Of a stretch of 64,000 nucleotides of DNA, positions 1-64,000 are shown one piece after another. The notes below the pieces were generated by a model. That model did no database searches. It was not told the origin of the DNA and worked only from the letters and a program-made list of their open reading frames with translations. This DNA is from Halorubrum sp. CBA1229 (GTDB taxonomy: Archaea; Halobacteriota; Halobacteria; Halobacteriales; Haloferacaceae). The stretch lies in assembly GCF_003721435.2 (NCBI RefSeq), contig NZ_CP054585.1, positions 496,001-560,000 of the forward strand. The letters run 5' to 3'. Both the position numbers and the translations under genes were made by a program. The stretch's first letter is position 1, and every line of letters starts with the position of its first letter.

Positions 1-68
1 TGCGGGAGCTGACGCCGGCGGGATACGTCGGCGTCGCCGACGACCTCGTCGACGAGATCGACGAGTAG
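1..68 (+). CDS. C-terminal end of a truncated gene, possibly a fumarase/adenylosuccinate-lyase-superfamily protein
   Basis: The window opens inside a reading frame that ends with TAG at 66-68. Only about 21 residues are visible, ending in LVDEIDE. The acidic tail is normal for a halophile. The stretch LTPAGYVGVADDLVD resembles the C-terminal tails of adenylosuccinate lyases (PurB), but this is too little sequence to decide. Extending the sequence upstream would settle the identity. Confidence 0.4.
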   Translation, partial: RELTPAGYVGVADDLVDEIDE

Positions 69-148
69 GCGCCTCCTCGCGAACGACCGCGAGGACACCC
101 GGATCGGCGCCACAAGAGGTTTATCCGTCGCGTGAGCAGGTGCGGCCG

Positions 149-487
149 ATGCCCTCCGACAACGACGACGAGACCGAGTACTCCGTCTTCGGCAACGAAC
201 CGAGCGGCGAGTGGGCCGACGCGGAAGACGACGGTCGCGCGGACCCCGACTCGGCTCGAACCGAAGGACAGCACGAGTCGCTGGCGACCGGGGACGGCGA
301 CGGCTGCCCGAAGTGCGGTAGCGAGGAGACGGAGACCGACGAGATCGCGACGAGCGGGACCGGTCTCACCAAGATGTTCGACGTCCAGAACCGCGCGTTC
401 GTCGTGGTCTCGTGCGCGAACTGCGGCTACTCGGAGCTTTATAAGGGACAGTCGAAGGGGAACGCCATCGACTTCTTCGTCGGCTGA
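149..487 (+). CDS. Small Zn-ribbon protein, predicted nucleic-acid binding
   Basis: This 112-residue protein has an acidic, low-complexity N-terminal half (residues 1-50) and a C-terminal zinc ribbon. The metal ligands are two CxxC pairs, C53/C56 and C89/C92, separated by a short beta-rich linker, which matches small Zn-ribbon proteins of the COG3478 kind. The ATG at 149 is preferred over an in-frame GTG at 140, because a TATA-like TTTATC at 119-124 places the transcription start at or next to the ATG. The target nucleic acid or partner cannot be read from the sequence. Confidence 0.75.
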   Translation: MPSDNDDETEYSVFGNEPSGEWADAEDDGRADPDSARTEGQHESLATGDGDGCPKCGSEETETDEIATSGTGLTKMFDVQNRAFVVVSCANCGYSELYKGQSKGNAIDFFVG

Positions 488-597
488 GCGGGTCGCGGCG
501 ACGGCTTCCGGGGTCGAATCGCGACGATGCTCGGGACCGCTCCGTGTCGCGTCGAGCGACCGATTTATGTCGATAGCGCGACCGGTTTCGAGCGCGT

Positions 598-1404
598 ATG
601 GTCTCCCTCCGTCAGCCCTCCGGTATTCCGGTCGTCGGCGTCCTCGTCGACGGCCGAACGTACAGGCACCTGTTGTACCTCCTGCTCTCGGTCCCGCTCG
701 GGTTCGTCTACTCGACGCTGTTCACGTTCGGCGTCGCGTTCGGGCTCCTCCTCTCCGTCGCCCTCGTCGGGGTCGTAATCCTGCTGGCGACCCTGATCGG
801 CTCCCGACTGGTCGCCGGCTTCGAGCGGTGGCTCGCGAACGCGCTGCTCGGCACGGGGCTGTCCCGGCCCGACGATCTCGTCGACGCCCAAGGCGCGCTC
901 GCGGGCGTCAAGAAGTACGTCGACGCCCGCTCGACGTGGGCGGGGCTCGGGTTCCTCTCGCTGAAGTTCTGGGTGAGCCTCTTCGCGTTCGTTCCCCTCG
1001 TCCTGTTGGCGAACGCGCTCCCGCTGGTCGCCGCGCCGCTCCGGTACCCGTACACGGCCGGCTTCGGCGAGGTCAACGGCGAACCCGTGACGTGGGCGAT
1101 CGACACGCTCCCGGAGGCGCTGGTCGCGCTCCCGCTCGGGGTCGTCGGCGTTCTCCTCGCGCTCCACCTCACGAACCTCGTCGCCTACGCGGCCCGGCAG
1201 ATGGCCGTCGCGCTGCTCGGCCGCCGAGAGACCGGGTCGGCTTCGGGACCGGAGGGCGACGGCGCGCCCGCCGGCGCCGGAGACGCGGGTGACGCCGACG
1301 GCGAGTTCGACTTCGTGGACGATCCAGCCCCCGCCGACCGCGACCCCGACAACCGCGAGCCCGACGACCGCGGCGACGACGACCGCGGCGACGACGGCGA
1401 TTGA
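598..1404 (+). CDS. Multi-pass membrane protein with a putative sensor domain
   Basis: This 268-residue protein has about four hydrophobic segments (roughly residues 23-42, 45-70, 120-150 and 170-200) and a long, very acidic cytoplasmic tail from about residue 215, rich in D-R-D repeats. The layout, with a YLLLSVPLG-type first helix and the FERWLANALLG stretch after the second, resembles the putative sensor domain (Pfam Sensor) found in haloarchaea and actinobacteria. In those bacteria the domain is usually fused to a histidine kinase; no kinase is present here. A TATA-like TTTATG about 35 nt upstream supports the start. Confidence 0.65.
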   Translation: MVSLRQPSGIPVVGVLVDGRTYRHLLYLLLSVPLGFVYSTLFTFGVAFGLLLSVALVGVVILLATLIGSRLVAGFERWLANALLGTGLSRPDDLVDAQGALAGVKKYVDARSTWAGLGFLSLKFWVSLFAFVPLVLLANALPLVAAPLRYPYTAGFGEVNGEPVTWAIDTLPEALVALPLGVVGVLLALHLTNLVAYAARQMAVALLGRRETGSASGPEGDGAPAGAGDAGDADGEFDFVDDPAPADRDPDNREPDDRGDDDRGDDGD

Positions 1405-1454
1405 GTCGAGGACGCCCCCGAGCGACTTATTCGCGTGCGGGCGTCAGGGCGGAT

Positions 1455-2150
1455 ATGGCACCGACGCTGGTCAACGCCGCGTTCGGCGCGCTGCTCGGGG
1501 CCGCCCTGCTGGGCGCCGCTTTCGACCGGCGGTCCGTCGCGGTCGTCGTCGCGGCCGCGGTCCTCCCCGACCTCGACGCGGTCGCGAGCCTCGCGGTCCC
1601 GGGCGCGACGAACGCGCTCCTCCACGCCGTCTGGCTCCCCCTCACCGCCGGGGTCGTCCTCTACTGGGACACCCGGCTGCGCGACGCCTCGCGGCTCCGC
1701 GAGCGGGCCGGGTGGCGCGGCGTCCGGGTCGCGTGGGTCGCGCTCGCGGCGTTCCTCGTCGCCGGCGTCGGCCCGGACCTGTTCGGCAGCGAGGGTGTGA
1801 ACCTGCTGTACCCGCTCGGCGACGCCTACTACCTCGTCAACGGCGGGTTCCTCTTCTCGACGGAGGACGGGATCGTCCAGACGTTCGTCTCGTTCGGCGC
1901 GGAGGGATCCGGGGTCCTCCCCCTGGAGACGCTCGGAACGACCGACTCGTACGCTATCCCGACGTTTATAAACCCCGACGGGCGGCCGGGGCTCTCGCTC
2001 GGCGCCGAGCGCGAACTGCACTTGGTCCGGACGGGGTGGCAGCTCGTCGTCGTCGCCGCCGCGGCCTCGCTGTTGGCGATCCGGTTCGGACGCGCGGGCC
2101 GGGAGAGCCGGGCGGAGTCGACCGGGGACTCCGCGGAGGTGAGCCGGTAG
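1455..2150 (+). CDS. YdjM/DUF457-type membrane-bound metal-dependent hydrolase (first of a tandem pair)
   Basis: This 231-residue membrane protein has an N-terminal hydrophobic hairpin carrying PDLDAV and LLHAVW motifs, which are the Asp/His signature of the YdjM (LexA-regulated, membrane-bound metal-dependent hydrolase) family. The central region is periplasm-like and a last transmembrane helix lies near residue 200. The ATG at 1455 is chosen because TTATTC at 1427 lies one promoter length upstream; an upstream GTG at 1401 would overlap the preceding gene. The next gene starts directly after its stop codon and is a paralogue, so the two look like a tandem duplication transcribed together. 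Confidence 0.7.
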   Translation: MAPTLVNAAFGALLGAALLGAAFDRRSVAVVVAAAVLPDLDAVASLAVPGATNALLHAVWLPLTAGVVLYWDTRLRDASRLRERAGWRGVRVAWVALAAFLVAGVGPDLFGSEGVNLLYPLGDAYYLVNGGFLFSTEDGIVQTFVSFGAEGSGVLPLETLGTTDSYAIPTFINPDGRPGLSLGAERELHLVRTGWQLVVVAAAASLLAIRFGRAGRESRAESTGDSAEVSR

Positions 2151-2831
2151 ATGGTCTCGTCGGTCGTCCACGCCGGCTTCGCGCTGTTGCTCGCGGCCGG
2201 GCTGCTCGGCGAGTACTACGACCGGCGGGCGCTCGCCGTCGTGCTCGCGATCGTCGTGATCCCCGAGGCGGACAGCGTCCTCGGATTCGTTATGCCCGGA
2301 GCGCATCGGACGGTCGGACACAACCTCGTGTTGCCCGCGGCGGCGGCGGCGCTGCTCTACTACGACACCCGCCTCCGCGAGCGGTCCGCGCTCCGCGAGC
2401 GCCTCGCCGACCGGTGGATCGCGGTCGCGTGGGTCGGGCTGTTCGTCCACGTCTTCGCGCACGTCCCGCTCGACTGGGTCCACCTCGAGGGGGTGAACGT
2501 CTTCTGGCCGCTGCGGGACCGCTTCTACGTCCTCGACGGGGAGGTCCTGCTGTCGACCGCGGACGGGGTCGTCCAGACGTTCGTCGACCTGCGGGTCGAC
2601 CCGGAGACCGGGAGCCGGACGGTGGACGCCGGCGGGGGCGGCACCACGGAGACCGTCCACGTCAACAACCCCGTCGAGCCGCGCGACCCCGACGAGGTGA
2701 CCGACGAGCCGGTCGAGCGGATCTTCCCGGTTGCGAACGCCGGCTGGCGGCTCTACCTGGTCGGGACCGGGCTCTTCGCGCTGGCCGCGCGGCGGTTGCA
2801 GGATCGAGCGCCGCGGGAGGACGGGGCGTGA
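2151..2831 (+). CDS. YdjM/DUF457-type membrane-bound metal-dependent hydrolase (second of a tandem pair)
   Basis: This 226-residue protein is paralogous to the one before it; its ATG immediately follows that gene's TAG with no spacer. It shares the hydrophobic N-terminus, the PEADSV acidic motif, the H-x4-H pattern around HRTVGHN, and a central HVFAHVPLDWVHLEG block richer in histidines than the upstream copy. The shared phrase DGVVQTFVDL/DGIVQTFVSF marks the duplication. The YdjM family is associated with metal-dependent phospholipid or DNA-damage-linked hydrolysis in bacteria, but the substrate is not established for archaea. Confidence 0.7.
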   Translation: MVSSVVHAGFALLLAAGLLGEYYDRRALAVVLAIVVIPEADSVLGFVMPGAHRTVGHNLVLPAAAAALLYYDTRLRERSALRERLADRWIAVAWVGLFVHVFAHVPLDWVHLEGVNVFWPLRDRFYVLDGEVLLSTADGVVQTFVDLRVDPETGSRTVDAGGGGTTETVHVNNPVEPRDPDEVTDEPVERIFPVANAGWRLYLVGTGLFALAARRLQDRAPREDGA

Positions 2832-2932
2832 GATCGGTCGACCGCGAGCGAGGGCAACGGCTCAGGGCGGGGGTAAAATCCCCACATAGTATGGCCGGGG
2901 AGTGAATCCGATATAGCCCGTAGAAACGCCCG

Positions 2933-4486
2933 ATGAGCCCTCGCTCACGCGACGACGAGCGCCTCGCCGGAGCGGATATCGCGGTCGTCGGCGCCGGGTT
3001 CGGCGGCCTCTCCGCGGCCGCGTACCTCGCCGACGCCGGCGCGGACGTGACGGTGTTCGAGCGCAACGAGCATCCGGGGGGGTACGCCGGCCGGATCGAG
3101 CGCGACGGCTTCCGGATCGACACCGGCCCCTCGTGGTACCTCATGCCGGAGGTGTTCGACCGCTTCTTCGAGCGGTTCGGGCGGTCGACCGACGAGTTCT
3201 ACGAGCTGACCGAGCTCGACCCCCTCTACGAGGTCGTCTGGAAGGACGGCGACCGCGCGACGATGCCGGCCGACCGAGAGGGGCAGAAGGCGCTGTTCGA
3301 GTCGTACGAATCGGGCGCCGGCGACCGGCTCGACGCGTACCTCGACGACGCCGCGGAGGCGTACGAGCTCGGGATGGACCGGTTCGTCTACCCGAGCCGC
3401 TCGCGGCTCCGCGACATGGTCGACGCGGACGTGTTGCGGTCGGGGCGCGCGCTCCCGAAGCTCCGGACGATGGACGACCACGTCGGCGACTACTTCGACC
3501 ACGAGAAGCTGCGGCAGATCGCGGAGTACAAGCTCGTCTTCCTCGGCGGGTCGCCGTACAACACGCCGGCGATCTACACGCTGATGAGTCACGTCGACAT
3601 GAACCTCGGCGTCTACCATCCGACCGGGGGCATCGCGAGCGTCGTCGACGGGATGGCGGCGCTCGCGACCGACCTCGGCGCCGAGATCCGCACGGGGACG
3701 CCGGTGACCGCGATCGAGCCCTCGGTCGCGGCGGCGGGGCCGAAGTTCGAGGTGGGCGCCGGGGGGGCGAACGCGCGGTTCGACCGCGTCGTCGCGAACG
3801 CGGCGCCGCCCCACGTCGAGCGCGACCTCCTCCCTGACGAGTACGCGCGCCGGGAGGCGTACTGGGAGTCGCGGACGTACGCTCCCTCCGCGTTCCTCAT
3901 GTACTTCGGCGTCGAGGGCGACGTCGACCTCGACCACCACGCGCTCGTGTTACCGACCGACTGGCGGCCCCACTTCGAGCGGATCTTCGACGACCCGGCG
4001 TGGCCCGAGGACCCGGCGTACTACGTCCACGTCCCCTCGAAGACGGACCCGGAGGCGGCACCCGAGGATCACGAGGCCGTGTTCGTCCTCGTTCCGCTGG
4101 CCCCCGGACTCGACGACGACCCCGAGACCCGCGAGCGCTTCCGCGACCTGGTGCTCGACGACCTGGCCGAGCACGCCGGCGTCGACTTCCGCGACCGGAT
4201 CGTCTTCGAGGAGACCGCGTCAGTCTCCGACTTCCGCGAGCGGTTCAACGCCCCGCGGGGCACCGCGCTCGCGCTCTCGCACACGCTCGGGCAGACCGGG
4301 CCGCTCCGGCCGGCGCACCGGGCGCCGGGCGTCGAGGGGCTCTACTACGTCGGCGCGTACACGAACCCCGGGATCGGGATGCCGATGTGCCTGCTCAGCG
4401 GCGAGCACGTCGCCGAGGCCGTGATCGAGGACGCCGCCGGCGACGGCGTGCTCCCGTCCGTGGTGCCGACGTCGACGCTGCGGTGA
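2933..4486 (+). CDS. crtI: Phytoene desaturase family FAD enzyme
   Basis: This 517-residue FAD-dependent desaturase is of the CrtI type. The Rossmann dinucleotide motif GAGFGGLSAAAYL lies at residues 20-32, followed by ERNEHPGGYAGR, and the diagnostic C-terminal block GLYYVGAYTNPGIGMP lies near residue 465. CrtI enzymes introduce double bonds into phytoene on the way to lycopene and the C50 bacterioruberin pigments of haloarchaea. Family members also include CrtD-type 3,4-desaturases, so the exact step is an inference. The gene converges on a LOV-like protein only 9 bp away, which may tie pigment synthesis to a light or redox signal. Confidence 0.8.
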   Translation: MSPRSRDDERLAGADIAVVGAGFGGLSAAAYLADAGADVTVFERNEHPGGYAGRIERDGFRIDTGPSWYLMPEVFDRFFERFGRSTDEFYELTELDPLYEVVWKDGDRATMPADREGQKALFESYESGAGDRLDAYLDDAAEAYELGMDRFVYPSRSRLRDMVDADVLRSGRALPKLRTMDDHVGDYFDHEKLRQIAEYKLVFLGGSPYNTPAIYTLMSHVDMNLGVYHPTGGIASVVDGMAALATDLGAEIRTGTPVTAIEPSVAAAGPKFEVGAGGANARFDRVVANAAPPHVERDLLPDEYARREAYWESRTYAPSAFLMYFGVEGDVDLDHHALVLPTDWRPHFERIFDDPAWPEDPAYYVHVPSKTDPEAAPEDHEAVFVLVPLAPGLDDDPETRERFRDLVLDDLAEHAGVDFRDRIVFEETASVSDFRERFNAPRGTALALSHTLGQTGPLRPAHRAPGVEGLYYVGAYTNPGIGMPMCLLSGEHVAEAVIEDAAGDGVLPSVVPTSTLR

Positions 4487-4495
4487 AGGCGGGGA

Positions 4496-5113
4496 TCACC
4501 CCCTGTCGTTCGGCCGTTCGACTGGCTCCTGCACGGCGGCCCAGTGCGTGATCGTCCCGTCGTCGCCGGGCAGCGGCCGAAGCGAGACGCGATTTAAAAA
4601 CGGAGTCCCGTCGCGCCGGTGGTTCCACACCTCCACCGTCACCGGCTCCCAGATCGACACCGCCTCGCGGAGGGCGTCGACCGCGGCGTCGCCCGTCTTC
4701 GGTCCCTGCAGCAGTCGCGGGTTGCGGCCGCGAAGCTCCGCGAGCGAGTAGCCGGTGCGGTCGCGGAACGTCCGGTTCGCGTACAGGATCGGGGTGTCGC
4801 GGTACGCCGGCCCGCAGAGCGTGACCCCCAGCGGCGCGTCGTCGAGGAGCCGAACGCGCTCGATCAGGCGTCGGTCCCGGTCGGTGAGGTCGTCGGAGTC
4901 GGTCACCGCGGCGGGCGGGGCGGCCGCCGAGGGCGAGCGCGGGAGTCGATGGGGGTCGAGTCGAAGACGCTCTGCGGCGGCGGCCCGTTCGACGCCGTCT
5001 TCCGGGCCGTCACCGAGCGCCGCCCGGTGACCGGCGAGGAGGGCCCGAAGCGCGCCCCGGAGGTCGCCCTCGTCGCACGCGAGAACATCGAGAACATCCG
5101 ATCTGCGGCTCAC
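4496..5113 (-). CDS. PAS/LOV-like domain protein lacking the photoactive cysteine
   Basis: This is a 205-residue protein. Residues 1-75 are helical and of unknown type; residues 85-198 form one PAS domain that follows the flavin-binding LOV pattern closely. ANRTFRDRTGYS (112-123), the GRNPRLLQ core (129-136), NHRRDGTPFLNR (164-175, with both flavin-contacting Asn at 164 and 174) and Gln195 are all present. In true LOV photoreceptors the core reads GxNCRFLQ and the Cys forms the flavin adduct; here position 132 is Pro, encoded by CCG. No kinase or HTH domain is attached. It could be a redox- or light-sensing partner of the convergent pigment gene. Confidence 0.8.
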   Translation of the reverse strand: MSRRSDVLDVLACDEGDLRGALRALLAGHRAALGDGPEDGVERAAAAERLRLDPHRLPRSPSAAAPPAAVTDSDDLTDRDRRLIERVRLLDDAPLGVTLCGPAYRDTPILYANRTFRDRTGYSLAELRGRNPRLLQGPKTGDAAVDALREAVSIWEPVTVEVWNHRRDGTPFLNRVSLRPLPGDDGTITHWAAVQEPVERPNDRG

Positions 5114-5120
5114 GGCACCC

Positions 5121-5726
5121 TCAGAAATCCCGCCCGGTCGGGGCGTCGGGGAGGTCGTACCGCTCCACCGGGAGCCCGAGCTCCTCGAGGGCGGCCTCCA
5201 AGTGTTCGGTCGCGACGTACTCGTCGCCGGCGGCGACGCGGGCCGCCTGCGCGTGAGCGAGCACCTCGCCCCTCCGGTCGTCCGGGAGGTCGAACTTGTC
5301 GGCGGCGAGCTCGATCACGAGCCCGTTGTGGTCGTGGGTGTACAGCGAGTGGAAGGCGCCGCGGTCGAACTCGCTCACCTCGTGGCCGGCGTCGAGCAGG
5401 CGCTCGCGGATCGTCGGGAGCTCCTCTGGCTCGACGCCGAACGCGAGGTGGTGGACCCCACCGATCCCCGGGTTCTGCGTCTCCGCGGAGTCCCGCGACT
5501 CGTCGACGAAGAAGGTGACCAACCGCCCGTCGCCCGCGTCGAAGAAGAGGTGTTCGACCGCCTCGCGGTCGAGGTTGGGCTGCCTGACGACGAGGGGCAG
5601 CCCGAGGACGTCGCGGTAGAAGGCGACCGTGTCGTCGGCGTTGCTCCCGATCAGGGTGACGTGGTCCCAGCCGGTCGCGTGCAGCACGCTATCCGGCCGC
5701 TCCGCCGTGACCTCGGGTGTCGACAT
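5121..5726 (-). CDS. VOC-superfamily (glyoxalase/ring-cleavage dioxygenase-like) protein
   Basis: This 201-residue protein is built from beta-alpha-beta-beta-beta modules. Likely metal ligands are H22 (WDHVTLIG), H92 (VHHLAFGV) and E139 (LVIELAA), the usual 2-His-1-Glu set of the vicinal-oxygen-chelate superfamily. DTVAFYRDVLGL at residues 32-43 is the characteristic first helix. The substrate cannot be assigned; ring-cleaving dioxygenases, glyoxalase I and fosfomycin-resistance enzymes all share this fold. The start MSTPE is preferred; an in-frame ATG 27 nt upstream (5753) is possible. The gene lies only 7 bp upstream of the LOV-like gene on the same strand, so the two may be co-transcribed. 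Confidence 0.75.
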   Translation of the reverse strand: MSTPEVTAERPDSVLHATGWDHVTLIGSNADDTVAFYRDVLGLPLVVRQPNLDREAVEHLFFDAGDGRLVTFFVDESRDSAETQNPGIGGVHHLAFGVEPEELPTIRERLLDAGHEVSEFDRGAFHSLYTHDHNGLVIELAADKFDLPDDRRGEVLAHAQAARVAAGDEYVATEHLEAALEELGLPVERYDLPDAPTGRDF

Positions 5727-5871
5727 ACGGTGATCCACGTGCCCGTTCCTCATGAGCTTCTGGTAACACCGGTGTCAGCCGGAGCGCGCGGGGCGAGCGG
5801 AATCGGCGGTGACTAAAAGATCGATTTGGGGCTTCCGACTAGTTATTCCGGGCGGAGCGGAAGGCCGAGAC

Positions 5872-6705
5872 ATGCAAGCGAAGTCTCACGGATCGCAGCG
5901 CGCCGCGCCGTCGACGGAGACGTGTCCGCTCTCGGACGGCCGGACGCTCGCTTACGCCGTCGCCGGGGACGAGGACGGGACGCCGGTCGTCGCACACCAC
6001 GGGACTCCGGGCTCCCGGCTGTTCGCGTCGCTCCTCGCCGACGCGGCCGCCGAGGCGGGCGTTCGGCTCGTGGTTCCGGACCGACCGGGGTACGGCCGCT
6101 CGTCGCCCCCGTCGGAAGACCGGAGCTGGCGCGACTGGCGGGGCGATCTCGCGGCGCTTCTGGACGCCGAATCGGTCGACCAGGCCGGTGTCGTGGGGTT
6201 CTCCGGCGGCGGCCCCTTCGCGCTCGCGGCCGGAGCGAACGACCGCGTGCGCCGCGTCGGACTGGTCAGCGCGGTCGTTCCGCCGGCCGACGTCGGCCTC
6301 GTGCGGCTGTCCCGGATCCCCCTCGCCGTCCGCGTCCTCTTCCGGCTGTCGAGCGCCTACGCGTCGGTCGCCGGCCCGGACGCGGTCGTCGGTCAGTACA
6401 CCGACCGGGAGGTGTCGGCGGCGGTCTCGCAGGCGGTCGCCGCCGACTTTCACGAGGCCCTGCGGCGGGGAGCGCGGGCGGTCGCCCGAGAGAACCGGTG
6501 GTTCGGGAGCGAGTGGCCGGGGATCGGTCGGCCGTCGGCCGCCGTCCGCGCGTGGCACGGGACCCGCGACGAGAACGCGCCGCTGTCGGGCGTCCGGGAC
6601 CTCGCGACCGATAGCGACGCGACCCTCGTCACCGCCGAGACCGACCACCTCGGGACGCTGCTCGACCGCCGAAGCGAGGTGTTGCGTTGGGCCGGCGACA
6701 CGTAG
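5872..6705 (+). CDS. Alpha/beta hydrolase
   Basis: This 277-residue alpha/beta hydrolase has the oxyanion motif HHGTPGSR (residues 42-49), strand motif VVPDRPGYGRSS (67-78) and nucleophile elbow GFSGGG with Ser111. A C-terminal DHLG block supplies the His, and WHGTRDENAPL supplies the acid. The catalytic triad therefore looks complete, unlike that of the hydrolase at 46709-47512. The ATG at 5872 is chosen because a GTTATTCC box lies about 25 nt upstream; an in-frame ATG at 5809 falls before that promoter. The substrate is unknown. Confidence 0.75.
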   Translation: MQAKSHGSQRAAPSTETCPLSDGRTLAYAVAGDEDGTPVVAHHGTPGSRLFASLLADAAAEAGVRLVVPDRPGYGRSSPPSEDRSWRDWRGDLAALLDAESVDQAGVVGFSGGGPFALAAGANDRVRRVGLVSAVVPPADVGLVRLSRIPLAVRVLFRLSSAYASVAGPDAVVGQYTDREVSAAVSQAVAADFHEALRRGARAVARENRWFGSEWPGIGRPSAAVRAWHGTRDENAPLSGVRDLATDSDATLVTAETDHLGTLLDRRSEVLRWAGDT

Positions 6706-6771
6706 CGGGACCGAGCGAACGCGAGAGACACGCCCCGATACTCGCAGTTGACACCTGAAGGACGGCGAGGG

Positions 6772-6873
6772 GAACGCGGACTCGCGGGGTCCCCATGAGC
6801 GAAGCGAGTGGGGGCAAGCGAGGGAACGAGTGAACGACCGAAGGGAGTGACGGAGTGGACTCGCGGGGGAAAC
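6772..6873 (-). repeat. Degenerate intergenic repeat resembling the tRNA-Ala 3'-end repeat
   Basis: Read on the minus strand, this stretch begins CCCCCGCGAGTCCACTCCG, runs through TTCGGTCGTTCACTCGTTC and ends GGGGACCCCGCGAGTCC. The same order (CCCCGCGAGTCC, then a TTCGTTCG/CTCGTTCCCTCG tract, then GGGACCCCCGCGAGTCC) occurs downstream of the tRNA-Ala gene at 31336-31435 and 31541-31640. It fills the gap between the alpha/beta hydrolase and the zinc-finger gene and contains no plausible gene. Confidence 0.55.
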
Positions 6874-6904
6874 GGTTAATCCCCCGCGGGAGCGACGGGA
6901 AGAC

Positions 6905-7201
6905 ATGCCCCGCTGGACGTGCGGAATCGGCGACTGCGACGCCGCCTTCGACGACGTAGAGTCGGCTATCGTCCACCAGACCGACGAACACCAGCGCCAC
7001 GAGTGCAAGGTGTGCGGCACGATCGTCCCGGACGGCTACTTCGCGATCCGGCACGCGTTCGACGAGCACACCCGGGCCGAGTTCGTCCGCGCGTACGAGG
7101 CCGACTCCGCGGCCGTCCGGCGCCGCGAGGAGATCAAACGGGAGATCGAGCACGAGGCCGACCTCCAGCGCGTCGTCGACGAGCTGGACCGCGGCGTCTA
7201 G
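6905..7201 (+). CDS. Small protein with two C2H2-like zinc fingers
   Basis: This 98-residue protein has two consecutive finger-like motifs: C6-x4-C11-x12-H24-x4-H29 and C34-x2-C37-x12-H50-x4-H55. A charged helical tail (residues 60-98, rich in E/R) follows and could form a coiled coil. A TTAATC box about 25 nt upstream of the ATG indicates a leaderless transcript. Haloarchaea carry many such small zinc-finger proteins; several act as regulators or protein-interaction modules. No specific role can be assigned from the neighbours. Confidence 0.75.
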   Translation: MPRWTCGIGDCDAAFDDVESAIVHQTDEHQRHECKVCGTIVPDGYFAIRHAFDEHTRAEFVRAYEADSAAVRRREEIKREIEHEADLQRVVDELDRGV

Positions 7202-7237
7202 GCGATTCCTTCCTGCCGGTCCCGCCGACCGGCCGAC

Positions 7238-8143
7238 CTACAGCACGCGCTTTCCGAACGCGCTCGCCGCCAGCTCCGTCGCGAGCTCGGCGGTCTCGTT
7301 GTGCTGGTCGAGCGTCGGGTTCACCTCGACGAGCTCCATCGACCGGAGGGAGTCGGCCTCGTCGACGATCTCCATCGCGCTGTGGGCCTCCCGGTAGGTG
7401 ACCCCGCCGCGGACCGGCGTCCCGACGCCGGGCGCCTCCTTGGGGTCGAGCCAGTCGAGGTCGAGGCTGACGTGGACCCCGTCGACGCCCTCGCCCGCGG
7501 TCGCCATCGCCTCCTCGGTGACGTCGGTGATCCCGCGCTCGTCGATGTCGGACATCGTGTACGCCGCGAAGCCGCGGTCGCGGATGACCTCCACCTCCGC
7601 CGCGTCGACGGAGCGGAGCCCGACCAGGGCGACGTTCTCCGGGGAGAGCCCGGGCGCGTTCGCCCACTCGGAGCCCGCGAACTCGTCGAAGCCGAGCGCG
7701 GCCGCGAGCGGCATCCCGTGGACGTTTCCGGAGGGCGTCGTCGAGGGCGTGTTGAGGTCGGCGTGGGCGTCGAACCACACCGCGCCGATGTCCGCGTCGC
7801 GCGCGGACCCCGCGAGCGAGCCGATGGCGATGGAGTGGTCGCCGCCGAGCGCGAGCGGCACCGCCCCGTCGGCGAGCGTCCCGCCCACCTCGTCCGCGAG
7901 GCGCCGGCAGACGTCGGCCGTCTCCCGGAGGAACTTCGCCTTCCCCGCGCTCGGCGCGTCCGCGTCCGGGTCGCGCTCCTCCGCGCGTGGAACCGCGAGG
8001 TCGCCCGCGTCGACGACGTCGACGCTCGCGCTCGCGAGCTGGTCGGCGAGCCCGCCGTACCGGATGGCCGACGGCCCCATGTCCACGCCGCGTCGGTTCG
8101 CCCCGTAGTCGGTCGGCGCGCCGATGATCCTGACGGTGGTCAT
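7238..8143 (-). CDS. rocF: Arginase
   Basis: This 301-residue enzyme of the ureohydrolase family would hydrolyse arginine to ornithine and urea in the cytoplasm. The two-manganese site is intact: H103 in GGDHS, D125/H127/D129 in DAHADLN, and D228/D230 in SLDLDWLDP. The arginase-type signatures GANRRGVDMGPSAIR (residues 14-28) and APGVGTPVRGG favour arginase over agmatinase. The start MTTVRIIGAPTD is chosen by family alignment; a longer basic N-terminal extension in the same frame does not look like halophilic protein. The gene stands alone, divergent from a small membrane protein gene. Confidence 0.88.
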   Translation of the reverse strand: MTTVRIIGAPTDYGANRRGVDMGPSAIRYGGLADQLASASVDVVDAGDLAVPRAEERDPDADAPSAGKAKFLRETADVCRRLADEVGGTLADGAVPLALGGDHSIAIGSLAGSARDADIGAVWFDAHADLNTPSTTPSGNVHGMPLAAALGFDEFAGSEWANAPGLSPENVALVGLRSVDAAEVEVIRDRGFAAYTMSDIDERGITDVTEEAMATAGEGVDGVHVSLDLDWLDPKEAPGVGTPVRGGVTYREAHSAMEIVDEADSLRSMELVEVNPTLDQHNETAELATELAASAFGKRVL

Positions 8144-8247
8144 GTCAGCAGGCGCGGCGCCCCGACGCTTGAATGGTGGGGTCCCGCGGCGGCGACTCGG
8201 CGAGCGCGATCGCACACGGTTTTGTCGCCCCGTTCCAACCGGACGCC

Positions 8248-8499
8248 ATGACCGGTTCCGATGGCGAGGCGGACGACGCGCCGCCCGAGTTCGATCCCGC
8301 CGACATCGACGGCAGCGACATCGAACCGATCGGCGCCATGATCGCCGTGGCGTTCACCGGGGCGGTGATCGGTCTCGTCGGCGCCGGGGTCGCGCTGTTC
8401 GTGAGCGACCTCGGACTGGCCCTGATCGGGGTCGGCGTCGTCGTCGCGCTCTCCAGCCCGTTCGCGTACCTCCGGCTGCGCAGACGGTACGAATATTGA
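8248..8499 (+). CDS. Small two-helix membrane protein
   Basis: This 83-residue protein has an acidic N-terminus (residues 1-28) and two transmembrane segments (about 31-50 and 53-72) separated by only a short turn. It ends in a basic cluster, RLRRRYEY. Hydrophobicity and the positive C-terminus suggest both ends lie in the cytoplasm. A TTTTGTC box about 27 nt upstream supports the ATG at 8248 over an upstream in-frame start. I do not recognise the family. Confidence 0.6.
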   Translation: MTGSDGEADDAPPEFDPADIDGSDIEPIGAMIAVAFTGAVIGLVGAGVALFVSDLGLALIGVGVVVALSSPFAYLRLRRRYEY

Positions 8500-8528
8500 G
8501 ATTCTGCACGATCGTTTATAACGGCCTT

Positions 8529-8548
8529 CCACCGCATTTAAGCGGTGG
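8529..8548. promoter_or_regulatory. Inverted repeat enclosing a TATA-like box, candidate operator of the HTH gene
   Basis: Perfect 7-bp arms CCACCGC and GCGGTGG flank ATTTAA. The central TTTAA lies about 26 nt before the ATG at 8567, the right distance for a leaderless haloarchaeal promoter. A factor binding the arms would cover the TATA box. A second small dyad, CGTTTATAACG, lies at 8512-8522. Confidence 0.55.
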
Positions 8549-8566
8549 CGCCGTCTATTCGGCTCC

Positions 8567-9100
8567 ATGTCATCGATCGAGCTCACATCGAGTCAGAAAA
8601 GCATCCTCACGGCCCTCATCAACCTGTACGGGGAACAGGAAGACGCCGTCAAAGGCGAGGCGATCGCCGAGGAGGTCGACCGCAACCCCGGCACGATCCG
8701 CAACCAGATGCAGAGCCTGAAGGCGCTCCAGCTGGTCGAGGGCGTCCCCGGCCCGAAGGGCGGCTACAAGCCCACCTCGAACGCCTACGAGGCGCTCGAC
8801 ATCCAGCGCATGGACGAGCCCGCCGACGTCCCCATCTACCACGAGGGCGAGGAGGTAACGGGGGTCAACGTCGACGGGATCGACCTCTCCAGCGTCCATC
8901 ACCCCGAGCTCTGCCGCGCCGAGATCCACGTCCAGGGCTCCGTCCGGAACTTCCACGAGGGCGACTCCGTTACCGTCGGCCCGACGCCGCTCTCGAAGCT
9001 CGTCATCGACGGGACCGTCGACGGGAAAGACGACACCGCGAACATCCTCATCCTCCGGATCGACGACATGCGCGCGCCCGACGAGCCCGCCGAGCACTGA
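8567..9100 (+). CDS. Winged-helix transcriptional regulator with C-terminal beta-rich domain
   Basis: This 177-residue protein has a helix-turn-helix region in residues 1-75: SSQKSILTALINLY, then AEEVDRNPGTIRNQMQSLKAL as the recognition part, then a wing at GPKGGYKPT. Residues 95-170 form a beta-rich domain of unknown ligand (HVQGSVRNFHEGDSVTVGP). The arrangement fits Rrf2/TrmB-like haloarchaeal regulators, but no cluster-binding Cys triad is seen (there is a single Cys). The promoter carries an inverted repeat around the TATA box, which suggests negative autoregulation. The regulon is unknown. Confidence 0.75.
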   Translation: MSSIELTSSQKSILTALINLYGEQEDAVKGEAIAEEVDRNPGTIRNQMQSLKALQLVEGVPGPKGGYKPTSNAYEALDIQRMDEPADVPIYHEGEEVTGVNVDGIDLSSVHHPELCRAEIHVQGSVRNFHEGDSVTVGPTPLSKLVIDGTVDGKDDTANILILRIDDMRAPDEPAEH

Positions 9101-9164
9101 CTGTTTCGCCGGCAGCTCCGCTCTTTACGCTCTCCCGAGACAGTTCGACGCCCCGAGCGAAGCC

Positions 9165-9227
9165 GCCGCTCTCGGATTCGAAACCGTCGCTCCCGGACTC
9201 GAGACCGTCGCTCTCAAACTCGGAATG
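9165..9227. repeat. Three imperfect 21-bp tandem units
   Basis: Units at 9165-9185, 9186-9206 and 9207-9227 share the pattern G-y-CGCTC-y-CGGA-y-TCGA-r-ACC; the third unit is the most diverged. The array lies between the convergent ends of the HTH gene and ndh and contains no supported gene. Confidence 0.5.
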
Positions 9228-9279
9228 GACCGACTGCGAACGAGAAACGCCGCCGTGACGGGTGTCGGGTTCGCCGACG

Positions 9280-10461
9280 CTACATGTCGCCGAACGCGCT
9301 CACGCCGCGTCCTGCCGAGGAGACCTTCGCGATCCACCGCACCGCGATGGACTTCTTCAGCAGCTTCGCCGGGGTGCCGCCGAACGTCTTGATCGGCATC
9401 CCCATCACGTCGTGGGCGACCGCCTCCTCGCCGACCGAGATGACGGTCCCCTTGTCCTTGTGCTCCCACGACTGGATGGGCGCGCCGCGGGCGGCCCGCG
9501 CGAGGTTCTCGCCGGCGACCTCGGCGGCCTGCCAGGCGGCCTGCGCGGTCGGCGGCGCGACGTCGTCGTCGCCCTGGTCGATGAGGGCGGTGTCGCCGAT
9601 GGCGAACACGCGGTCGTCGCTGGTGGTGAAGTCGGAGGCGGCGTGGACGCGGTTCGAGCGCTCGTCCTTGTCGACCTCGACGTCCGCCAGCTCCGGCTGG
9701 CCCGTGATGCCGCCGGTCCAGACCAGCACGTCGTAAGTGAGCTCCTCGGGCTCTTCCTCCTCGCCGCCGCCGAGGTAGACCGCGTCCCCGTCGGCCTCCG
9801 AGATGAAGTCGCCCGTGAGGATCTCCACGTCGGCCTCCTCCAGCCGCTGTCGGAGCGCGCCCTGGACCTGGGGGTCGTTCCCCGGGAAGACCTCGTCGAG
9901 GCCCTCGACGAGCTTGATCTCGATGGGAGCGCGGTGCTTATCGCGGTACTCCGCGATCTCGCCCGCGGTCTGGATGCCGGAGAGCCCGGCGCCGCCGACG
10001 ATGACCTCGACGGGGTCGGACCGGGTCGCCTCGGCCGCGGCCGACCGCACGTCCTCGTGGATCGCCTTCGCGTCGTCGAGGCCCTTGAGCTGGTGGGCGT
10101 TCTCCTCCAGGCCGTCGATGCCGAAGAAGGCGGTCGTGGAGCCGACGCCAAGCAGCAGGTAGTCGTAGTCGACGGTCGTCCCGTCCTCCGTCTCGACGAC
10201 GCGCTCGTCGGTGTCGACGTCGACGACTCGGCCCTGCACGAAGTCGGACTCGGACGACTTGATCTCGTCGACGGGGATGGTGATCTTGTCCGCGACGGCG
10301 GGGTTGCGGATGGCGCGGTGGACCTCGTGGAGGACGAGGTGGTAGTCGTGTTCGGAGATCCACGTGAGCTCCGCCTCGCCCTCGCCGACCTCGTCTTCGA
10401 ACGCCTTCACCGCCCCTGCCCCGGCGTAGCCGGAGCCGACGACGACGACCTGTGTACTCAT
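9280..10461 (-). CDS. ndh: Type II NADH dehydrogenase (single-chain FAD enzyme)
   Basis: This 393-residue flavoprotein has two dinucleotide-binding folds: VVVGSGYAGAGAVKAF at the N-terminus for FAD and VIVGGAGLSGIQTAGE near residue 155 for NAD(P)H. A C-terminal FAD contact, VFAIGDTALID, follows near residue 295. It oxidises NADH and passes electrons to menaquinone at the membrane face without pumping protons. The C-terminus has the amphipathic KLLKKSIAVRWIAK stretch expected for membrane attachment. Because the Nuo complex in this window lacks the NADH-input subunits, this enzyme is a good candidate for the main NADH dehydrogenase of the cell. Confidence 0.82.
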   Translation of the reverse strand: MSTQVVVVGSGYAGAGAVKAFEDEVGEGEAELTWISEHDYHLVLHEVHRAIRNPAVADKITIPVDEIKSSESDFVQGRVVDVDTDERVVETEDGTTVDYDYLLLGVGSTTAFFGIDGLEENAHQLKGLDDAKAIHEDVRSAAAEATRSDPVEVIVGGAGLSGIQTAGEIAEYRDKHRAPIEIKLVEGLDEVFPGNDPQVQGALRQRLEEADVEILTGDFISEADGDAVYLGGGEEEEPEELTYDVLVWTGGITGQPELADVEVDKDERSNRVHAASDFTTSDDRVFAIGDTALIDQGDDDVAPPTAQAAWQAAEVAGENLARAARGAPIQSWEHKDKGTVISVGEEAVAHDVMGMPIKTFGGTPAKLLKKSIAVRWIAKVSSAGRGVSAFGDM

Positions 10462-10532
10462 GTCGATCTGTGCGCGGTGAGCGGATAAAGACGCTTTGAA
10501 ACGTCGGTGACGCCGGCGATGCGCGCCGCGCG

Positions 10533-11387
10533 CTACAGCGAGAGCCCGGCGTGCCAGCGGTCGGCGCCCGCCTCCCGTTTGACCTCGTCCATGCGCGCGA
10601 GGAGTTTCACGGCGAGGCTCGCGGTCTCGGCCGCCCGCGACTCGCCCTCGGTCCGGAACTCGCCGGTCACCCGGTTCGCGTACACCGAGCAGACCGCCCC
10701 CGCTCTGAGCCCGTACACGTTCGCGATCGTGAGGATCGCCGACGCCTCCATCTCGATGTTCTTCACGTTCGCGTCCCGCAGCTCCGCGACCAGCTCGTCG
10801 GAGCCGGCCGCCTCGAACCCCTCGAAGCCGGGACGCCCCTGCCCGGCGTAGAAGGAGTCGGCGCTCATCGTCACGCCGGTGTGGTAGTCGTATCCCAGTC
10901 TCTCCGCGGCGGCGACGAGCGCCGAGACGACCTCGCCGTCGGCGGTGGCCGGGTAGTCCTCTCGGACGTACTCGTCGCTCGTCCCCTCCTGACGGACTCC
11001 CCCGGTGGAGATCACCAGGTCGCCGACCTCCATCCCCGGCTGAATGGCGCCGCAGGAGCCGACCCGGACGAACGTGTCGACGCCGATCCGGGCGAGCTCC
11101 TCGACGGCGATGGCGGCCGACGGCGAGCCGATCCCCGTCGACGTCACCGAGATGGGCGCACCGTCGTACGTGCCGGTCGCGGTACGGTACTCGCGGTGGT
11201 GCGCGACCTCGTCGTACTCGTCCCACAGCGCCGTGATCTTGTCGACGCGCTCGGGGTTACCGGGGAGGAGCACGGCGTCGGCGACGTCGGCGGGGCCCAC
11301 CTCGACGTGGTAGCCGGCCTCGGCGTTGGGGTCCTCGCTGTCGCCCGCGCCGCCGTCGCCGCCGTCGGTCTCGCTGTCTTCGGTCAT
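10533..11387 (-). CDS. udp: Nucleoside phosphorylase, uridine-phosphorylase type
   Basis: This 284-residue protein has an acidic linker (residues 1-25) followed by the PNP/UDP phosphorylase fold. Recognisable blocks are LLPGNPERVDKI, the phosphate-site STGIGSPSAAIAVEEL, RVGSCGAIQPG, and the nucleoside-site NIEMEASAILTIANVYG. It cleaves uridine or a related nucleoside with phosphate to base and ribose-1-phosphate. A TTTTAAA box about 25 nt upstream of the ATG at 11387 fixes the start and gives this gene its own promoter. The upstream cdd gene on the same strand makes a pyrimidine-salvage pair. Confidence 0.82.
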   Translation of the reverse strand: MTEDSETDGGDGGAGDSEDPNAEAGYHVEVGPADVADAVLLPGNPERVDKITALWDEYDEVAHHREYRTATGTYDGAPISVTSTGIGSPSAAIAVEELARIGVDTFVRVGSCGAIQPGMEVGDLVISTGGVRQEGTSDEYVREDYPATADGEVVSALVAAAERLGYDYHTGVTMSADSFYAGQGRPGFEGFEAAGSDELVAELRDANVKNIEMEASAILTIANVYGLRAGAVCSVYANRVTGEFRTEGESRAAETASLAVKLLARMDEVKREAGADRWHAGLSL

Positions 11388-11458
11388 GTCCTCGCCCTTC
11401 GGCGAGCCGTTTAAAAGTAGTTCCGTCTTGCGGCCTGTCTGTCGGGGGGCTTCCGTGT

Positions 11459-11502
11459 CCTCGACGACCTGACTCAACCCCCTCGACGACCTGACTCAAA
11501 CC
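11459..11502. repeat. 22-bp tandem duplication spanning the cdd stop codon
   Basis: Two adjacent 22-bp units (11459-11480 and 11481-11502) each begin CCTCGACGACCTGACTCAA and differ by one base. The second unit contains the cdd stop codon (11496-11498) and the last cdd codons; the first lies between cdd and the phosphorylase promoter. It looks like a recent slip duplication of the gene end. Confidence 0.8.
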
Positions 11503-11897
11503 CCTCTCGCGTCGTCGAGCGTCCCCTCCGAGATGGTGTTCGGGAGCAGCTCACCGAGCGTGTACTCGCTCGTCTCGCCGTCCCCTTCGTCGCAGACGAC
11601 GACGAGGTCGTCGGCCGCGAACTCCGCGAGCGTCTGCCGGCACATCCCGCAGGGGGTGACGCCGTCGCGGACGCCGGAGGCGACGGCGATCCGGTCGAAC
11701 TCGCGGTGGCCGTTCTTCACCGCCTCCGCGAGCGCGACCTCCTCGGCGTGGAGGCTGTTGGAGTAGTTCGCGTTCTCGATGTTGCAGCCGGTGTAGACGG
11801 TCCCGTCGGCGGTCCGGAGCGCGGCGCCGACGCGGTACTCGGAGTACGGGACGTGCGCGTCGTCGAGCGCGTCGCGCGCGGCCTCGATCAGATCCAT
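11496..11897 (-). CDS. cdd: Cytidine deaminase
   Basis: This 133-residue enzyme is the short, homotetrameric type of cytidine deaminase, converting cytidine to uridine. The zinc site is H50-A-E52 plus C83 and C86 in PCGMCRQ, with E52 as the proton shuttle; the substrate loop TGCNIENANYSNS lies at residues 36-48. Most short-type enzymes have Cys in place of His50, so this active site looks like the H-A-E type of longer deaminases. It lies just upstream of a nucleoside phosphorylase on the same strand, so uridine formed here could be split next. Confidence 0.9.
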   Translation of the reverse strand: MDLIEAARDALDDAHVPYSEYRVGAALRTADGTVYTGCNIENANYSNSLHAEEVALAEAVKNGHREFDRIAVASGVRDGVTPCGMCRQTLAEFAADDLVVVCDEGDGETSEYTLGELLPNTISEGTLDDARGV

Positions 11898-12002
11898 ACC
11901 GGGCCGTCGGTCGGCGGGGCGTTAAGCGGTCGGGTCGCGGGCGGCGAGCACGAGCACGGCGGCGATGTCGCGGGCGGCGGGAGCGGAGTCCCGCGGCGGG
12001 GC

Positions 12003-12593
12003 TCACCGTCCAGTGTCGTACTTATACGTGGCCGACTCGGGGTCGATCCCGAAGTCCTCCGGCGATTCCTCCGTGTCCTCCGCCGCGGCGTCCGCCGGCT
12101 CGGCCTTCTTGAACGCCTCGCGGAAGCGGTCCGGCATGTCGAACTCGTCAGTCGGGAGCCGCAGGCCGACGACGCCGCCGCCGAGGAACTCGCGCTTCTC
12201 GTCGAGCCGGTCGGAGAGCGCCGGGGGGAGGTCCTCGGTGTCGACCTCCTCGAAGCCGAACTGGGTGAGGTACTCGGGCTGGTCGGTGAGCACGTACACC
12301 GTCTCGAACCCGTCCGCGGCCGCGGTGTCGACGAGGCGCTCCACCACGTGCGCGCCGACGCCGCGGCCGCGCCACTCGGGGAGCACGCCGATCCCGGTGA
12401 GTTCGATCCGGTTCTCCTCGTCCCCGTCGCCGCGGTGCAGGCGGAGCCGGCCGAAGCCGGCCCGGTCGCCCGACTCCTGGTCGACCGCGATCACGTAGTC
12501 CCGTGACCGGAAGGCGACGTCGTCGAGCCCGAGCCGCTCGATCGCGTCCAGTAACCACGCCTCGTCACGGTTCTTGGCGTCGCGGACGTACAT
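12003..12593 (-). CDS. GNAT-family N-acetyltransferase
   Basis: This 196-residue protein has the acetyl-CoA-binding motif A at residues 66-85 (TGIGVLPEWRGRGVGAHVVE, containing the R-G-R-G-V-G signature) and the following VYVLTDQPEYLTQFGF block typical of GNATs. Residues 165-196 form an acidic tail. The acceptor cannot be told from the sequence; related proteins include amino-acid N-acetyltransferases and uncharacterised MSMEG/YjbC-like enzymes. The gene follows the threonine-synthase-like gene on the same strand after a GC-rich dyad. Confidence 0.78.
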   Translation of the reverse strand: MYVRDAKNRDEAWLLDAIERLGLDDVAFRSRDYVIAVDQESGDRAGFGRLRLHRGDGDEENRIELTGIGVLPEWRGRGVGAHVVERLVDTAAADGFETVYVLTDQPEYLTQFGFEEVDTEDLPPALSDRLDEKREFLGGGVVGLRLPTDEFDMPDRFREAFKKAEPADAAAEDTEESPEDFGIDPESATYKYDTGR

Positions 12594-12671
12594 ATCTGCA
12601 CGTACGCGGGCCGACGTAAAAACGGTTCCCCGCGTGGCGCCGGCGACTTCCGAGGTCGCGACCGCCGCGAT

Positions 12672-12692
12672 CGCGGCGACCGCCGCCGGTCG
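12672..12692 (-). other. GC-rich dyad behind the threonine-synthase-like gene
   Basis: A stem-loop with GCGACCG/CGGTCGC arms lies directly after the stop codon of the gene at 12697-13923, followed by a second palindrome, CCGCGATCGCGG. It could mark the 3' end of the transcript, although it lacks the T-run that archaeal terminators normally use. Confidence 0.3.
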
Positions 12693-12696
12693 CTAT

Positions 12697-13923
12697 TTAA
12701 ATGCCTTGGCCCATCAGGTGGCTGCGCAGCACGTCCGGCGTCTTGAGCCCGGCGTCGCTGTTGATCAGGACGACCGTCTCCGTTCCGTCGAAGAACCCGT
12801 CTTCCTTGAGCGCCCAGGCGCCGGCGGGCGCGGCGCCGCCGGTGGCGCCCATCTCCATCACCTCGTTCTGGGCGACGGCGACCGCGCTCGCGAGCACGTC
12901 CTCGTCCTCGACGCCGACCGCCGTCCCGCCGCTCTCCGCCACCGCCTCGACCGCGGCCGCGCCGCCCGCGGGGTCGGCGATCTCCAGCTCGCCGCAGATC
13001 GTGTCGGGCGTCTCCCACGGCTCCGGCTCGTCGAGCCCGCGCTCGACCGCCGCCGCGATCGGCGCGCAGCCCGCCGCCTGGGCCGCGACGACCTTCGGGA
13101 CCGCGTCGATCGCGCCGACCCGCGCCAGCTCCGCGAACCCCTTATAAACGCCGGCGACGACCTCGCCGGTCCCGGTCGGGACGACGACGACGTCGGGCGC
13201 CGCGCCGAGGTCGGCGACCAGCTCGAACGCGAGCGTCTTCACCCCGTCGTGGCGGTACGGCGTCGCGAACTCGCCGAGGTCGGTGTAGTCGGTCTCCAGC
13301 TGCTCGTCGACCGCGTCGGCGGCGTCCGGGAAGCGGCCGCCGACCACGCGCATGTCGCCGCCGTGGACGTTCGTCATCGCCTTGTTCGAGAAGGCGCACC
13401 GCGAGGGGACGAACGCGTACGAGCGCAGGTCGGCCCGACCCGCGTACGCCGCCATCGACTGCCCGGCGTTGCCCGGGCTCGCGCACGCGAGGGGCTCGAC
13501 GTCCTGTCCCTCGTCCGCCCGCGCCGCGACCGCGGTGAGCGCGACCGAGAGCCCGCGGTCGAGCACGGTGCCCGTGGGGTTCCGTCCCTCGTCTTTGACG
13601 TACACCGCGTCGACGTCGAGCTCGTCCGCGAGCCGGTCGGTCGGGACCAGCGGCGTGGCGCCCTCGCCCGCCGAGATAGCCGCTTCCGCCGGGAACGGGA
13701 GCAGCGCGTCGAAGCGCCAGTGGCCCCGCCCCGTCCCGGCCGGCCCGTCGCGCGGAGCCCCGAGCAGCGTCTCCGGGTCGACCGCGTCGTAGTCGTAGGC
13801 GGGGTCGAGCCCCCGGGCCTGCTCCTCGGCCGACACGGTCGTCGGGTCGGCCGTCTCGTGGACGCGACCCGACGCGCGACTCTCCAGCCCGCGGAACGCC
13901 GTCGTCGTCTCCGTCAGCTCCAT
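12697..13923 (-). CDS. Threonine-synthase-like fold-type II protein without the PLP lysine
   Basis: This 408-residue protein of the tryptophan-synthase-beta/threonine-synthase fold has KDEGRNPTG (residues 110-118), ACASPGNAGQSMAAYAG, the phosphate-loop region VVPTGTGEVVAGVYKGF and a C-terminal AGLKTPDVL block. The normal Schiff-base sequence NPTGSFKDRG reads NPTGTVLDRG here, so the lysine that should hold PLP is Leu121 (codon CTC at 13561-13563). It also lacks the N-terminal Cys4 ribbon of many archaeal threonine synthases. It may be a non-catalytic paralogue or may use another residue; true threonine synthase activity is doubtful. A structured repeat lies upstream. Confidence 0.75.
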   Translation of the reverse strand: MELTETTTAFRGLESRASGRVHETADPTTVSAEEQARGLDPAYDYDAVDPETLLGAPRDGPAGTGRGHWRFDALLPFPAEAAISAGEGATPLVPTDRLADELDVDAVYVKDEGRNPTGTVLDRGLSVALTAVAARADEGQDVEPLACASPGNAGQSMAAYAGRADLRSYAFVPSRCAFSNKAMTNVHGGDMRVVGGRFPDAADAVDEQLETDYTDLGEFATPYRHDGVKTLAFELVADLGAAPDVVVVPTGTGEVVAGVYKGFAELARVGAIDAVPKVVAAQAAGCAPIAAAVERGLDEPEPWETPDTICGELEIADPAGGAAAVEAVAESGGTAVGVEDEDVLASAVAVAQNEVMEMGATGGAAPAGAWALKEDGFFDGTETVVLINSDAGLKTPDVLRSHLMGQGI

Positions 13924-13999
13924 ACTCACCCTTGCGGCGGCGGCGACTAATCGCTTCCCTCTCGGAGACGGACAGCGATCGAGATGATGCGTTCGCTGT

Positions 14000-14298
14000 G
14001 CGGTGGCGCGCGCCTCCGAGCGCCCTTCGGGCGCGAGGAGCCCGTGCGAGGGAGTCGGTGGTCCGGAGCGAAGCGAAGGACCACCGACGAGGCTGGGGAG
14101 GCGTGAGGTTGTGGTCGCTGTGCGGGTGGGACTCAAAGGGGCAGCCGTGAGGAGCGCGGAGGCGACGCAAGCACCGCAGGGAGCGAACGGAGTGAGCGAC
14201 CGAGGAGCGCAGCGAGCGTCCGCGCTCCTCACGGCTGGGGCTTTGGAGGTGTTCGCCGCAAAGAAATCGGTCACGTATCCGTCATCAACGACTTATAA
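14000..14298 (-). ncRNA. Structured intergenic element, copy 1 (candidate non-coding RNA)
   Basis: This fills the 398-bp gap between the threonine-synthase-like gene and the FAD oxidoreductase. The main stem pairs 14219-14236 with 14143-14160 (18 bp, perfect). It is closed by CAAAG/CTTTG (14241-14245 with 14134-14138) across a 4x4 internal loop. Further hairpins pair 14054-14064 with 14078-14088 and form GCGCCC-TTC-GGGCGC near 14030. Copies 2 and 3 fold alike. On the minus strand a TATA-like TTTATAAG (14291-14298) precedes the core by 46 nt, so minus-strand transcription is favoured but unproven. Reading frames across it are not shared among copies. Confidence 0.6.
14291..14298. promoter_or_regulatory. 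TATA box shared by element copy 1 and the FAD oxidoreductase
   Basis: CTTATAAA lies 24 nt before the ATG at 14322 on the plus strand. Its complement, TTTATAAG, is at the conserved end of the structured element on the minus strand. One near-symmetrical box could serve both directions. Confidence 0.5.
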
Positions 14299-14321
14299 AC
14301 CCGCAAGCTAATACGCAACGT

Positions 14322-15659
14322 ATGAACGGAGACGTCACCGTTATCGGCGGCGGGCTCGCCGGGCTCGTCGCGGCGGCCCGGCTCGCCGAGGCGGGCGCGG
14401 ACGTGACGCTGTACGAGCGACGGCCCGAGGTCGGCGGGCGCGTCCGCACAGAGACCGTCGACGGATTCACCCTCGACCGCGGCTTCCAGGTGCTGTTCAC
14501 GAGCTACCCGGCGGTCGCGAGCGAGCTCGACATCGACGCCCTCGACGTCCGGCGCTTTGCCCCCGGCGCGACGATCTGCCGGCCGGGATCGCGCTCGACC
14601 CTCTCGGACCCCCTCCGCGACCCCCGCGGGGCGATCCCCTCCCTCCTGAACGACGAGGTCTCCTTCTCGGACAAGCTCCGGACGCTCGCGCTCCGGTACG
14701 ACCTCTCGAACCGCGACGAGGACGACTTCTTCGCCGGCCGGGACGACTCCTCCGGCGGCCCGGACGACGCCTCCATCCGCGAGTACCTGCGCGACTGGGG
14801 GTTCGCCGACGACTACGTGGAGCACTTCGTCGAGCCCTTCTACGGCGGCATCACCCTCGACCGGAGCCTCTCGACCTCGAAGCAGGTGTTCGAGTACACC
14901 TTCCGCGCGATGGGCCGCGGCGCCATCGGCGTCCCCGCCGAGGGAATGAGCACGATCCCCGAGTCGCTCGCTGCCCGCGCCCGCGAGGCCGGCGTGGCGA
15001 TCGAGACGGGCGAGGACGTGGATTCGGTCCGGACCGCGGACCAGGGTCGGGTCCCGTTCCGGACCGGGAGCGGCGACGCCGAGGGCGCGACCGTCGAACT
15101 GGCCGACGGCTCGACGCGCGAGGCGGACGCGGTCGTGGTCGCGGCGACGCCGCCCGAGGCGCGCCGGCTCACGGGCGTCGAGTCGGTCCCGACCGAGGCC
15201 GTCCCGAACGTCACCGGCTGGTACGCGCTCCCGGCGGGCGAGTCGTTCGAGACCGGGAAGCGGATCCTGCTCAACGCCGCGGGCGAGTCGCCCAACGCCG
15301 TGGTCCCGATGTCGGAGGTCGCGCCAGAGTACGGCCCCGACGACCGCGCGCTGCTCGCCGCGACGTTCCTCGGCGAGGACTCCCTCGACCGCCCGACGGA
15401 CGCCCTCCGCGACGACGTCCGGGACGCCCTCGACGCGTGGTACCCCGGCCGCGACTTCTCCGGACTGGAGACCGTCGACGTCCACCGGATCCGGTTCGCG
15501 CAGTTCGCGCAGCCGCCGGGCGTCCACGCCGACCTCCCCGAGCCCGACGACCCCGATGGCCCCGTCGTCCTCGCCGGCGACTACACGGAGTGGTCGTCGA
15601 TTCAGGGCGCGCTGGAGAGCGGGCGGGCGGCGGCAGACGCGGCGGGCGAGCATTTATAA
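14322..15659 (+). CDS. FAD-dependent oxidoreductase of the phytoene desaturase/protoporphyrinogen oxidase superfamily
   Basis: This 445-residue flavoprotein has an N-terminal FAD fold VIGGGLAGLVAAARL at residues 7-21, ERRPEVGGRVRTE (34-46), and a C-terminal FAD contact in VVLAGDYTEWSSIQGAL. It resembles amine-oxidase-type enzymes acting on carotenoids, porphyrinogens or polyunsaturated chains. Length and motifs do not match CrtI closely, so the substrate is left open. A TATA box 24 nt upstream indicates a leaderless transcript. The gene converges on the E1-alpha gene with a 42-bp gap. Confidence 0.72.
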   Translation: MNGDVTVIGGGLAGLVAAARLAEAGADVTLYERRPEVGGRVRTETVDGFTLDRGFQVLFTSYPAVASELDIDALDVRRFAPGATICRPGSRSTLSDPLRDPRGAIPSLLNDEVSFSDKLRTLALRYDLSNRDEDDFFAGRDDSSGGPDDASIREYLRDWGFADDYVEHFVEPFYGGITLDRSLSTSKQVFEYTFRAMGRGAIGVPAEGMSTIPESLAARAREAGVAIETGEDVDSVRTADQGRVPFRTGSGDAEGATVELADGSTREADAVVVAATPPEARRLTGVESVPTEAVPNVTGWYALPAGESFETGKRILLNAAGESPNAVVPMSEVAPEYGPDDRALLAATFLGEDSLDRPTDALRDDVRDALDAWYPGRDFSGLETVDVHRIRFAQFAQPPGVHADLPEPDDPDGPVVLAGDYTEWSSIQGALESGRAAADAAGEHL

Positions 15660-15701
15660 ATAGAGCCGCATCTTCCCGCTCCTCCCTCACGCCACGGGAC
15701 C

Positions 15702-16880
15702 CTACTCCTCCCGGTGGAACGACGCCTCGCCGTGCTCGTCGACCGCCGCGAGCAGCTCCTCGCGTTGGCGGCGGATCTCGGGCGGGAGCTCGTCGTACGC
15801 GTGGTCGAACATGTCGCTCGGGTCGGCCTCGACCGCCTCCGCGACGTCGATCGCCTCGGCGACGACGTCGTCGGCCTCCTCGCGGATCGCCGCGACGCCC
15901 TCGTCGTCGATCCGTCCGGTCTCCCGCAGGAACGCCTCCATCCGGTCGAGCGGGTCGAGGGAGCGCCACGGGTCCACGTCGTCGGGGTCGCGGTAAGCGG
16001 TCGGATCGTCGGCGGTCGTGTGCGCGCCGAACCGGTACTCGACGAACTCGATGAGGACCGGGCGCGGGTCGTCCCCGTCGGAACCGTCTTCGCCTCCCCG
16101 CGCCCGCTCGGCCGCCTCCCGCGTGACCGCGTAGCTCGCCAGCGGGTCCATCCCGTCGACGCGGACGCCCTCGAAGCCGTACGCTGTCGCCTTCTGCGCG
16201 AAGGTGTCGCTCGCGGTCTGGCGGGACTGCGGGATCGAGATCGCCCAGCCGTTGTTGTGACAGCAGAACAGCGTCGGCGTGTCGAAGACGCCCGCGAAGT
16301 TCATCGCCTCGTGGAAGTCGCCCTCGCTGGTCGCGCCGTCGCCGAAGTGCGTGACGGCGACCCGGTCCTCGTCCCGGTAGTCGAACGCCCACGCCGCGCC
16401 GACCGCGTGGGGGAGGTGCGCCGCGATCCCGATGTTCAGCGGGAACACGTTGCCGTCGGCGATCGCCTCGGTCCCCGACTCGTGACCCATCCAGTAGGGG
16501 AGGTACTCCGAGAGCAGGTCGCGAACGACGACCGCGCCGTGCTCGCGGTACTGGTAGCTGATCAGGTCGTCCTCGGCGAGCGCGTGGGTCGACCCGACCG
16601 CCGACCCCTCCTGTCCCGCGCAGGGCGCGTACGTCCCGATCCGCCCCTGTCGCTGGAGGCTGACCGCGCGCTCGTCGAACCGGCGGGTGACCACCAGGTC
16701 GCGGTAGATCTCGCGGAACCGCTCGTCCGACAGGTCCGGGACCGTCGCGTCCGGCAAGGGGCTGCCGTCCGGCCCGAGCACGCGGTAGACGTCCGCGTCC
16801 GCGAGCGGGTCGGTCGCGGCGTCGGACGGGTCGGCAGGCGAATCGGTGGAGCCGGCGGCGTCGGCGCCGTTCTCGTCCAT
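15702..16880 (-). CDS. 2-oxoacid dehydrogenase E1 component, alpha subunit (pyruvate/branched-chain type)
   Basis: This 392-residue thiamine-diphosphate enzyme subunit has its ThDP motif from G180 (GDGATSEGDFHEAMNFAG) to CCHNN at 207-210. It also has the TYAPCAGQEGSAVG substrate loop near 83-96, and the HT-TADDPTAYR loop that is phosphorylated in mammalian homologues. The alpha subunit decarboxylates the 2-oxoacid with E1-beta and passes the acyl group to E2 lipoate. No E1-beta, E2 or E3 gene is adjacent, so this is an orphan alpha subunit. Haloarchaea often carry several such clusters of unclear substrate. Confidence 0.82.
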   Translation of the reverse strand: MDENGADAAGSTDSPADPSDAATDPLADADVYRVLGPDGSPLPDATVPDLSDERFREIYRDLVVTRRFDERAVSLQRQGRIGTYAPCAGQEGSAVGSTHALAEDDLISYQYREHGAVVVRDLLSEYLPYWMGHESGTEAIADGNVFPLNIGIAAHLPHAVGAAWAFDYRDEDRVAVTHFGDGATSEGDFHEAMNFAGVFDTPTLFCCHNNGWAISIPQSRQTASDTFAQKATAYGFEGVRVDGMDPLASYAVTREAAERARGGEDGSDGDDPRPVLIEFVEYRFGAHTTADDPTAYRDPDDVDPWRSLDPLDRMEAFLRETGRIDDEGVAAIREEADDVVAEAIDVAEAVEADPSDMFDHAYDELPPEIRRQREELLAAVDEHGEASFHREE

Positions 16881-16902
16881 GGGCGATCGGTGTGTGCGCC
16901 GG

Positions 16903-17385
16903 TCACAAGGAGTTAGCGGTCGCGGCGGCCGCCGACCGGTCTCGGCTCCGTCGGCGGACGTACGCGATCGGGAGGCCGACGAGGACGCCCGCGACGGCGA
17001 CCATGCCGAGCACGAACCCGACGAGCAGCGGCACGGGGCCGGCCGTGAGCATCTCCGGCCCCCAGACGAGCACGAACCGGGCCGTCCAGAGGGCGCCGGT
17101 GACGAGCGCGGTGAGCAGCCCGAACGCGGCGCCGCGGGGGTACGTGACGGTCCCCGGCCGCTCGACGAGCGCCCACCAGAGCCCCGCGCCGGCGACGAGC
17201 GCCGGCGTCGCGAGGAGCGGCATCGCGAACGCGGGCGGGAGGCCGATCACCTCCGCGAAGAGGCCGAGCATGTCGGAGAGCGCGAACGCCGTGACGGTGG
17301 CACAGCCGAACGCGTAGACGCCGGCGATCAGCGCCCACCGTCGCGGAGAGGAGGGCCTCGACTCGGACCGGGGAACGTCGTCCAT
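16903..17385 (-). CDS. Four-helix integral membrane protein, unknown function
   Basis: This 160-residue protein has about four transmembrane helices (near residues 17-40, 48-70, 85-108 and 115-140) and a basic C-terminal segment, YVRRRSRDR, likely on the cytoplasmic side. No catalytic or transport motif is visible. It lies 22 bp upstream of the E1-alpha gene on the same strand, so the two may share a transcript. I do not recognise the family. Confidence 0.65.
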   Translation of the reverse strand: MDDVPRSESRPSSPRRWALIAGVYAFGCATVTAFALSDMLGLFAEVIGLPPAFAMPLLATPALVAGAGLWWALVERPGTVTYPRGAAFGLLTALVTGALWTARFVLVWGPEMLTAGPVPLLVGFVLGMVAVAGVLVGLPIAYVRRRSRDRSAAAATANSL

Positions 17386-17513
17386 ACCCGCACGTCGTGA
17401 AAGCGAAGTAAAACGTTTCCCCTGGGTGAAACGCCGGCTTGAGTCTCCCCCGCGACGCCGTCACACCTGCCGACCGCTTCGGCGACCTCGCTCGGCGTCC
17501 GCGCCGCCTCGGC

Positions 17514-18917
17514 TCACTCGACCGCGATCTCCAGCTCGAACGGGTACGCCCCGTGCTCCCCCGGCGTCTGACCCGGGACGTTCCAGGAGACCCCGAACAG
17601 CCCCCGGCTCACGTACTCCCCCGCGGGGAGCCCTTCTGGCACCGAGTACGTCGCGGCCATCTCGTCGCCCGCGGTGAGCGACTCCAGCGCCTCGCCGTCG
17701 CTGCGGCTGGGCGGCGGCCCCTCGATGCCCTCGGTCTCGACGACGTCCAGCTCCTCCCGTTCGCCCCCGTGAATCACCCAGAGGGCGCTCGGCAGCGCTC
17801 CCCGGCTCGTGAACGTGTAGGGGCCCTCGGCCTCGCCGTCGGCGTTCTCGGGCGCCGGCGCGACCCTGATCGTGAACCGCCGGGGCGCGCCCTCGCTCGC
17901 AGCGACCGAGACCGACACCGGGAGCCGGTCGTACCGCGACTCGCCGACGAAGACGCTGTACACGGTGCCGTCGATCCGGTAGTACGGCGGCTCCTGGTAC
18001 TCCGCGGCGAGCTCCTCGTGGGCGTCCGGCACGTCGTCGGTGAAGTACTGGCTGCGGTCCGGCGTCGTCAACGCGGGCGCCCGATGTTCCGACGCCAGCG
18101 CCCGCTCGAAGAACGACACCAGCTCCGCGTCGAGCGCCGATTCGTCGACCACCGGCCGGTCCCACATGGCCGCCTCGGTCAGCTCGCGCGCCGTGATCGC
18201 GTACGGCGGGTCCTCGTTCTCGACGGCCGTGCGGATCCGGGAGACGCCCAGCTGGTCCTCCAGGTAGTCGTACTCGTCGAGGAACGCGGCGACGGCGTCC
18301 GGGAGCAGACACCGGCGGTACTCGTCTCGCGGGATGTGCGTGCCGGAGGCCGTCAGCGCGCGGACGAACGCCTCGACCGCCGCCGAGCCGAGGTCATCGT
18401 GCCGTCGCGCCTCTCTGAGGACCCGGTCCTCGTCGTACCCATCGGCCTCCTCGTCGACGAGCTCCGCGGTGAACGTCGGGAGCGCCGGCTCGAACGCGTA
18501 GCGCGTCCCGTCCAGCTCGACGTACGGCTTGAGCTCGCCCCGGTCGTAGACGCGGAACTCGTCGACCGCGGCCAGCAGGTCGTCGCCGGGGTCGTCGGTC
18601 TCGAACCGCCCGCCGATCGCCTCGGCGAGCGGCTCGCGCAGCGCGGCCGGGACCTCGGACTCGGGAACGACGTGCTCCGGGTCGATCCCGCGGCTCGGCG
18701 ACGGCTCGTACGCGGTGACGACGTGCGGCACCGTTCGGAGCTCGACGTCGAGCGAGCCGGCCGTCCCGTCGCCGTCGTCCGACGCCTCGCCGTCGGCTCC
18801 CGCCGAGTCGCCGTCGGTCCCGTTCGCCGCCGAGTCCGTGGCGGGGTCGTCGCCGGCGCACCCTGACAGCGCGACGACGGACCCACCGATCGCGGAGAGG
18901 AGGGCTCTGCGGTCCAT
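17514..18917 (-). CDS. Secreted lipoprotein of unknown function, probable Tat substrate
   Basis: This 467-residue protein has a short signal peptide, MDRRALLSAIGGSVVALSGC. The RR at 3-4 suggests Tat export, and the LSGC lipobox puts the lipid-modified Cys at residue 20. A typical haloarchaeal acidic linker rich in D/S/G (residues 22-60) follows, then a large mixed alpha/beta ectodomain with no family I recognise. The ATG at 18917 is chosen because it gives the complete signal peptide; the longer frame upstream has no halophilic character. It is expected on the outer face of the membrane. Confidence 0.72.
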   Translation of the reverse strand: MDRRALLSAIGGSVVALSGCAGDDPATDSAANGTDGDSAGADGEASDDGDGTAGSLDVELRTVPHVVTAYEPSPSRGIDPEHVVPESEVPAALREPLAEAIGGRFETDDPGDDLLAAVDEFRVYDRGELKPYVELDGTRYAFEPALPTFTAELVDEEADGYDEDRVLREARRHDDLGSAAVEAFVRALTASGTHIPRDEYRRCLLPDAVAAFLDEYDYLEDQLGVSRIRTAVENEDPPYAITARELTEAAMWDRPVVDESALDAELVSFFERALASEHRAPALTTPDRSQYFTDDVPDAHEELAAEYQEPPYYRIDGTVYSVFVGESRYDRLPVSVSVAASEGAPRRFTIRVAPAPENADGEAEGPYTFTSRGALPSALWVIHGGEREELDVVETEGIEGPPPSRSDGEALESLTAGDEMAATYSVPEGLPAGEYVSRGLFGVSWNVPGQTPGEHGAYPFELEIAVE

Positions 18918-19008
18918 ACTCGGGTCGTTCGAAACGAGCAGTAAAAATCTTCGGTGGCCATACGCGGCCGCGGAAACATTCATTATGAACGGTTGATATA
19001 TCCCGCGC

Positions 19009-19638
19009 ATGAACCTTCGCGACGGCGCGACGCTCGGCGGCGCCGCAATACGCTCCGTCCGGTACCTGGTCGCGGGCGACATCGAGTTCCCTGACGGCAG
19101 GCTGCAGGACGCGATCGAAACGGCCGACGGGACCACGTTCGTCGTCTACCGAGAGACGGTCCGCCGCTCGGCCGACTCGAACGGCTCCGACGACGGGGCC
19201 GTCCTCGTCTTCAGGATGCGGGTGACGGATCCGGCGGCCCGAGGCCCGTTCCGGACCGCGCTGTTCGACCCCATCGCGAACGTCGCGACGCCGTTCTTCG
19301 CGGGGCTCCCCGGGTTCCGCCGCAAGCTCTGGCTGGCGGGCGAGCGGCCGGGCGAGTTCCTCGAGCTGTACGAGTGGGCGAGCGAAGCGGACGCCCATCG
19401 GTTCGTCGACGCGTTGCGGTCGCTGATCGACCCGATCGACCACGCGGGGACGGTCGAGTTCGACGTTGTCGCACACGACTCCGTCGAGGAGTACGTCGAC
19501 GCGGGGGAGGCCGCGTGGCGCGAGGCGCCGCCGGAGGCGAACCGACCGCCTCGCCGGACCGCCGTGCTCACGGGCGCAGTCGGCGTGGGACTGGCGATCG
19601 CCGTGGGATACGCGCTCCGGAAGCGGCTCCGCCGGTGA
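19009..19638 (+). CDS. Hypothetical protein with C-terminal membrane anchor
   Basis: This 209-residue protein has a soluble alpha/beta N-terminal region (residues 1-165) and a single C-terminal transmembrane helix (about 184-204) ending in RKRLRR, so it is tail-anchored with the bulk probably cytoplasmic. The soluble part contains ELYEWASEADAHRFVDAL, which looks like the helix of a ferredoxin-like, monooxygenase-type (ABM/YdhR) fold, but the match is weak. It is divergent from the lipoprotein gene; the 91-bp gap holds A/T-rich promoter elements for both. Confidence 0.6.
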   Translation: MNLRDGATLGGAAIRSVRYLVAGDIEFPDGRLQDAIETADGTTFVVYRETVRRSADSNGSDDGAVLVFRMRVTDPAARGPFRTALFDPIANVATPFFAGLPGFRRKLWLAGERPGEFLELYEWASEADAHRFVDALRSLIDPIDHAGTVEFDVVAHDSVEEYVDAGEAAWREAPPEANRPPRRTAVLTGAVGVGLAIAVGYALRKRLRR

Positions 19639-19673
19639 TCCCCGGCGCGACGGCGCTCGTGGCGTGTCGGTAG

Positions 19674-20159
19674 TCAGCTGTCGGCGTTCTTCGGCTCGAT
19701 CGTCGTCCGCTCGTACTCTATCCCGGCCTCGTCGAGAAACGACCGCAGCGTGGACATCCCGCGGTCGAAGTCGAAGCCGACGCCGTCGATGTGGGGGTTC
19801 CCGTTTTCGGTCGGCTCGAGCTCCCAGTGGGCGTGGAGCTCGATCTGCCCGTCGTCGTTGCGCCAGCCGCGGAGATGCGTCTGCCACCAGCGGTACGTCG
19901 TTCCGTCGGCGGTGTTGCGTTCGTGCACCACGCGAGCGAGGTTCATGACTTCGCCGCGCTTGTGGTACGAGAACTCCCAGTTCGGCGCGAAGCTGTACTC
20001 GCCGAGCTCCGCTTCGATCTCTTCGACGGGCCGGTCCACCACGAAATACTCACCGGACGGCCGCGGCTGCGTGAACAGCGCCTTCCGTAGCTGTCGGTAG
20101 CCGTCTCGAACGACGTCGAACGGGACGTGGACGACGTCCCAGAGGTTTATCGATATCAT
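19674..20159 (-). CDS. Hypothetical protein
   Basis: This 161-residue soluble protein is rich in aromatic residues (WEFSYHKRGEVM, YRWWQTHLRGW, HAHWELEP), with an unusual Trp density for a haloarchaeal protein. No membrane segment, metal-site signature or known fold motif is evident. It converges on the gene before it with a 35-bp gap and is divergent from the GMC oxidoreductase pair across 256 bp, where A/T-rich promoter-like sequence is found. Confidence 0.55.
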   Translation of the reverse strand: MISINLWDVVHVPFDVVRDGYRQLRKALFTQPRPSGEYFVVDRPVEEIEAELGEYSFAPNWEFSYHKRGEVMNLARVVHERNTADGTTYRWWQTHLRGWRNDDGQIELHAHWELEPTENGNPHIDGVGFDFDRGMSTLRSFLDEAGIEYERTTIEPKNADS

Positions 20160-20415
20160 GCTCGGTTACGGCGTGTTAGACGGTGCGGTCGCGCGCTGTC
20201 GCCGGTGCGTGTGTCTACCACCGTTTGCCATGCTAGTTATCATCACCCACATACGCTACGACATATCATCGAGCTATTTAATTGTAGATGGTAGTTCCGT
20301 CGTTGCATCGCGTCACGGCCGACCTACCTCGGAGATCGAATCGGGAACCGATGCAGTCGACGGAGACAGATGTCATCGGGACAATCTTTTTTACCCACTC
20401 GTTCGACGACAGGGT
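20160..20415. promoter_or_regulatory. Divergent A/T-rich promoter region
   Basis: This 256-bp gap lies between a minus-strand hypothetical gene and the GMC operon. It is clearly more A/T-rich than its surroundings (for example GAGCTATTTAATTGTAGATG at 20271-20290). A CTTTTTTAC box at 20387-20395 lies about 25 nt before the ATG at 20416. I see no gene in it. Confidence 0.5.
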
Positions 20416-21312
20416 ATGGTAACTAGTCGCATAGGGGAGTGGCTGGCCGTCACATGGCAAAGTTTGGCGTCCACCGGGGGATTGCTCCTCGAGTTCGCCG
20501 GGATCGGTCCAGACGTCGACCCGCACACGAAGGTGACGTTCCGGGCGATCGCGGACGCGGTCGTCCCCGAGACACCGGGACTCGCGGGGGAGATCGGGCC
20601 CGAACACGTCCCCGGTGGCCTGGCGGTCGAGCTCGACGAGTTCGCCGTCACCTACGTCGACGACGGGTTCCAGCTCGGACTCCCACACCTCGGGCCGCAG
20701 GGGAACATCCCGATCGCGGACCCGATCGCCCACCTCCTCGACTCGGCGGCGCTGACGCTTCTGGAGCGCGGGGACAACGAGCGCGATCCCGACGTCGATC
20801 GGGCGCTGTCGCTGCTCGGCCCGGACGACCCGTCGCCGACGGTCGTCGAGGACGTGGTCGGCCCGTTCGCGAAGCTCTCGCGGCGCGACCGGCTGCGCGC
20901 CATCGCCATCGTCGACGAGTTCGACGTCGAGTTCTCGCCGACCGACGACGATCTGCTCGAGCTGGACGCCGGCCTCGTTGGGCAGCTGGTCATCGGGTTC
21001 ATGGAGATGATCTACTACAGCGAGTGGCAGGGGTACGACGAGTTCACCCAGCCGCCGAGCCGACGCGTCCACCCGAACGACCGGTCCGCGGTCCAGAGCT
21101 GGCGACAGACCGGGTTCCCCGGGTTCGCGAACGGGTACGCCGCGCTCCGCGGCTACGTCGGGACGGCGGAGAGCCCGTTGGGTGACGGTGACACGTGGGC
21201 GACCGTCGACGAGACGGCCGGCGTCCGAATCGTCCGGGAGTCGGGCGCGTTCCGTGAGAACGACTACGACACGAGCGACTACGGGGAACCGTTCCCCGTG
21301 GAGTCGGGGTGA
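20416..21312 (+). CDS. Partner protein of the GMC oxidoreductase, possibly a gluconate 2-dehydrogenase subunit 3-like protein
   Basis: This 298-residue acidic protein contains FRAIADAVVPETPGL, the phrase that opens gluconate-2-dehydrogenase subunit-3-like proteins, and YYSEWQGYDEFTQPP, similar to that family's conserved W/Y-rich end. It ends 6 bp before the GMC flavoprotein, a pairing also seen for small subunits of membrane-linked sugar or alcohol dehydrogenases in bacteria. There is no obvious Tat signal. A CTTTTTTAC box sets the start at 20416. Confidence 0.65.
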   Translation: MVTSRIGEWLAVTWQSLASTGGLLLEFAGIGPDVDPHTKVTFRAIADAVVPETPGLAGEIGPEHVPGGLAVELDEFAVTYVDDGFQLGLPHLGPQGNIPIADPIAHLLDSAALTLLERGDNERDPDVDRALSLLGPDDPSPTVVEDVVGPFAKLSRRDRLRAIAIVDEFDVEFSPTDDDLLELDAGLVGQLVIGFMEMIYYSEWQGYDEFTQPPSRRVHPNDRSAVQSWRQTGFPGFANGYAALRGYVGTAESPLGDGDTWATVDETAGVRIVRESGAFRENDYDTSDYGEPFPVESG

Positions 21313-21318
21313 GCGGCG

Positions 21319-23028
21319 ATGGTCCGAGACAGCTACGACGCGGTCGTGGTCGGAGCGGGAGGCGACGGACCGGTTACGGCGTGGAAGCTCGCGGAGGCGG
21401 GCCTCTCCGTGCTCGTCCTCGAGGCCGGCCCGTTCTACGGGAACGAGCAGTGGCCGCGCCCCAACGAGGACCCGGGCGGCGAGGCCTCGTCGAGCGCCGA
21501 GGACCTGAGCGGCGACCTGCTCGACGAGCAGTTCACCACCCGCGAGTTCGAGATGATCACCAAGCTCGTCTTCGGGCCGGCCGACCACGAGCGGGGGTTC
21601 TGGTTCCGGAAGTTCCCGGGCGACGGGGCGATCTTACAGTGCGCGGGCGTCGGCGGGACCACGCTCCACTACACCGGGTGTCATCCGCGCGCCTATCCGG
21701 CGTCGATCGACGAGCAGGGGCACTGGCCGATCGAGTACGCCGACCTGATCCCCTACTACCAAGAGGTCGAGGAGATGTGCGACGTGACGCCGGCCCCCGT
21801 CACCGCCAAGGAGGAGCTGTTCTTCCGTGGCGCGGCAGACGCCGGCTGGGAGCTGATCGAGGACCTGAACGTGACGGAGCCGGGGTACCGCCCGCAGCCG
21901 AACGCGATCAGACAGCCCGACGAGGCGCTCCACGTCGACGCCGGGTACGAGGGCGACTTCACCTATCCGGACGTCGAGGGCGACACCCTCGCGCTCGGCG
22001 ACATCGCCGGGAACCCGCACCCGCGCGGCGCCCCGTACGAGGAGAAGGCCAAGCGGGCGAGCAACGTCAGCTTCGTGCCGCCCGCGTTGCGCACCGGGAA
22101 CGTGACGATCCGGCCCAACGCCTTCGTCACGGACGTGATCACCGTGACGCCCCGCGGTGACACGCCGACGGCGATCGGCGTGGAGTTTCGGGACACGTGG
22201 TCCGGATCGCGGGAGCAGGTCGACGCCGACGTCGTCGTCCTCGCCGCGGGCGCCATCGAGACGCCGCGGCTCTGGCTCAACGCCGACCTCCCGGCCAACG
22301 AGTGGGTCGGTCGCGGGCTGACGATCCACTTCGGGGACAACGTGATGGGGCTGTGGGACCCCGACGACCTGGAGGAGACGATCGGCAGCGACACGATCGA
22401 CCAGCACGAGGGGCAGGACATCGCCGCCCGCTTCGACTACCCGGGCGTGGGGATGCTCCAGACCGTCGGCACCGCCCCCGGAATCGGTGCGATCTTGGGG
22501 TTCGGCGCCAGCGCGTCGGGGTTCGCGTTCCAGAACGACACCGCGGGCGAGCCGTGGGACACGATGGGTCGACTGGCCGGGACCGAGCTCAAGCGGCTGC
22601 TCTCCGACTACCGCCGAATGCTACAGATCCTCGTCGTGACCGACGACCGCCCCCATCAGCGAAACGGGGTCACGGTCGCTCCCGGGGCCGCCGACGAACA
22701 CGGACCGATCCCCATCGTCAACTACGAACCCAGCGAGGGCGATCGGCAGCGTCGCGACGAGCTCGCGCGGATCGCCGCCGACATCCTGCGTGAGGCCGGC
22801 GCGTCCCACGTGCACCGCTCCGACTCGCCGCCGACCGCGTTGCACGTCCACAGCACGATGCGGATGGGGGAAGTCGTCGACGAGGCGTGCGAGGCCCACG
22901 ACGTCGACCGGCTCTTCGTCGCCGATCACTCCGTCCTCGCGAACGGGGTCGGCGGCGCGAACCCGACGAACACGGGCCAAGCCCTCGCGGCTCGGACGGG
23001 CGAGAAGATCGTCGAGCGGCACTTCTGA
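21319..23028 (+). CDS. GMC-family FAD oxidoreductase
   Basis: This 569-residue flavoprotein has an FAD-binding fold at residues 8-35, with a slightly altered motif G12-A-G-G-D-G17. It carries the GVGGTTLHYTGC GMC signature near 110, VVLAAGAIETPRLW near 305 (second GMC signature), and a C-terminal active-site region with HVHSTMRMG and NPTNTGQALA. GMC enzymes oxidise alcohols, sugars or sterols. The preceding gene probably supplies a small subunit, so this is likely a multi-subunit dehydrogenase feeding the respiratory chain. The sugar or alcohol is unknown. Confidence 0.82.
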   Translation: MVRDSYDAVVVGAGGDGPVTAWKLAEAGLSVLVLEAGPFYGNEQWPRPNEDPGGEASSSAEDLSGDLLDEQFTTREFEMITKLVFGPADHERGFWFRKFPGDGAILQCAGVGGTTLHYTGCHPRAYPASIDEQGHWPIEYADLIPYYQEVEEMCDVTPAPVTAKEELFFRGAADAGWELIEDLNVTEPGYRPQPNAIRQPDEALHVDAGYEGDFTYPDVEGDTLALGDIAGNPHPRGAPYEEKAKRASNVSFVPPALRTGNVTIRPNAFVTDVITVTPRGDTPTAIGVEFRDTWSGSREQVDADVVVLAAGAIETPRLWLNADLPANEWVGRGLTIHFGDNVMGLWDPDDLEETIGSDTIDQHEGQDIAARFDYPGVGMLQTVGTAPGIGAILGFGASASGFAFQNDTAGEPWDTMGRLAGTELKRLLSDYRRMLQILVVTDDRPHQRNGVTVAPGAADEHGPIPIVNYEPSEGDRQRRDELARIAADILREAGASHVHRSDSPPTALHVHSTMRMGEVVDEACEAHDVDRLFVADHSVLANGVGGANPTNTGQALAARTGEKIVERHF

Positions 23029-23090
23029 TCGTCGCCGGTTCCCCTTGTTTCCGCCCGGTGGTCGCTCACGCTGTCGCCGCCCACGGTCGC

Positions 23091-23513
23091 TCACGCCGGG
23101 TCCGTCACGGACCGCTTGAGCACGTACGCGTACTTCGAGTCGGCCTCCCACTCCTCGACGCTCCCCTCGTGGATCTCGCCCGACGAGTACACGCGTTCGT
23201 CGTCGAACGCGATCACGTGCCGAGGCCAGGGCCAGGGGAGGTCCCAACAGAACCCGATTCCGAGGCCGTCGCGGTCGTGAGCGAACGCCCAAGAGAGCGC
23301 GACCAGGGCGTAGTCCTCGCAGTCTCCCCGACCGGCGTCGACGCACTCGCCCGGTTTCTTGGCGAAATCCCTGATCCCGTTCCACCGGTCCTGCGTCCAG
23401 TCGTACTCCGACGCCGACCACGCTTCGAGGTCGAAGGCGTCCCACCGGTCGTCGCGGTCGACGTAGCGGTCGGGCGCGATGAACGTGAACGGCGTCCAGC
23501 GACGAACGTTCAT
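23091..23513 (-). CDS. Small protein with transglutaminase-like cysteine peptidase motif
   Basis: This 140-residue protein contains GRGDCEDYALVALSW (residues 61-75), closely resembling the nucleophile region of transglutaminase-like cysteine proteinases. C65 would be the nucleophile, with H99 (PRHVIAFDD) and an Asp in the following strand completing a triad. The enzyme core is minimal and there is no signal peptide. Cysteines and tryptophans are frequent for this organism. Peptide cleavage or crosslinking is an inference from the motif only. Confidence 0.6.
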   Translation of the reverse strand: MNVRRWTPFTFIAPDRYVDRDDRWDAFDLEAWSASEYDWTQDRWNGIRDFAKKPGECVDAGRGDCEDYALVALSWAFAHDRDGLGIGFCWDLPWPWPRHVIAFDDERVYSSGEIHEGSVEEWEADSKYAYVLKRSVTDPA

Positions 23514-23652
23514 GGGCCCCGATATTCTGTCAACGAGAATAATAGTGTGGGAGGAGAACAGAGGCGAAACGGGTGGGGAACGGAGAAGCGGCGGCTGACT
23601 CCCTCTCCGCTTCCACCGGCCGCGTGGCTACGTGCGACGGGTCACGCCGCGC

Positions 23653-24693
23653 TCAGGGCGTGATCACGGCCCGGCCGTCGATCTCGCCGTGTTCGAGCCT
23701 CTCCGCGACCGTGTTCACGTCGCCGAGGTCGTACCGGCTGGTGTGGAGGTCGACATCGCCCTGCTCGACGAGCGCGACCAGCTCCTGTAGCTCCGCGTAC
23801 CGGCCGACGATGTTGCCGACGAAGGAGAACTCCCCGTTCACCAACGCCTGCGCCGGCTCGTGGACGTGCCCGCCGTAGCCGATGATGTGGTGGTCGCCGC
23901 CGGCGGCGGTGATGTCCGGGGCGTACGCGGTGGTGACGTCCTCGCCGACGAAGTCGAGGACCTGCGCGGCGCCGTTCCCGTCGGTGATCCCCTCGATCTG
24001 AGCCGCGACGTCCTCCTCGCCCGGGTTGATCAGGTGGTCCGCGCCGTACCCCTCCGCGAGGTCGAGGGCGGACTCCTTCAGGTCGACCGCGGTGATCCGG
24101 GCCGCGCTCATCGCGTCGAGGCACTGCAGGCCGATGTGACCGAGCCCGCCGACGCCGATGACGACCGCGTGGTCGCCCGGGTTGAGGTCGGCGACCGCCT
24201 TCTTGGCGGCGTGGTACGCCGTGATCCCGGCGTCGGCGTGCGGCGCGATGTCGATCGGTTCGACGCCGGACGGCAGCGGGATCACCGAGCGCTCGCTGGT
24301 GTGGAGGTACTCGGCGAACCCGCCGTCGACGGTGAGCCCGTTGAACGCGTCGTTCTCGCAGTACATCGTCTCGCCGAGCCGGCATGGGCGGCAGGTACCG
24401 CAGGTCTGGACCGGGTGGCAGATCACCGGGTCGCCCTCCGAGACGAGGTCGACGTTCTCGCCCGTCTCGACGACCGTGCCGGCGTTCTCGTGGCCGAGCG
24501 TCATGGGCAGCTCCTGCGGGACGTACTCCTGCCACATCCCCTCGATGATGTGGTTGTCCGTTTGGCACCAGCCCGCGCCCTCTACCTCGACGATCACGTC
24601 GCTCGCGCCGGTCGCGTGCGGCCGGTCGACATCGTCGATCGTCAGTCCCTCGCTCATGTCGTCCGTGTACTCGTGGAGTCTGGCAGCTTGCAT
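23653..24693 (-). CDS. Zinc-dependent alcohol dehydrogenase, medium-chain family
   Basis: This 346-residue MDR enzyme has catalytic-zinc ligands C43, H68 and E69 (GHENAG), a structural zinc site C98/C101/C104/C112, and the NAD(P)-binding motif GVGGLGHIG near residue 177. VDLKES at the end of the second strand has an Asp that favours NAD. It interconverts an alcohol and an aldehyde or ketone. It is divergent from an amidohydrolase/MIP18-like pair, a neighbourhood that recalls accessory genes of propane oxidation in actinobacteria. A GTTTATGAT box about 28 nt upstream supports the start. Confidence 0.85.
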   Translation of the reverse strand: MQAARLHEYTDDMSEGLTIDDVDRPHATGASDVIVEVEGAGWCQTDNHIIEGMWQEYVPQELPMTLGHENAGTVVETGENVDLVSEGDPVICHPVQTCGTCRPCRLGETMYCENDAFNGLTVDGGFAEYLHTSERSVIPLPSGVEPIDIAPHADAGITAYHAAKKAVADLNPGDHAVVIGVGGLGHIGLQCLDAMSAARITAVDLKESALDLAEGYGADHLINPGEEDVAAQIEGITDGNGAAQVLDFVGEDVTTAYAPDITAAGGDHHIIGYGGHVHEPAQALVNGEFSFVGNIVGRYAELQELVALVEQGDVDLHTSRYDLGDVNTVAERLEHGEIDGRAVITP

Positions 24694-24708
24694 GTGTTAC
24701 ACACACAT
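24692..24708. promoter_or_regulatory. Small dyad at the alcohol dehydrogenase start
   Basis: ATGTGT and ACACAT flank TACAC, immediately at and upstream of the start codon of the alcohol dehydrogenase. In a leaderless gene this position would suit a roadblock-type operator. The arms are short and of low complexity, so chance is possible. Confidence 0.3.
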
Positions 24709-24850
24709 TCGCCCCCCATCATAAACGTTCGTTATGGATCGGCGAACCGCCCGGCTCCAGCCGACCGCCGCGAAGGGACTCGATTCTCTAATAGTAAAAA
24801 TACTGAACGATCCTTATAGTTATATGTGACCAATCCACAGGCTCATTCGT

Positions 24851-25912
24851 ATGTACGAGAAGGACGGCGAGGAGATCTTCGTCATCGACGGTCACGTCCA
24901 CATGTGGGACGCTCGGGAAGAGAACATCATCCACGAGGGGGGCGAGCAGTTCCTCCAGTGTTTCTACGACTACCACACCGGGTTCACCCCGGAGGAGGAG
25001 CAGTGGGACATCGACACGTACCGACACTACGGCGCCGACAAGATGACCGAGGACCTGTTCGGGAACGCGGCCGCCGACATGGCGATCTTCCAGCCGACGT
25101 ACCTCGACGACTTCTACGACGAGGGGTTCAACACGACCGAGCAGAACGCCGAGCTCGCCGAGGAGTATCCGGAGCGGTTCGTGCTCAACGGGAGCTTCGA
25201 TCCGCGCGACGGCGAGGAGGGGTTACGCTACCTCGAACACCTCAAGGAGGAGTACGACATCCCCGGCGTGAAGCTGTACACCGCCGAGTGGCGCGGCGAC
25301 TCGAAGGGGTGGCGGCTCGACAGCGACGACGCCTTCGAGTTCTTAGAGAAATGCTCGGAGCTCGGCATCGAGAACATCAACGCCCACAAGGGGCCGACGA
25401 TCCGCCCGCTCAACCGCGACGCGTTCGACGTGAGGGACGTCGACGACGCCGCGTCGTCGTTCCCGGAGCTCAACTTCATCGTCAACCACGTCGGACTCCC
25501 GCGGCTCGACGACTTCTGCTGGATCGCCGCCCAGGAGCCGAACGTGTACGGCGGGCTCGCGGTCGCCTCCGCGATGTCGACCCACCGCGAGCGGAAGTTC
25601 GGGGAGATCATGGGCGAGCTTCTCTTCTGGCTCGGCGAGGACCGGATCCTCTTCGGCTCCGACTACGCGCTGTGGAACCCGGACTGGCTCGTCGACCAGG
25701 TGATGAACGCGGAGCTCACGGACGAGCAGCGAGACGAGTACGGGGTCGAGCTCGACGTCGACACCATGAAGAAGATCATGGGCGAGAACGCCGCGGAGCT
25801 GTACGACATCGACATCGAGGAGAAGAAGCGGCAGTTCCGCGAGGACGACATCACCGAGCGGTTCGACCTCGAGGCCCACTACGGCGGCGACGCGGGGGCC
25901 GCGGCGGACTGA
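24851..25912 (+). CDS. Amidohydrolase-family (amidohydrolase 2-type) TIM-barrel enzyme
   Basis: This 353-residue enzyme has the metal-binding motif GHVHMWD with H15 and H17, GVKLYTAEW (barrel-strand Lys), INAHKGP and VNHVGLPRL (two more His), and the closing Asp in LFGSDYALWNPDW. This set matches decarboxylase/hydrolase members of the amidohydrolase-2 family. The stop codon overlaps the next ATG (TGATG), so translation is coupled to the MIP18-like gene. The substrate is unknown; the fused context suggests action with an iron or iron-sulfur enzyme. Confidence 0.78.
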   Translation: MYEKDGEEIFVIDGHVHMWDAREENIIHEGGEQFLQCFYDYHTGFTPEEEQWDIDTYRHYGADKMTEDLFGNAAADMAIFQPTYLDDFYDEGFNTTEQNAELAEEYPERFVLNGSFDPRDGEEGLRYLEHLKEEYDIPGVKLYTAEWRGDSKGWRLDSDDAFEFLEKCSELGIENINAHKGPTIRPLNRDAFDVRDVDDAASSFPELNFIVNHVGLPRLDDFCWIAAQEPNVYGGLAVASAMSTHRERKFGEIMGELLFWLGEDRILFGSDYALWNPDWLVDQVMNAELTDEQRDEYGVELDVDTMKKIMGENAAELYDIDIEEKKRQFREDDITERFDLEAHYGGDAGAAAD

Positions 25913-26820
25913 TGTCGGGGAGCAGCGCCGACCCGGCGAGCGACGTCGGCGACGATCGAACGAGCGAGCCCGCCGACCCGGCGGGCGACCCGCAGGGGAC
26001 GGCGGCCGTCAGGGAGCGGCTGGACCGGGTCGAGGATCCGGAGCTCGCCCGCTCCATCGTCGAGCTCGACTACATCGACGCGATCGAGATCGACGGCGAC
26101 CGCGTCGAGGTCCGGTTCACGCTCCCGACGGCGTGGTGTTCGCCCGCCTTCGCGTGGATGATGGCGACCGACGCCCGCGACGAGACCGAGGCGCTCGACT
26201 GGGTCCGCGAGGCGCGGATCGAGCTGTGCGACCACATGCACGGCGCGGAGATCACGACGGGCGTCAACGCGCGCGACACCTTCGGCGAGACGTTCCCCGA
26301 CGCGGACGGCGGGGTGGCGGAGGTGCGGGCGGCCATCGCCGACAAGGCCCGCGTCTCGAGGCAGCGCGAGGCCATAAACGCGCTGCTCGACGCCGGCGTC
26401 GATCCCGAACAGGTCGTCGCCCTCGAACGGGCCGACGTCGACGTCGCCGGCGACGAGGCGCACGTCGACGTCGGCGGGCTCTCGGTCGTCGTCGACGCCG
26501 ATCCGGTCGCCGACTACATCGACCGCGTCGAGACGAGCGGCCACGTGACAGAACCGGACGACACGCTGTTCCTGACGCCGGAGGCCGACCCGATCCCGGC
26601 CGACCGGCTGGACGTGGTCCAGAAGCGGTCCCGGCTCGCGAGCGTGAACATAGGCGGGCAGGGCGCCGTCTGCGACGCGCTCCACCGCGCGCGCCACGGG
26701 CCCGACGGCCCGGACGGGTCCGGCGCGTCGTACGTCGATTCATCGGACCCCGACGAGCGGGCGTACGACGGCGACGTCGACGAGTTCACCTCGACGTGGA
26801 CGCTCGGCACCGACGACTGA
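25912..26820 (+). CDS. MIP18/DUF59-type metal-sulfur cluster assembly protein with C-terminal extension
   Basis: In this 302-residue protein, residues 30-120 form the MIP18 (DUF59) domain: VEDPELARSIVELDYID, then VRFTLPTAWCSPAFAWMM with the reactive-type Cys, then RIELCDHMHG. MIP18-type proteins hand Fe-S or metal clusters to client enzymes. The C-terminal 180 residues are an added acidic region unknown to me. The ATG overlaps the stop of the amidohydrolase gene, which implies a shared complex or pathway. Actinobacterial propane monooxygenase clusters carry a similar pair, but no monooxygenase is seen here. Confidence 0.72.
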   Translation: MSGSSADPASDVGDDRTSEPADPAGDPQGTAAVRERLDRVEDPELARSIVELDYIDAIEIDGDRVEVRFTLPTAWCSPAFAWMMATDARDETEALDWVREARIELCDHMHGAEITTGVNARDTFGETFPDADGGVAEVRAAIADKARVSRQREAINALLDAGVDPEQVVALERADVDVAGDEAHVDVGGLSVVVDADPVADYIDRVETSGHVTEPDDTLFLTPEADPIPADRLDVVQKRSRLASVNIGGQGAVCDALHRARHGPDGPDGSGASYVDSSDPDERAYDGDVDEFTSTWTLGTDD

Positions 26821-26883
26821 GTCGCGACCGACTTTCTCGTCTCCCCTCCATCGCGTTCTCTGCCCCAGCGCGTTCTCCCGACC

Positions 26884-27081
26884 TCAGCGGATCGGGCCGA
26901 GTCCACCGAGCCCGCCGCCGCCGGACCCGCCGTCCTCCTCGGGCTCGCCGTGTCCCTCCTTCTCCAGTCCGTGCCGGCCGCTCGCGGCCCACTCGTCGCG
27001 GTCCCAGCCGCACTCCGGGCACTCGCCCTCCCCCCAGTCGAACGGCTCGCCGCAGCCGAGGCAGGCGTTCTCCGTGTTCAT
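26884..27081 (-). CDS. Small Zn-ribbon protein with Gly-rich tail
   Basis: This 65-residue protein has two CxxC knuckles (CLGCGEPF and CPECGW) forming a rubredoxin-like zinc ribbon in residues 8-27, then a short acidic and glycine-rich tail. The ATG at 27081 gives the family-like start MNTENACLGC; an upstream in-frame start lacks support. Such mini-ribbons are common in haloarchaea and mostly uncharacterised. Confidence 0.7.
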   Translation of the reverse strand: MNTENACLGCGEPFDWGEGECPECGWDRDEWAASGRHGLEKEGHGEPEEDGGSGGGGLGGLGPIR

Positions 27082-27140
27082 AGCCCACAGTACGCACGAA
27101 CGGACAAAAGCGTTCACGACATGCGAAGCGTCAGAGGCGT

Positions 27141-27893
27141 TCACAGCAGCTCGCGGAACTTCCCGAGCGGCGGGAAGCGGAGCGGCTCCCCGGCGTCGCC
27201 CCCGCCACCCGCGTCGCCTGCCCCGACGGTTCCCGGGTCGACCACGACCGGCGCCAGTCGATCCGCGTCGGCGACGAGCGGCGAGTCGAACGCCTCCGTT
27301 CGCATGTCGTTGACGGCCACGCCCGGGGCGAGCCGGGTGAACGCGGGCAGCATGAGGAGGTCCGCGCCGCGGTAAGTCCCCTCGCCGCGGAGGAAGCAGG
27401 GGCGGCGGTCGCCCTCGATCTCGATCGTCGGGTGGACGTGGCCGATCACGTACCGGTCCGCCGTCGTCGAGGGCGCCTCGTGGCCGTGACAGACGAGGGT
27501 GCGAGGCGCGTCGGGGTCGGTGTCAGTGGCGTCAAGCGCGTACTCCTCGCGGACCGGGCCGTCCCACGCGCTCGCGAGGGCCGTGTCGTGGTTGCCCGCG
27601 ACGAGTTCGAAAGCGACGTCGTCCGACTCGCAGGCGTCGCGGAGCGCGTCCAGCGTTCCGAGGCTCCGGTCGCTGACTCGGTCGAACGTGTGGACGACGT
27701 CGCCGGCGACGACGAGGATCTCGGGTGCGAACCGGGCGAGGAGCCCGACGAGCCGTTCGACGAGGTCCTCACGCTCGCCGAGCGGGAGCGAGACCGCGGA
27801 GGCCTCCCCGCGGCCGACGTGGAGGTCGGCGACGACGAGCGCGTCGTGGCGACCGAGGTACGCCGCGCGCTCTCCGAACGCGATTCCCGTCAT
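27141..27893 (-). CDS. Metallophosphoesterase (archaeal ICC-like/COG1407)
   Basis: This 250-residue calcineurin-like phosphoesterase has all five metal motifs: D23-L-H25 (VADLHVGRGE), GDVVH near 66, GNHD near 101, CHGHE and GHVHPT. The dimetal site is complete. The COG1407 subgroup is often found beside DNA-repair helicases in archaea and is thought to act on nucleic acids or nucleotides; here the neighbours are a J-domain protein and a zinc ribbon instead. A Gly-rich insert occurs near the C-terminus. Confidence 0.78.
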   Translation of the reverse strand: MTGIAFGERAAYLGRHDALVVADLHVGRGEASAVSLPLGEREDLVERLVGLLARFAPEILVVAGDVVHTFDRVSDRSLGTLDALRDACESDDVAFELVAGNHDTALASAWDGPVREEYALDATDTDPDAPRTLVCHGHEAPSTTADRYVIGHVHPTIEIEGDRRPCFLRGEGTYRGADLLMLPAFTRLAPGVAVNDMRTEAFDSPLVADADRLAPVVVDPGTVGAGDAGGGGDAGEPLRFPPLGKFRELL

Positions 27894-27906
27894 CGACGGC
27901 TCCCCG

Positions 27907-28620
27907 TCACCGGCCGAAGCCCGTCGGGGGATCGGTGCGGTCAGACCGGGCGGCCCGGGCGGCCCCGGCGGCCGGACGACTCCGATCGGCCTCCTCGCTC
28001 CCGCCGCCGGCGTGGTTGCGGGCGGTCGCGTACGCCTCGCGGACGCGGCGGAACGACTCCTCGTCGCCGCCCTGGTCCGGGTGGGTCTCCTTGACGCGTT
28101 CGCGGTAGGCGCGCTTCACCTCGGCGGCGTCGGCGTCGCGGTCGACGTCGAGCTCCGCGAACGCGGCGGCGACCGGGTCGCGGCGACCGCCCTCGGCGGC
28201 GGGGTCCGGCCCCCAGTCTGGCTCGACCACGTCGAACGGGAGCCGGCGGCCCAGCCCCCGGCCCGGCATCTCGTGTTCGCAGAGGACGGTGTAGACGCCC
28301 TCGCCCTCCAGTCTGAAGTAGTCGTGCGCGTCGAACGTGATGGCGACCCCGCGCTCGGGGAGGTAGAAGGGGACGGCCACGTCGCCGAGCGCGTGGTCCT
28401 CGCGGAACCGCTCGTCGATGGCCGTCAGGTACTCGCGGATCTCGCCGCGGCGCCGCTCGTCGCCAGCGGCGCTCCCGCCGTCGCCGGCCGCGGCGACGCT
28501 CGGGGCGACGAACCGGTTCCCGAGGTAGAAGACGACCGCCGCGAGCGCGGAGGCGACGACGCCGAGCGCGGTCCCTATCAGGATCCACGGCGGCACCGTG
28601 CCGATGAGCTCGACGACCAC
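27907..28620 (-). CDS. Membrane-anchored J-domain (DnaJ-like) protein
   Basis: This 237-residue protein has an N-terminal transmembrane helix (residues 12-33), a central region without recognised fold (60-130), and a C-terminal J-domain (about 150-205) with the HPD tripeptide at 180-182 needed to stimulate DnaK ATPase. The J-domain is at the C-terminal side, unlike DnaJ itself. It would recruit DnaK to the membrane. It is followed 13 bp later by the metallophosphoesterase gene on the same strand, suggesting co-transcription. Confidence 0.82.
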   Translation of the reverse strand: MVVELIGTVPPWILIGTALGVVASALAAVVFYLGNRFVAPSVAAAGDGGSAAGDERRRGEIREYLTAIDERFREDHALGDVAVPFYLPERGVAITFDAHDYFRLEGEGVYTVLCEHEMPGRGLGRRLPFDVVEPDWGPDPAAEGGRRDPVAAAFAELDVDRDADAAEVKRAYRERVKETHPDQGGDEESFRRVREAYATARNHAGGGSEEADRSRPAAGAARAARSDRTDPPTGFGR

Positions 28621-28738
28621 GCCCGAGGTAACGGCTCGGCGCCTATCAACCCCTCGCCGGACTCGCGGCGCTCGGCGCGCGCGAGCCGCGAGGCTCTCCG
28701 GGCGGCGGTCAACGGGTTGAAAAGAGCGGGCGCCGGCG

Positions 28739-28996
28739 TCAGATCATCCCCTTCGACTCGAGCCCGTCGAGGATGTCGTCGACGAGCTCCTCGGGGGTGT
28801 CGTAGGGGAACTCCTGTTCGCTCCCCAGCTTCGCGGCCAGCTCCATCGCCGTGAGGCTCACGTCGCCGGCCTCGAACTTCGTGGCCGGGCCGTCCGGGAG
28901 CGCCGGGACGAGGTCCATCTGGTTCTCGACGGGGAAGTCGGCGCCGCCGAACGCGTCGAGGAACTGTTCGCGGAGTTCCGCTCTGACGTCACTCAT
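28739..28996 (-). CDS. MTH865-like small EF-hand-fold protein
   Basis: This 85-residue protein shows the MTH865 family pattern: REQFLDAFGGADFPV, then ALPDGPATKFEAGDVSLTAMEL, then PYDTPEELVDDILDGL. The founding structure from Methanothermobacter has an EF-hand-like fold without clear calcium ligands; its function is unknown. Members are widespread in methanogens and haloarchaea. The gene stands alone, divergent from the M42 peptidase. Confidence 0.82.
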   Translation of the reverse strand: MSDVRAELREQFLDAFGGADFPVENQMDLVPALPDGPATKFEAGDVSLTAMELAAKLGSEQEFPYDTPEELVDDILDGLESKGMI

Positions 28997-29149
28997 ACAC
29001 TCCCATCCCGCGAGCCACCGCAAAAGGGTTGCGGAACAACGGTAAACTAGTTTGCAGTTTCGGGTGACGAGAGCGCGGCGGGGTTCCGAAACGCCGACCG
29101 GAGTGCCGGAACCTCCCCACCTTTGGTGCTGGGCCACGACCCCCCGTCC

Positions 29150-30202
29150 ATGCCGTTCGACTTCGATTTCGACCTGCTGCGAGAGCTGACCGAGGCCCGC
29201 GGCGTGCCGGGGTACGAGGACGACGTCCGCGAGATCGTCCGCCGCGAGCTCGCCGACACCGCGGACCGCGTCCGCACCGACGCGATGGGGAACGTCGTCG
29301 GGACCGTCGAGGGCGACTCGGACTACTCCGTGGCCGTCGCGGCCCACATGGACGAGATCGGCTTCATGGTGCGCCACGTCACCGACGAGGGGTTCGTGCA
29401 GGTGGACCCGCTCGGCGGGTTCGACGCGCGCGTGCTCCGCGCCCAGCGCGTCACCGTCCACGGCGACGAGGACCTCACAGGGGTCATCGGCTCCGTGCCG
29501 CCGCACACGCTCACGGAGGAGCAGCAGGAGAAAGACGACGAGGTCTCGGACGTGTTCATCGACCTCGGGCGCGACGCCGAGGCGGTCGAGGAGCTGGTCG
29601 GCGTCGGCGACCTCGTCACCCTCGACCAGACGACGACGCGCATGGGCGACCGCGTGACGGGGAAGGCGCTCGACGACCGGATCTGCGTGTTCGCGATGCT
29701 TTCGGCCGCCCGCCGGATCGAGGACCCCGACGTGACGATCCACTTCGCAGCGACCGTCCAAGAGGAGGTCGGGCTCCGAGGCGCGAGCGCGCTCGGCGTC
29801 GACATCGACCCCGACCTCGCGGTCGCCTTAGACGTCACCGTCGCCAACGACGTCCCGCAGATCGGCGAGCCGGCCGACGCCGTGACCGAGCTCGGCGAGG
29901 GGACCGCGATCAAGCTCAAGGACTCCTCCGTGATCACCAGCCCGAAGGTCCACGGTCGGCTGACCGACGTGGCCGAAGCGGAGGGGATCGACCACCAGCA
30001 CGAGGTGTTGCCCGCGGGCGGCACCGACACCGCCGGCTTCCAGAACACGGCCGGCGCCAAGCCCGTCGGCGCCATCTCGATCCCGACGCGGTACCTCCAC
30101 ACCGTCACCGAGACCGCCGACGGCGACGACGTCGCCGCGACGATCGACCTCCTCACCGCGTTCCTCGACTCCGAGACCGGCGAACACGACTACACCTTAT
30201 AA
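29150..30202 (+). CDS. M42-family aminopeptidase (TET-type) or endoglucanase-like peptidase
   Basis: This 350-residue co-catalytic metallopeptidase has H66 and D68 (AAHMDEIGFMV), the bridging Asp in ALDDRICVF, the EE pair in VQEEVGLRGA, Asp in LDVTVANDVPQ and the last His in YLHTVTE. Members form 12-subunit tetrahedral shells that trim peptides released by the proteasome; some were mislabelled as endoglucanases. The start at 29150 follows a CTTTGG box by about 28 nt; the in-frame GTG at 29123 would lie before it. The 3' end abuts structured element copy 2. Confidence 0.84.
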   Translation: MPFDFDFDLLRELTEARGVPGYEDDVREIVRRELADTADRVRTDAMGNVVGTVEGDSDYSVAVAAHMDEIGFMVRHVTDEGFVQVDPLGGFDARVLRAQRVTVHGDEDLTGVIGSVPPHTLTEEQQEKDDEVSDVFIDLGRDAEAVEELVGVGDLVTLDQTTTRMGDRVTGKALDDRICVFAMLSAARRIEDPDVTIHFAATVQEEVGLRGASALGVDIDPDLAVALDVTVANDVPQIGEPADAVTELGEGTAIKLKDSSVITSPKVHGRLTDVAEAEGIDHQHEVLPAGGTDTAGFQNTAGAKPVGAISIPTRYLHTVTETADGDDVAATIDLLTAFLDSETGEHDYTL

Positions 30203-30210
30203 ATAAATCT

Positions 30211-30540
30211 GCGGCGGCGCGCACCTGCGAGCGCCCGTCGGGCGCGAGCAGCGTGCGCGAGGTCGCCGGCGCGACGCGCCGGCTGCCAGAGGGACCTTCG
30301 GTCCCTCCCTGGAGTCGGTCGTCCGGAGCAACGCGGAGGACGACCGACGAGGTTGGGGAGGCGTGAGGCGCGGTCGCGGTGCGGTTGGGTGGGACTCAAA
30401 GGGGCAGTCGCGAGGGCGAAGCACGGCGACGCAAGGACCGCAGGGAACGAGCGAAGCGAGTGACCGAGGACCGCAGCGAGCCGCGCGAGTCCTCGCGGCT
30501 GGGGCTTTGGTGTTGTTAACCGCAGAACTCACTTATAAAT
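30211..30540 (-). ncRNA. Structured intergenic element, copy 2 (candidate non-coding RNA)
   Basis: This fills the 448-bp gap after the M42 gene. It shares with copies 1 and 3 the CAAAG/CTTTG clamp, the internal loop, the main stem (30491-30500 with 30406-30415, one non-Watson-Crick position), and a second stem, 30314-30324 with 30338-30348. That second stem differs from copy 1 by a compensated G-C to C-G change. About 50 extra bases form two more hairpins (GCCGGCG/CGCCGGC and AGGGACC/GGTCCCT). A TATA-like box, TTTATAAG on the minus strand at 30532-30539, sits 22 nt from the core. The single non-canonical pair would be G-U in a plus-strand RNA and C-A in a minus-strand RNA, so orientation remains open. 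Confidence 0.6.
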
Positions 30541-30650
30541 GAACGGTGGGCGATTTGTCAACACTCGCTGTTCCGTCACGACGAATAACCCGATCCTCTC
30601 ACACGTAGTCTCGCCGGACCGCTTATTACGCGCCGCTCGAACGAACCTCC

Positions 30651-31193
30651 GTGGACGAACTCGTCGTGAGCACGGAGGTGTACGCCGACCCCGAGGAGGT
30701 GTACGAGTTCCTGCTCGATTTCCCGGGCTACGCGCGCTACTCGAAGTACCTCGACGGCGTGCGGACGATCGAGGGCGACGGCGGCCCCGGCACCCGCTAC
30801 GCGCTCAGGTTCGCGTGGTGGAAGATCACCTACACGGCCCACTCGCGGGTGACGGGCGTCGAGCCGCCCGAGCGGATCGACTGGGAGATCACGAAGGACA
30901 TCGACGCCGGCGGGTGTTGGCGCGTGACGCCGGTAACGGACGCGGACGGGGGCGAAAACGCGGGCGACTCGCCGGTCTGCGAGGTCGCGCTCGAAGTCGA
31001 GTTCGACCCGGGATCCGCCAGCCCGGACGCGCTCGACCTGCCCCGGCTCGTCTCCTTCGACTGGGTGTTAAAGAAGGCGGTCCCCCTCATCCGGTCCGAG
31101 GCGGAGCGCGTGGTCCAGCGCGCCGTCCGCGACTTAGAGGGCTCGACCCGCACCGTTGACCTCGACGTGTACGTCGACTCCGAGCGGATCTGA
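30651..31193 (+). CDS. SRPBCC/START-like (polyketide cyclase/COQ10 type) protein
   Basis: This 180-residue protein has a helix-grip fold. The N-terminal strand and helix VVSTEVYADPEEVYEFLLDFPGYARYSKYL contain the signature of ligand-binding SRPBCC proteins; a beta-sheet region and a long C-terminal helix with LIRSEAERVVQRAVRDLE follow. These proteins bind hydrophobic ligands such as quinones or polyketides. The GTG start at 30651 follows GCTTATTACG by about 25 nt (leaderless). The ligand is unknown. Confidence 0.78.
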   Translation: MDELVVSTEVYADPEEVYEFLLDFPGYARYSKYLDGVRTIEGDGGPGTRYALRFAWWKITYTAHSRVTGVEPPERIDWEITKDIDAGGCWRVTPVTDADGGENAGDSPVCEVALEVEFDPGSASPDALDLPRLVSFDWVLKKAVPLIRSEAERVVQRAVRDLEGSTRTVDLDVYVDSERI

Positions 31194-31246
31194 GAGGCGA
31201 GAGGCACGCGCGTGAGACGGCACTCCCGCCGTCGCCGAGTCGAAGG

Positions 31247-31256
31247 CCTTAATATA
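31247..31256 (+). promoter_or_regulatory. TATA-like promoter of tRNA-Ala
   Basis: TTAATATATC lies about 31-40 nt upstream of the first base of the tRNA, the usual distance for an archaeal tRNA promoter with a few-nucleotide leader. Confidence 0.6.
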
Positions 31257-31285
31257 TCCAGCGGGGAACGATGGAACGCGTACGA

Positions 31286-31357
31286 GGGCTCGTAGATCAG
31301 TGGTAGATCATCCCCCTGGCACGGGGAAGGCCCGGGGTTCAAATCCCCGCGAGTCCA
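31286..31357 (+). tRNA. tRNA-Ala (anticodon GGC)
   Basis: This is a 72-nt cloverleaf. The acceptor stem GGGCTCG pairs with CGAGTCC and includes the G3-U70 wobble that marks alanine tRNAs; the discriminator is A. The D arm is GATC/GATC, the anticodon stem TCCCC/GGGGA holds the loop CTGGCAC (anticodon GGC, reads GCC), and the T arm is CGGGG-TTCAAAT-CCCCG. The variable loop is AGGCC. CCA is not encoded. There is no intron. Confidence 0.95.
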
Positions 31358-31435
31358 CTCGACTCACTTCGTTCGTCTCGTTCCCTCGCGTGGTCCCGTT
31401 CACTCCGTTCACGGGACCCCCGCGAGTCCATGTTT
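31336..31435 (+). repeat. Direct repeat, unit A: tRNA-Ala 3' end plus flank
   Basis: This unit begins inside the T arm (GGTTCAAATCCCCGCGAGTC) and continues about 78 nt beyond the tRNA to another GGGACCCCCGCGAGTCC. Unit B, 205 bp downstream, repeats the first 68 bp with a single mismatch. This is the pattern left when an integrative element enters at a tRNA 3' end and regenerates it. Confidence 0.8.
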
Positions 31436-31469
31436 TCGCGCCGCGAGCAATATCGCGAGCGGCGCGAAA
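31434..31469. other. 11-bp perfect hairpin between the tRNA-derived repeats
   Basis: TTTCGCGCCGC (31434-31444) pairs with GCGGCGCGAAA (31459-31469) across a 14-nt loop. A degenerate T-arm-like sequence in the opposite orientation (GGCAGGGTTCAAATTCCC on the minus strand) follows near 31480. Confidence 0.6.
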
Positions 31470-31540
31470 CTGTGCCGAGCGGGAATTTGAACCCTGCCAG
31501 TCGCGCGCAGCGAACGGAGTGAGCGAGCACGTCTGGCTCT

Positions 31541-31640
31541 GGTTCAAATCCCCGCGAGTCCACTCGGCTCACTTCGTTCGTCTCGTTCCCTCGCGTGGTC
31601 CCGTTCGCTAACGCTCACGGGACCCCCGCGAGTCTACTCG
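31541..31640 (+). repeat. Direct repeat, unit B, and further tRNA 3'-end fragments to 31735
   Basis: Bases 31541-31608 match 31336-31403 with one difference, including the last 17 nt of tRNA-Ala. Further short copies of CCCCGCGAGTC occur at about 31622, 31694 and 31721. The whole 486-bp gap up to the PHP gene holds only these fragments and the promoter of that gene; no coding sequence is supported. Confidence 0.8.
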
Positions 31641-31843
31641 CTCCGCCAGTTCAGTCGGTTCTTCGCGTAGTTCCGTTCACTTGCATTTAATCACCCCCGC
31701 GAGTCGCGTTCACCGGCTCCCCGCGAGTCCACTCCCTGGTCAGTACTTCCGGCACGGTCGGCCATCCCGGGCCGCGACCGGAACCGGATCCGCTCGCCGT
31801 CAAACGATACCCCTTTGCTCCGGCATGCACACCGTCCACTAAC

Positions 31844-32635
31844 GTGACCCGATCGAGAACGCGCGTCGACGCCCACGTCAAGGTGCTCGACGACGACGTC
31901 GTGGCCCTCGCGAAGGAGCGGGGGATCGACGCACTCGTGTACGCGCCGCACTTCACTCGGCTCCGGACGGTCCAAGAGCGCGCGGCCCGATACGCCGACG
32001 ACGACCTGACGATCGTCCCGGCCCGCGAGGTGTTCACCGGCGACTGGGGAAACCGCCGACACCTCCTCGTTCTCGGCCTGCACGAGCCCGTCCCCGACTA
32101 CATCACCTTCGAGGCGGCGATGGCCGAGGTCGAGCGGCAGGACGCCGTCGTGCTCGTCCCGCACCCCGGCTTCGCCACCATCTCGCTCACCCGACCGGAG
32201 ATCGCGGCCCACGCCGAGCGCCTCGCCGCGGTCGAGACGTACAACACCAAGCTCCTCCCTCACCAGAACACCAGGACGCGGCGGATCGCCGAGGTGACGG
32301 ATATGCCCGGCTTCGGCTCCTCGTACGCGCACCTGCCCGGCACGGTCGGCGAGGCGTGGACCGAGTTCGACGGCGACCTCTCCGACGCGGACGCGGTCGT
32401 CGACGCCTTCCGCGAGGAACGTCCCCGGACGGTGGTCCACCGCGGCGGGGTCCGGCACCAGCTCCGCGGGCTCCTCGAGTTCGCCCACCTCGGCTACGAG
32501 AACACCTGGGAGAAGCTGGACCGCCTGTTCCTCTCGGGCGACGAGCCGACCCTCCCGAGCAACGTCGCCTACGAGGGCCGGTTCAACGACGTGAGCGTCT
32601 ACTCCGGGACGCTGTCGGATTACCGGCCGAAGTGA
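31844..32635 (+). CDS. PHP-domain phosphoesterase-like protein
   Basis: This 263-residue protein has the PHP pattern: DAHVK (residues 9-13, His11), YAPHFTR with a second His, PAREVF with Glu, VPHPG and ETYN. The usual opening HxH is HxK here (Lys13), so one metal ligand is missing or replaced. PHP domains hydrolyse phosphate esters with a trinuclear metal site. The start is GTG at 31844, with a CCCTTTGC box about 25 nt upstream. A PHP-associated C-terminal region follows to the end. The substrate is unknown. Confidence 0.75.
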   Translation: MTRSRTRVDAHVKVLDDDVVALAKERGIDALVYAPHFTRLRTVQERAARYADDDLTIVPAREVFTGDWGNRRHLLVLGLHEPVPDYITFEAAMAEVERQDAVVLVPHPGFATISLTRPEIAAHAERLAAVETYNTKLLPHQNTRTRRIAEVTDMPGFGSSYAHLPGTVGEAWTEFDGDLSDADAVVDAFREERPRTVVHRGGVRHQLRGLLEFAHLGYENTWEKLDRLFLSGDEPTLPSNVAYEGRFNDVSVYSGTLSDYRPK

Positions 32636-32671
32636 GCGAGCGGTCGGTTTGGGGACTCGGAGCGAGCGCCG

Positions 32672-33184
32672 TCAGATTCCGAACCCGGCCGCCGCCTCGC
32701 TCGCGGCCTGCGTCGCGGCCGAAACGTCCAGGTCGAGCGTCACGACGTAGGTGTGGAGCGCCCAGAACGCCGCCAGCTCCAGCGCGGTGATGACCACGGT
32801 GACGAGGTCGGCGTACTTGCTGCTCGTCGTCACACCGCTCGGGAGCCCGTACTCCGTGTCCGACAGGGGGTGGAACAGCGCGATGCCGCGGCGGCTCCCG
32901 ACGACGTCGAGGAGGTAGTGGGTCAACACGCCGATCCAGACGTACTGGAGGTTGCCGAAGACGAGCGGGTACGCGACGAAGACGGCGAGCACCGGGAGGC
33001 TGTGGAGCGTCTTCCGGTGGCGCCCGAACGCCGTGTCGACGTCGGGGAACAGCGCCCCCAACACGATCGGCACGGTGATCTGGGCGGTGGTCCGCGCCGT
33101 CGCCATGTCGAGGCCGGGCTCGATGACGAAGCCGAGTCCGAGCGCGAGCAACAGCGCGTTGAGGACGTGACCGCGTTTGTTCAT
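32672..33184 (-). CDS. YdjM/DUF457-type membrane-bound metal-dependent hydrolase
   Basis: This 170-residue membrane protein opens with MNKRGHVLNALLLALGLGF, followed by LGALFPDVDTAFGRHRKTLHS, the full Asp/His motif of the family. Then GVLTHYLLDVVGSRRG carries another His/Asp pair, and SDTEYGL follows. About four transmembrane helices are seen. It is a cleaner family member than the two tandem homologues at 1455-2831, and a third copy in this window. It converges on the PHP gene (36-bp gap). Confidence 0.8.
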   Translation of the reverse strand: MNKRGHVLNALLLALGLGFVIEPGLDMATARTTAQITVPIVLGALFPDVDTAFGRHRKTLHSLPVLAVFVAYPLVFGNLQYVWIGVLTHYLLDVVGSRRGIALFHPLSDTEYGLPSGVTTSSKYADLVTVVITALELAAFWALHTYVVTLDLDVSAATQAASEAAAGFGI

Positions 33185-33328
33185 ACCAACGGCAGTCCGG
33201 GGCTGTAAGTGAAACCACCGGATCCGAACGGGCGAGAAGTAGGTTCGGCGTAGCGCACGCGGTCGGGCGGCGAAAAGGCGTGGGCGGGCAGTCGAAAGAG
33301 CCACGGCGGGCGCCGCCCAGCGGTCGGT

Positions 33329-34432
33329 ATGGAGTACGAGGAGCCGAAGTTCTTCCACGTGATGCAGTACGCGGCCGCGGCCGACGGCGACGTCATCGAC
33401 ATGGTGAGCGGCAACCCCGACTGGGAGCCGCCGGCCGCGCTGCGGGAGGCGCTCCGCGGGTACGCCGACCTCCCGCCCGACGACTTCCAGTACCCGCCGA
33501 GCGAGGGACTGTTCGAGCTCCGGGAGGCGATCGCCGAGCGCCGGAACGTCGACGTCGACCGCGTGGTCGTCACGAACGGGACCGGCGAGGCGAACTACCT
33601 CGCGATGGCGCGCGCCTTCGAGCGCGACGCTGGCGACGAGGCCATCCTCACCGACCCCGTCTACCCGTACTACCCGGGGAAGGTGGACATGCTCGGCGGC
33701 GAGGCGACGTTCGTCCCGACCGAGCGTGACGGGGGGCTCGACGTCGCGGCGATCCGCGAAGCCGCGAGCGGGGACACGGCGCTTATCGTCCTGAACACGC
33801 CGAACAACCCGACCGGGGCCGTCTACGACCTCGACGCGATCCGGGAGGTGGTCGCGGTCGGGGACGAGGTCGACGCCCTGGTCATGGTCGACGAGGTGTA
33901 CGATCACTTCGACCTGACCGGCGAGTTCGAGTCCGCGTTGACGCTCGACTCCGACCGCGTGATCGTCACCAGCGGCTTCTCGAAGTCGATGGCGATCACG
34001 GGGTTCCGAGTGGGATACGGGGTGTTCCCCGACGAGCACGTCGGCGACGCGAAGACGCGGCATATGCTCGTGAACGTCGCCGGTGCGCGACCCTCGCAGT
34101 ACGCGGTCCACCACGCGCTCGCGGAGACGCCGCCCGAGTACTACGCGGAGGCCCGCGAGCTGCTCGCGAAGCGCGCGGACGCGTTCACCGACGCGCTCGA
34201 CGCGGCCGGCGCCGAGTACAGCCGCCCCGAGGGAGCCTTCTACGTACTGGCGCGCTTCGAGGGGTTCCCCGGGACGATGGCGAACGTGAAGCGCCTCGTG
34301 GACGAGGCCGGCGTCGCGGGGATGCCCGGCGAGGCGTTCGGCAGCGCGCGCGACGAGTGGATCCGGTTCGCCCTCGTCACCCCCCGAGCCGTAGAGGCCG
34401 CGGAGCGACTGGCGGAGTACTTCGGCGAGTAA
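33329..34432 (+). CDS. PLP-dependent aminotransferase, class I/II (aspartate aminotransferase-like)
   Basis: This 367-residue fold-type I aminotransferase has the PLP lysine at about K219 in SGFSKSMAITGFRVGY, the phosphate-binding NGTGEANY near residue 90, NTPNNPTGAVY near 155 and DEVYDHF near 190, with C-terminal Arg for the substrate carboxylate. Aspartate or aromatic amino acids are plausible donors; the exact specificity is not decidable. The TnpB element begins within about 10 bp of its stop codon, so the gene itself is intact. Confidence 0.82.
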   Translation: MEYEEPKFFHVMQYAAAADGDVIDMVSGNPDWEPPAALREALRGYADLPPDDFQYPPSEGLFELREAIAERRNVDVDRVVVTNGTGEANYLAMARAFERDAGDEAILTDPVYPYYPGKVDMLGGEATFVPTERDGGLDVAAIREAASGDTALIVLNTPNNPTGAVYDLDAIREVVAVGDEVDALVMVDEVYDHFDLTGEFESALTLDSDRVIVTSGFSKSMAITGFRVGYGVFPDEHVGDAKTRHMLVNVAGARPSQYAVHHALAETPPEYYAEARELLAKRADAFTDALDAAGAEYSRPEGAFYVLARFEGFPGTMANVKRLVDEAGVAGMPGEAFGSARDEWIRFALVTPRAVEAAERLAEYFGE

Positions 34433-34560
34433 ACTACCCTACCCTACTCCCTCGGCGCTACGCGCCTCGGTTCTTGAGGGTAGGGCTTTGATGTGGACTC
34501 CCGGCAATCAGTCCCCAGCAATAGGCTGGTAACTCTTACCGTTCAACATCCCACCATTCA
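34433..34560 (-). ncRNA. Predicted omega (guide) RNA region at the tnpB 3' end
   Basis: In IS605/IS1341 elements the guide RNA overlaps the end of tnpB and the right end of the element; sense-overlapping transcripts of this kind are known from Halobacterium. Here the right-end hairpin follows the tnpB stop by about 20-70 nt on the minus strand. The guide would come from sequence just beyond it, which is the 3' end of the aminotransferase gene. The boundaries are approximate. Confidence 0.5.
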
Positions 34561-35755
34561 CACGCACGTCTACTTGTGCGTCTCCGCTCCCCGACTTGGG
34601 CGAGGAACGGAGTTTGTGTTGTCGCTTCCGAGCGTACCGCACGCCAATATTCTTTGCAGCGTTGTAATCCGCGTTCACCTCGTACCCGCATTTCTGGCAC
34701 TCAAACTGTTCGCCGTGGCGGTTGCCCTCGTGCGTAAACCCACAGTCCGTTCGAGAACAGCGTTGGGATGTGTGGCTCGGCTCGACCTGCTCCACGGAGA
34801 CCCCCCGTTCAGGGGCTTTGTAGGAGACGTATTCAAACAGGCGTCGGAACGCCCAGACGTGGTGCCACTTCGCGTGTGGAAGCCGCTCTCGAATGTCGCT
34901 CAAGTCCTCGAACGCGATTACGTCGCAGTCGTGTTCGACGGCTTCCGAGACGAGTTCGTTGGCGATCGTGTGGATGTACTGTTTGCGCCAGGCTTCCTCT
35001 CGCTTCCCGAGGCGAAGCAGGGCCTTGTGTGCGGCCTGCGTGCCGCGCCGTTGCATCTCGCCACGTCGCTTCTCGAACTCACGACACCAGTGGTCGTAGT
35101 CGTCCCCCTGCCAAAACGTGCCAGTTGAGGACACAGCGAGGCTGTTGACGCCGAGGTCGATACCGAGGACCGTTTGGTCGGAGTGCCCGGTATCTTCCGA
35201 AACCTCATCGTCACCGTCTGTCCGCCGCGTCGAAATGTTGAGGTAGAACTCGTCAGTGGCCGCGTCGTACCGAAGCGTACTCTCGCGGAACTCGTAGTTC
35301 TCGGAGAGTACGTACCGCTCGTAGGGCGTCGGACTGTCTGCTGGGAGAACGAACGACGGTTCAACTCGGCCCTCAACAGTTGCCAGCGACACCTTGTTCC
35401 GGTAGAACGTCGCGCTCCGTGTGTCGTAGTCCATCGTTTCAGCGGTGAACGTCGGTTGAGAGACGCGCTGTCCCTTTTTCCACCGTTCGACACACGCTTT
35501 GACGGCTTCGACAGCGCGTTTGATAGCGGCTTGGACAAGTTGGGCCTGTAGGTCTGTCTCCTCTCGAAGGTCGGCGTAGAGCGCGTCACGAACCTCTCGC
35601 TTGTTGGTCTTACACTCAGTGTAGGAGGTGTCGGACCAACAGTAGTCGGCGGTTCGGTTCGCGCAATACAGGTATTGCTCGGCAGTTCGGTGGAGTGCAT
35701 CACGTTGCTCGTCGGAAAGGTCGAGTTTCACGACGGCAGTTCGACGCACGTCCAT
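34508..35755 (-). CDS. tnpB: TnpB RNA-guided nuclease of an IS1341-type element
   Basis: This 415-residue protein has an N-terminal helical OrfB region and a split RuvC nuclease core with all three acidic residues: D200 (LGIDLGVNSL), E283 (IAFEDLSD) and D363 (NADYNAAKNIG). The zinc ribbon between the last two has C333, C338, C353 and C356. The nuclease therefore looks active. TnpB proteins cut DNA at the donor or target site guided by the omega RNA. The start MDVRRTAVVKLDL matches the family; an ATG 33 nt upstream is possible. Codon and base composition are slightly less GC-rich than the neighbours, in keeping with transfer. Confidence 0.9.
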   Translation of the reverse strand: MDVRRTAVVKLDLSDEQRDALHRTAEQYLYCANRTADYCWSDTSYTECKTNKREVRDALYADLREETDLQAQLVQAAIKRAVEAVKACVERWKKGQRVSQPTFTAETMDYDTRSATFYRNKVSLATVEGRVEPSFVLPADSPTPYERYVLSENYEFRESTLRYDAATDEFYLNISTRRTDGDDEVSEDTGHSDQTVLGIDLGVNSLAVSSTGTFWQGDDYDHWCREFEKRRGEMQRRGTQAAHKALLRLGKREEAWRKQYIHTIANELVSEAVEHDCDVIAFEDLSDIRERLPHAKWHHVWAFRRLFEYVSYKAPERGVSVEQVEPSHTSQRCSRTDCGFTHEGNRHGEQFECQKCGYEVNADYNAAKNIGVRYARKRQHKLRSSPKSGSGDAQVDVRVNGGMLNGKSYQPIAGD

Positions 35756-35930
35756 AACTTCAGAGAGTACCTGACGGTAGTTATACATTCGGGAGTCAGT
35801 CGGTCGCAGTATCCCGGTTGTGTCGTACCATGTCGGTTTCCTCTCCGGCCTACTCACTCCCTTTGCTACGCTTCGGTCGCTCCTTGAGGCCGGAGGCTCC
35901 ACCTCGAAAACGCTGATCCGAGACAGAAGT

Positions 35931-36331
35931 GCGGTGGCGCGCGCCTCCGAGCGGCCGCCCTCGGCGGCCGCGAGGAGCGCGTGCGAGGGAGTCGCTGGCG
36001 CGGAACGCGCCAGCGACGAGGCTGGGGAGGCGTGAGGTGCGGTGCTGTGCGGGGCGGGACTCAAAGGGGCAGCCGGGAGGCGGGCGCAGACGACGCAAGC
36101 ACTGGAGGGAGTGAGCGAAGCGAACGACCGAAGCGCGCAGCGAGTGTGCGCCCGCCTCCCGGCTGGGGCTTTGAAGCTGTTCGCCGACGATCCGCAATCA
36201 ACCATTTATAAGCGAGCGGCTGGGGCTTTGAAGCTGTTCGCCGACGAACCGCAATCAATTATTTATAAGCGAGCGGCTGGGGCTTTGAAGCTGTTCGCCG
36301 TCGATGCGCGATCCGCTATTTATAAACGGTC
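35931..36331 (-). ncRNA. Structured intergenic element, copy 3 with triplicated promoter end (candidate non-coding RNA)
   Basis: This lies between tnpB and the flavin reductase gene. The main stem pairs 36147-36164 with 36071-36088 (18 bp, perfect), and the second stem 35991-36002 with 36006-36017 (12 bp). A third, GCGGCCGCC/GGCGGCCGC, lies near 35960. Compared with copy 1, the main stem differs at four positions, each with a matching change on the other arm. The outer end is a 57-bp unit present three times. With tnpB, the left-end hairpin and this element, the whole 599-bp gap before 36355 is accounted for. Confidence 0.62.
36161..36331. repeat. Three 57-bp tandem units, each with a TATA-like box
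   Basis: Units start at 36161, 36218 and 36275. Each begins GGCTGGGGCTTTGAAGCTG, continues TTCGCCG and ends with an ATTTATAA box (about 36204, 36261 and 36318). The first two units differ at few positions; the third is more diverged in its middle. In copies 1 and 2 of the structured element this end is present once. Confidence 0.85.
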
Positions 36332-36354
36332 ACCCTGAGCGAAATACGTCAATT

Positions 36355-36999
36355 TTAGCCGAAGTTTTCGACCTTCGCGGCGTCGGCGTCGCCGCCGGCG
36401 GCCTCGATCGCGGCCTCGGCGTCGGCCACGAGATCGGCGAAGCCGTAGACGAAGACCGTCTCGCCCTCGGTGCCCGTCAGCGCCTCGGCGACCGCGTCGT
36501 CCAGTTCCTCCGCCGCGTCGAGCAGGGAGACCGTGCCCCCGCGCTCCGCCAGCCGTTCTAACCGGTCCGCGTGCGACACGTCGTCGTCGCGGTAGACGAC
36601 CGCGGCCTCGGCGCCGTCGTCGAGCGCGCGCTCCGCGATGGCGACCGCCGGCCCGACGCCCGGACCGCCCGCGATCACGACCGCTCGCGGCTCGCCGTCG
36701 TAGTACTGGTCGCCGAACGGGCCGGAGAGCGTCATCTCCGTGCCCGACTCGACGCCGGCGAGGAACGCGGAGAAGTCGCCGCCCTCCTCGGGGTCGATTT
36801 CGACCGTGACCTCGAAGGTGTCGCCGACCGTCGGCGACGAGAGAGTGTAAAACCGGGCGACCGACTCGCCGTCGATCTCCGTGCCGAGCTTGACGAACTG
36901 ACCGGGTTCGGCGGCGAACCCGTCCGGCGCGTCGAACCGGAGGGCATACGTGTCGCGGCCGACCGACTCGACCGCGCTGACCGTCGCTGTCGTGTCCAT
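36355..36999 (-). CDS. FNR-like FAD/NAD(P)-binding oxidoreductase
   Basis: This 214-residue ferredoxin-NADP-reductase-fold enzyme has an FAD-binding RFYTLSS block near residue 51, a phosphate loop SGPFGDQYY near 90, and an NAD(P)-binding GGPGVGPAVA near 108. It ends in VENFG, like flavodoxin/ferredoxin reductases. No Fe-S domain is attached. It would shuttle electrons between NAD(P)H and ferredoxin or a similar carrier; the adjacent korAB genes make and use reduced ferredoxin. The ATG at 36999 is favoured by a GTTTGTG box about 28 nt upstream. Confidence 0.75.
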   Translation of the reverse strand: MDTTATVSAVESVGRDTYALRFDAPDGFAAEPGQFVKLGTEIDGESVARFYTLSSPTVGDTFEVTVEIDPEEGGDFSAFLAGVESGTEMTLSGPFGDQYYDGEPRAVVIAGGPGVGPAVAIAERALDDGAEAAVVYRDDDVSHADRLERLAERGGTVSLLDAAEELDDAVAEALTGTEGETVFVYGFADLVADAEAAIEAAGGDADAAKVENFG

Positions 37000-37309
37000 A
37001 CCACCGATCCGGTCGGCGGACACAAACGTGTTCCCGTCCGCGCCGGCGCCCGCCTCGCCGTCGAGCGCGACCCGCGCGGAGACGCGCCCGCGTCCGCCGA
37101 ACTCGTTCGACGAACGTCGAAACTCGCACCGACGAGAAGGGTCGATCGTGAGGAAAGTGGAAAACATTCGTCCACTCAGGTTCCGTTAATGACGGCAAGT
37201 CACGCCTATATGCGACAATATTCGCGAGGAGGTGTACGTACGTTCGAAAACGCTCCGGTGACTCCTTCCAGAAGTCTTTTGATGAGTCCGGCGAAAACTG
37301 CGTCATAGT
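37000..37309. promoter_or_regulatory. Divergent intergenic region between the flavin reductase and korA
   Basis: This 310-bp region has no convincing gene. Near korA it contains TCTTTTGATG at about 37276, some 25-34 nt before the ATG at 37310, as the likely promoter, and the palindrome GTACGTAC at 37235-37242. The other half holds the promoter of the flavin reductase. Confidence 0.5.
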
Positions 37310-39067
37310 ATGGCCGCGGACTTCAACTGGGCCGTCGGCGGAGAGGCCGGCGACGGCATCGACTCGACCGGGAAGATCTTCGCGCAAGCGCTCTCTCGGG
37401 CGGGTCGACACGTGTTCACGTCGAAGGACTTCGCCTCGCGGATCCGGGGCGGCTACACCGCCTACAAGGTGCGAACCTCCGTCGACAAGGTACAGAGCGT
37501 CGTTGACCGGCTCGACGTGCTCATCGCGTTGACTCCTCGGACGATCGAGGAGAACCTCGAGGAGCTCCACGAGGGGTCGGTGATCATCTACGACGGCGAG
37601 CGGACCACGATGCAGGACGTCGAGATCCCCGACGAGATGATCGGGATCGACGTCCCCCTCAAGCGGCTGGCCGAGGAGGCCGGCGGCGCGATCATGCGGA
37701 ACGTCGTCGCGCTCGGCGCGGCCTGCGAGGTCGCCGAGTTCCCCATCGAGAACCTCGACTCCGCCCTCGAGAAGCGGTTCGCGGACAAGGGCCAGAAGCT
37801 CGTCGACAACAACAAGGAGGCCGCCCGCGCGGGGCGGTCGTACGTCGCCGAGGAGTTCGACCACGAGTTCGACTACGACTTAGAGACCACCGACGAGGAC
37901 TACGTTCTCCTCAACGGCGACGAGGCCATCGGGATGGGCGCCATCGCGGCCGGCTGCCGCTTCTACGCCGGCTACCCGATCACGCCCGCGACCGACGTGA
38001 TGACGTATCTCACCGGTCGGATCGAGCGTTACGGCGGCCACGTCGTGCAGGCGGAAGACGAGCTCTCCGCGATCAACATGGCGCTCGGCGCGGCCCGCGG
38101 GGGCGCGCGATCGATGACCGCGACCTCCGGCCCCGGGATCGACCTGATGACGGAGACATTCGGGCTCATCGCCACCTCGGAGACGCCGCTCGTCATCTGT
38201 AACGTGATGCGCTCGGGTCCCTCCACCGGGATGCCGACGAAACAGGAGCAGGGCGACTTAAACCAGATGCTGTACGGCGGCCACGGCGAGGTGCCGCGGT
38301 TCGTCCTCGCGCCGACGACGATAGACGAGTGCTTCTGGAAGACGGTCGAGGCGTTCAACCTCGCCGAGAAGTACCAGCTCCCCGTCTACCTCACCGCCGA
38401 CCTCTCGATGGCGGTCACCGAGCAGACGTTCTCCCCGGACACGTTCGATATGGACGAGGTGGAGGTCGACCGCGGCTTCGTCGTCGACGAGGCCGACATC
38501 GACGACCACATGAGCGACTCCGGCGGCTTCCAGCCCCACGAGATCACCGACGACGGGGTCTCGCCGCGGGCGTTCCCCGGCACGGCCGACGGCGCGCACA
38601 TGTCCACCGGCCTCGAACACGACGAGCAGGGCCGCCGGACCGAGGACACCGAGATGCGCGTCGAACAGGTCGACAAGCGCAACCGGAAGGTCGAGACGGC
38701 CCGCGAGCGCGAGGACTGGAGCCCGCGCGAGTTCGGCGACGCCGACGCCGACACGCTCGTGATCACGTGGGGCTCGAACGAGGGCGCGCTCGCCGAGGCG
38801 GTCGACATCCTCGACGACGAGGGGCAGGACGTGCGGGTGCTCTCGGTCCCGTACATCTTCCCGCGGCCGGACCTCTCCGAGGACGTCGCGGACGCGGAGA
38901 CCGTCGTCGTCGTCGAGTGTAACGAGCAGGGACAGTTCGCGGACCTGGTCGAACACGACGTCTTAGAGCGCGTCGACCGGGTGAACAAGTACAACGGCGT
39001 GCGGTTCAAGGCCGACGAACTCGCAGCGGAGATTAAAGCGACCCTCGCGGAGGGGGCGGAGGCGTAA
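37310..39067 (+). CDS. korA: 2-oxoacid:ferredoxin oxidoreductase alpha subunit
   Basis: This 585-residue protein fuses the gamma domain (residues 1-185, starting NWAVGGEAGDGIDSTGKIFA) with the alpha domain. The latter shows YAGYPITPATDVMTYL and the substrate-loop region TATSGPGIDLMTETFGL, and ends with the EWSPREFGD...LVITWGSNEG transketolase C-terminal domain. With KorB it oxidises a 2-oxoacid (2-oxoglutarate or pyruvate) with CoA, reducing ferredoxin. This two-subunit layout is the haloarchaeal form first described in Halobacterium. The beta gene follows after 3 bp. Confidence 0.88.
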   Translation: MAADFNWAVGGEAGDGIDSTGKIFAQALSRAGRHVFTSKDFASRIRGGYTAYKVRTSVDKVQSVVDRLDVLIALTPRTIEENLEELHEGSVIIYDGERTTMQDVEIPDEMIGIDVPLKRLAEEAGGAIMRNVVALGAACEVAEFPIENLDSALEKRFADKGQKLVDNNKEAARAGRSYVAEEFDHEFDYDLETTDEDYVLLNGDEAIGMGAIAAGCRFYAGYPITPATDVMTYLTGRIERYGGHVVQAEDELSAINMALGAARGGARSMTATSGPGIDLMTETFGLIATSETPLVICNVMRSGPSTGMPTKQEQGDLNQMLYGGHGEVPRFVLAPTTIDECFWKTVEAFNLAEKYQLPVYLTADLSMAVTEQTFSPDTFDMDEVEVDRGFVVDEADIDDHMSDSGGFQPHEITDDGVSPRAFPGTADGAHMSTGLEHDEQGRRTEDTEMRVEQVDKRNRKVETAREREDWSPREFGDADADTLVITWGSNEGALAEAVDILDDEGQDVRVLSVPYIFPRPDLSEDVADAETVVVVECNEQGQFADLVEHDVLERVDRVNKYNGVRFKADELAAEIKATLAEGAEA

Positions 39068-39070
39068 CCA

Positions 39071-39934
39071 ATGAGCTCAGACATTCGATTCACCGACTTC
39101 AAGTCCGACAAGCAGCCGACGTGGTGCCCGGGATGCGGCGACTTCGGGACCATGAACGGGATGATGAAGGCGCTCGCGGAGACGGGGAACGACCCCGACA
39201 ACACCTTCGTCGTCGCCGGCATCGGCTGCTCCGGAAAGATCGGCACGTACATGCACAGCTACGCGCTCCACGGCGTTCACGGGCGCGCACTTCCGGTCGG
39301 GACCGGCGTCAAGATGGCCCGCCCCGACATCGAAGTGATGGTCGCCGGCGGCGACGGCGACGGCTACTCCATCGGTGCGGGCCACTTCGTCCACGCCGTC
39401 CGGCGCAACGTCGACATGACGTACGTCGTGATGGACAACCGCATCTACGGGCTGACGAAGGGGCAGGCGTCGCCCACCTCCCGGGAGGACTTCGAGACGT
39501 CGACGAGCCCGGACGGGCCGAAGCAGCCGCCCGTCAACCCGCACGCGCTGGCGCTGGCGTCGGGCGCGACGTTCATCGCGCAGTCGTTCTCCTCGGACGC
39601 GCTCCGCCATCAGGAGATCATCCAGAAGGCGGTCGAGCACGACGGGTTCGGCTTCGTGAACGTCTACTCGCCGTGCGTCACCTTCAACGACGTCGACACG
39701 TACGACTACTTCCGCGACTCGCTCGTCGACCTGAAGGAGACCGACCACGACCCGACCGACCGCGAGGACGCGAAGGACGCCATCCTCAACTCCGAGCAGG
39801 AGTATCAGGGCGTCATCTACCAAGACGAAGACTCCGTGCCGTACCACGAGCAGCACGGCGTCGACGAGGACATGTCCGTCATCCCGGACGGCGCGCCGGA
39901 GGGCGCGACGGACCTGGTCCGCGAGTTCTACTGA
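39071..39934 (+). CDS. korB: 2-oxoacid:ferredoxin oxidoreductase beta subunit
   Basis: This 287-residue ThDP-binding subunit has an N-terminal PTWCPGCGDFGTMNGM with cluster cysteines, GIGCSGKIGTYM with the third Cys, and the ThDP motif GGDGDGYSIGAGHFVHAVRRN. A later Cys in VYSPCVTFND would complete the ligands of the single [4Fe-4S] cluster of the two-subunit enzyme. Spacing and order match korA-korB of haloarchaea. Assignment to 2-oxoglutarate rather than pyruvate is by resemblance only. Confidence 0.88.
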   Translation: MSSDIRFTDFKSDKQPTWCPGCGDFGTMNGMMKALAETGNDPDNTFVVAGIGCSGKIGTYMHSYALHGVHGRALPVGTGVKMARPDIEVMVAGGDGDGYSIGAGHFVHAVRRNVDMTYVVMDNRIYGLTKGQASPTSREDFETSTSPDGPKQPPVNPHALALASGATFIAQSFSSDALRHQEIIQKAVEHDGFGFVNVYSPCVTFNDVDTYDYFRDSLVDLKETDHDPTDREDAKDAILNSEQEYQGVIYQDEDSVPYHEQHGVDEDMSVIPDGAPEGATDLVREFY

Positions 39935-40100
39935 CGCCGCCTCCGCCGTTCCGAGCCGTTTTTTCCGAGACCGACGATCACCGGGACCGCCGACATTCCG
40001 ACCTCCCTCGATAGCCAAATTTCGGCGACCGAGCCGGGTCAGGGCCCGTTCGCGACCCGTTTCAGCAAGCCTAATTACGTGGGTCCGAATTACGTGGTAT

Positions 40101-41336
40101 ATGGTTGATCGCTACGACGTCGTTATCGCGGGTGCCGGACCGGCGGGCGCGCAGTGCGCCCGCGATCTGGCGACGCGCGGCTACGACGTCGTCGTTCTCG
40201 AAACGGAGCCGGAGGCCGAGTTCCCCCGCCAGAGCAACAAGTCGACCGCGGGGACGTTCCCCTCGATGATGTCCGCCTTCGGGATCCCCGACGACGTCGT
40301 GATGTCGTACACCGACGACGTGGTGTTGGAGTCGCCGAACAGCTACTACGAGAGCTACCAGCCCGGCGCCGTCCTCGAGTTTGCCGACTTCAAGCGCTTC
40401 CTCGTCGAGGACGGTCGCGAGAACGGGGCGGAGTACCGGTTCGACTCGCGCGTCTCCCGCCCGATCCTCGACGACGACGGCGTCATCGAGGGCGTTCGGT
40501 ACGACGGCGACGAGGAGGTGTACGCCGAGGTGGTCGTCGACGCCACCGGCCCGGCCGCGCCGATCGCGAGCGCGCTCGACGTGGTCGACTTGGAGCGAGA
40601 GAATCAGGCGATCGGCATCGAGTACGAGATGGAGGGCGTCGAGATGAACCACCCCGAGTACGCCGACCTGCGCCGGGCGATGATGCTCCGGCTCGACCAC
40701 GACATCGCGCCCGGCGGCTACTCGTGGATCTTCGCCACCGGCAAGGACACCGCGAAGGTCGGCATCTGTTACATCCAGAACGACCGCCACCGCGAGTTCG
40801 CGAAAGAGGGGAAGACCGTCGACGGCTACCTCGAGGACTGGATCGAGCGGGACCCGCGGTTCGCCGACGCCGAACAGATCGACGACGCGGTCCACCGCGG
40901 CTCCGCGCACATCCAGATGCCCGACGCGATGCACACGGACCGGTTCCTCGCGATCGGCGACACCGTCCCCACCATCGACCCGCTGTGGGGAGAGGGGATC
41001 CACAAGGGGATGAAGTCCGCCCGCGCGGCGGCGTCCACCATCGACCGGTGTCTCACCGACTCGGAGCGGCGCGTGGACGCCGAGAGCCTCGCCGTCTACG
41101 AGCGGCTCTGGCACCGGGACGTGGCGCCCCGGATGCGCTCCCGGCTGATGCTCACCCGGCTGTTGTACCTCGCGCCGAACGAGCGGTACGACCGGTTCAT
41201 GGAGGACCTCCGACGGACCGACGACGATACGCTGGAGAAGGCGAACCAGGGCGATAAGTCCGCGATGGCGAAGCTGCTCCACCTCGACGACCTCCCGCTG
41301 CTGGCGAAGTTCGCCCGCGAGCGGATGGGGTCGTAG
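40101..41336 (+). CDS. Geranylgeranyl reductase family flavoprotein (digeranylgeranylglycerophospholipid reductase-like)
   Basis: This 411-residue FAD enzyme has the dinucleotide motif VIAGAGPAGAQCARDL at residues 8-23, EAEFPRQSNKS, and the C-terminal FAD contact FLAIGDTVPTIDPLWGEGIHKGMKSA, which defines the family. Members saturate the isoprenoid chains of archaeal membrane lipids or carotenoid/menaquinone side chains. A TATA-like box precedes the ATG at 40101. It converges on citrate synthase across an A/T-rich 110-bp gap. Confidence 0.82.
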   Translation: MVDRYDVVIAGAGPAGAQCARDLATRGYDVVVLETEPEAEFPRQSNKSTAGTFPSMMSAFGIPDDVVMSYTDDVVLESPNSYYESYQPGAVLEFADFKRFLVEDGRENGAEYRFDSRVSRPILDDDGVIEGVRYDGDEEVYAEVVVDATGPAAPIASALDVVDLERENQAIGIEYEMEGVEMNHPEYADLRRAMMLRLDHDIAPGGYSWIFATGKDTAKVGICYIQNDRHREFAKEGKTVDGYLEDWIERDPRFADAEQIDDAVHRGSAHIQMPDAMHTDRFLAIGDTVPTIDPLWGEGIHKGMKSARAAASTIDRCLTDSERRVDAESLAVYERLWHRDVAPRMRSRLMLTRLLYLAPNERYDRFMEDLRRTDDDTLEKANQGDKSAMAKLLHLDDLPLLAKFARERMGS

Positions 41337-41364
41337 CGCGTCTATTCATCACGGCTACTTCCAG

Positions 41365-41403
41365 CGTCTGCGTATACCGTCTACTTACACCGTCTATTTA
41401 TAA
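41365..41403. repeat. Three 13-bp tandem units between convergent genes
   Basis: CGTCTGCGTATAC, CGTCTACTTACAC and CGTCTATTTATAA follow one another. They sit between the stops of the reductase and citrate synthase genes. An A-run at 41411-41416 is a T-run on the minus strand, about 30 nt after the citrate synthase stop, and is a plausible terminator. Confidence 0.55.
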
Positions 41404-41446
41404 CGAGTATAAAAATCGCACGCGCGTCGAGAGACCGCGGCGCGGC

Positions 41447-42601
41447 CTACCGTTCGTCGATCGGGACGAGCTCGGCACTCTCCGGCCCGGTGTACCGAGC
41501 GCGCGGGCGGATAAGCCGGTTGTCGGCCTGATACTCGACCATGTGAGCGATCCAGCCGCCGGCGCGGCTCATCGCGAAGATGGGCGTGTACATGTCGACC
41601 GGGATCCCGAGCGAGTCGTAGACGGAGCCGGAGTAGAAGTCGACGTTCGGGGCGATCCCCTTGTCGAGTAACCCCTCCTCGGTCAGGTACTCCTCGATGG
41701 CGGTGGTGTAGTCGAGCCACTTCGTGTCGCCGGACGACTCGGAGAGGTCCCGCAGCTTCTCTTGAAGGATCTTCGCGCGGGGGTCTTTCACCTTGTACAC
41801 GCGGTGGCCGAAGCCGGGGATCCGCCGGCCGTCCTCGCGGGCGTCTGTCACCCACGAAACCGGGTCCTTCGACGACTCGTCGATCTCGTGGAGCACCTCC
41901 ATCACGTCCTGGTTCGCGCCGCCGTGGAGCGAACCGGAGAGCGCGCCGATCCCGCCGGTGACGCCGGAGTAGACGTCGGCCATCGTCGAGCCGATCACCA
42001 TCGCGGTGAACGTCGAGGCGTTGAGCCCGTGGTCGGCGTGGAGCGTCAGGGCCATGTCGAACGTCTCCTCGCTGACGTCGTCCGGCTCGGCCCCGGTGAG
42101 CATGTAGAGGAAGTTCCCGGCGTACGAGAGGTCGGGGTCCGGCGCGACGGGCGCTTCGCCCTGCCGCGCGCGCTCGAACGCCGCGAGGACGGTCGGGATC
42201 TTCGCCGTGATACGACGGCCCTGCCGCCGGGCCCGCGCCGTGGCGTCGCCGTCGTCGTCCGCGTCGGCGTCGGGGTCGTACGCCGACAGCATGGAGGTGG
42301 CCGTCCGGAGCGCGGCCATCGGTCGCTCGCCCGCGTCGGCGAGCGTCCGGACCGTCTCGAGCACGTCGTCGTCGACGGCCCGCTCCGCGGCCAGGTCCGC
42401 GGTGAACGCGTCGAGCTCCTCGCGCGTCGGCAGCGAGCCGTGCCAGAGGAGGTACAACACCTCCTCGTAGCTCGCGCCGCGAGCGAGGTCCTCGATGTCG
42501 TACCCACGGTACACGAGCTTGCCGACCTCGCCGTCGACGTGGCTCAGCTCCGACTCCGCGACGAGGACGCCTTCGAGCCCGCGCTTTAACTCGTCTGACA
42601 T
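41447..42601 (-). CDS. citZ: Citrate synthase
   Basis: This 384-residue enzyme condenses oxaloacetate and acetyl-CoA to citrate. The active-site triad is present: first His in GSLHGGANQDVMEVL, second His in PGFGHRVYKVKDPRAKIL, and Asp in NVDFYSGSVYDSLG. EGVLVAESELSHVDG at the N-terminus and the C-terminal RPRARYTGP match the archaeal/Gram-positive dimer class. An acidic insert (PDADADDDGDATARAR) is typical of halophilic versions. It supplies carbon to the 2-oxoacid step handled by KorAB. Confidence 0.92.
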   Translation of the reverse strand: MSDELKRGLEGVLVAESELSHVDGEVGKLVYRGYDIEDLARGASYEEVLYLLWHGSLPTREELDAFTADLAAERAVDDDVLETVRTLADAGERPMAALRTATSMLSAYDPDADADDDGDATARARRQGRRITAKIPTVLAAFERARQGEAPVAPDPDLSYAGNFLYMLTGAEPDDVSEETFDMALTLHADHGLNASTFTAMVIGSTMADVYSGVTGGIGALSGSLHGGANQDVMEVLHEIDESSKDPVSWVTDAREDGRRIPGFGHRVYKVKDPRAKILQEKLRDLSESSGDTKWLDYTTAIEEYLTEEGLLDKGIAPNVDFYSGSVYDSLGIPVDMYTPIFAMSRAGGWIAHMVEYQADNRLIRPRARYTGPESAELVPIDER

Positions 42602-42727
42602 GCTGTGACCTTCCGACCACCGCCAAAAAAGCGTTATCTTTCAGGAGGGATAGCGTACGACGATCGACGAACGTAGTGGAGTCGAACGACGGCAGAAGTT
42701 GGGAGTGCCGAGAGTGCGTCGGCCGCC

Positions 42728-44626
42728 TCAGCGCGCCGGAACGACCGTCACAGTCCGTTTGCGGTCGATCGCGTCCTCCAGCTCCTCGGCGATCGCGGAA
42801 CCGCGGGACACCTGGACCTCGCCGCCGCGGCCGACGGTGGCGGTGAAGAGGTACTCGCCGTCCGCGCGCACCTCCACCGTCTCGCCGACGCCGTCGTCGA
42901 CGTCGATGACGACGTGTCGGGAGGTGATCTCCGGCTGGACGACGGTCCCGCGCTCCTCGCCGACCTGCCCGCCCCGACCCTGCCCGTTGCCGCCGCGTCC
43001 GCCGCCGGAGCCGTCGGCGCCGTCGCGTCCCTCCGGCTTCTCGTCGTGGGTGCGGACGTCGATCTCGATGCCGAGCCGGTTCTCGATGTCGCTGATGCGG
43101 CCGCCGCCCTTGCCGATGACGGTGCCGATGTCGCCCTCGGAGACGTAGACGATCGCCTCGTCGTTCCCCTTGAGTTCGACGTCGACGTGACCGTGCGCGA
43201 CCGACCGGATCTCGCGTTCGATCTCCTGTTTGGCGATGCGGCCGACGCCGCTCTCGCTTTCCCCCTCGCCGTCCTCGTCGTTCAGCGGGACCGTGACGAC
43301 CTGCCGGTTGAAGGTGTAGATCTCGTACTCCGGGCGACCGGTCTCGAAGTTCGACACCTGGATGACGGGGCGCGCGAGGTCCTCGGCGGTGAGCCCCGCC
43401 GGCACCTTCACCTCGGTCGTCACGTCGTAGACGGTGTGGACCTCGCCCGCCTCGATGTACACCACGGTGTCGACGATCTGCGGGATCATCCCGAGCTCGA
43501 CGCGGCCGACGAGCCGCTGGAGCGCGTCGATGGCGCGAGAGGCGTGGACGACGCCGACCATCCCGACGCCCGCCATCCGCATGTCCGAGAACACCTCGAA
43601 GTCGTTCGTCTTCCGGACCTCGTCGTAGATGGTGTAGTCGGGGCGGACCAAGAGGAGCGAGTCCGCCGTGTTCTCCATCTCACCGCCGAGCGCGCCGTAC
43701 TGAGTGATCTCCGGACCGACCTGGAGGTCGCGCGGCTTCTCCATCGTCTTCACCGCGTAGTCGCTGTCGTTGAGGAACTCCGCGACCGCCTGCGCGAACG
43801 TCGACTTCCCGGCGCCGGGCGACCCGGAGATGAGCACGCCGCGCTTCCGCTCTTTGAACCGCTCGCGGAGCTCGTCGGCGAACTCGTAGTCGTCGAGCGT
43901 CGTCTTCGCGATCGGTCGGACCGCCGTGACCTCGATGCCGTCGGCGAACGGCGGCCGCGCGACCGCGATCCGGTAGTTCCGGAACTGGACGATGTCCATG
44001 CCGTCGTCGGAGAGCTCGATGAACCCCTCGTTAGACTGGCGCGCCAGGTCGACGATGGCGGTCGCCCACTCGTCCATCTGTTCCTCGCTCGTCGGCGCCT
44101 CGTCGATGGTGACGTACCGCATCTCGCCGAGGCTCCCGCGTTTCGCCTTCGGCTTCGTCCCCGTCTTGAGGTGGACCGACATGGTCTCGTCGGTGAAGAA
44201 GTCCTGAATCGGAAGCTCGTCGACCACGCCGCGAGCGACCGGCTCGACGTACTCGACGTCGATCCCCTTCGCGCGGGCGACCTCCGCCTGCACGATGTCG
44301 CTCGAGAGGAGCGTCGCGTCGTGGTCGGCGGCGATCCCGCGGATCAACGCGTCGACGTCGCCCTCGTGGGCGTGCGACCGGGCGTCCCCGTCGGCGCGCT
44401 CGCCGACGTACCGCAGCTCGATCGTTCCCTCGTCGGCGAGATCGGCGAGCCGCTTGAGCTCGCTCAGACCGTCCCAGCCCGACTCCAGCCCGTCGTTCGC
44501 CTGCGACTCCAGCTCGCCGACGACGGCCTCGGGGACGAGCACCGTGGCCCCCTCGTAGGTCCCGTCCGCGACGTGTTCGGACACGCGGCCGTCGACGACC
44601 GCACTGGTGTCCGGTACTACGTTCAT
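42728..44626 (-). CDS. PINc-domain / PilT-like ATPase / KH-domain fusion protein
   Basis: This 632-residue protein has an N-terminal PIN domain (residues 1-130: VVPDTSAVVDGR, with the conserved acidic residues). A type IV pilus-retraction-like ATPase follows, with Walker A ISGSPGAGKSTFAQ near 266-279 and an Asp box. A KH domain near 500-525 carries VIGKGGGRISDIENRLG, and the C-terminal region is basic. It is conserved across euryarchaea, usually alone, and is thought to bind and process RNA; the ATPase is not a pilus part. No pilus genes are nearby. Confidence 0.85.
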   Translation of the reverse strand: MNVVPDTSAVVDGRVSEHVADGTYEGATVLVPEAVVGELESQANDGLESGWDGLSELKRLADLADEGTIELRYVGERADGDARSHAHEGDVDALIRGIAADHDATLLSSDIVQAEVARAKGIDVEYVEPVARGVVDELPIQDFFTDETMSVHLKTGTKPKAKRGSLGEMRYVTIDEAPTSEEQMDEWATAIVDLARQSNEGFIELSDDGMDIVQFRNYRIAVARPPFADGIEVTAVRPIAKTTLDDYEFADELRERFKERKRGVLISGSPGAGKSTFAQAVAEFLNDSDYAVKTMEKPRDLQVGPEITQYGALGGEMENTADSLLLVRPDYTIYDEVRKTNDFEVFSDMRMAGVGMVGVVHASRAIDALQRLVGRVELGMIPQIVDTVVYIEAGEVHTVYDVTTEVKVPAGLTAEDLARPVIQVSNFETGRPEYEIYTFNRQVVTVPLNDEDGEGESESGVGRIAKQEIEREIRSVAHGHVDVELKGNDEAIVYVSEGDIGTVIGKGGGRISDIENRLGIEIDVRTHDEKPEGRDGADGSGGGRGGNGQGRGGQVGEERGTVVQPEITSRHVVIDVDDGVGETVEVRADGEYLFTATVGRGGEVQVSRGSAIAEELEDAIDRKRTVTVVPAR

Positions 44627-44728
44627 ACCGTGGTTCCGGGCGGGAACGGTATAAGGGTGTTCGACCCGGGTGGTATCCCCGAACGCGCGGTCGAAACGGT
44701 CCCGCGACCGCGGCCGCGACCCGACCGA

Positions 44729-45445
44729 TCAGTCGTCGGCGGCGGCCGGGGACGCCCGCTCCGTTCGGAGCCGCCGGGCGTACTCGGTGAAGTTGTCGAA
44801 CAGCCCCTTCGCCTCGCAGGCGGCGTCGTGTGCAACCGGAGTGATCTCGTCGAGGACGGCGTCCACGCGCGCGTCGCCGAGCCGCTCGCGTTTCCCCTCG
44901 GTGACCTCGCGTGCGGTCTCGACGTCGTACTCCGGGTGGAACTGCACGCCCCAGCAGTGGCCGTCGCGGAACGCGTGGACGCCGTGGTCGTTCTCGGCGA
45001 GCAGCGTCGCGCTCGGCGGCAGATCGACCACCGTGTCCCCGTGAGTGGTGAACGCGGTGAACTCCTCGCCGACCCCGTCGAACAGCTCGTCGTCACCGCG
45101 CCGGCGGACGTCGTTGTACCCGATCTCGAAGCCGTCCATCCCCGCCACGCGCCCGCCGAGCGCCTCCGCGAGCACCTGGTGGCCGTAACAGACGCCGAGC
45201 ACCGGGACGCCGGCCGCGGCGGCGTCCGCGACGTAGTCGACGAGCGGGGGGATCCACGCCTCGTCCCAGTAGACGGACGACCGCGAGCCGGTGACCACCA
45301 CGCCGTCGAAGTCGGTGTGATCGGGGAGCTGACCGTCCGTCGCGTCGAACTCGACGAGGGCGGCGTCGAGCTCCCGGCGGAAGTTCCGCCGGGTGTTCGC
45401 GCCGTCGTGGGCCGCGTTCAGCAGGGCGAACCGGAGCCGTGTCAT
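44729..45445 (-). CDS. Class I glutamine amidotransferase, GMP-synthase-like
   Basis: This 238-residue glutaminase domain has the nucleophile C86 in VLGVCYGHQ, with H170 and E172 in QFHPEYD completing the triad. VVTGSRSSVY is the preceding strand loop. It has no attached synthetase, and the GMP-synthase-like group includes stand-alone amidases and gamma-glutamyl-transfer enzymes. The ATG at 45445 is chosen; a GTG at 45454 precedes it. The substrate that receives ammonia is unknown. Confidence 0.8.
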   Translation of the reverse strand: MTRLRFALLNAAHDGANTRRNFRRELDAALVEFDATDGQLPDHTDFDGVVVTGSRSSVYWDEAWIPPLVDYVADAAAAGVPVLGVCYGHQVLAEALGGRVAGMDGFEIGYNDVRRRGDDELFDGVGEEFTAFTTHGDTVVDLPPSATLLAENDHGVHAFRDGHCWGVQFHPEYDVETAREVTEGKRERLGDARVDAVLDEITPVAHDAACEAKGLFDNFTEYARRLRTERASPAAADD

Positions 45446-45643
45446 TAGCCGCACCGAGGCGCGACGGACGCAAAACGGTTGCGGCGACGGGAAGCCCTAC
45501 CGGCGTCGGGGAGGGCAATCGTCGCCTGTCGCTCCCCGCGTTCCGCCGTCGGGCTCGGTCCGTGGACGCCGCCGCGCCGGTTCGACGCCGAGTGTCCTCC
45601 TCCCCCGACGGCGGCGGAGTCGCCACGCCGTCCCGGTGTCGGA

Positions 45644-46390
45644 TCAGTCGACGAGCCACCCGCCGTCGACGTCGACCGCGGTGCCGTGGACGAACGAGGC
45701 CTCGTCGCTCGCGAGGAACGCGACGACGCTCGCGATCTCCTCGGGATCGGCGTACCGGCCGGCGGGCGTGTCGGCCGTCATCGCTTCCAAGTCCTCGATC
45801 ATCTCTTCGGTCATCCCCGTCTCGACGGCGCCCGGACAGACGGCGTTCGCCCTGATTTCGGGGCCGTAATCGTGTGCGAGCTGTTTCGTGAAGCCGATCA
45901 GGCCGTGTTTGGATGTCGTGTACGCGGCCCCGCCTCCCCCGGCGACTTTGCCGGCGACGGACGCCGTGTTGATCACGACCCCCTCGTCGCTCCCGTCTCG
46001 GAGAGCGGGGAGCGCGGCGCGGGTGAGGTAGAACGGCCCCGTCAGATTCACGTCCAAGATCCCGTTCCAGAGATCGTCGGTGGTCTCTCCGACGGGCGCG
46101 AAGTCGTCGAGGACGCCGGCGTTGTTACACAGCACGTCGATCGTGCCGTACTCGTCGACGGTCAAGTCGACGATGCGCTCGACGCTTTCGGTGTCCGTCA
46201 CGTCACCGTCTACCGCTATCGCCTCCCCGCCGGCCGATCCGATCGCATCGGCGACCGACGCTGCGCCGTCGGCGTCGATGTCGACGACGGCCACCGCCGC
46301 GCCCGCATCGGCGAATTCGTGCGCCATCGATCGACCCATCCCCGACGCCGCACCGGTGACGACGACGACGCTGTCAGATAAGGTTACCAT
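45644..46390 (-). CDS. Short-chain dehydrogenase/reductase (SDR, FabG-like)
   Basis: This 248-residue classical SDR has the TGAASGMG cofactor motif at 12-19 and VVDIDADGA, whose Asp after the second strand favours NAD. NNAG is near 90, the catalytic Ser is in INTASVAGK, and YTTSK contains the Tyr/Lys pair. The C-terminus is complete (DVDGGWLVD). Alcohol, sugar or acyl substrates are all possible. Its promoter region is markedly A/T-rich with a 12-bp palindrome. Confidence 0.85.
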   Translation of the reverse strand: MVTLSDSVVVVTGAASGMGRSMAHEFADAGAAVAVVDIDADGAASVADAIGSAGGEAIAVDGDVTDTESVERIVDLTVDEYGTIDVLCNNAGVLDDFAPVGETTDDLWNGILDVNLTGPFYLTRAALPALRDGSDEGVVINTASVAGKVAGGGGAAYTTSKHGLIGFTKQLAHDYGPEIRANAVCPGAVETGMTEEMIEDLEAMTADTPAGRYADPEEIASVVAFLASDEASFVHGTAVDVDGGWLVD

Positions 46391-46708
46391 GACTAAATGT
46401 TTATGTAATTATTAATAATGCTACTTGCTATTCTCATCCGGTGGAAACGAATGCAGCCGCCGGGTAGAAACGAACGCAACCGCCGTCTCACGGCGAGACG
46501 CGGCGACGACAGTCGTGAATCGGCCGGTCGATCACCCCTGCCGTGAGACCCACGAACGCCACCAGACGCACGACCGCCGCGAGATGAGATCACCTCGCAG
46601 AGTGAGCGGATCTCCGTCAGTATCGAGTAAGATTTGTCGACGATCACGACACCGTGGCATCGGCACCCACTGGCCGCCGCTCCAGCGTCCCGGCCCGGCC
46701 GCAGACAG
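46391..46708. promoter_or_regulatory. A/T-rich SDR promoter region and gene-free spacer
   Basis: This 318-bp gap contains the perfect palindrome ATTATTAATAAT (46408-46419), 18-29 nt upstream of the SDR start and overlapping the expected TATA position. It also contains an inverted repeat, GTCTCACGGC (46485-46494) with GCCGTGAGAC (46540-46549), and a short direct repeat, GAAACGAAtGCaGCCGCCG/GAAACGAAcGCaaCCGCCG, near 46444-46484. No gene is convincing in the rest. Confidence 0.5.
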
Positions 46709-47512
46709 TCACGTCACCGTGTCGGTCGCGTGTTCGGCGAGCCACCCGGCCAGCGCGTCGTTGACCGCGGCCGACGCCTCGACGCCGACGAGGTGGCGCG
46801 CCCCCTCGACCGCGTGGAGCTCGCCGCGGGGGAGCCCCTCCGCGAGCGTCTCCGCCGCCGTCATCGGGCACACGGCGTCGTCGGTCCCGTGGACGACGAG
46901 CGTCGGCATCGTGATCTCGTAGAGCCTGTCGGTGATATCGAACGCGTCGACGGCCGCGCGGTGGGCCTCGAACGTCTCGCGGCCGGCGTCCTCGGCGAGC
47001 CGCCACTCCGCGATCCGCGGGAGCGCGTCCGGGTGCGCCTCGCGGAAGTCGACGGAGACCAGCCCGCTGAGCGACCCCTCCACCGCCGCGGGGTCGGACG
47101 GGTCGGCCCACACCCCGCCGGCGTTGTAGGCGTCGCCCGACGGCGGCGTGCCGACGACCGTCAGGCTCGCCGGACGCGAGGAGGCGAGGGCGGCCGCGAG
47201 CGCGACCATCCCGCCGAGGCCGTAGCCGACGAGGTGGGCGTTCCGGACCCCCTCCGCGGCACACACCGCGTCGACGTCCGCGGCGAGGTCTTCGACGGCG
47301 TACGGACCGGGCGGAGCGTCGGACTGTCCCACGCCGCGCGTCTCGGGCGTGATCACCGTGTGCGGCCCGGCGAGCGCGGCGTGCTGCCAGCCGAACTGCC
47401 ACGCGCCGAGCCCCACGTCACCGCAGAACACCACCGCCTCGTCGGGATCGCCCGCGTCCGGCGCGTCGACCTCGTATCGGATCGAGACGCCGCCGTTGGT
47501 CGCGTGTGGCAT
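46709..47512 (-). CDS. Alpha/beta hydrolase-fold protein lacking the nucleophile serine
   Basis: In this 267-residue alpha/beta hydrolase-like protein the elbow that should read GxSxG is GYGLG. Residue 98 is Gly (codon GGC at 47219-47221), so the serine nucleophile is missing. The oxyanion-side CGDVGLGAW, TPETRGVGQSD, acid loop VVHGTDDAVCP and base GARHLVGVE are in place. It starts 17 bp after the alaS stop on the same strand. It may be a non-catalytic hydrolase relative, for example a binding or chaperone-like protein, or use another nucleophile. Confidence 0.75.
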   Translation of the reverse strand: MPHATNGGVSIRYEVDAPDAGDPDEAVVFCGDVGLGAWQFGWQHAALAGPHTVITPETRGVGQSDAPPGPYAVEDLAADVDAVCAAEGVRNAHLVGYGLGGMVALAAALASSRPASLTVVGTPPSGDAYNAGGVWADPSDPAAVEGSLSGLVSVDFREAHPDALPRIAEWRLAEDAGRETFEAHRAAVDAFDITDRLYEITMPTLVVHGTDDAVCPMTAAETLAEGLPRGELHAVEGARHLVGVEASAAVNDALAGWLAEHATDTVT

Positions 47513-47529
47513 GGGAGGTTGGGGTGTCG

Positions 47530-50310
47530 TCAGGCCTCCTGCAGGCTTCGCAGCACGTCCGGCGCCGCCGCGAGCGCGTCGTCGAGCGCGTCCGCGTCCG
47601 GCCCGCCGCCCTGCGCGAAGTCCGGCGGTCCGCCGCCGCCCCCGCCGACGCGGCCGGCGAGCTCGGAGACGACCTGCCCGGCGTTGACGTCGACGCCGTC
47701 GGGAACGCCCACCACGAAGCTCGCGGAGCCGTCCGCCCCGCTGCCGACGACCGCGACCTTCCCGTCGTCGACGTGGGCGTTCGCGGTCGCGCGCAGCTCG
47801 TCGGCGTCGCCGTCGAGCCGCTGTATCACCGCGGTGGCCCCGCCGATCTCGACCTCCTCGGCGTCGGCGCCGCCGGAAGCCCGCGCGGCCGCGAGCTCCT
47901 CTTTCAGCGACTCGACCTCCTTGCCCCGCGCCTTCCACTCCTCGAAGAACCGCTCGGCGGTCTCGGGGACGTCGAGCGGATCGACGTCGAGCGCGTCGGC
48001 CGCGTCGTACAGCGCGTCCTCCGTGCGCTGGGTCGCGTCGATCGCCGCGCCGCCCGCGGCGAACACGATGCGCTCGACACCGTCTTGGACGGGCTCCGTC
48101 TTCAGCACCTTCACGGCGCCGATCTCGCCGGTACGGTCGACGTGCGTGCCCGCACACGCCTGCACGTCGGCGTTGCCGACGTGGATCAGCCGGACGTTCG
48201 TTCCCGGCGGGACGCCGCCCTGATACAGGTCGAAGCCGTGTTCGGCCTCGGCCTCGTTGCGGTCGGGCCACTCCTGACGCACCGGCACGTCGTCGCGGAC
48301 GAGCTCGTTGGCGACGCGCTCGATGCGCTTGACCTCCTCGCGGGAGATCCGCTCGTAGTGGCGGACGTCGAGCCGCGAGGAGTCGATCCCCTTCTGGGCG
48401 CCCGCCTGCCGGACGTGCTCGCCGAGGACCTCGCGGGCGGCGTGGCCGATCAGGTGGGTCGCCGTGTGGTGCGCGCGGAGCCGGTCGCGGCGGTCGCCGT
48501 CGACCTGTCCCTTGACGAACTCGCCTTTCCCCGGGTCGGCGTCCGTCCGGTGGAGCACGACGCCCCCCTCCTCCTGTACGTCGACCACGTCGACCGCCGT
48601 CTCGCCGGCGGTGAGCTGCCCGCGGTCGGCGGGCTGACCGCCGCCCTCCGGGTAGAACATCGTCTGATCGAGAACGACGTCGTACCCCTCCTCGCGTTCG
48701 AAGACGTCGAGGACGACCGCCTCGAACTCGGTACGGCCCTGGTCGTCGTAGAACAGCTTCTCTGTCTCGGGGAGCTCGCCGATCCGCTCGTCGGCGTCGT
48801 CCCCGCCCTCGTCGGCGTCGGCCTCCTCGTGGCGGTCGGCGACGAGCGCGTAGAAGTCGTCCGGGACGTCGACCGTCGCGCCGCGCTCGGCCGCGATGTC
48901 GGCGACCATGTCCGGCTGGATCCCGTGGGAGTCGTACAGCTCTAAGAGCGTCTCTGTCGGGATCGGCTCGCCGGTGCCGGCGTACTCGTCGGCGAGCGAC
49001 TCCACCTTGCGGGAGCCGCGCTCGAGCGTCTCGCGGTACTTCCGCTCCTCGGTGCGAACGATCTCGCGGATCGTGTCGCGGTTCTCGTAGCCGAGCCGCT
49101 CCGCCTGCATGTCGACGAGCTCGTCGAGGGGGGCGTCCACGTCGACCTCGTCGACGAGCCGCTTCGTCCGGCGCAGCACCATCCGGGCGAGGTAGCCCGT
49201 GCCGACGTTCGAGGGCACGATCCCGTCGCCGAACATGTACGCGAGCGTCCGGGAGTGGTCGGCGATCGCGTAGATTGATTCGAGGGGTTCGACGAGCTCC
49301 CGCAGTCGCTCGACGTCGACATCGAGGCGGTCGGCGATATCGCCGCGCGCGTCCTCCACGTCGTCGACGTCGTCGATATCGAGCCGGCCGGAGAGCTTCG
49401 CGGCGCGGTGGACGAGCTCCTGTTCCGCCTCCGTGTGCTCGATCCCCGCGTTCTCCTTTAAGAAGTCGATCGCGTCGGGGTAGACGGCCTCGTACACGGT
49501 CGCCGTCCCCTGGCTCATCCACGTCCACCGCTCGAGCCCGTAGCCGGTGTCGACGATGTACGTGTCCATGAACGAGTACGTGTGCCCGTCCTTCATCTCG
49601 TAGTCGCCGTCGGGGTCCCGCTCCATGCACATGAAGACGAGCGTCGCCAGCTCGGCGCCTTTATAAATAACCTCGATGGCGGGGCCGGCGTTGCCGCCGC
49701 CGACCCACGGGTCCTCGATGTAGGTGATCTCCTCGAGATCCGCGCCGAGGCTCTCGAACAGCTCGTCGCAGTACGCGACCGTCTCGTCCTTCCAGTACAC
49801 CTCGCCGTGGTAGGCGTACTCGTCCTCGTCGACCTCCTCGCGCGTGTTGAACGCGTGGTGGGCCATCATCTCGAACGCCATCGTGTGTCGGCCCGTCTTG
49901 CCGACGTTGTCGATGTCCTGCATCCGGATGCACGGCTGCGAGATGGTGAGGGGGTTCGCCGGCGGGGGCGTCTGCCCCGACGTGACCAGCGGCTGGAAGT
50001 CGTAGATCGACGCCTGCGTTAAGAGCACGTCGTCGCGCCAGCGGTTCGCCGCGACCGGGTACGGGTCGATCCGCTCGTGCCCGTGCTCCTCGAAGAAGGA
50101 GAGGAACGCCTCCCGCATCTCCGACAGCGAGTGCGGCTCCGGAAAACCGGGGTCGTCGATGAAGCTGTAGTCCTCGCACGGCGGCTCCCCGCAGAGCTCG
50201 CGGTCGCCGTCCCGGGTCCAGAAGTGCGCGCCACAGGAGGGACACTCCTTCCGGACGAACCCCTCCTCCTCGAAGTAATCGAGACGGTACTCCGCTTCGA
50301 GATCGCTCAT
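47530..50310 (-). CDS. alaS: Alanyl-tRNA synthetase
   Basis: This 926-residue archaeal-type AlaRS has an N-terminal Zn-like ECPSCGAHF, the class II catalytic region (about 60-320) with [12 protein letters not shown] and the [10 protein letters not shown] motif, and a tRNA recognition domain. The editing domain has HHTATHL near 611-617 and CAGTH near 720, and a C-terminal dimerising C-Ala/DHHA1 region ends with [15 protein letters not shown]. The HxxxH and CxxxH zinc sites of editing are present. It charges the tRNA-Ala also found in this window and clears mischarged Ser/Gly. Confidence 0.93.
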
Positions 50311-50474
50311 TACAGGAACGTGACCCGTGTTCGTCCAAAAGGGTTCCGGGGTGGCCCGCGGGCGGGCTACCGGGGCGAGCGCACCGGGGACCGCCCGAGC
50401 GCGCCCCGGACCGTCCGCCGACCGCGACCGCGCGGGTCCGAAACGACCTTAGGCCGCGCGCTCGCCTCTCCGGT

Positions 50475-50753
50475 ATGGTCGAGAACGTCGTCTATCCCGC
50501 GTACTTCGACGCCGAGCGGTCGCGCTCGGAGGGCCGTCGCGTCCCGACGGATCTTGCGGTCCCCGAGCCGACCGTCGACGAGATCGCCAAGGCGGTCCAG
50601 CAGGTCGGCTACGACGCGGTGATCGAACGCGACAAGACGTATTCCCGCGAGTTCGAGCCCCGAGGCGCGGTGGTCGTCCGAGGCACCGAAGACACCGCGA
50701 AAAACGACCTCGTGCAGGCGGTCGCCGCCTACCTCGGGGTCATCCGAGAGTGA
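50475..50753 (+). CDS. srp19: Signal recognition particle 19 kDa protein
   Basis: This 92-residue archaeal SRP19 has [20 protein letters not shown] (the conserved N-terminal RNA-binding segment), [20 protein letters not shown] and a PRGAVVV strand. SRP19 binds the 7S RNA helices 6 and 8 and helps load SRP54. The gar1 gene overlaps or follows by 2 nt, a common archaeal pairing of RNA-binding protein genes. A TATA-like box lies upstream. Confidence 0.88.
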
Positions 50754-50755
50754 CG

Positions 50756-50986
50756 ATGCGGCGCGTCGGCACCGTCGTCCGCACCGCCGGGGGGCTCGCG
50801 ATCGCCCGCGGCGACCGCGGCGAGGAACCGCCGCGGATCGGCGCGGCCGTCGTCGACGAGTCGCTCTCGACGGTCGGCCGCGTCGTCGACGTGTTCGGCC
50901 CCGTCGACAGGCCGTACGTGGCGGTCACGCCGAGCGACGACGACGGGCTCACGTCTCTCGTCGGCGGGAAGCTGTACGCGCGCTGA
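50756..50986 (+). CDS. gar1: H/ACA ribonucleoprotein subunit Gar1
   Basis: This 76-residue all-beta protein has RRVGTVVRTAGGLAIARG, GAAVVDESLSTVGRVVDVFGPVDRPYVAV and GGKLYAR. These are the Gar1 core strands, including the conserved G-x-V-x-D-x-F-G-P element. Gar1 binds the Cbf5 pseudouridine synthase in H/ACA guide RNPs. It starts 2 nt after the srp19 stop (GTG at 50750 is an alternative that would overlap). It lacks the eukaryotic Gly-Arg-rich ends, as in other archaea. Confidence 0.85.
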   Translation: MRRVGTVVRTAGGLAIARGDRGEEPPRIGAAVVDESLSTVGRVVDVFGPVDRPYVAVTPSDDDGLTSLVGGKLYAR

Positions 50987-50987
50987 C

Positions 50988-51344
50988 TCAGTCCCCGGCC
51001 GCCGCCTCCCCTTCTCCGGCCGCCGCCTCCCCTTCTCCGGCCGCCGCCTCCCCTTCTCCGGGCGACGCCTCTCCGTCGACGACGGAGAAGTCCGCCAGCG
51101 TCTTCGTCGAGCGGACGAGCCGCTCCGAGACCATCAGCTTCTCCGTGCGGTCCAGCCGCGCCCAATCGAGCTCCGCGGGCGGCGACTCCTCGAACGCGCG
51201 GAACTGCTGAAACACCGCATCGTTGACGAACCGCTCGAACGAACCGCAGTTCGGACACGTCACCGAGAGGTGCGACGTGTCGAACGCTCGGCTCACGGTG
51301 TGTTCCAGGCAGTTCAGACAGCGGTACGTCCGATTGCTACTCAT
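50988..51344 (-). CDS. Zn-ribbon protein with repetitive acidic/alanine tail
   Basis: This 118-residue protein has an N-terminal ribbon (residues 9-33) with ligands C9, C12, C30 and C33 in YRCLNCLEHTVS and VTCPNCGSF. A helical middle with an ELDWARLDRTEKLMVSERL segment follows, and the tail contains GEGEAAA three times. The tail is encoded by three exact 21-bp tandem units. The middle looks like a protein-interaction helix. No family is recognised beyond haloarchaeal zinc ribbons. Confidence 0.7.
   Translation of the reverse strand: MSSNRTYRCLNCLEHTVSRAFDTSHLSVTCPNCGSFERFVNDAVFQQFRAFEESPPAELDWARLDRTEKLMVSERLVRSTKTLADFSVVDGEASPGEGEAAAGEGEAAAGEGEAAAGD
50995..51057. repeat. Three 21-bp tandem units in the Zn-ribbon gene
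   Basis: The exact unit CCGGCCGCCGCCTCCCCTTC plus one T is repeated at 50995-51015, 51016-51036 and 51037-51057. It encodes the tail GEGEAAA on the minus strand. The unit length keeps the frame, so the repeat number may vary between strains. Confidence 0.9.
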
Positions 51345-51461
51345 ACCGGATCGAGGGACCGGACGCGGGAATATCTGGGGGTACCGGACGAGCGATCGAA
51401 GCGGGACGGACGAGGAGACCGAACGGAGCGGAGCGAAAAACGGCACCGGACCGCGAGGCCG

Positions 51462-52994
51462 CTAGAACAGCGCCGACGCGGCCGCTTCGGCCGTCTCGAT
51501 GACCGGACCGAAGCCGGGCAACAGCAGCACCGTCGCGACCGCCGCGAAGACGACCGCGGCGTACAGCGCCGTCGGCCGCACGTCGATCGCGTCCAGCGCA
51601 GTCGGCGACGCGGGGTCGTCGATGAACAGCGCCTTCACGACCCGGCTGTAGTAGTACAGCGAGATCACGCTGTTGACGGCGCCGACGGCCGCCAGCCACA
51701 CGAAGCCGTTGTCGATGGCTCCCATGAACAGGAAGTACTTCGAGAAGAAGCCGGCGAACGGCGGGAGGCCGGCCAGCGAGAACATGAACACGGCCATCGC
51801 CGTCGAGGCGACGGGCGCACGCTTGGCCAGTCCGGCGTAGTCCTCGAAGGTCCGGCCGACGCCCCACCGCTCCGCCATCGCGACGAAGAGGAACGCGCCG
51901 GTGTTCATGAACCCGTAGACGAGCAGGTGCGCCATCGCGGCGCCCATCACCGCGCCGTTGCCGCTCCCGTCGGCCGTGAGCGCGGCGACGCCGATGAGGG
52001 CGTAGCCGGCGTGGCCGATCGAGGAGTACGCGAGCATCCGCTTGACCTCCTCCTGGACGGCCGCCGCGAAGTTACCGAGCGTCATCGTCACGGCCGCGAG
52101 GATGCCGAACGCGAGCACCCAGTTGATGTCGGCCGACAGCGACGCGCCGACCGGGAACGCCTCCGTGAACACGCGGAACGCGACCACGAAGCCGGCCGCC
52201 TTCGACGCCGAGGAGAGGAACGCGCTCACGGGCGCGGGCGCTCCCTCGTACGCCTCCGGCGCCCAGAAGTGGAACGGGACGGAGGCGGTCTTGAACGCGA
52301 CGCCGCCGAGGATCATCACGATCCCGAGGCCGGCGATCCCGCTCCGGCTGTCGAGGCCGTCAGTGCCCGCGGCGATGTCGCCGAGGACCCCGGCGACGTC
52401 GCCGAGCATCAGCGACCCCGTCGCGGCGTACACCAGCGAGATGCCGAACAGGAATATCGCCGAGGAGAGCGCCCCGACGAGGAAGTACTTCAGGCCAGCC
52501 TCGACGCTTCCGCGGTTCTGCTTGAGGAACGCGACGAGCACGTACGACGGCAGCGACACCATCTCCAGGGCGACGAACACGACCGCGAGCGAGTTCGCGA
52601 CCGCGAGCAGCGACATGCCGGTCGCCGCGAACAGCGTCAGCGAGTAGAACGTCGCCGGGTTCGGGTGGTCGTGGAAGTAGTCGTGGGCCGCGACGACGAC
52701 GAGCGACGTCACGGACGCGAAGATGGCGGTGAAGAACAGCGCCATGGTGTCCACCTTGACCGCGTCGGCGAACAGCAGAATCGCGCCGCCGGTGTCGCCG
52801 CCGCCGGTGCCGGAGGCGACGAACCAGACCGTCGCGGCCAGCGAGCTCAGCGCGCCGAGCGCGCTCACGACCGCCATCGAGGTGTTCGACCGCGTGTCGG
52901 GGCTGAGGGTGTCGACGAGCAGCAGCGCGAGCCCCGTAAACGCGAGCAGCAGCACGGGCAGCAGCGCCGTCACCTGCGGGAGCGTGTTAACCAT
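51462..52994 (-). CDS. nuoN: NADH-quinone oxidoreductase-type subunit N
   Basis: This 510-residue protein is the third of the three antiporter-like subunits, with about 14 transmembrane helices. The proton-channel Lys and Glu regions are recognisable in MVSLPSYVLVAFLKQN and AVQEEVKRMLAYSSIGHAGY, and GVAFKTASVPFHFWAPEAYEG is the classic NuoN block. It is the last gene of the nuo operon and starts 8 nt inside nuoM. Confidence 0.92.
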   Translation of the reverse strand: MVNTLPQVTALLPVLLLAFTGLALLLVDTLSPDTRSNTSMAVVSALGALSSLAATVWFVASGTGGGDTGGAILLFADAVKVDTMALFFTAIFASVTSLVVVAAHDYFHDHPNPATFYSLTLFAATGMSLLAVANSLAVVFVALEMVSLPSYVLVAFLKQNRGSVEAGLKYFLVGALSSAIFLFGISLVYAATGSLMLGDVAGVLGDIAAGTDGLDSRSGIAGLGIVMILGGVAFKTASVPFHFWAPEAYEGAPAPVSAFLSSASKAAGFVVAFRVFTEAFPVGASLSADINWVLAFGILAAVTMTLGNFAAAVQEEVKRMLAYSSIGHAGYALIGVAALTADGSGNGAVMGAAMAHLLVYGFMNTGAFLFVAMAERWGVGRTFEDYAGLAKRAPVASTAMAVFMFSLAGLPPFAGFFSKYFLFMGAIDNGFVWLAAVGAVNSVISLYYYSRVVKALFIDDPASPTALDAIDVRPTALYAAVVFAAVATVLLLPGFGPVIETAEAAASALF

Positions 52995-54519
52995 TAATGC
53001 TCACCCCCTCGACCACGGGAACGGCCGCATCGCGGATCATCTCGAAGAAGATGTCGGGCGCGACGCCGAGCACGATGATCGCCGCCAGAAGCACCGCGAG
53101 CGGGGCGACGTCGTGGAACGGCGCGGGACCGATCTCGTAGTCGGTCGCGAGCTCGAACGGCCCGAACAGCGTGCTCTGCATCGCCGACAGCAGGTAGCCG
53201 GCGACGATGACGATGCCGAACATCGCGAGCGCCGTGAACACCGGCGCGTACGGGAGCGCCGGCGCGGAGAACGACCCCACGAAGATGAAGAACTCGCCCG
53301 CGAAGCCGGCCATCAGCGGCAGTCCCATGTAGCCGAACGCGCCGGCGACGAGGATGCCGACCGTCACCGGCATCCGGTCGGCCATGCCGGCCATGTCGCC
53401 GACCATCCGCGTGTGGGTCGCGTTGTAGACGACGCCGACCGCCATGAACATCAGCCCCGAGATGAGGCCGTGCGCGACCATCTGGAACGTCGCGCCGCCG
53501 ACGCCGTACTCGGTGAACACGATGAGCCCGAGGATGACGTACCCCATCGACGAGACGGAGGAGTAGGCGACGATGCGCTTGAGGTCCTTCTGCGCGAGCG
53601 CCAGCATCGCGCCGTAGATGACGCTGATAACGGCGATCGCCGCGATCGGGATCGCGAGCGCGGACGCCTGATCGGGGAGCATCGTGAAGTTGAACCGGAG
53701 CAGCGCGTACGTCCCCATCTTCAGGAGGACGCCCGCCAAGAGCACCGACACGGGGGTCGGCGCCTCGACGTGGGCGTCCGGCAGCCACGTGTGGAACGGC
53801 ACGATCGGGACCTTCACCGCGAACCCGAGGAACATCGCGAGGAACGCGACCATCGCGAGCCGGCCCGGTGAGATACCGAACCAGGTCTCGAGGCCGCCGT
53901 CCGCTATCGCGGCCGTGATTTCCGGGAGCGCGAACGAGCTCACGGAGTCGCCGAGCGCGAACGTCAGCATCATGAACCCGATGAACATCAGCAGCGACGC
54001 CGCGTTCGTGTAGACGAAGAACTTGATCGCGGCGTACTTCCGCCGGGGACCGCCCCAGATGCCGATGAGGAAGTACATCGGGACGAGGACGGCCTCCCAG
54101 AAGACGAACCAGAGGAAGAAGTCCAGCGCCGTGAACACGCCGAGGAGGTTCGCCTCCATGAACAGCATGAGCCCGTAGAACTGGCTCTGCCGCGAGTCGA
54201 TCGGCGTCCACGCGCTGAGGATCGCCAGCGGGACGAGGAACGTCGTGAGCACGACGAGCGGGAGGCTGATGCCGTCCAGCCCGACGAACCACGAGACCGA
54301 GCGGCCGCCGACTTCGAGCCACTCGATCTGCGTCTGGTAGGCGATTTCGCCGCCGGTGAGGGCGTTGCCGGAGCCGTCGAAGCCGGACCAGAGGTATAAC
54401 GACCCGACAAAGGGGATCAGGCTCAGGGCGAACGCGAGCCGGCCAGCCCACTCGTTCGGCGAGAGCAGGACGACGAGCGCGCTTGCGAACGCCACCGCGA
54501 TGAGCGCTTCGAGTATCAC
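52987..54519 (-). CDS. nuoM: NADH-quinone oxidoreductase-type subunit M
   Basis: This roughly 510-residue antiporter-like subunit contains FWEAVLVPMYFLIGIWGG, KVPIVPFHTWLPDAHVEAPT and DLKRIVAYSSVSSMGYV, all characteristic of NuoM. The start is taken at GTG 54519, giving a four-base GTGA overlap with nuoL; GTG at 54528 would overlap it by 13 bases. It belongs to the membrane arm of the complex. Confidence 0.92.
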   Translation of the reverse strand: MILEALIAVAFASALVVLLSPNEWAGRLAFALSLIPFVGSLYLWSGFDGSGNALTGGEIAYQTQIEWLEVGGRSVSWFVGLDGISLPLVVLTTFLVPLAILSAWTPIDSRQSQFYGLMLFMEANLLGVFTALDFFLWFVFWEAVLVPMYFLIGIWGGPRRKYAAIKFFVYTNAASLLMFIGFMMLTFALGDSVSSFALPEITAAIADGGLETWFGISPGRLAMVAFLAMFLGFAVKVPIVPFHTWLPDAHVEAPTPVSVLLAGVLLKMGTYALLRFNFTMLPDQASALAIPIAAIAVISVIYGAMLALAQKDLKRIVAYSSVSSMGYVILGLIVFTEYGVGGATFQMVAHGLISGLMFMAVGVVYNATHTRMVGDMAGMADRMPVTVGILVAGAFGYMGLPLMAGFAGEFFIFVGSFSAPALPYAPVFTALAMFGIVIVAGYLLSAMQSTLFGPFELATDYEIGPAPFHDVAPLAVLLAAIIVLGVAPDIFFEMIRDAAVPVVEGVSING

Positions 54520-56558
54520 ACGAACCACCCCCCGGTGACGCCGAGCACTAAGATTAGCGCGACCAGCCCCAGCGTGAGCAGCGCGGCGTACTGCGAGACG
54601 ACGCCGTTCTGGACCTGCCGGATCCGGTCACCGCCGATGAGACTCACCGAGGAGACGCCGTTGACGACGCCGTCGATGATGCCCTGGTCGAAGGTGTCGG
54701 CACCGCCGGCGACGTCCTCGGTGCGATACGCGAGCCATACCTGCAGTTCGTCGAGGTAGTAGTTGTTGTACAGCACGTCTTTGATCCAGCCGAGTTTCGC
54801 CGTGTGCTCCGTCGGCGACGGAACGTTGTAGAGCCGCCACGCCACCAGCAGACCGGTCAGCGCTAAGCCGAGCGAGACGGCCGCGCCGACGAGCACCGTG
54901 GCGACCTCGCCGCCGACGATGTACTCGCTGCTGTACGGCCCGATGTCGGCGTAGTGGTGCGAGGAGAGCCCCTCGATACCGCCCCAGTGGTTATCCAGCC
55001 AGAGGTGGAGCAGGTCGATCCCCTCCAGTCCGAGGACCTTCTGGACCGGCACCATGTTGATGAAGCCGGTGACGACCGCGAGCGCGCCCAGCACGGTCAG
55101 CGGCCCCTTGACGTTCCAGCGAACGGGTTCGGGGTCGCGGGCGGTCGCGCTGCGCGGTTCGCCGTGGAAGGTCAGGAACACCATCCGGAACGTGTAGAAC
55201 GCGGTGACGGGGACCGCGAGCAGTCCCATCAGGTAGCCGCCGAACAGCAGCGGCTCGCCGGGCGCGTGGACGAGCGCCTCGTAGAGGACCTCGTCTTTCG
55301 ACCAGAAGCCGGCGAACGGGAAGATGCCCGCGAGCGCCAGCGACCCGGCCAGGAAGGTGTAGTAGGTGACGGGCATCTTCGATTTGAGCCCGCCCATGTC
55401 CCACATGTCCTCGTTGTGGTGCATCGCGATGATCACCGCGCCCGCGCCGAGGAACAGGAGGGCCTTGAAGAACGCGTGGGTGGTGAGGTGGAAGACCGCG
55501 GCCACGTACCCGCCCGCGCCGAGCGCGAGCATCATGTAGCCGTACTGCGAGATGGTGGAGTACGCGAGCACCTGCTTCAGCTCGTCTTTCACGAGCCCCA
55601 TCGTCGCCGCGAACAGCGCGGTGAATCCGCCGATGAAGGCGATCACCGCGAGCGTCGTCGGCGTCAGCGCGTAGAAGCCGTACATCCGCGCGACGAGGTA
55701 GACGCCGGCCGCGACCATCGTCGCGGCGTGGATCAGCGCGGAGACGGGCGTCGGGCCCTCCATCGCGTCGGGGAGCCACGTATGCAGCGGGAACTGCGCG
55801 GACTTCCCGACGACGCCGCCCAAGACGAGCAGGCCGACGACGGTGAGCCACGTCTGCAGGTCGACGCCGCCGGGCGTCCACGCGACCGAGCCCTCACCGG
55901 CGAGCGCCGCCTCGGCGAGCGCCGGGAACGACTCCGGTCCGGCGAACTGCGCGGTGCCGAACGTCCCGATGACGGCGACGACGCCGATCAGGAAGAAGTA
56001 GTCCCCGAAGCGGGTGACGAGGAACGCCTTCTTCGCCGCCGACGGCGGGCCGGGCTCGCGGAAGTGGAACCCGATGAGCAGGTACGAGCAGAGCCCGACC
56101 AGCTCGAAGAACATGAACGCCATCAGCAGGTTGTCGGCGACGACGAATCCGAGCATCGACGCCGTGAACAGGCCGAGCCCGGCGTAGTAGCGCGGAAGCC
56201 CGGTCTCGCCCTCGTCGTTCATGTAGCCGAGCGAGAACACGTGCACGAGCAGCGCGACGAGCGTGACGATGACGAGCATCAGCGCCGACAGCGGGTCGAC
56301 GAGGATGCCGAACGAGAGCTCGACGTCCGTCGGGCCGATCCCGCCGGCGCTCGCCCACGTGTAGAGCGTGCGGTTCGCCGCCTCGCCGCCCGCGACCGTC
56401 GCGAGCACCCACAGCGAGAGCAGGAACGAGCCCGCCGTCGCCGCGATGCCGCCGAAGGCCCCTCCCTTGGGGAGGTACTTGCCGGCACCGAGCGCGATCA
56501 GGAACGAGAAGAACGGCAGGAGGACGATCGCCGGAACGTATGAGAACACATCTATCAT
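54516..56558 (-). CDS. nuoL: NADH-quinone oxidoreductase-type subunit L
   Basis: This 680-residue antiporter-like subunit has AKKAFLVTRFGDYFFLIG, SAQFPLHTWLPDAMEGPTPV and DELKQVLAYSTISQYGYMM. The C-terminal half provides the long lateral helix found only in NuoL. Acidic loops replace the usual basic ones, as in other halophilic membrane proteins. It begins 1 nt after the nuoK stop. Confidence 0.94.
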   Translation of the reverse strand: MIDVFSYVPAIVLLPFFSFLIALGAGKYLPKGGAFGGIAATAGSFLLSLWVLATVAGGEAANRTLYTWASAGGIGPTDVELSFGILVDPLSALMLVIVTLVALLVHVFSLGYMNDEGETGLPRYYAGLGLFTASMLGFVVADNLLMAFMFFELVGLCSYLLIGFHFREPGPPSAAKKAFLVTRFGDYFFLIGVVAVIGTFGTAQFAGPESFPALAEAALAGEGSVAWTPGGVDLQTWLTVVGLLVLGGVVGKSAQFPLHTWLPDAMEGPTPVSALIHAATMVAAGVYLVARMYGFYALTPTTLAVIAFIGGFTALFAATMGLVKDELKQVLAYSTISQYGYMMLALGAGGYVAAVFHLTTHAFFKALLFLGAGAVIIAMHHNEDMWDMGGLKSKMPVTYYTFLAGSLALAGIFPFAGFWSKDEVLYEALVHAPGEPLLFGGYLMGLLAVPVTAFYTFRMVFLTFHGEPRSATARDPEPVRWNVKGPLTVLGALAVVTGFINMVPVQKVLGLEGIDLLHLWLDNHWGGIEGLSSHHYADIGPYSSEYIVGGEVATVLVGAAVSLGLALTGLLVAWRLYNVPSPTEHTAKLGWIKDVLYNNYYLDELQVWLAYRTEDVAGGADTFDQGIIDGVVNGVSSVSLIGGDRIRQVQNGVVSQYAALLTLGLVALILVLGVTGGWFV

Positions 56559-56559
56559 G

Positions 56560-56880
56560 TTACCACCTCATCTCCGTTGGAACGGTCACGTCTGTGACAC
56601 CGAAGTTGCGGTACAACACCAGGATGATGCCGATACCGATCGCGACCTCCGCGGCGGCGAGCGCGATGACGAACAGCGCGAACACCTGTCCCGTCAGGTC
56701 GCCGTAGTACAGCGCGAAGGCGACGAAGTTGATGTTCGCCGCGTTCATCATGAGCTCGACGCTCATCAGGAAGTACAGTGCGTCGCGCCGCGTGAGTATA
56801 CCGAACAGGCCGATACAGAAGACACCGGCCGCGAGCAGCAGGTACCACTCCGGCGGGATCGAGGAGGCGACGGCGGTCAC
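56560..56880 (-). CDS. nuoK: NADH-quinone oxidoreductase-type subunit K
   Basis: This 106-residue protein has three transmembrane helices; the conserved Glu in SVELMMNAANINFV and the second Glu in ALAAAEVAIGIGI are both present. The start is GTG at 56880, overlapping the nuoJ2 stop by four bases (GTGA). It is part of the proton pathway next to NuoJ. Confidence 0.92.
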   Translation of the reverse strand: MTAVASSIPPEWYLLLAAGVFCIGLFGILTRRDALYFLMSVELMMNAANINFVAFALYYGDLTGQVFALFVIALAAAEVAIGIGIILVLYRNFGVTDVTVPTEMRW

Positions 56881-57227
56881 TGCCGCTCACCCCCGTCGGT
56901 GAGCGCCTGCCCCACGGCGGCGATAATCGAGCCGCCCTCCTCGCGCTTCGCCAGGTACACCGCCCCGTCGACGGCGACGTCGAGCGCGACGGCGGCGATC
57001 AGGAACGCGGCGAGGAACCCCTCGGAGGGGATCGTCGCGACGTCGTACGCGCCGAGATTGAACAGAGCGTACCCGATGTTGTGGACGACCGACGCGTCGG
57101 CCGGGAATCCGGCTCCCTCCGCCGCGAAGTCGGCCGACAGCGTTGTCAAGGCCATCGTCCCGAACAGGAGCGCGACCGCAACAGCGGGCACGAGACGCCC
57201 GCCCCGCTCCGAGTTATCGTCGCTCAT
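56877..57227 (-). CDS. nuoJ2: NuoJ C-terminal half, separate gene
   Basis: This 116-residue protein carries the C-terminal part of NuoJ, including NIGYALFNLGAYDVATIPSE, matching the TM4-5 region that normally follows the pi-bulge helix. NuoJ is split into two genes here, as in other haloarchaea. The start overlaps the nuoJ1 stop by four bases (ATGA), so they are translationally coupled. The linker in between is acidic. Confidence 0.85.
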   Translation of the reverse strand: MSDDNSERGGRLVPAVAVALLFGTMALTTLSADFAAEGAGFPADASVVHNIGYALFNLGAYDVATIPSEGFLAAFLIAAVALDVAVDGAVYLAKREEGGSIIAAVGQALTDGGERQ

Positions 57228-57490
57228 GCGCTATTCACCTCCGTTTCCGTGTCCGATCGCGTGAGCATCACACCGAACGTGACCAAGATCAGAACCCCGC
57301 CGACGTAGACGAGGATCTGCATGGCGGCGATAAACTCCGCCTGTAACATCACGTAGTGCACTGCGACGCTCGTCAGGGCTCCGCCCAGCAGCAGCGCGGC
57401 GTGGAACACGTCGCGCGCCAGGACGACCCCGAGGCCGAACGCCAGCGTGACTGCGGCGAACAGCCCGAACGCGATGGTAGCATAAACCAT
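57224..57490 (-). CDS. nuoJ1: NuoJ N-terminal half, separate gene
   Basis: This 88-residue protein has three transmembrane helices. LLGGALTSVAVHYVMLQAEFIAAMQILVYVGG includes the conserved Glu/Gln and the Tyr of the NuoJ TM3 pi-bulge. It is the N-terminal half of a split NuoJ. A 49-bp gap separates it from nuoI, the largest spacing inside this operon. Confidence 0.88.
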   Translation of the reverse strand: MVYATIAFGLFAAVTLAFGLGVVLARDVFHAALLLGGALTSVAVHYVMLQAEFIAAMQILVYVGGVLILVTFGVMLTRSDTETEVNSA

Positions 57491-57539
57491 TGTGTTTGTC
57501 TCCTATGAGAACCCCTTTGAAGATTTCGAGACGCGCCCG

Positions 57540-58001
57540 CTACTGGTAGTCGACCTCGCCGTCGCCCTCCCCGACCCACGCACCGCGATCCGGGTTCCGG
57601 GACTCCAGCGGGTCGATCCCCTTGTACCACGGGACGTTCTTGAGCTGTTCTTTGTTGAACACGAAGTCGTCCTTCGTGTCCGCGGTGAACTCGAAGTTCT
57701 GCGTGAGGATGATCGCGTCAACGGGGCAGACCTCCTCGCAGAGCCGGCAGTAGATGCACTGCCCGATGTGGAGGTTGTACTGCTCCCCGTTGCGCTGGTC
57801 GTCCTGCACGATCTGGATCGTGTCGTTCGGACAGACGTTCTCGCACTGGCGGCACCAGATGCACCGCTCCTGGCTGAACTTGTGGACCCCGCGGAACCGC
57901 GGGCTCACCTCGGGCGCGTCCTCCGGATATTCCACCGTGAACGTCGACCCGTCCAGCGCGTGTTTCATCGTCGTCGCCATGGATTTCATGAGTCCGATCA
58001 T
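57540..58001 (-). CDS. nuoI: NADH-quinone oxidoreductase-type subunit I
   Basis: This 153-residue ferredoxin-like subunit has two [4Fe-4S] motifs, CIWCRQCENVCPNDT and CIYCRLCEEVCPVDA, forming clusters N6a and N6b that pass electrons toward NuoB. A hydrophobic segment like that of bacterial NuoI is lacking. The gene sits 1 nt after nuoH. Confidence 0.94.
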   Translation of the reverse strand: MIGLMKSMATTMKHALDGSTFTVEYPEDAPEVSPRFRGVHKFSQERCIWCRQCENVCPNDTIQIVQDDQRNGEQYNLHIGQCIYCRLCEEVCPVDAIILTQNFEFTADTKDDFVFNKEQLKNVPWYKGIDPLESRNPDRGAWVGEGDGEVDYQ

Positions 58002-58002
58002 G

Positions 58003-59076
58003 TTACGCGATCACCCCCACGATTACGGCCGTGAGCACCAGGTTCGCGAACGACAGCACCAGCATTCCCTTCCAGCCGATCTCGATCAGCTGGTCGATGC
58101 GGACGCGCGGCAGCGCGGAGCGGGCCCACTGCGTGAACAGGAAGAAGCCCCAGATCTTCACCACGAACCAGATGAAGCCGATGCTCTCCGGACCCGGCCC
58201 GGAGGCGCCGCCGAGGAACGTCACGGCGAGAATCGCGCCGCCCAGGAAGATGTGGACGAACTCGCCGAGGTAGAACAGCACGAAGTACGCGGAGGAGTAC
58301 TCGGTCTGGTACCCGGCGACGATCTCCGTCGGCGCCTCCGGGATGTCGAACGGGTTCCGTCCGATCTCGGCCATGTTCGCCGTGAGGAACAGGACGAACG
58401 CGAACGGGTTCACGAAGGCGTACCAGGCCGGGATGTCGATCCCGGCGATCGTCACCAGCGTCGTCGTCTGCGCGCCGACGATGCCGCTCATCTGGAGGGT
58501 GCCCGCGAAGATCACGACCGACATCGCCGTGACGATGAGCGGGATCTCGTACGCGAGGTTCTGCGCGACGGCGCGGAGCCCGCCGAGCAGGGAGTACTTG
58601 TTGTTCGACGCGTAGCCGGCCATCACCAGCGAGATCGAGGCGATGGAGGCGAACGCGAACACCAGCGCGAACCCGACTTCGGGGTCGGCGAGGTGGAAGT
58701 TGATCGGGCCGAGGCGACCCATCGGGATCACGGAGAATCCGAGCAGCGCAGAGGCGGGAAGGATGATCGGGGCGATGTCCCACGAGGGACGGTCGACGCC
58801 TTCGGGGACGATAAGCTCCTTCGCGAGCAGCTGGACGGCTGACGCCGGGATGATCAGGAGGCCGAACGGCCCGATCCGGTTGACCGCGATCCGGTCGGTG
58901 AACGCCGCCGTGATCTTCCGTTTCGCCCACGGACCGGCGACGCCGGTGAACGCGAGGACGATGTTTCCGACGACGGCCGCCGCGATCAGCGCCGCGACGA
59001 CCTCGCCGAGCACGCCCGGCAGCCCGAACGTCTCGACGAGGAACTCGGGGAACAGCTGTGCGGGTGCCGTCCCCAT
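58003..59076 (-). CDS. nuoH: NADH-quinone oxidoreductase-type subunit H
   Basis: This 357-residue membrane subunit at the quinone-channel entrance has KRKITAAFTDRIAVNRIGPFG near the start, EIPLIVTAMSVVI, FDIPEAPTEIVAGYQTEYS and the Glu/Asp-rich loop of the E-channel. Its start codon overlaps the nuoCD stop by 1 nt. It links the membrane arm to NuoB and NuoD. Confidence 0.94.
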   Translation of the reverse strand: MGTAPAQLFPEFLVETFGLPGVLGEVVAALIAAAVVGNIVLAFTGVAGPWAKRKITAAFTDRIAVNRIGPFGLLIIPASAVQLLAKELIVPEGVDRPSWDIAPIILPASALLGFSVIPMGRLGPINFHLADPEVGFALVFAFASIASISLVMAGYASNNKYSLLGGLRAVAQNLAYEIPLIVTAMSVVIFAGTLQMSGIVGAQTTTLVTIAGIDIPAWYAFVNPFAFVLFLTANMAEIGRNPFDIPEAPTEIVAGYQTEYSSAYFVLFYLGEFVHIFLGGAILAVTFLGGASGPGPESIGFIWFVVKIWGFFLFTQWARSALPRVRIDQLIEIGWKGMLVLSFANLVLTAVIVGVIA

Positions 59077-60740
59077 CAGCGGTCCACCTCCCCGAGAACG
59101 ATGTCGAGGCTCCCGAGCGCCGCGATGACGTCAGGGATGTACTCGCCGTTGGCCATCTCCGGCAGCGTCTGGAGGTTCGAGAAGCACGGCGACCGGATCT
59201 TGAACCGGCCCGGCTTGTCGGTGCCGTCGGAGCGGATGTAGATGCCGAGCTCGCCCTTGGCGCCCTCGACGGCGCGGTAGATCTCGGCGTCGTCGTCCGG
59301 GCGGAGCGTGCGGGGCACGTTCGCCTGAATCGTCCGTTCGTCCTCCGGCCAGTCCTCGAGCAGGTCGACGCACTGCTCGATGATCTTCGCGGACTCCTCG
59401 ACCTCGCGCATCCGGACGAGCAGCCGGCTGAAGTTGTCGCAGCCGTCCTCGGTGACGACGTCCCAGTCGAGTTCGTCGTAGTAGCCGTACGGGTCGTCGC
59501 GACGCAGGTCGTAGTCGATCCCCGAGCCGCGGGCGACGGGACCGGTCGCGCCGTAGTCCTTCGCGACGTCCGGCGGGAGGATTCCCGTGTCGATCGTCCG
59601 CATCTGGAAGATCTCGTTGGAGGTGACGAGGTTGTGGTACTCCTCGACGGACTCCGGCAGCTGGTCGAGGAAGTCGCGGGTCTTCGAGAAGAACTCCTCG
59701 CGCGGCTCCGGCAGGTCCCAGACGACGCCGCCGAGCCGGAAGTAGTTGAACATCAGCCGCTGGCCCGTCAAGTCCTCCAGCAGGTCCTGGACGCGCTCGC
59801 GGTCGTTGATCGCGTACATGAACGTCGCCGTGAAGTCGCCGTTCACGTCGAGCGCGAACGTCGCGAGCGCGAGCATGTGCGCGGCGATCCGGCACATCTC
59901 CGCGCCCATCGTCCGGATGACCTGCGCGTACTCCGGCACCTCGATGTCGGCGAGGTCCTCGGCCGCGCGGGCGTACGCCCACTCGTTGAGCAGCCCCGCC
60001 GAGATGTAGTCCCAGCGGTCGGGGTACGGCATGATCTGGTGGCGGTAGGTGCCGGACTGCGCCATCTGCTCCTCGCTGCGGTGGAGGTAGCCGATGTCGG
60101 GCTCGACGTCGACGACCTGCTCGCCGTCGAGGATCGTCTTCAGGTGGAGCACGCCGTGGGTCGCCGGGTGGTGCGGCCCGATGTTGAGGAACATCGTGTC
60201 GGACTCGGCGTCCTTGTGGTGTTCCTGCAGCGGGTTCGCGTGCTCGGGCAGCGTGGCGATCTGGGGCCGGTCCTTGTCGTAGTCCATCGACAGGGGGTGG
60301 CCCTGCCACGTCTCCGGCAGCAGAATCCGGCGCAGGTCGGGGTGGTCGTCGTACTCGATGCCGATCAGGTCGTACGCCTCCCGCTCGTGCCAGTCGGCGG
60401 TGCGGAAGACGGGCTCGGCCGACTCCGAGACCGGGTCGTCCTTGTCGGCGGGCACGACGACGCTGACCTCCTGGGTCGGGTCGTCGAACTTCTTCAGGTG
60501 GTAGATCGACTCGTAGCGGTTCTCGTACTCCTGGGCGGTGACGACCGAGAGGTGGTCGTACCCCGCCTGTTCTTTCAGGATCGAGAGCGTCTCCTGGACG
60601 GTGTCTGGGCGGATAACGAAGCCGGGAGCGTTCAGGTGGTCGTCGCGGTCGACGACCAGGTCGCCCAGGAGGGCCTCCAGCTCGTCGGGGGTGCGCTCCG
60701 GCACCGCGTCGTCGGTGGTGTCCGGTCGTTCGAGGCTCAT
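59076..60740 (-). CDS. nuoCD: Fused NuoC-NuoD (hydrogenase-large-subunit-like) subunit
   Basis: This 554-residue fusion has NuoC in residues 1-160, with WHEREAYDLIGIEYDDHPDLRRILLPE. NuoD follows, with NIGPHHPATHGVLH and DIGYLHRSEEQMA, the quinone-site His and the HRGxE-type segment. As in other haloarchaea, C and D are a single chain. The start overlaps nuoB by four bases (ATGA). Confidence 0.93.
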   Translation of the reverse strand: MSLERPDTTDDAVPERTPDELEALLGDLVVDRDDHLNAPGFVIRPDTVQETLSILKEQAGYDHLSVVTAQEYENRYESIYHLKKFDDPTQEVSVVVPADKDDPVSESAEPVFRTADWHEREAYDLIGIEYDDHPDLRRILLPETWQGHPLSMDYDKDRPQIATLPEHANPLQEHHKDAESDTMFLNIGPHHPATHGVLHLKTILDGEQVVDVEPDIGYLHRSEEQMAQSGTYRHQIMPYPDRWDYISAGLLNEWAYARAAEDLADIEVPEYAQVIRTMGAEMCRIAAHMLALATFALDVNGDFTATFMYAINDRERVQDLLEDLTGQRLMFNYFRLGGVVWDLPEPREEFFSKTRDFLDQLPESVEEYHNLVTSNEIFQMRTIDTGILPPDVAKDYGATGPVARGSGIDYDLRRDDPYGYYDELDWDVVTEDGCDNFSRLLVRMREVEESAKIIEQCVDLLEDWPEDERTIQANVPRTLRPDDDAEIYRAVEGAKGELGIYIRSDGTDKPGRFKIRSPCFSNLQTLPEMANGEYIPDVIAALGSLDIVLGEVDR

Positions 60741-61435
60741 GGTGAATCAGCGAAGTTGTACCGCATGACGAGTTCGTCGTCGTCGATCTGGTCGGCGAGC
60801 TTGTCGACGAGCTCGTCGCGCTCGAGGTCGGAGAACTCCTCCAGCTCGTACGGCTTGACCGTCACGGGCGCGGCCTCGCCGTTGGCGACGCGCTCCTGCA
60901 GCTTCACGACGCCGTACACGAGGGCCTCAGGACGCGGCGGACAGCCGGGGACGTGGATGTCGATCGGGATGACCTCCTCGGCGCCCTTGATGACGTTGTA
61001 CCCCTCCTGGAACGGACCGCCGGAGATGGTACACGAGCCCATGCCGACGACGAACTTCGGCTCGGGCATCTGGTCGTACACGCGCTTCATCCGCGGCGCG
61101 AACTTCGAGACGATCGTCCCGGGGACGATCATCACGTCGGCCTGTCGCGGCGACGCGCGGGGGACCCCGCTCCCGAACCGGTCGAGGTCGTGTTTCACGG
61201 CGTAGGTGTGCATCATCTCGATGCTGCAGCAGGCGATACCGAACTGCAGCATGAACATCGAGGAGCCGCGACACCAGTTCAGGAACTTGTCGAACTTAGT
61301 GAGGATGAACGGCGAGGAGCCGAACGCCTCGCGGAGCCGAGAGTTGAACCGGTCTCCCTGCCCGGTCATCCGGGCGTCTCGGGTCTCCGTTACCACTTGC
61401 GATTCGTCTGTGATGAATGGTTGATCGCTGCTCAT
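60737..61435 (-). CDS. nuoB: NADH-quinone oxidoreductase-type subunit B
   Basis: This 232-residue subunit carries cluster N2, with four Cys ligands in FGIACCSIEMMH (two adjacent Cys), GSCTISGGPF and PGCPPRPEAL. It passes electrons to the quinone. An acidic N-terminal segment of about 45 residues precedes the core. The start overlaps the nuoA stop (TAATG). Confidence 0.94.
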   Translation of the reverse strand: MSSDQPFITDESQVVTETRDARMTGQGDRFNSRLREAFGSSPFILTKFDKFLNWCRGSSMFMLQFGIACCSIEMMHTYAVKHDLDRFGSGVPRASPRQADVMIVPGTIVSKFAPRMKRVYDQMPEPKFVVGMGSCTISGGPFQEGYNVIKGAEEVIPIDIHVPGCPPRPEALVYGVVKLQERVANGEAAPVTVKPYELEEFSDLERDELVDKLADQIDDDELVMRYNFADSP

Positions 61436-61851
61436 TAGTTGAGGTCACGCTCCGTTTTTCTCCTGGACGCGCGGGGGCTCCGGGCCCAGCTGATCGCCCC
61501 CGACCGCCACGCCCAGACGAGCCCGATCGCGAGGATCCCGACGAAGGCCAACATCGGCCACAGCAGGGCGGTCATCGGCACGCCGGCCTCGATCGCCGGG
61601 CGGTAGATGACGGCCCACGGGAACAGTAACACGGTCTCGATGTCGAACACGACGAACAACAGCGCGACCATGTAGTACTGGATGTTGAACCGGATCTTCG
61701 TCCCGCCAGTCGGGGTCTCGCCGGACTCGTAGGTGGTGCTTTTACCGGTCTCAGGCACGCTCGGACGGAGCAACGCCGACACGGTCATCATCCCGATGGG
61801 GATGAGCAGGCCGACGGCCGCCAAGGCGCCGATCGCTATCCAATCGCTCAT
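61435..61851 (-). CDS. nuoA: NADH-quinone oxidoreductase-type subunit A
   Basis: This 138-residue protein has three transmembrane helices; YESGETPTGGTKIRFNIQYY and FDIETVLLFPWA are the NuoA signatures. It is the first gene of the operon, transcribed from the 177-bp gap before purE. No nuoE, nuoF, nuoG or fpoF gene is found in the window. Confidence 0.93.
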   Translation of the reverse strand: MSDWIAIGALAAVGLLIPIGMMTVSALLRPSVPETGKSTTYESGETPTGGTKIRFNIQYYMVALLFVVFDIETVLLFPWAVIYRPAIEAGVPMTALLWPMLAFVGILAIGLVWAWRSGAISWARSPRASRRKTERDLN

Positions 61852-62028
61852 ATAGGTCTCCGTAACGTGCTGGCGTTTGGACCGACCCCTCATAAGCGTT
61901 GAGTCTTCAGGGCAGCGGCCCGAGGCCACCGCAGACGGCCGCGAAACCGTTCAACGCCCGATCCGGCAGTCGTCAGTTCGCCCGCGAGACCGGTTGTCAA
62001 CGACTTCGAGAGACGGGTCGCCGACGAC
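61852..62028. promoter_or_regulatory. Gap holding the nuo operon promoter
   Basis: This 177-bp gap lies between the purE stop and the nuoA start, both on the minus strand. It is GC-rich with no gene. The nuo promoter should be close to nuoA; no strong TATA box can be singled out by eye. Confidence 0.3.
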
Positions 62029-62646
62029 TTACTCCTCGCCGCGCGCGCGGAACCCGTCGATGCCGAGGTCGTGGAGGTCGGCGGAGTCGGCGGCGACGCC
62101 GCCCTTGAGGTCCTCGTGGTACGCGACGAGTCGATCCTCGATCGCGTCGTGCTCGCGCGCGAGCACCTGCGCGGCCGAGAGGGCGGCGTTGAACGACTTC
62201 CCGGCGTCGACGGCGACGATCGGGGCGCCGGTGGGCATCCCGATGACCGAGTCGACGGACTTCTCTTGGACCGGCACCCCGATGACGGGGATCGGGTACG
62301 CGATCGACGCCGTCATGTTCGGGAGGTCGGCCGACTTCCCGCCCGCCCCGGCGATGATCACGTCGAGACCGCGAGCGCGGGCGGTCTCTCCGTACGCGTA
62401 CATGAGCTCGGGGGTGCGGTGCGCGGAGACGACGTAGCTCTCGTAGGTGAACCGCGCGTCCGGGGCGTCGCCGAAGTCGGTCTGTTCGGCGAACCCGAGC
62501 TCGTCGAGCGCCTCGTACGCGCCCTCCATGACGGGGAGGTCCGAGTCCGACCCCATGATGATCCCCACGTCCGGGGTGGTCTCCGGGTCGGCGTCCGCCG
62601 CCGCCTCCGCTTCGATCCGGTCGATGAGGTCCTGCACCGTGGTCAT
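62029..62646 (-). CDS. purE: N5-carboxyaminoimidazole ribonucleotide mutase
   Basis: This 205-residue PurE has GIIMGSDSDLPVM (phosphate loop), SAHRTPELM with the catalytic His, and GKSADLPNM. It converts N5-CAIR to CAIR in purine synthesis. It follows purK after 69 bp on the same strand, the usual order. An acidic N-terminal extension of about 25 residues is a halophilic feature. Confidence 0.92.
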   Translation of the reverse strand: MTTVQDLIDRIEAEAAADADPETTPDVGIIMGSDSDLPVMEGAYEALDELGFAEQTDFGDAPDARFTYESYVVSAHRTPELMYAYGETARARGLDVIIAGAGGKSADLPNMTASIAYPIPVIGVPVQEKSVDSVIGMPTGAPIVAVDAGKSFNAALSAAQVLAREHDAIEDRLVAYHEDLKGGVAADSADLHDLGIDGFRARGEE

Positions 62647-62715
62647 GGGCGTGGGTTCGACGGAGGTCGGTAAGGAAGTGCCGGATATCGCGCGAGCGTC
62701 GGGCGTCGCGGAACG

Positions 62716-63897
62716 TCAGGCGTCCCGAAACGTCAGCTCGTCGCGGAGCGCTCGGGCCCGCGAGAGCAGCGCGTCGCGGTCGACGTCACCGTCAGCGGTC
62801 GCGTCGTCGCTTCCGACTGTCGCCGTCAGGTGCCCCATCTTCCGGAGCGGGCGCGCGTCGTCTTTCCCGTACCAGTGGAGGTCGGCGTCGGGCGCGGCGA
62901 GGACGGCGTCGACCCCGCGGAGCGTCGCCGGCTCGGTCTCGTCCACGTCGCCCAGGACGTTGGCCGTGACCGCGGGCGCGACGAGGTCGGTCGGGCCGAG
63001 CGGCCAGCCGAGCACGGCCCGGACGTGGTTCTCGAACTGCGACGTGCGCGCGCCCTCGATCGTCCAGTGGCCGGAGTTGTGGGGGCGGGGCGCGATCTCG
63101 TTAACCAAGACCTCGCCCTCGCGGGTCTCGAACAGCTCGATCCCGTAGACGCCGCGGCCGTCGAGGAACTCCAACACGTCGCGGGCGACCGACTCCGCCT
63201 CGGCGACGACCGCGTCGTCGGCCCGGGCCGGGGCGACGCTCTCTCGGAGGATCTCCTCTCGGTGGATCGTCTCCGTGACCGGGTAGGTCCGCGTCTCGCC
63301 GTCTGCCCCCTTCAGGCCCATCACGGCGATCTCGCGCTCGAAGTCGAGGAGCTCCTCGGCCATCGCGTTCCCGCCGACCTCGTCGAGCGCGTCGGCGGCG
63401 TCGGCGGGGTTCTCGACGGGGACGTTCCCGCGGCCGTCGTAGCCGCCCTCGCGGGCCTTCAGCATGACGCCCCCGAACTCCTCGACGACGCGTTCGAGCC
63501 CCTCGGCGGTCGCGACTGCGACGAACTCCGGGACGGGGATGCCGGCGTCGGCGAGCGCCTCCTTCTGCACCAGCTTGTCCTGGATCGTCTCGAGGGTGCC
63601 GGGGTCCGGCTGCACCGGCACGTCGTGCTCCGCGCTCGCCACGGCCAGCAGCTCCGGATCGGCCAGCTCGATCTCGAAGGTCAGCGCGTCGACGCGGCTC
63701 GCCAGCTCGTGGACCGCGTCGGGGTCGTCGAAGTCCCCGACGATCTGGTCGCTCACGACGGGAGCGGCCGGGCAGTCCGGCGTCGGGTCGAGCACGACGA
63801 CCTCGACGCCGAGCCGCGCGACCGCCTCGCCTATCATCCGGCCCAGCTGTCCGCCGCCGACGACGCCGAGCGTCGGTCCCGGCAGAGTGATCGACAT
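62716..63897 (-). CDS. purK: N5-carboxyaminoimidazole ribonucleotide synthase
   Basis: This 393-residue ATP-grasp enzyme has VVGGGQLGRMIGEA at residues 11-24, LKAREGGYDGRGN, the ATP-grasp core VMGLKGADG and the metal-binding EIAPRPHNSGHWTIEG. It makes N5-CAIR from AIR, ATP and bicarbonate for PurE. The start MSITLPGP is supported by a TATTTATGC box about 25 nt upstream on the minus strand. An upstream in-frame start at 63957 lies beyond it and is unlikely. Confidence 0.92.
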   Translation of the reverse strand: MSITLPGPTLGVVGGGQLGRMIGEAVARLGVEVVVLDPTPDCPAAPVVSDQIVGDFDDPDAVHELASRVDALTFEIELADPELLAVASAEHDVPVQPDPGTLETIQDKLVQKEALADAGIPVPEFVAVATAEGLERVVEEFGGVMLKAREGGYDGRGNVPVENPADAADALDEVGGNAMAEELLDFEREIAVMGLKGADGETRTYPVTETIHREEILRESVAPARADDAVVAEAESVARDVLEFLDGRGVYGIELFETREGEVLVNEIAPRPHNSGHWTIEGARTSQFENHVRAVLGWPLGPTDLVAPAVTANVLGDVDETEPATLRGVDAVLAAPDADLHWYGKDDARPLRKMGHLTATVGSDDATADGDVDRDALLSRARALRDELTFRDA

Positions 63898-63934
63898 GCG
63901 CGGCCGTACCCGACGTTGCTGCATAAATATTCCC

Positions 63935-63959
63935 ACATGGCACGGATAAATAGCCATGT
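63935..63959. promoter_or_regulatory. Inverted repeat upstream of purK
   Basis: Perfect 7-bp arms ACATGGC (63935-63941) and GCCATGT (63953-63959) are separated by 11 bp. It lies 38-62 nt upstream of the purK start, just beyond the TATA box. It could be an operator or activator site for purine genes. Confidence 0.45.
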
Positions 63960-64000
63960 TCGTGGATATGCCGTGCTGCGCTGTCGAGATTCCTCTCCCC

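Follow-up and report, generated by a model that had tools for sequence, protein, structure and literature searches.

A threonine-synthase-like protein of haloarchaea without the Schiff-base lysine: probably a conserved pseudoenzyme that has lost PLP repeatedly

The gene and its missing lysine

The window, a stretch of 64,000 nucleotides from Halorubrum sp. CBA1229, carries on its minus strand an open reading frame for a threonine-synthase-like protein, which starts with an ATG at 13923 (Table 1). The Schiff-base motif of threonine synthases, NPTGSFKDRG, reads NPTGTVLDRG in this protein. The first-pass annotation had placed Leu121 in the position of the lysine, and the alignment and the codon bear this out; in solved threonine synthases the residue aligned with Leu121 is the Schiff-base lysine (Lys61 in T. 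thermophilus 1uim, by counting along the printed alignment). A sequencing error at this codon, which would have undone the observation, is excluded because changing CTC to AAG or AAA takes three base changes, and because position 121 is Leu or Phe in every sampled Halorubrum orthologue.

Table 1. Features of the locus, with positions in the window.
Feature	Position	Strand	Basis
Lysine-less threonine-synthase-like protein, 408 residues	12697..13923	-	PF00291, 203.8 bits; below the PRK08197 and TIGR00260 cut-offs
Motif NPTGTVLDRG, residues 115-124	13552..13581	-	Translated sequence
Codon CTC, Leu121 in place of the Schiff-base lysine	13561..13563	-	Alignment; Leu or Phe in Halorubrum orthologues
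Asn loop SPGNA, residues 149-153; Ala150 of the lysine-bearing form is Pro	13465..13479	-	Alignment
Former PLP-phosphate loop GTGEV, residues 251-255; GGGVG in lysine-bearing orthologues	13159..13173	-	Alignment
Glu312; Gly in lysine-bearing orthologues, Glu in 49/49 Haloferacaceae rows	12988..12990	-	Alignment
NSDAG, residues 388-392, replacing NTG[AT]G at the pyridine-N1 side	12748..12762	-	Alignment
GNAT acetyltransferase, next gene downstream; a neighbour only in near Halorubrum relatives	12003..12593	-	Neighbourhood comparison
FAD amine-oxidase-like gene, divergent; conserved neighbour of both forms	14322..15659	+	Neighbourhood comparison

The overall fold is predicted to be that of a threonine synthase, as first proposed. 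The AlphaFold2 model is confident (mean pLDDT 92.4), and the structures closest to it are the threonine synthases 6cgq and 1v7c (Z about 47, rmsd 1.9-2.0 over 325-328 residues). Taken over the canonical ThrC enzymes (TIGR00260; Thermus 1uim/1v7c, B. subtilis 6cgq), the likeness amounts to Z scores of 43-48, rmsd of 1.9-2.5 over 324-328 residues and about 31-33% identity. Both the predicted fold and the profile score, well above the PF00291 cut-off of 35 bits, place the protein in the PALP superfamily (fold type II). It nevertheless scores below the cut-offs for TIGR00260 (125.3 vs 167.1 bits) and PRK08197 (NCBIfam NF006050; 251.2 vs 303 bits), the latter of which is passed by three lysine-bearing haloarchaeal forms (387-389 bits). 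With the site lysine absent and no new conserved lysine in the alignment, the covalent attachment of PLP that goes with fold type II would not be available. Lysines nearby were considered as substitutes and rejected; K110, K181, K229 and K394 are all present in lysine-bearing forms too.

Besides this protein, the genome has 12 PALP matches, of which 11 exceed the family cut-off. One of the matches is a canonical ThrC (L004/L105; 293 bits against the TIGR00260 cut-off of 167), the other threonine synthase that the first-pass annotation had proposed to look for; canonical ThrC has NPTGSFKDRG and PVGNAGN, in contrast to the protein described here. In H. volcanii, HVO_2969 is presumably the canonical ThrC and, if so, the lysine-less protein does not replace ThrC in that species. 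Insertion of a transposon in HVO_2969 (thrC3) leads to a requirement for glycine, serine and threonine (PMC4300041).

Distribution and orthology in haloarchaea

Of 194 sampled haloarchaeal genomes, 191 have a match to the family with E below 1e-60. The comparison set consists of 174 ingroup sequences extracted from the sampled genomes, with named loci examined apart. The lysine is replaced in 119 of the 174, by 12 different residues: position 121 is K in 55 sequences, L in 37, T and A in 20 each, V in 11, G in 10, R in 9, Y in 5 and F in 3, with one each of I, E, D and Q. None of the 49 sampled Haloferacaceae copies (21 of them from Halorubrum) has the lysine; Haloferax species have Leu. Alignment of haloarchaeal homologues, the check proposed at the outset, thus indicates a change that is much more widespread than can be seen from the window, spanning the Haloferacaceae and, separately, other families. 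In three sequences (L195, L235 and L278) a lysine at 121 sits within an otherwise degenerate pocket, either as a chance return or as a last remnant; they were left out of the lysine-form set.

Lysine-bearing and lysine-less genes share their surroundings. Among loci with enough upstream sequence, the gene lies head-to-head with an FAD amine-oxidase-like gene at 23 of the 46 that carry the lysine; for lysine-less loci the figures are 14 of 17 in Haloferacaceae and 9 of 32 elsewhere. A LysE-type translocator gene is found near both forms, in the same direction and behind the gene in most of 70 loci, sometimes at a distance of 67-131 bp (e.g. L066:5183-5818). The same holds for a SirR-type DtxR regulator, located behind the gene in most of 68 loci and usually 50-130 bp away in Haloferacaceae. 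In H. volcanii, HVO_0817 is an amine oxidase (PMC4300041) and HVO_0819 is SirR (PMC11349517); the gene placed between them, HVO_0818, is probably the orthologue. In the window, neither a LysE nor a DtxR gene lies directly behind the open reading frame, and the GNAT gene is found there instead; the latter was rejected as a functional partner, given its restriction to near Halorubrum relatives.

On this comparison the two forms are orthologues in one conserved neighbourhood of FAD amine oxidase, SirR/DtxR regulator and LysE exporter; the neighbourhood itself may be plain synteny. PRK08197-type lysine-bearing orthologues have the same locus and neighbours as the window protein, about 50-54% mean identity and the C-terminal LRSHLM.QGI, and differ from it in having the lysine, the GGG phosphate loop and zinc-ribbon cysteines. 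The first-pass description of a non-catalytic paralogue therefore survives in one half. The sequence supports an absence of PLP chemistry, but 'paralogue' is misleading because the protein sits at the locus occupied by lysine-bearing orthologues in other haloarchaea. A spare paralogue beside an active copy was rejected on account of this shared locus and of the window genome, in which a search for family copies found no lysine-bearing second copy. Many Halorubrum and some relatives do have such a second copy at another locus (L101, L286-L290, L086, L087, L100), with a different C-terminus, LRAHLGE. Many other Haloferacaceae have a single match at E below 1e-60.

The remodelled pocket and its history

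The phosphate-binding loop, initially described as kept, has in fact changed. Where ThrC has PVGNAGN and lysine-bearing orthologues have PTGGGVGL, the window protein has PTGTGEVV, so that neither the GNAGN nor the GGGVG of threonine synthases is present. Gly252 is retained in 2% of lysine-less sequences. Conservation in the lysine form extends to 163 columns. Retention of these in lysine-less sequences is lowest at 121, 319, 228, 252, 231, 38, 120, 150, 312, 170, 254 and 321; besides the lysine and the residue before it, this list takes in position 150 of the Asn loop and sites in the phosphate loop and in segment 312-321. Eleven PLP-loop columns, picked for what is generally known about the fold type II site and not by their retention, are retained less than columns elsewhere (median 0.53 vs 0.85, p 0.02), in a test that was not blind because the alignment had already been seen. 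Within Haloferacaceae, Glu254 and Glu312 are present in 49 of 49 rows and G320-G321 and G362-G363 are fixed or nearly so, and Asn152 and the loop glycines G251 and G253 are mostly retained; in several other lineages Asn152 is replaced by D, H, A or P. Residues common to lysine-bearing and lysine-less forms (N115-T117, D122, R123, K181, H187, R224, D307, T308, R400, L403 and others) would be the framework of a function that the two have in common.

The lysine form is taken as ancestral, since a non-haloarchaeal relative (L301: TFK, SAGNA, PTGGGTGLIGM) has both the lysine and the GGG loop. Losses have occurred inside single genera, where R in L081 stands against K in L271 and L265, T in L277 against K in L079 and L274, and A in L247 and L256 against K in L233. 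These three within-genus losses (g22, g37 and g46) are clear and, together with the large Haloferacaceae clade, bring the count to at least four. Parsimony gives 6-7 changes, and a count that allows no regain gives 18 on the best tree. In the outgroup-rooted tree the lysine form is nested among lysine-less branches. Taken at face value, this would imply loss followed by regain; we ascribe it to long branches, although support at the base is weak. The total number of losses is uncertain because long branches meet at this poorly supported base. Lysine-bearing L233 has Y279H, P316A and a changed W69 in common with its lysine-less sisters, which is evidence against replacement by transfer.

In recent losses the changes tend to gather at the cofactor site. 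L277 has changed at 5 of the 11 PLP-loop columns vs 11 of 151 others (p 0.0016) and L081 at 3 of 11 vs 5 of 151 (p 0.011); L256 has a similar concentration (p 0.02), and L247 has no significant one at the PLP loops (p 0.33). Their lysine-bearing sisters have 0 to 7 columns changed, and L271 and L265 none. A150T, G252S/D/T, K228A/V, M231L/T/A, changes at G319, and A320G recur across losses, though not every position in every loss. In 5 of 6 independent pairs G252 was lost along with the lysine, and never the opposite (p 0.06).

The gene is under purifying selection. When the window protein's orthologues from near Halorubrum are compared pairwise, dN/dS is 0.11-0.15, compared with mostly 0.04-0.13 for lysine-bearing pairs; together with the fixed Glu254 and Glu312 of Haloferacaceae, this fits a protein in use.

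Function and alternative readings

We consider it rather probable, taking the evidence as a whole, that a threonine synthase of PRK08197 type has lost PLP repeatedly and persists as a conserved pseudoenzyme without the cofactor. The loss of PLP chemistry is well supported by sequence: since lysine, phosphate loop and neighbouring pocket residues are replaced together, an internal aldimine would be impossible, and probably no PLP is bound. We infer its absence from the real protein. Threonine synthase chemistry would not be expected without the lysine, the GGG loop and the N1-side Thr-Gly. Because the gene is intact, occurs in nearly all haloarchaea and evolves under purifying selection, some function should nevertheless be kept, one that either never depended on PLP or outlived its loss. 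Most likely the remodelled cleft would take an amino-acid-like or other ligand, or the protein would bind a partner, and thereby regulate amino-acid (threonine-family) metabolism or export. Canonical ThrC is a possible partner; a tie to amino-acid export or homeostasis, or to metal regulation, is a guess from the LysE and SirR neighbours. Since Asn152, G251 and G253 are mostly retained in Haloferacaceae, their form could bind a phosphate-bearing ligand, even PLP non-covalently. More generally, lineages with and without the cofactor (at least four losses, up to 18 without regain) have the gene at one and the same locus, and those without it have arrived convergently at a similarly remodelled pocket. 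The role of the family in haloarchaea may thus need no PLP at all, a new ligand-binding or regulatory family having evolved repeatedly from one enzyme; we put this at a little short of an even chance.

Several other readings have to be weighed against that of a PLP-free pseudoenzyme. The first-pass annotation had also suggested an enzyme with a different mechanism, and the new acids Glu254 and Glu312 could indeed form an active site for PLP-free chemistry or another cofactor. The fixed signature of Haloferacaceae resembles a new ligand or new chemistry more than relaxation; yet other lysine-less lineages, many of them at the same locus, differ at these positions, and we know of no precedent for PLP-free catalysis in fold type II. 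This reading is unlikely, if still worth entertaining. Its suggestion of a PLP-binding regulator fares worse, because the phosphate loop, the Asn loop and pyridine-side residues have changed jointly with the lysine. Non-covalent binding, which would make the protein a PLP carrier, a PLP sensor or a slow enzyme working through an external aldimine, agrees with the residues retained around the phosphate in the window's family and with lysine mutants of fold type II enzymes that hold external aldimines (K41A OASS, 1d6s; K87T TrpB, 2tys; both among the structural matches). We regard it as improbable all the same: residue 150, the N1-side residue and segment 319-321 changed along with the phosphate loop in separate losses, a Glu in that loop is unfavourable for phosphate, Asn152 is gone from several other lineages, and no new conserved lysine could stand in.

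An obligate pairing, with the lysine-less protein as inactive partner of the lysine-bearing second-locus paralogue, would suit the many Halorubrum with both copies, and inactive-active pairs of this type are known. It is very improbable, however, in view of the window genome, which has the lysine-less form and ThrC without the second copy, and of the many other Haloferacaceae with one match only. Decay of the gene or an artefact is hardly credible. Although a few copies are broken into frames, the codon is three changes from lysine, dN/dS is low and the family is found almost throughout the haloarchaea; sequencing error, chance and pseudogene were likewise rejected on the 49 Haloferacaceae copies, the three base changes and dN/dS. 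The broken copies include one from Halorubrum (L085/L099, G038:C1:549324-550555) that is split over two frames by a frameshift, either real or sequencing-born.

The usual explanation for pseudoenzymes is that they are spare duplicates. In this family the cofactor would have been lost from the single-locus orthologue itself, repeatedly and with convergent changes in the pocket. The nearest parallel is the eudicot TSB-like protein, a non-catalytic tryptophan synthase beta paralogue that activates its partner; it too derives from a PLP enzyme of fold type II, has become a pseudoenzyme and is still in use (PMC12727527). TSB-like, however, is a duplicate that diverged by two residue changes while an intact enzyme stayed alongside it; in haloarchaea the orthologue itself was altered on several occasions, and the entire cofactor site is gone. 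In trypanosomatids, a catalytically dead deoxyhypusine synthase paralogue works with an active one (PMC3663545); by analogy it may illustrate how an inactive subunit could activate its partner, but fold and cofactor are different, and the haloarchaeal form needs no lysine-bearing copy to be present. A search of the available literature found no paper on lysine-less haloarchaeal threonine synthases. The group is abundant and genetically tractable, Haloferax included, and natural before/after pairs within genera (L081 vs L271, L277 vs L274) bear on why a PLP enzyme is kept without its chemistry. A practical caution is that haloarchaeal members annotated as threonine synthase would, from their active-site residues, often be incapable of being one.

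A further difference concerns the N-terminal region. Zinc-ribbon cysteines (C..CG...CPDCGG; residues 10-42, 13798-13896 in the window) are found in most relatives, but Halorubrum and a number of other genera with the lysine-less form have lost them.
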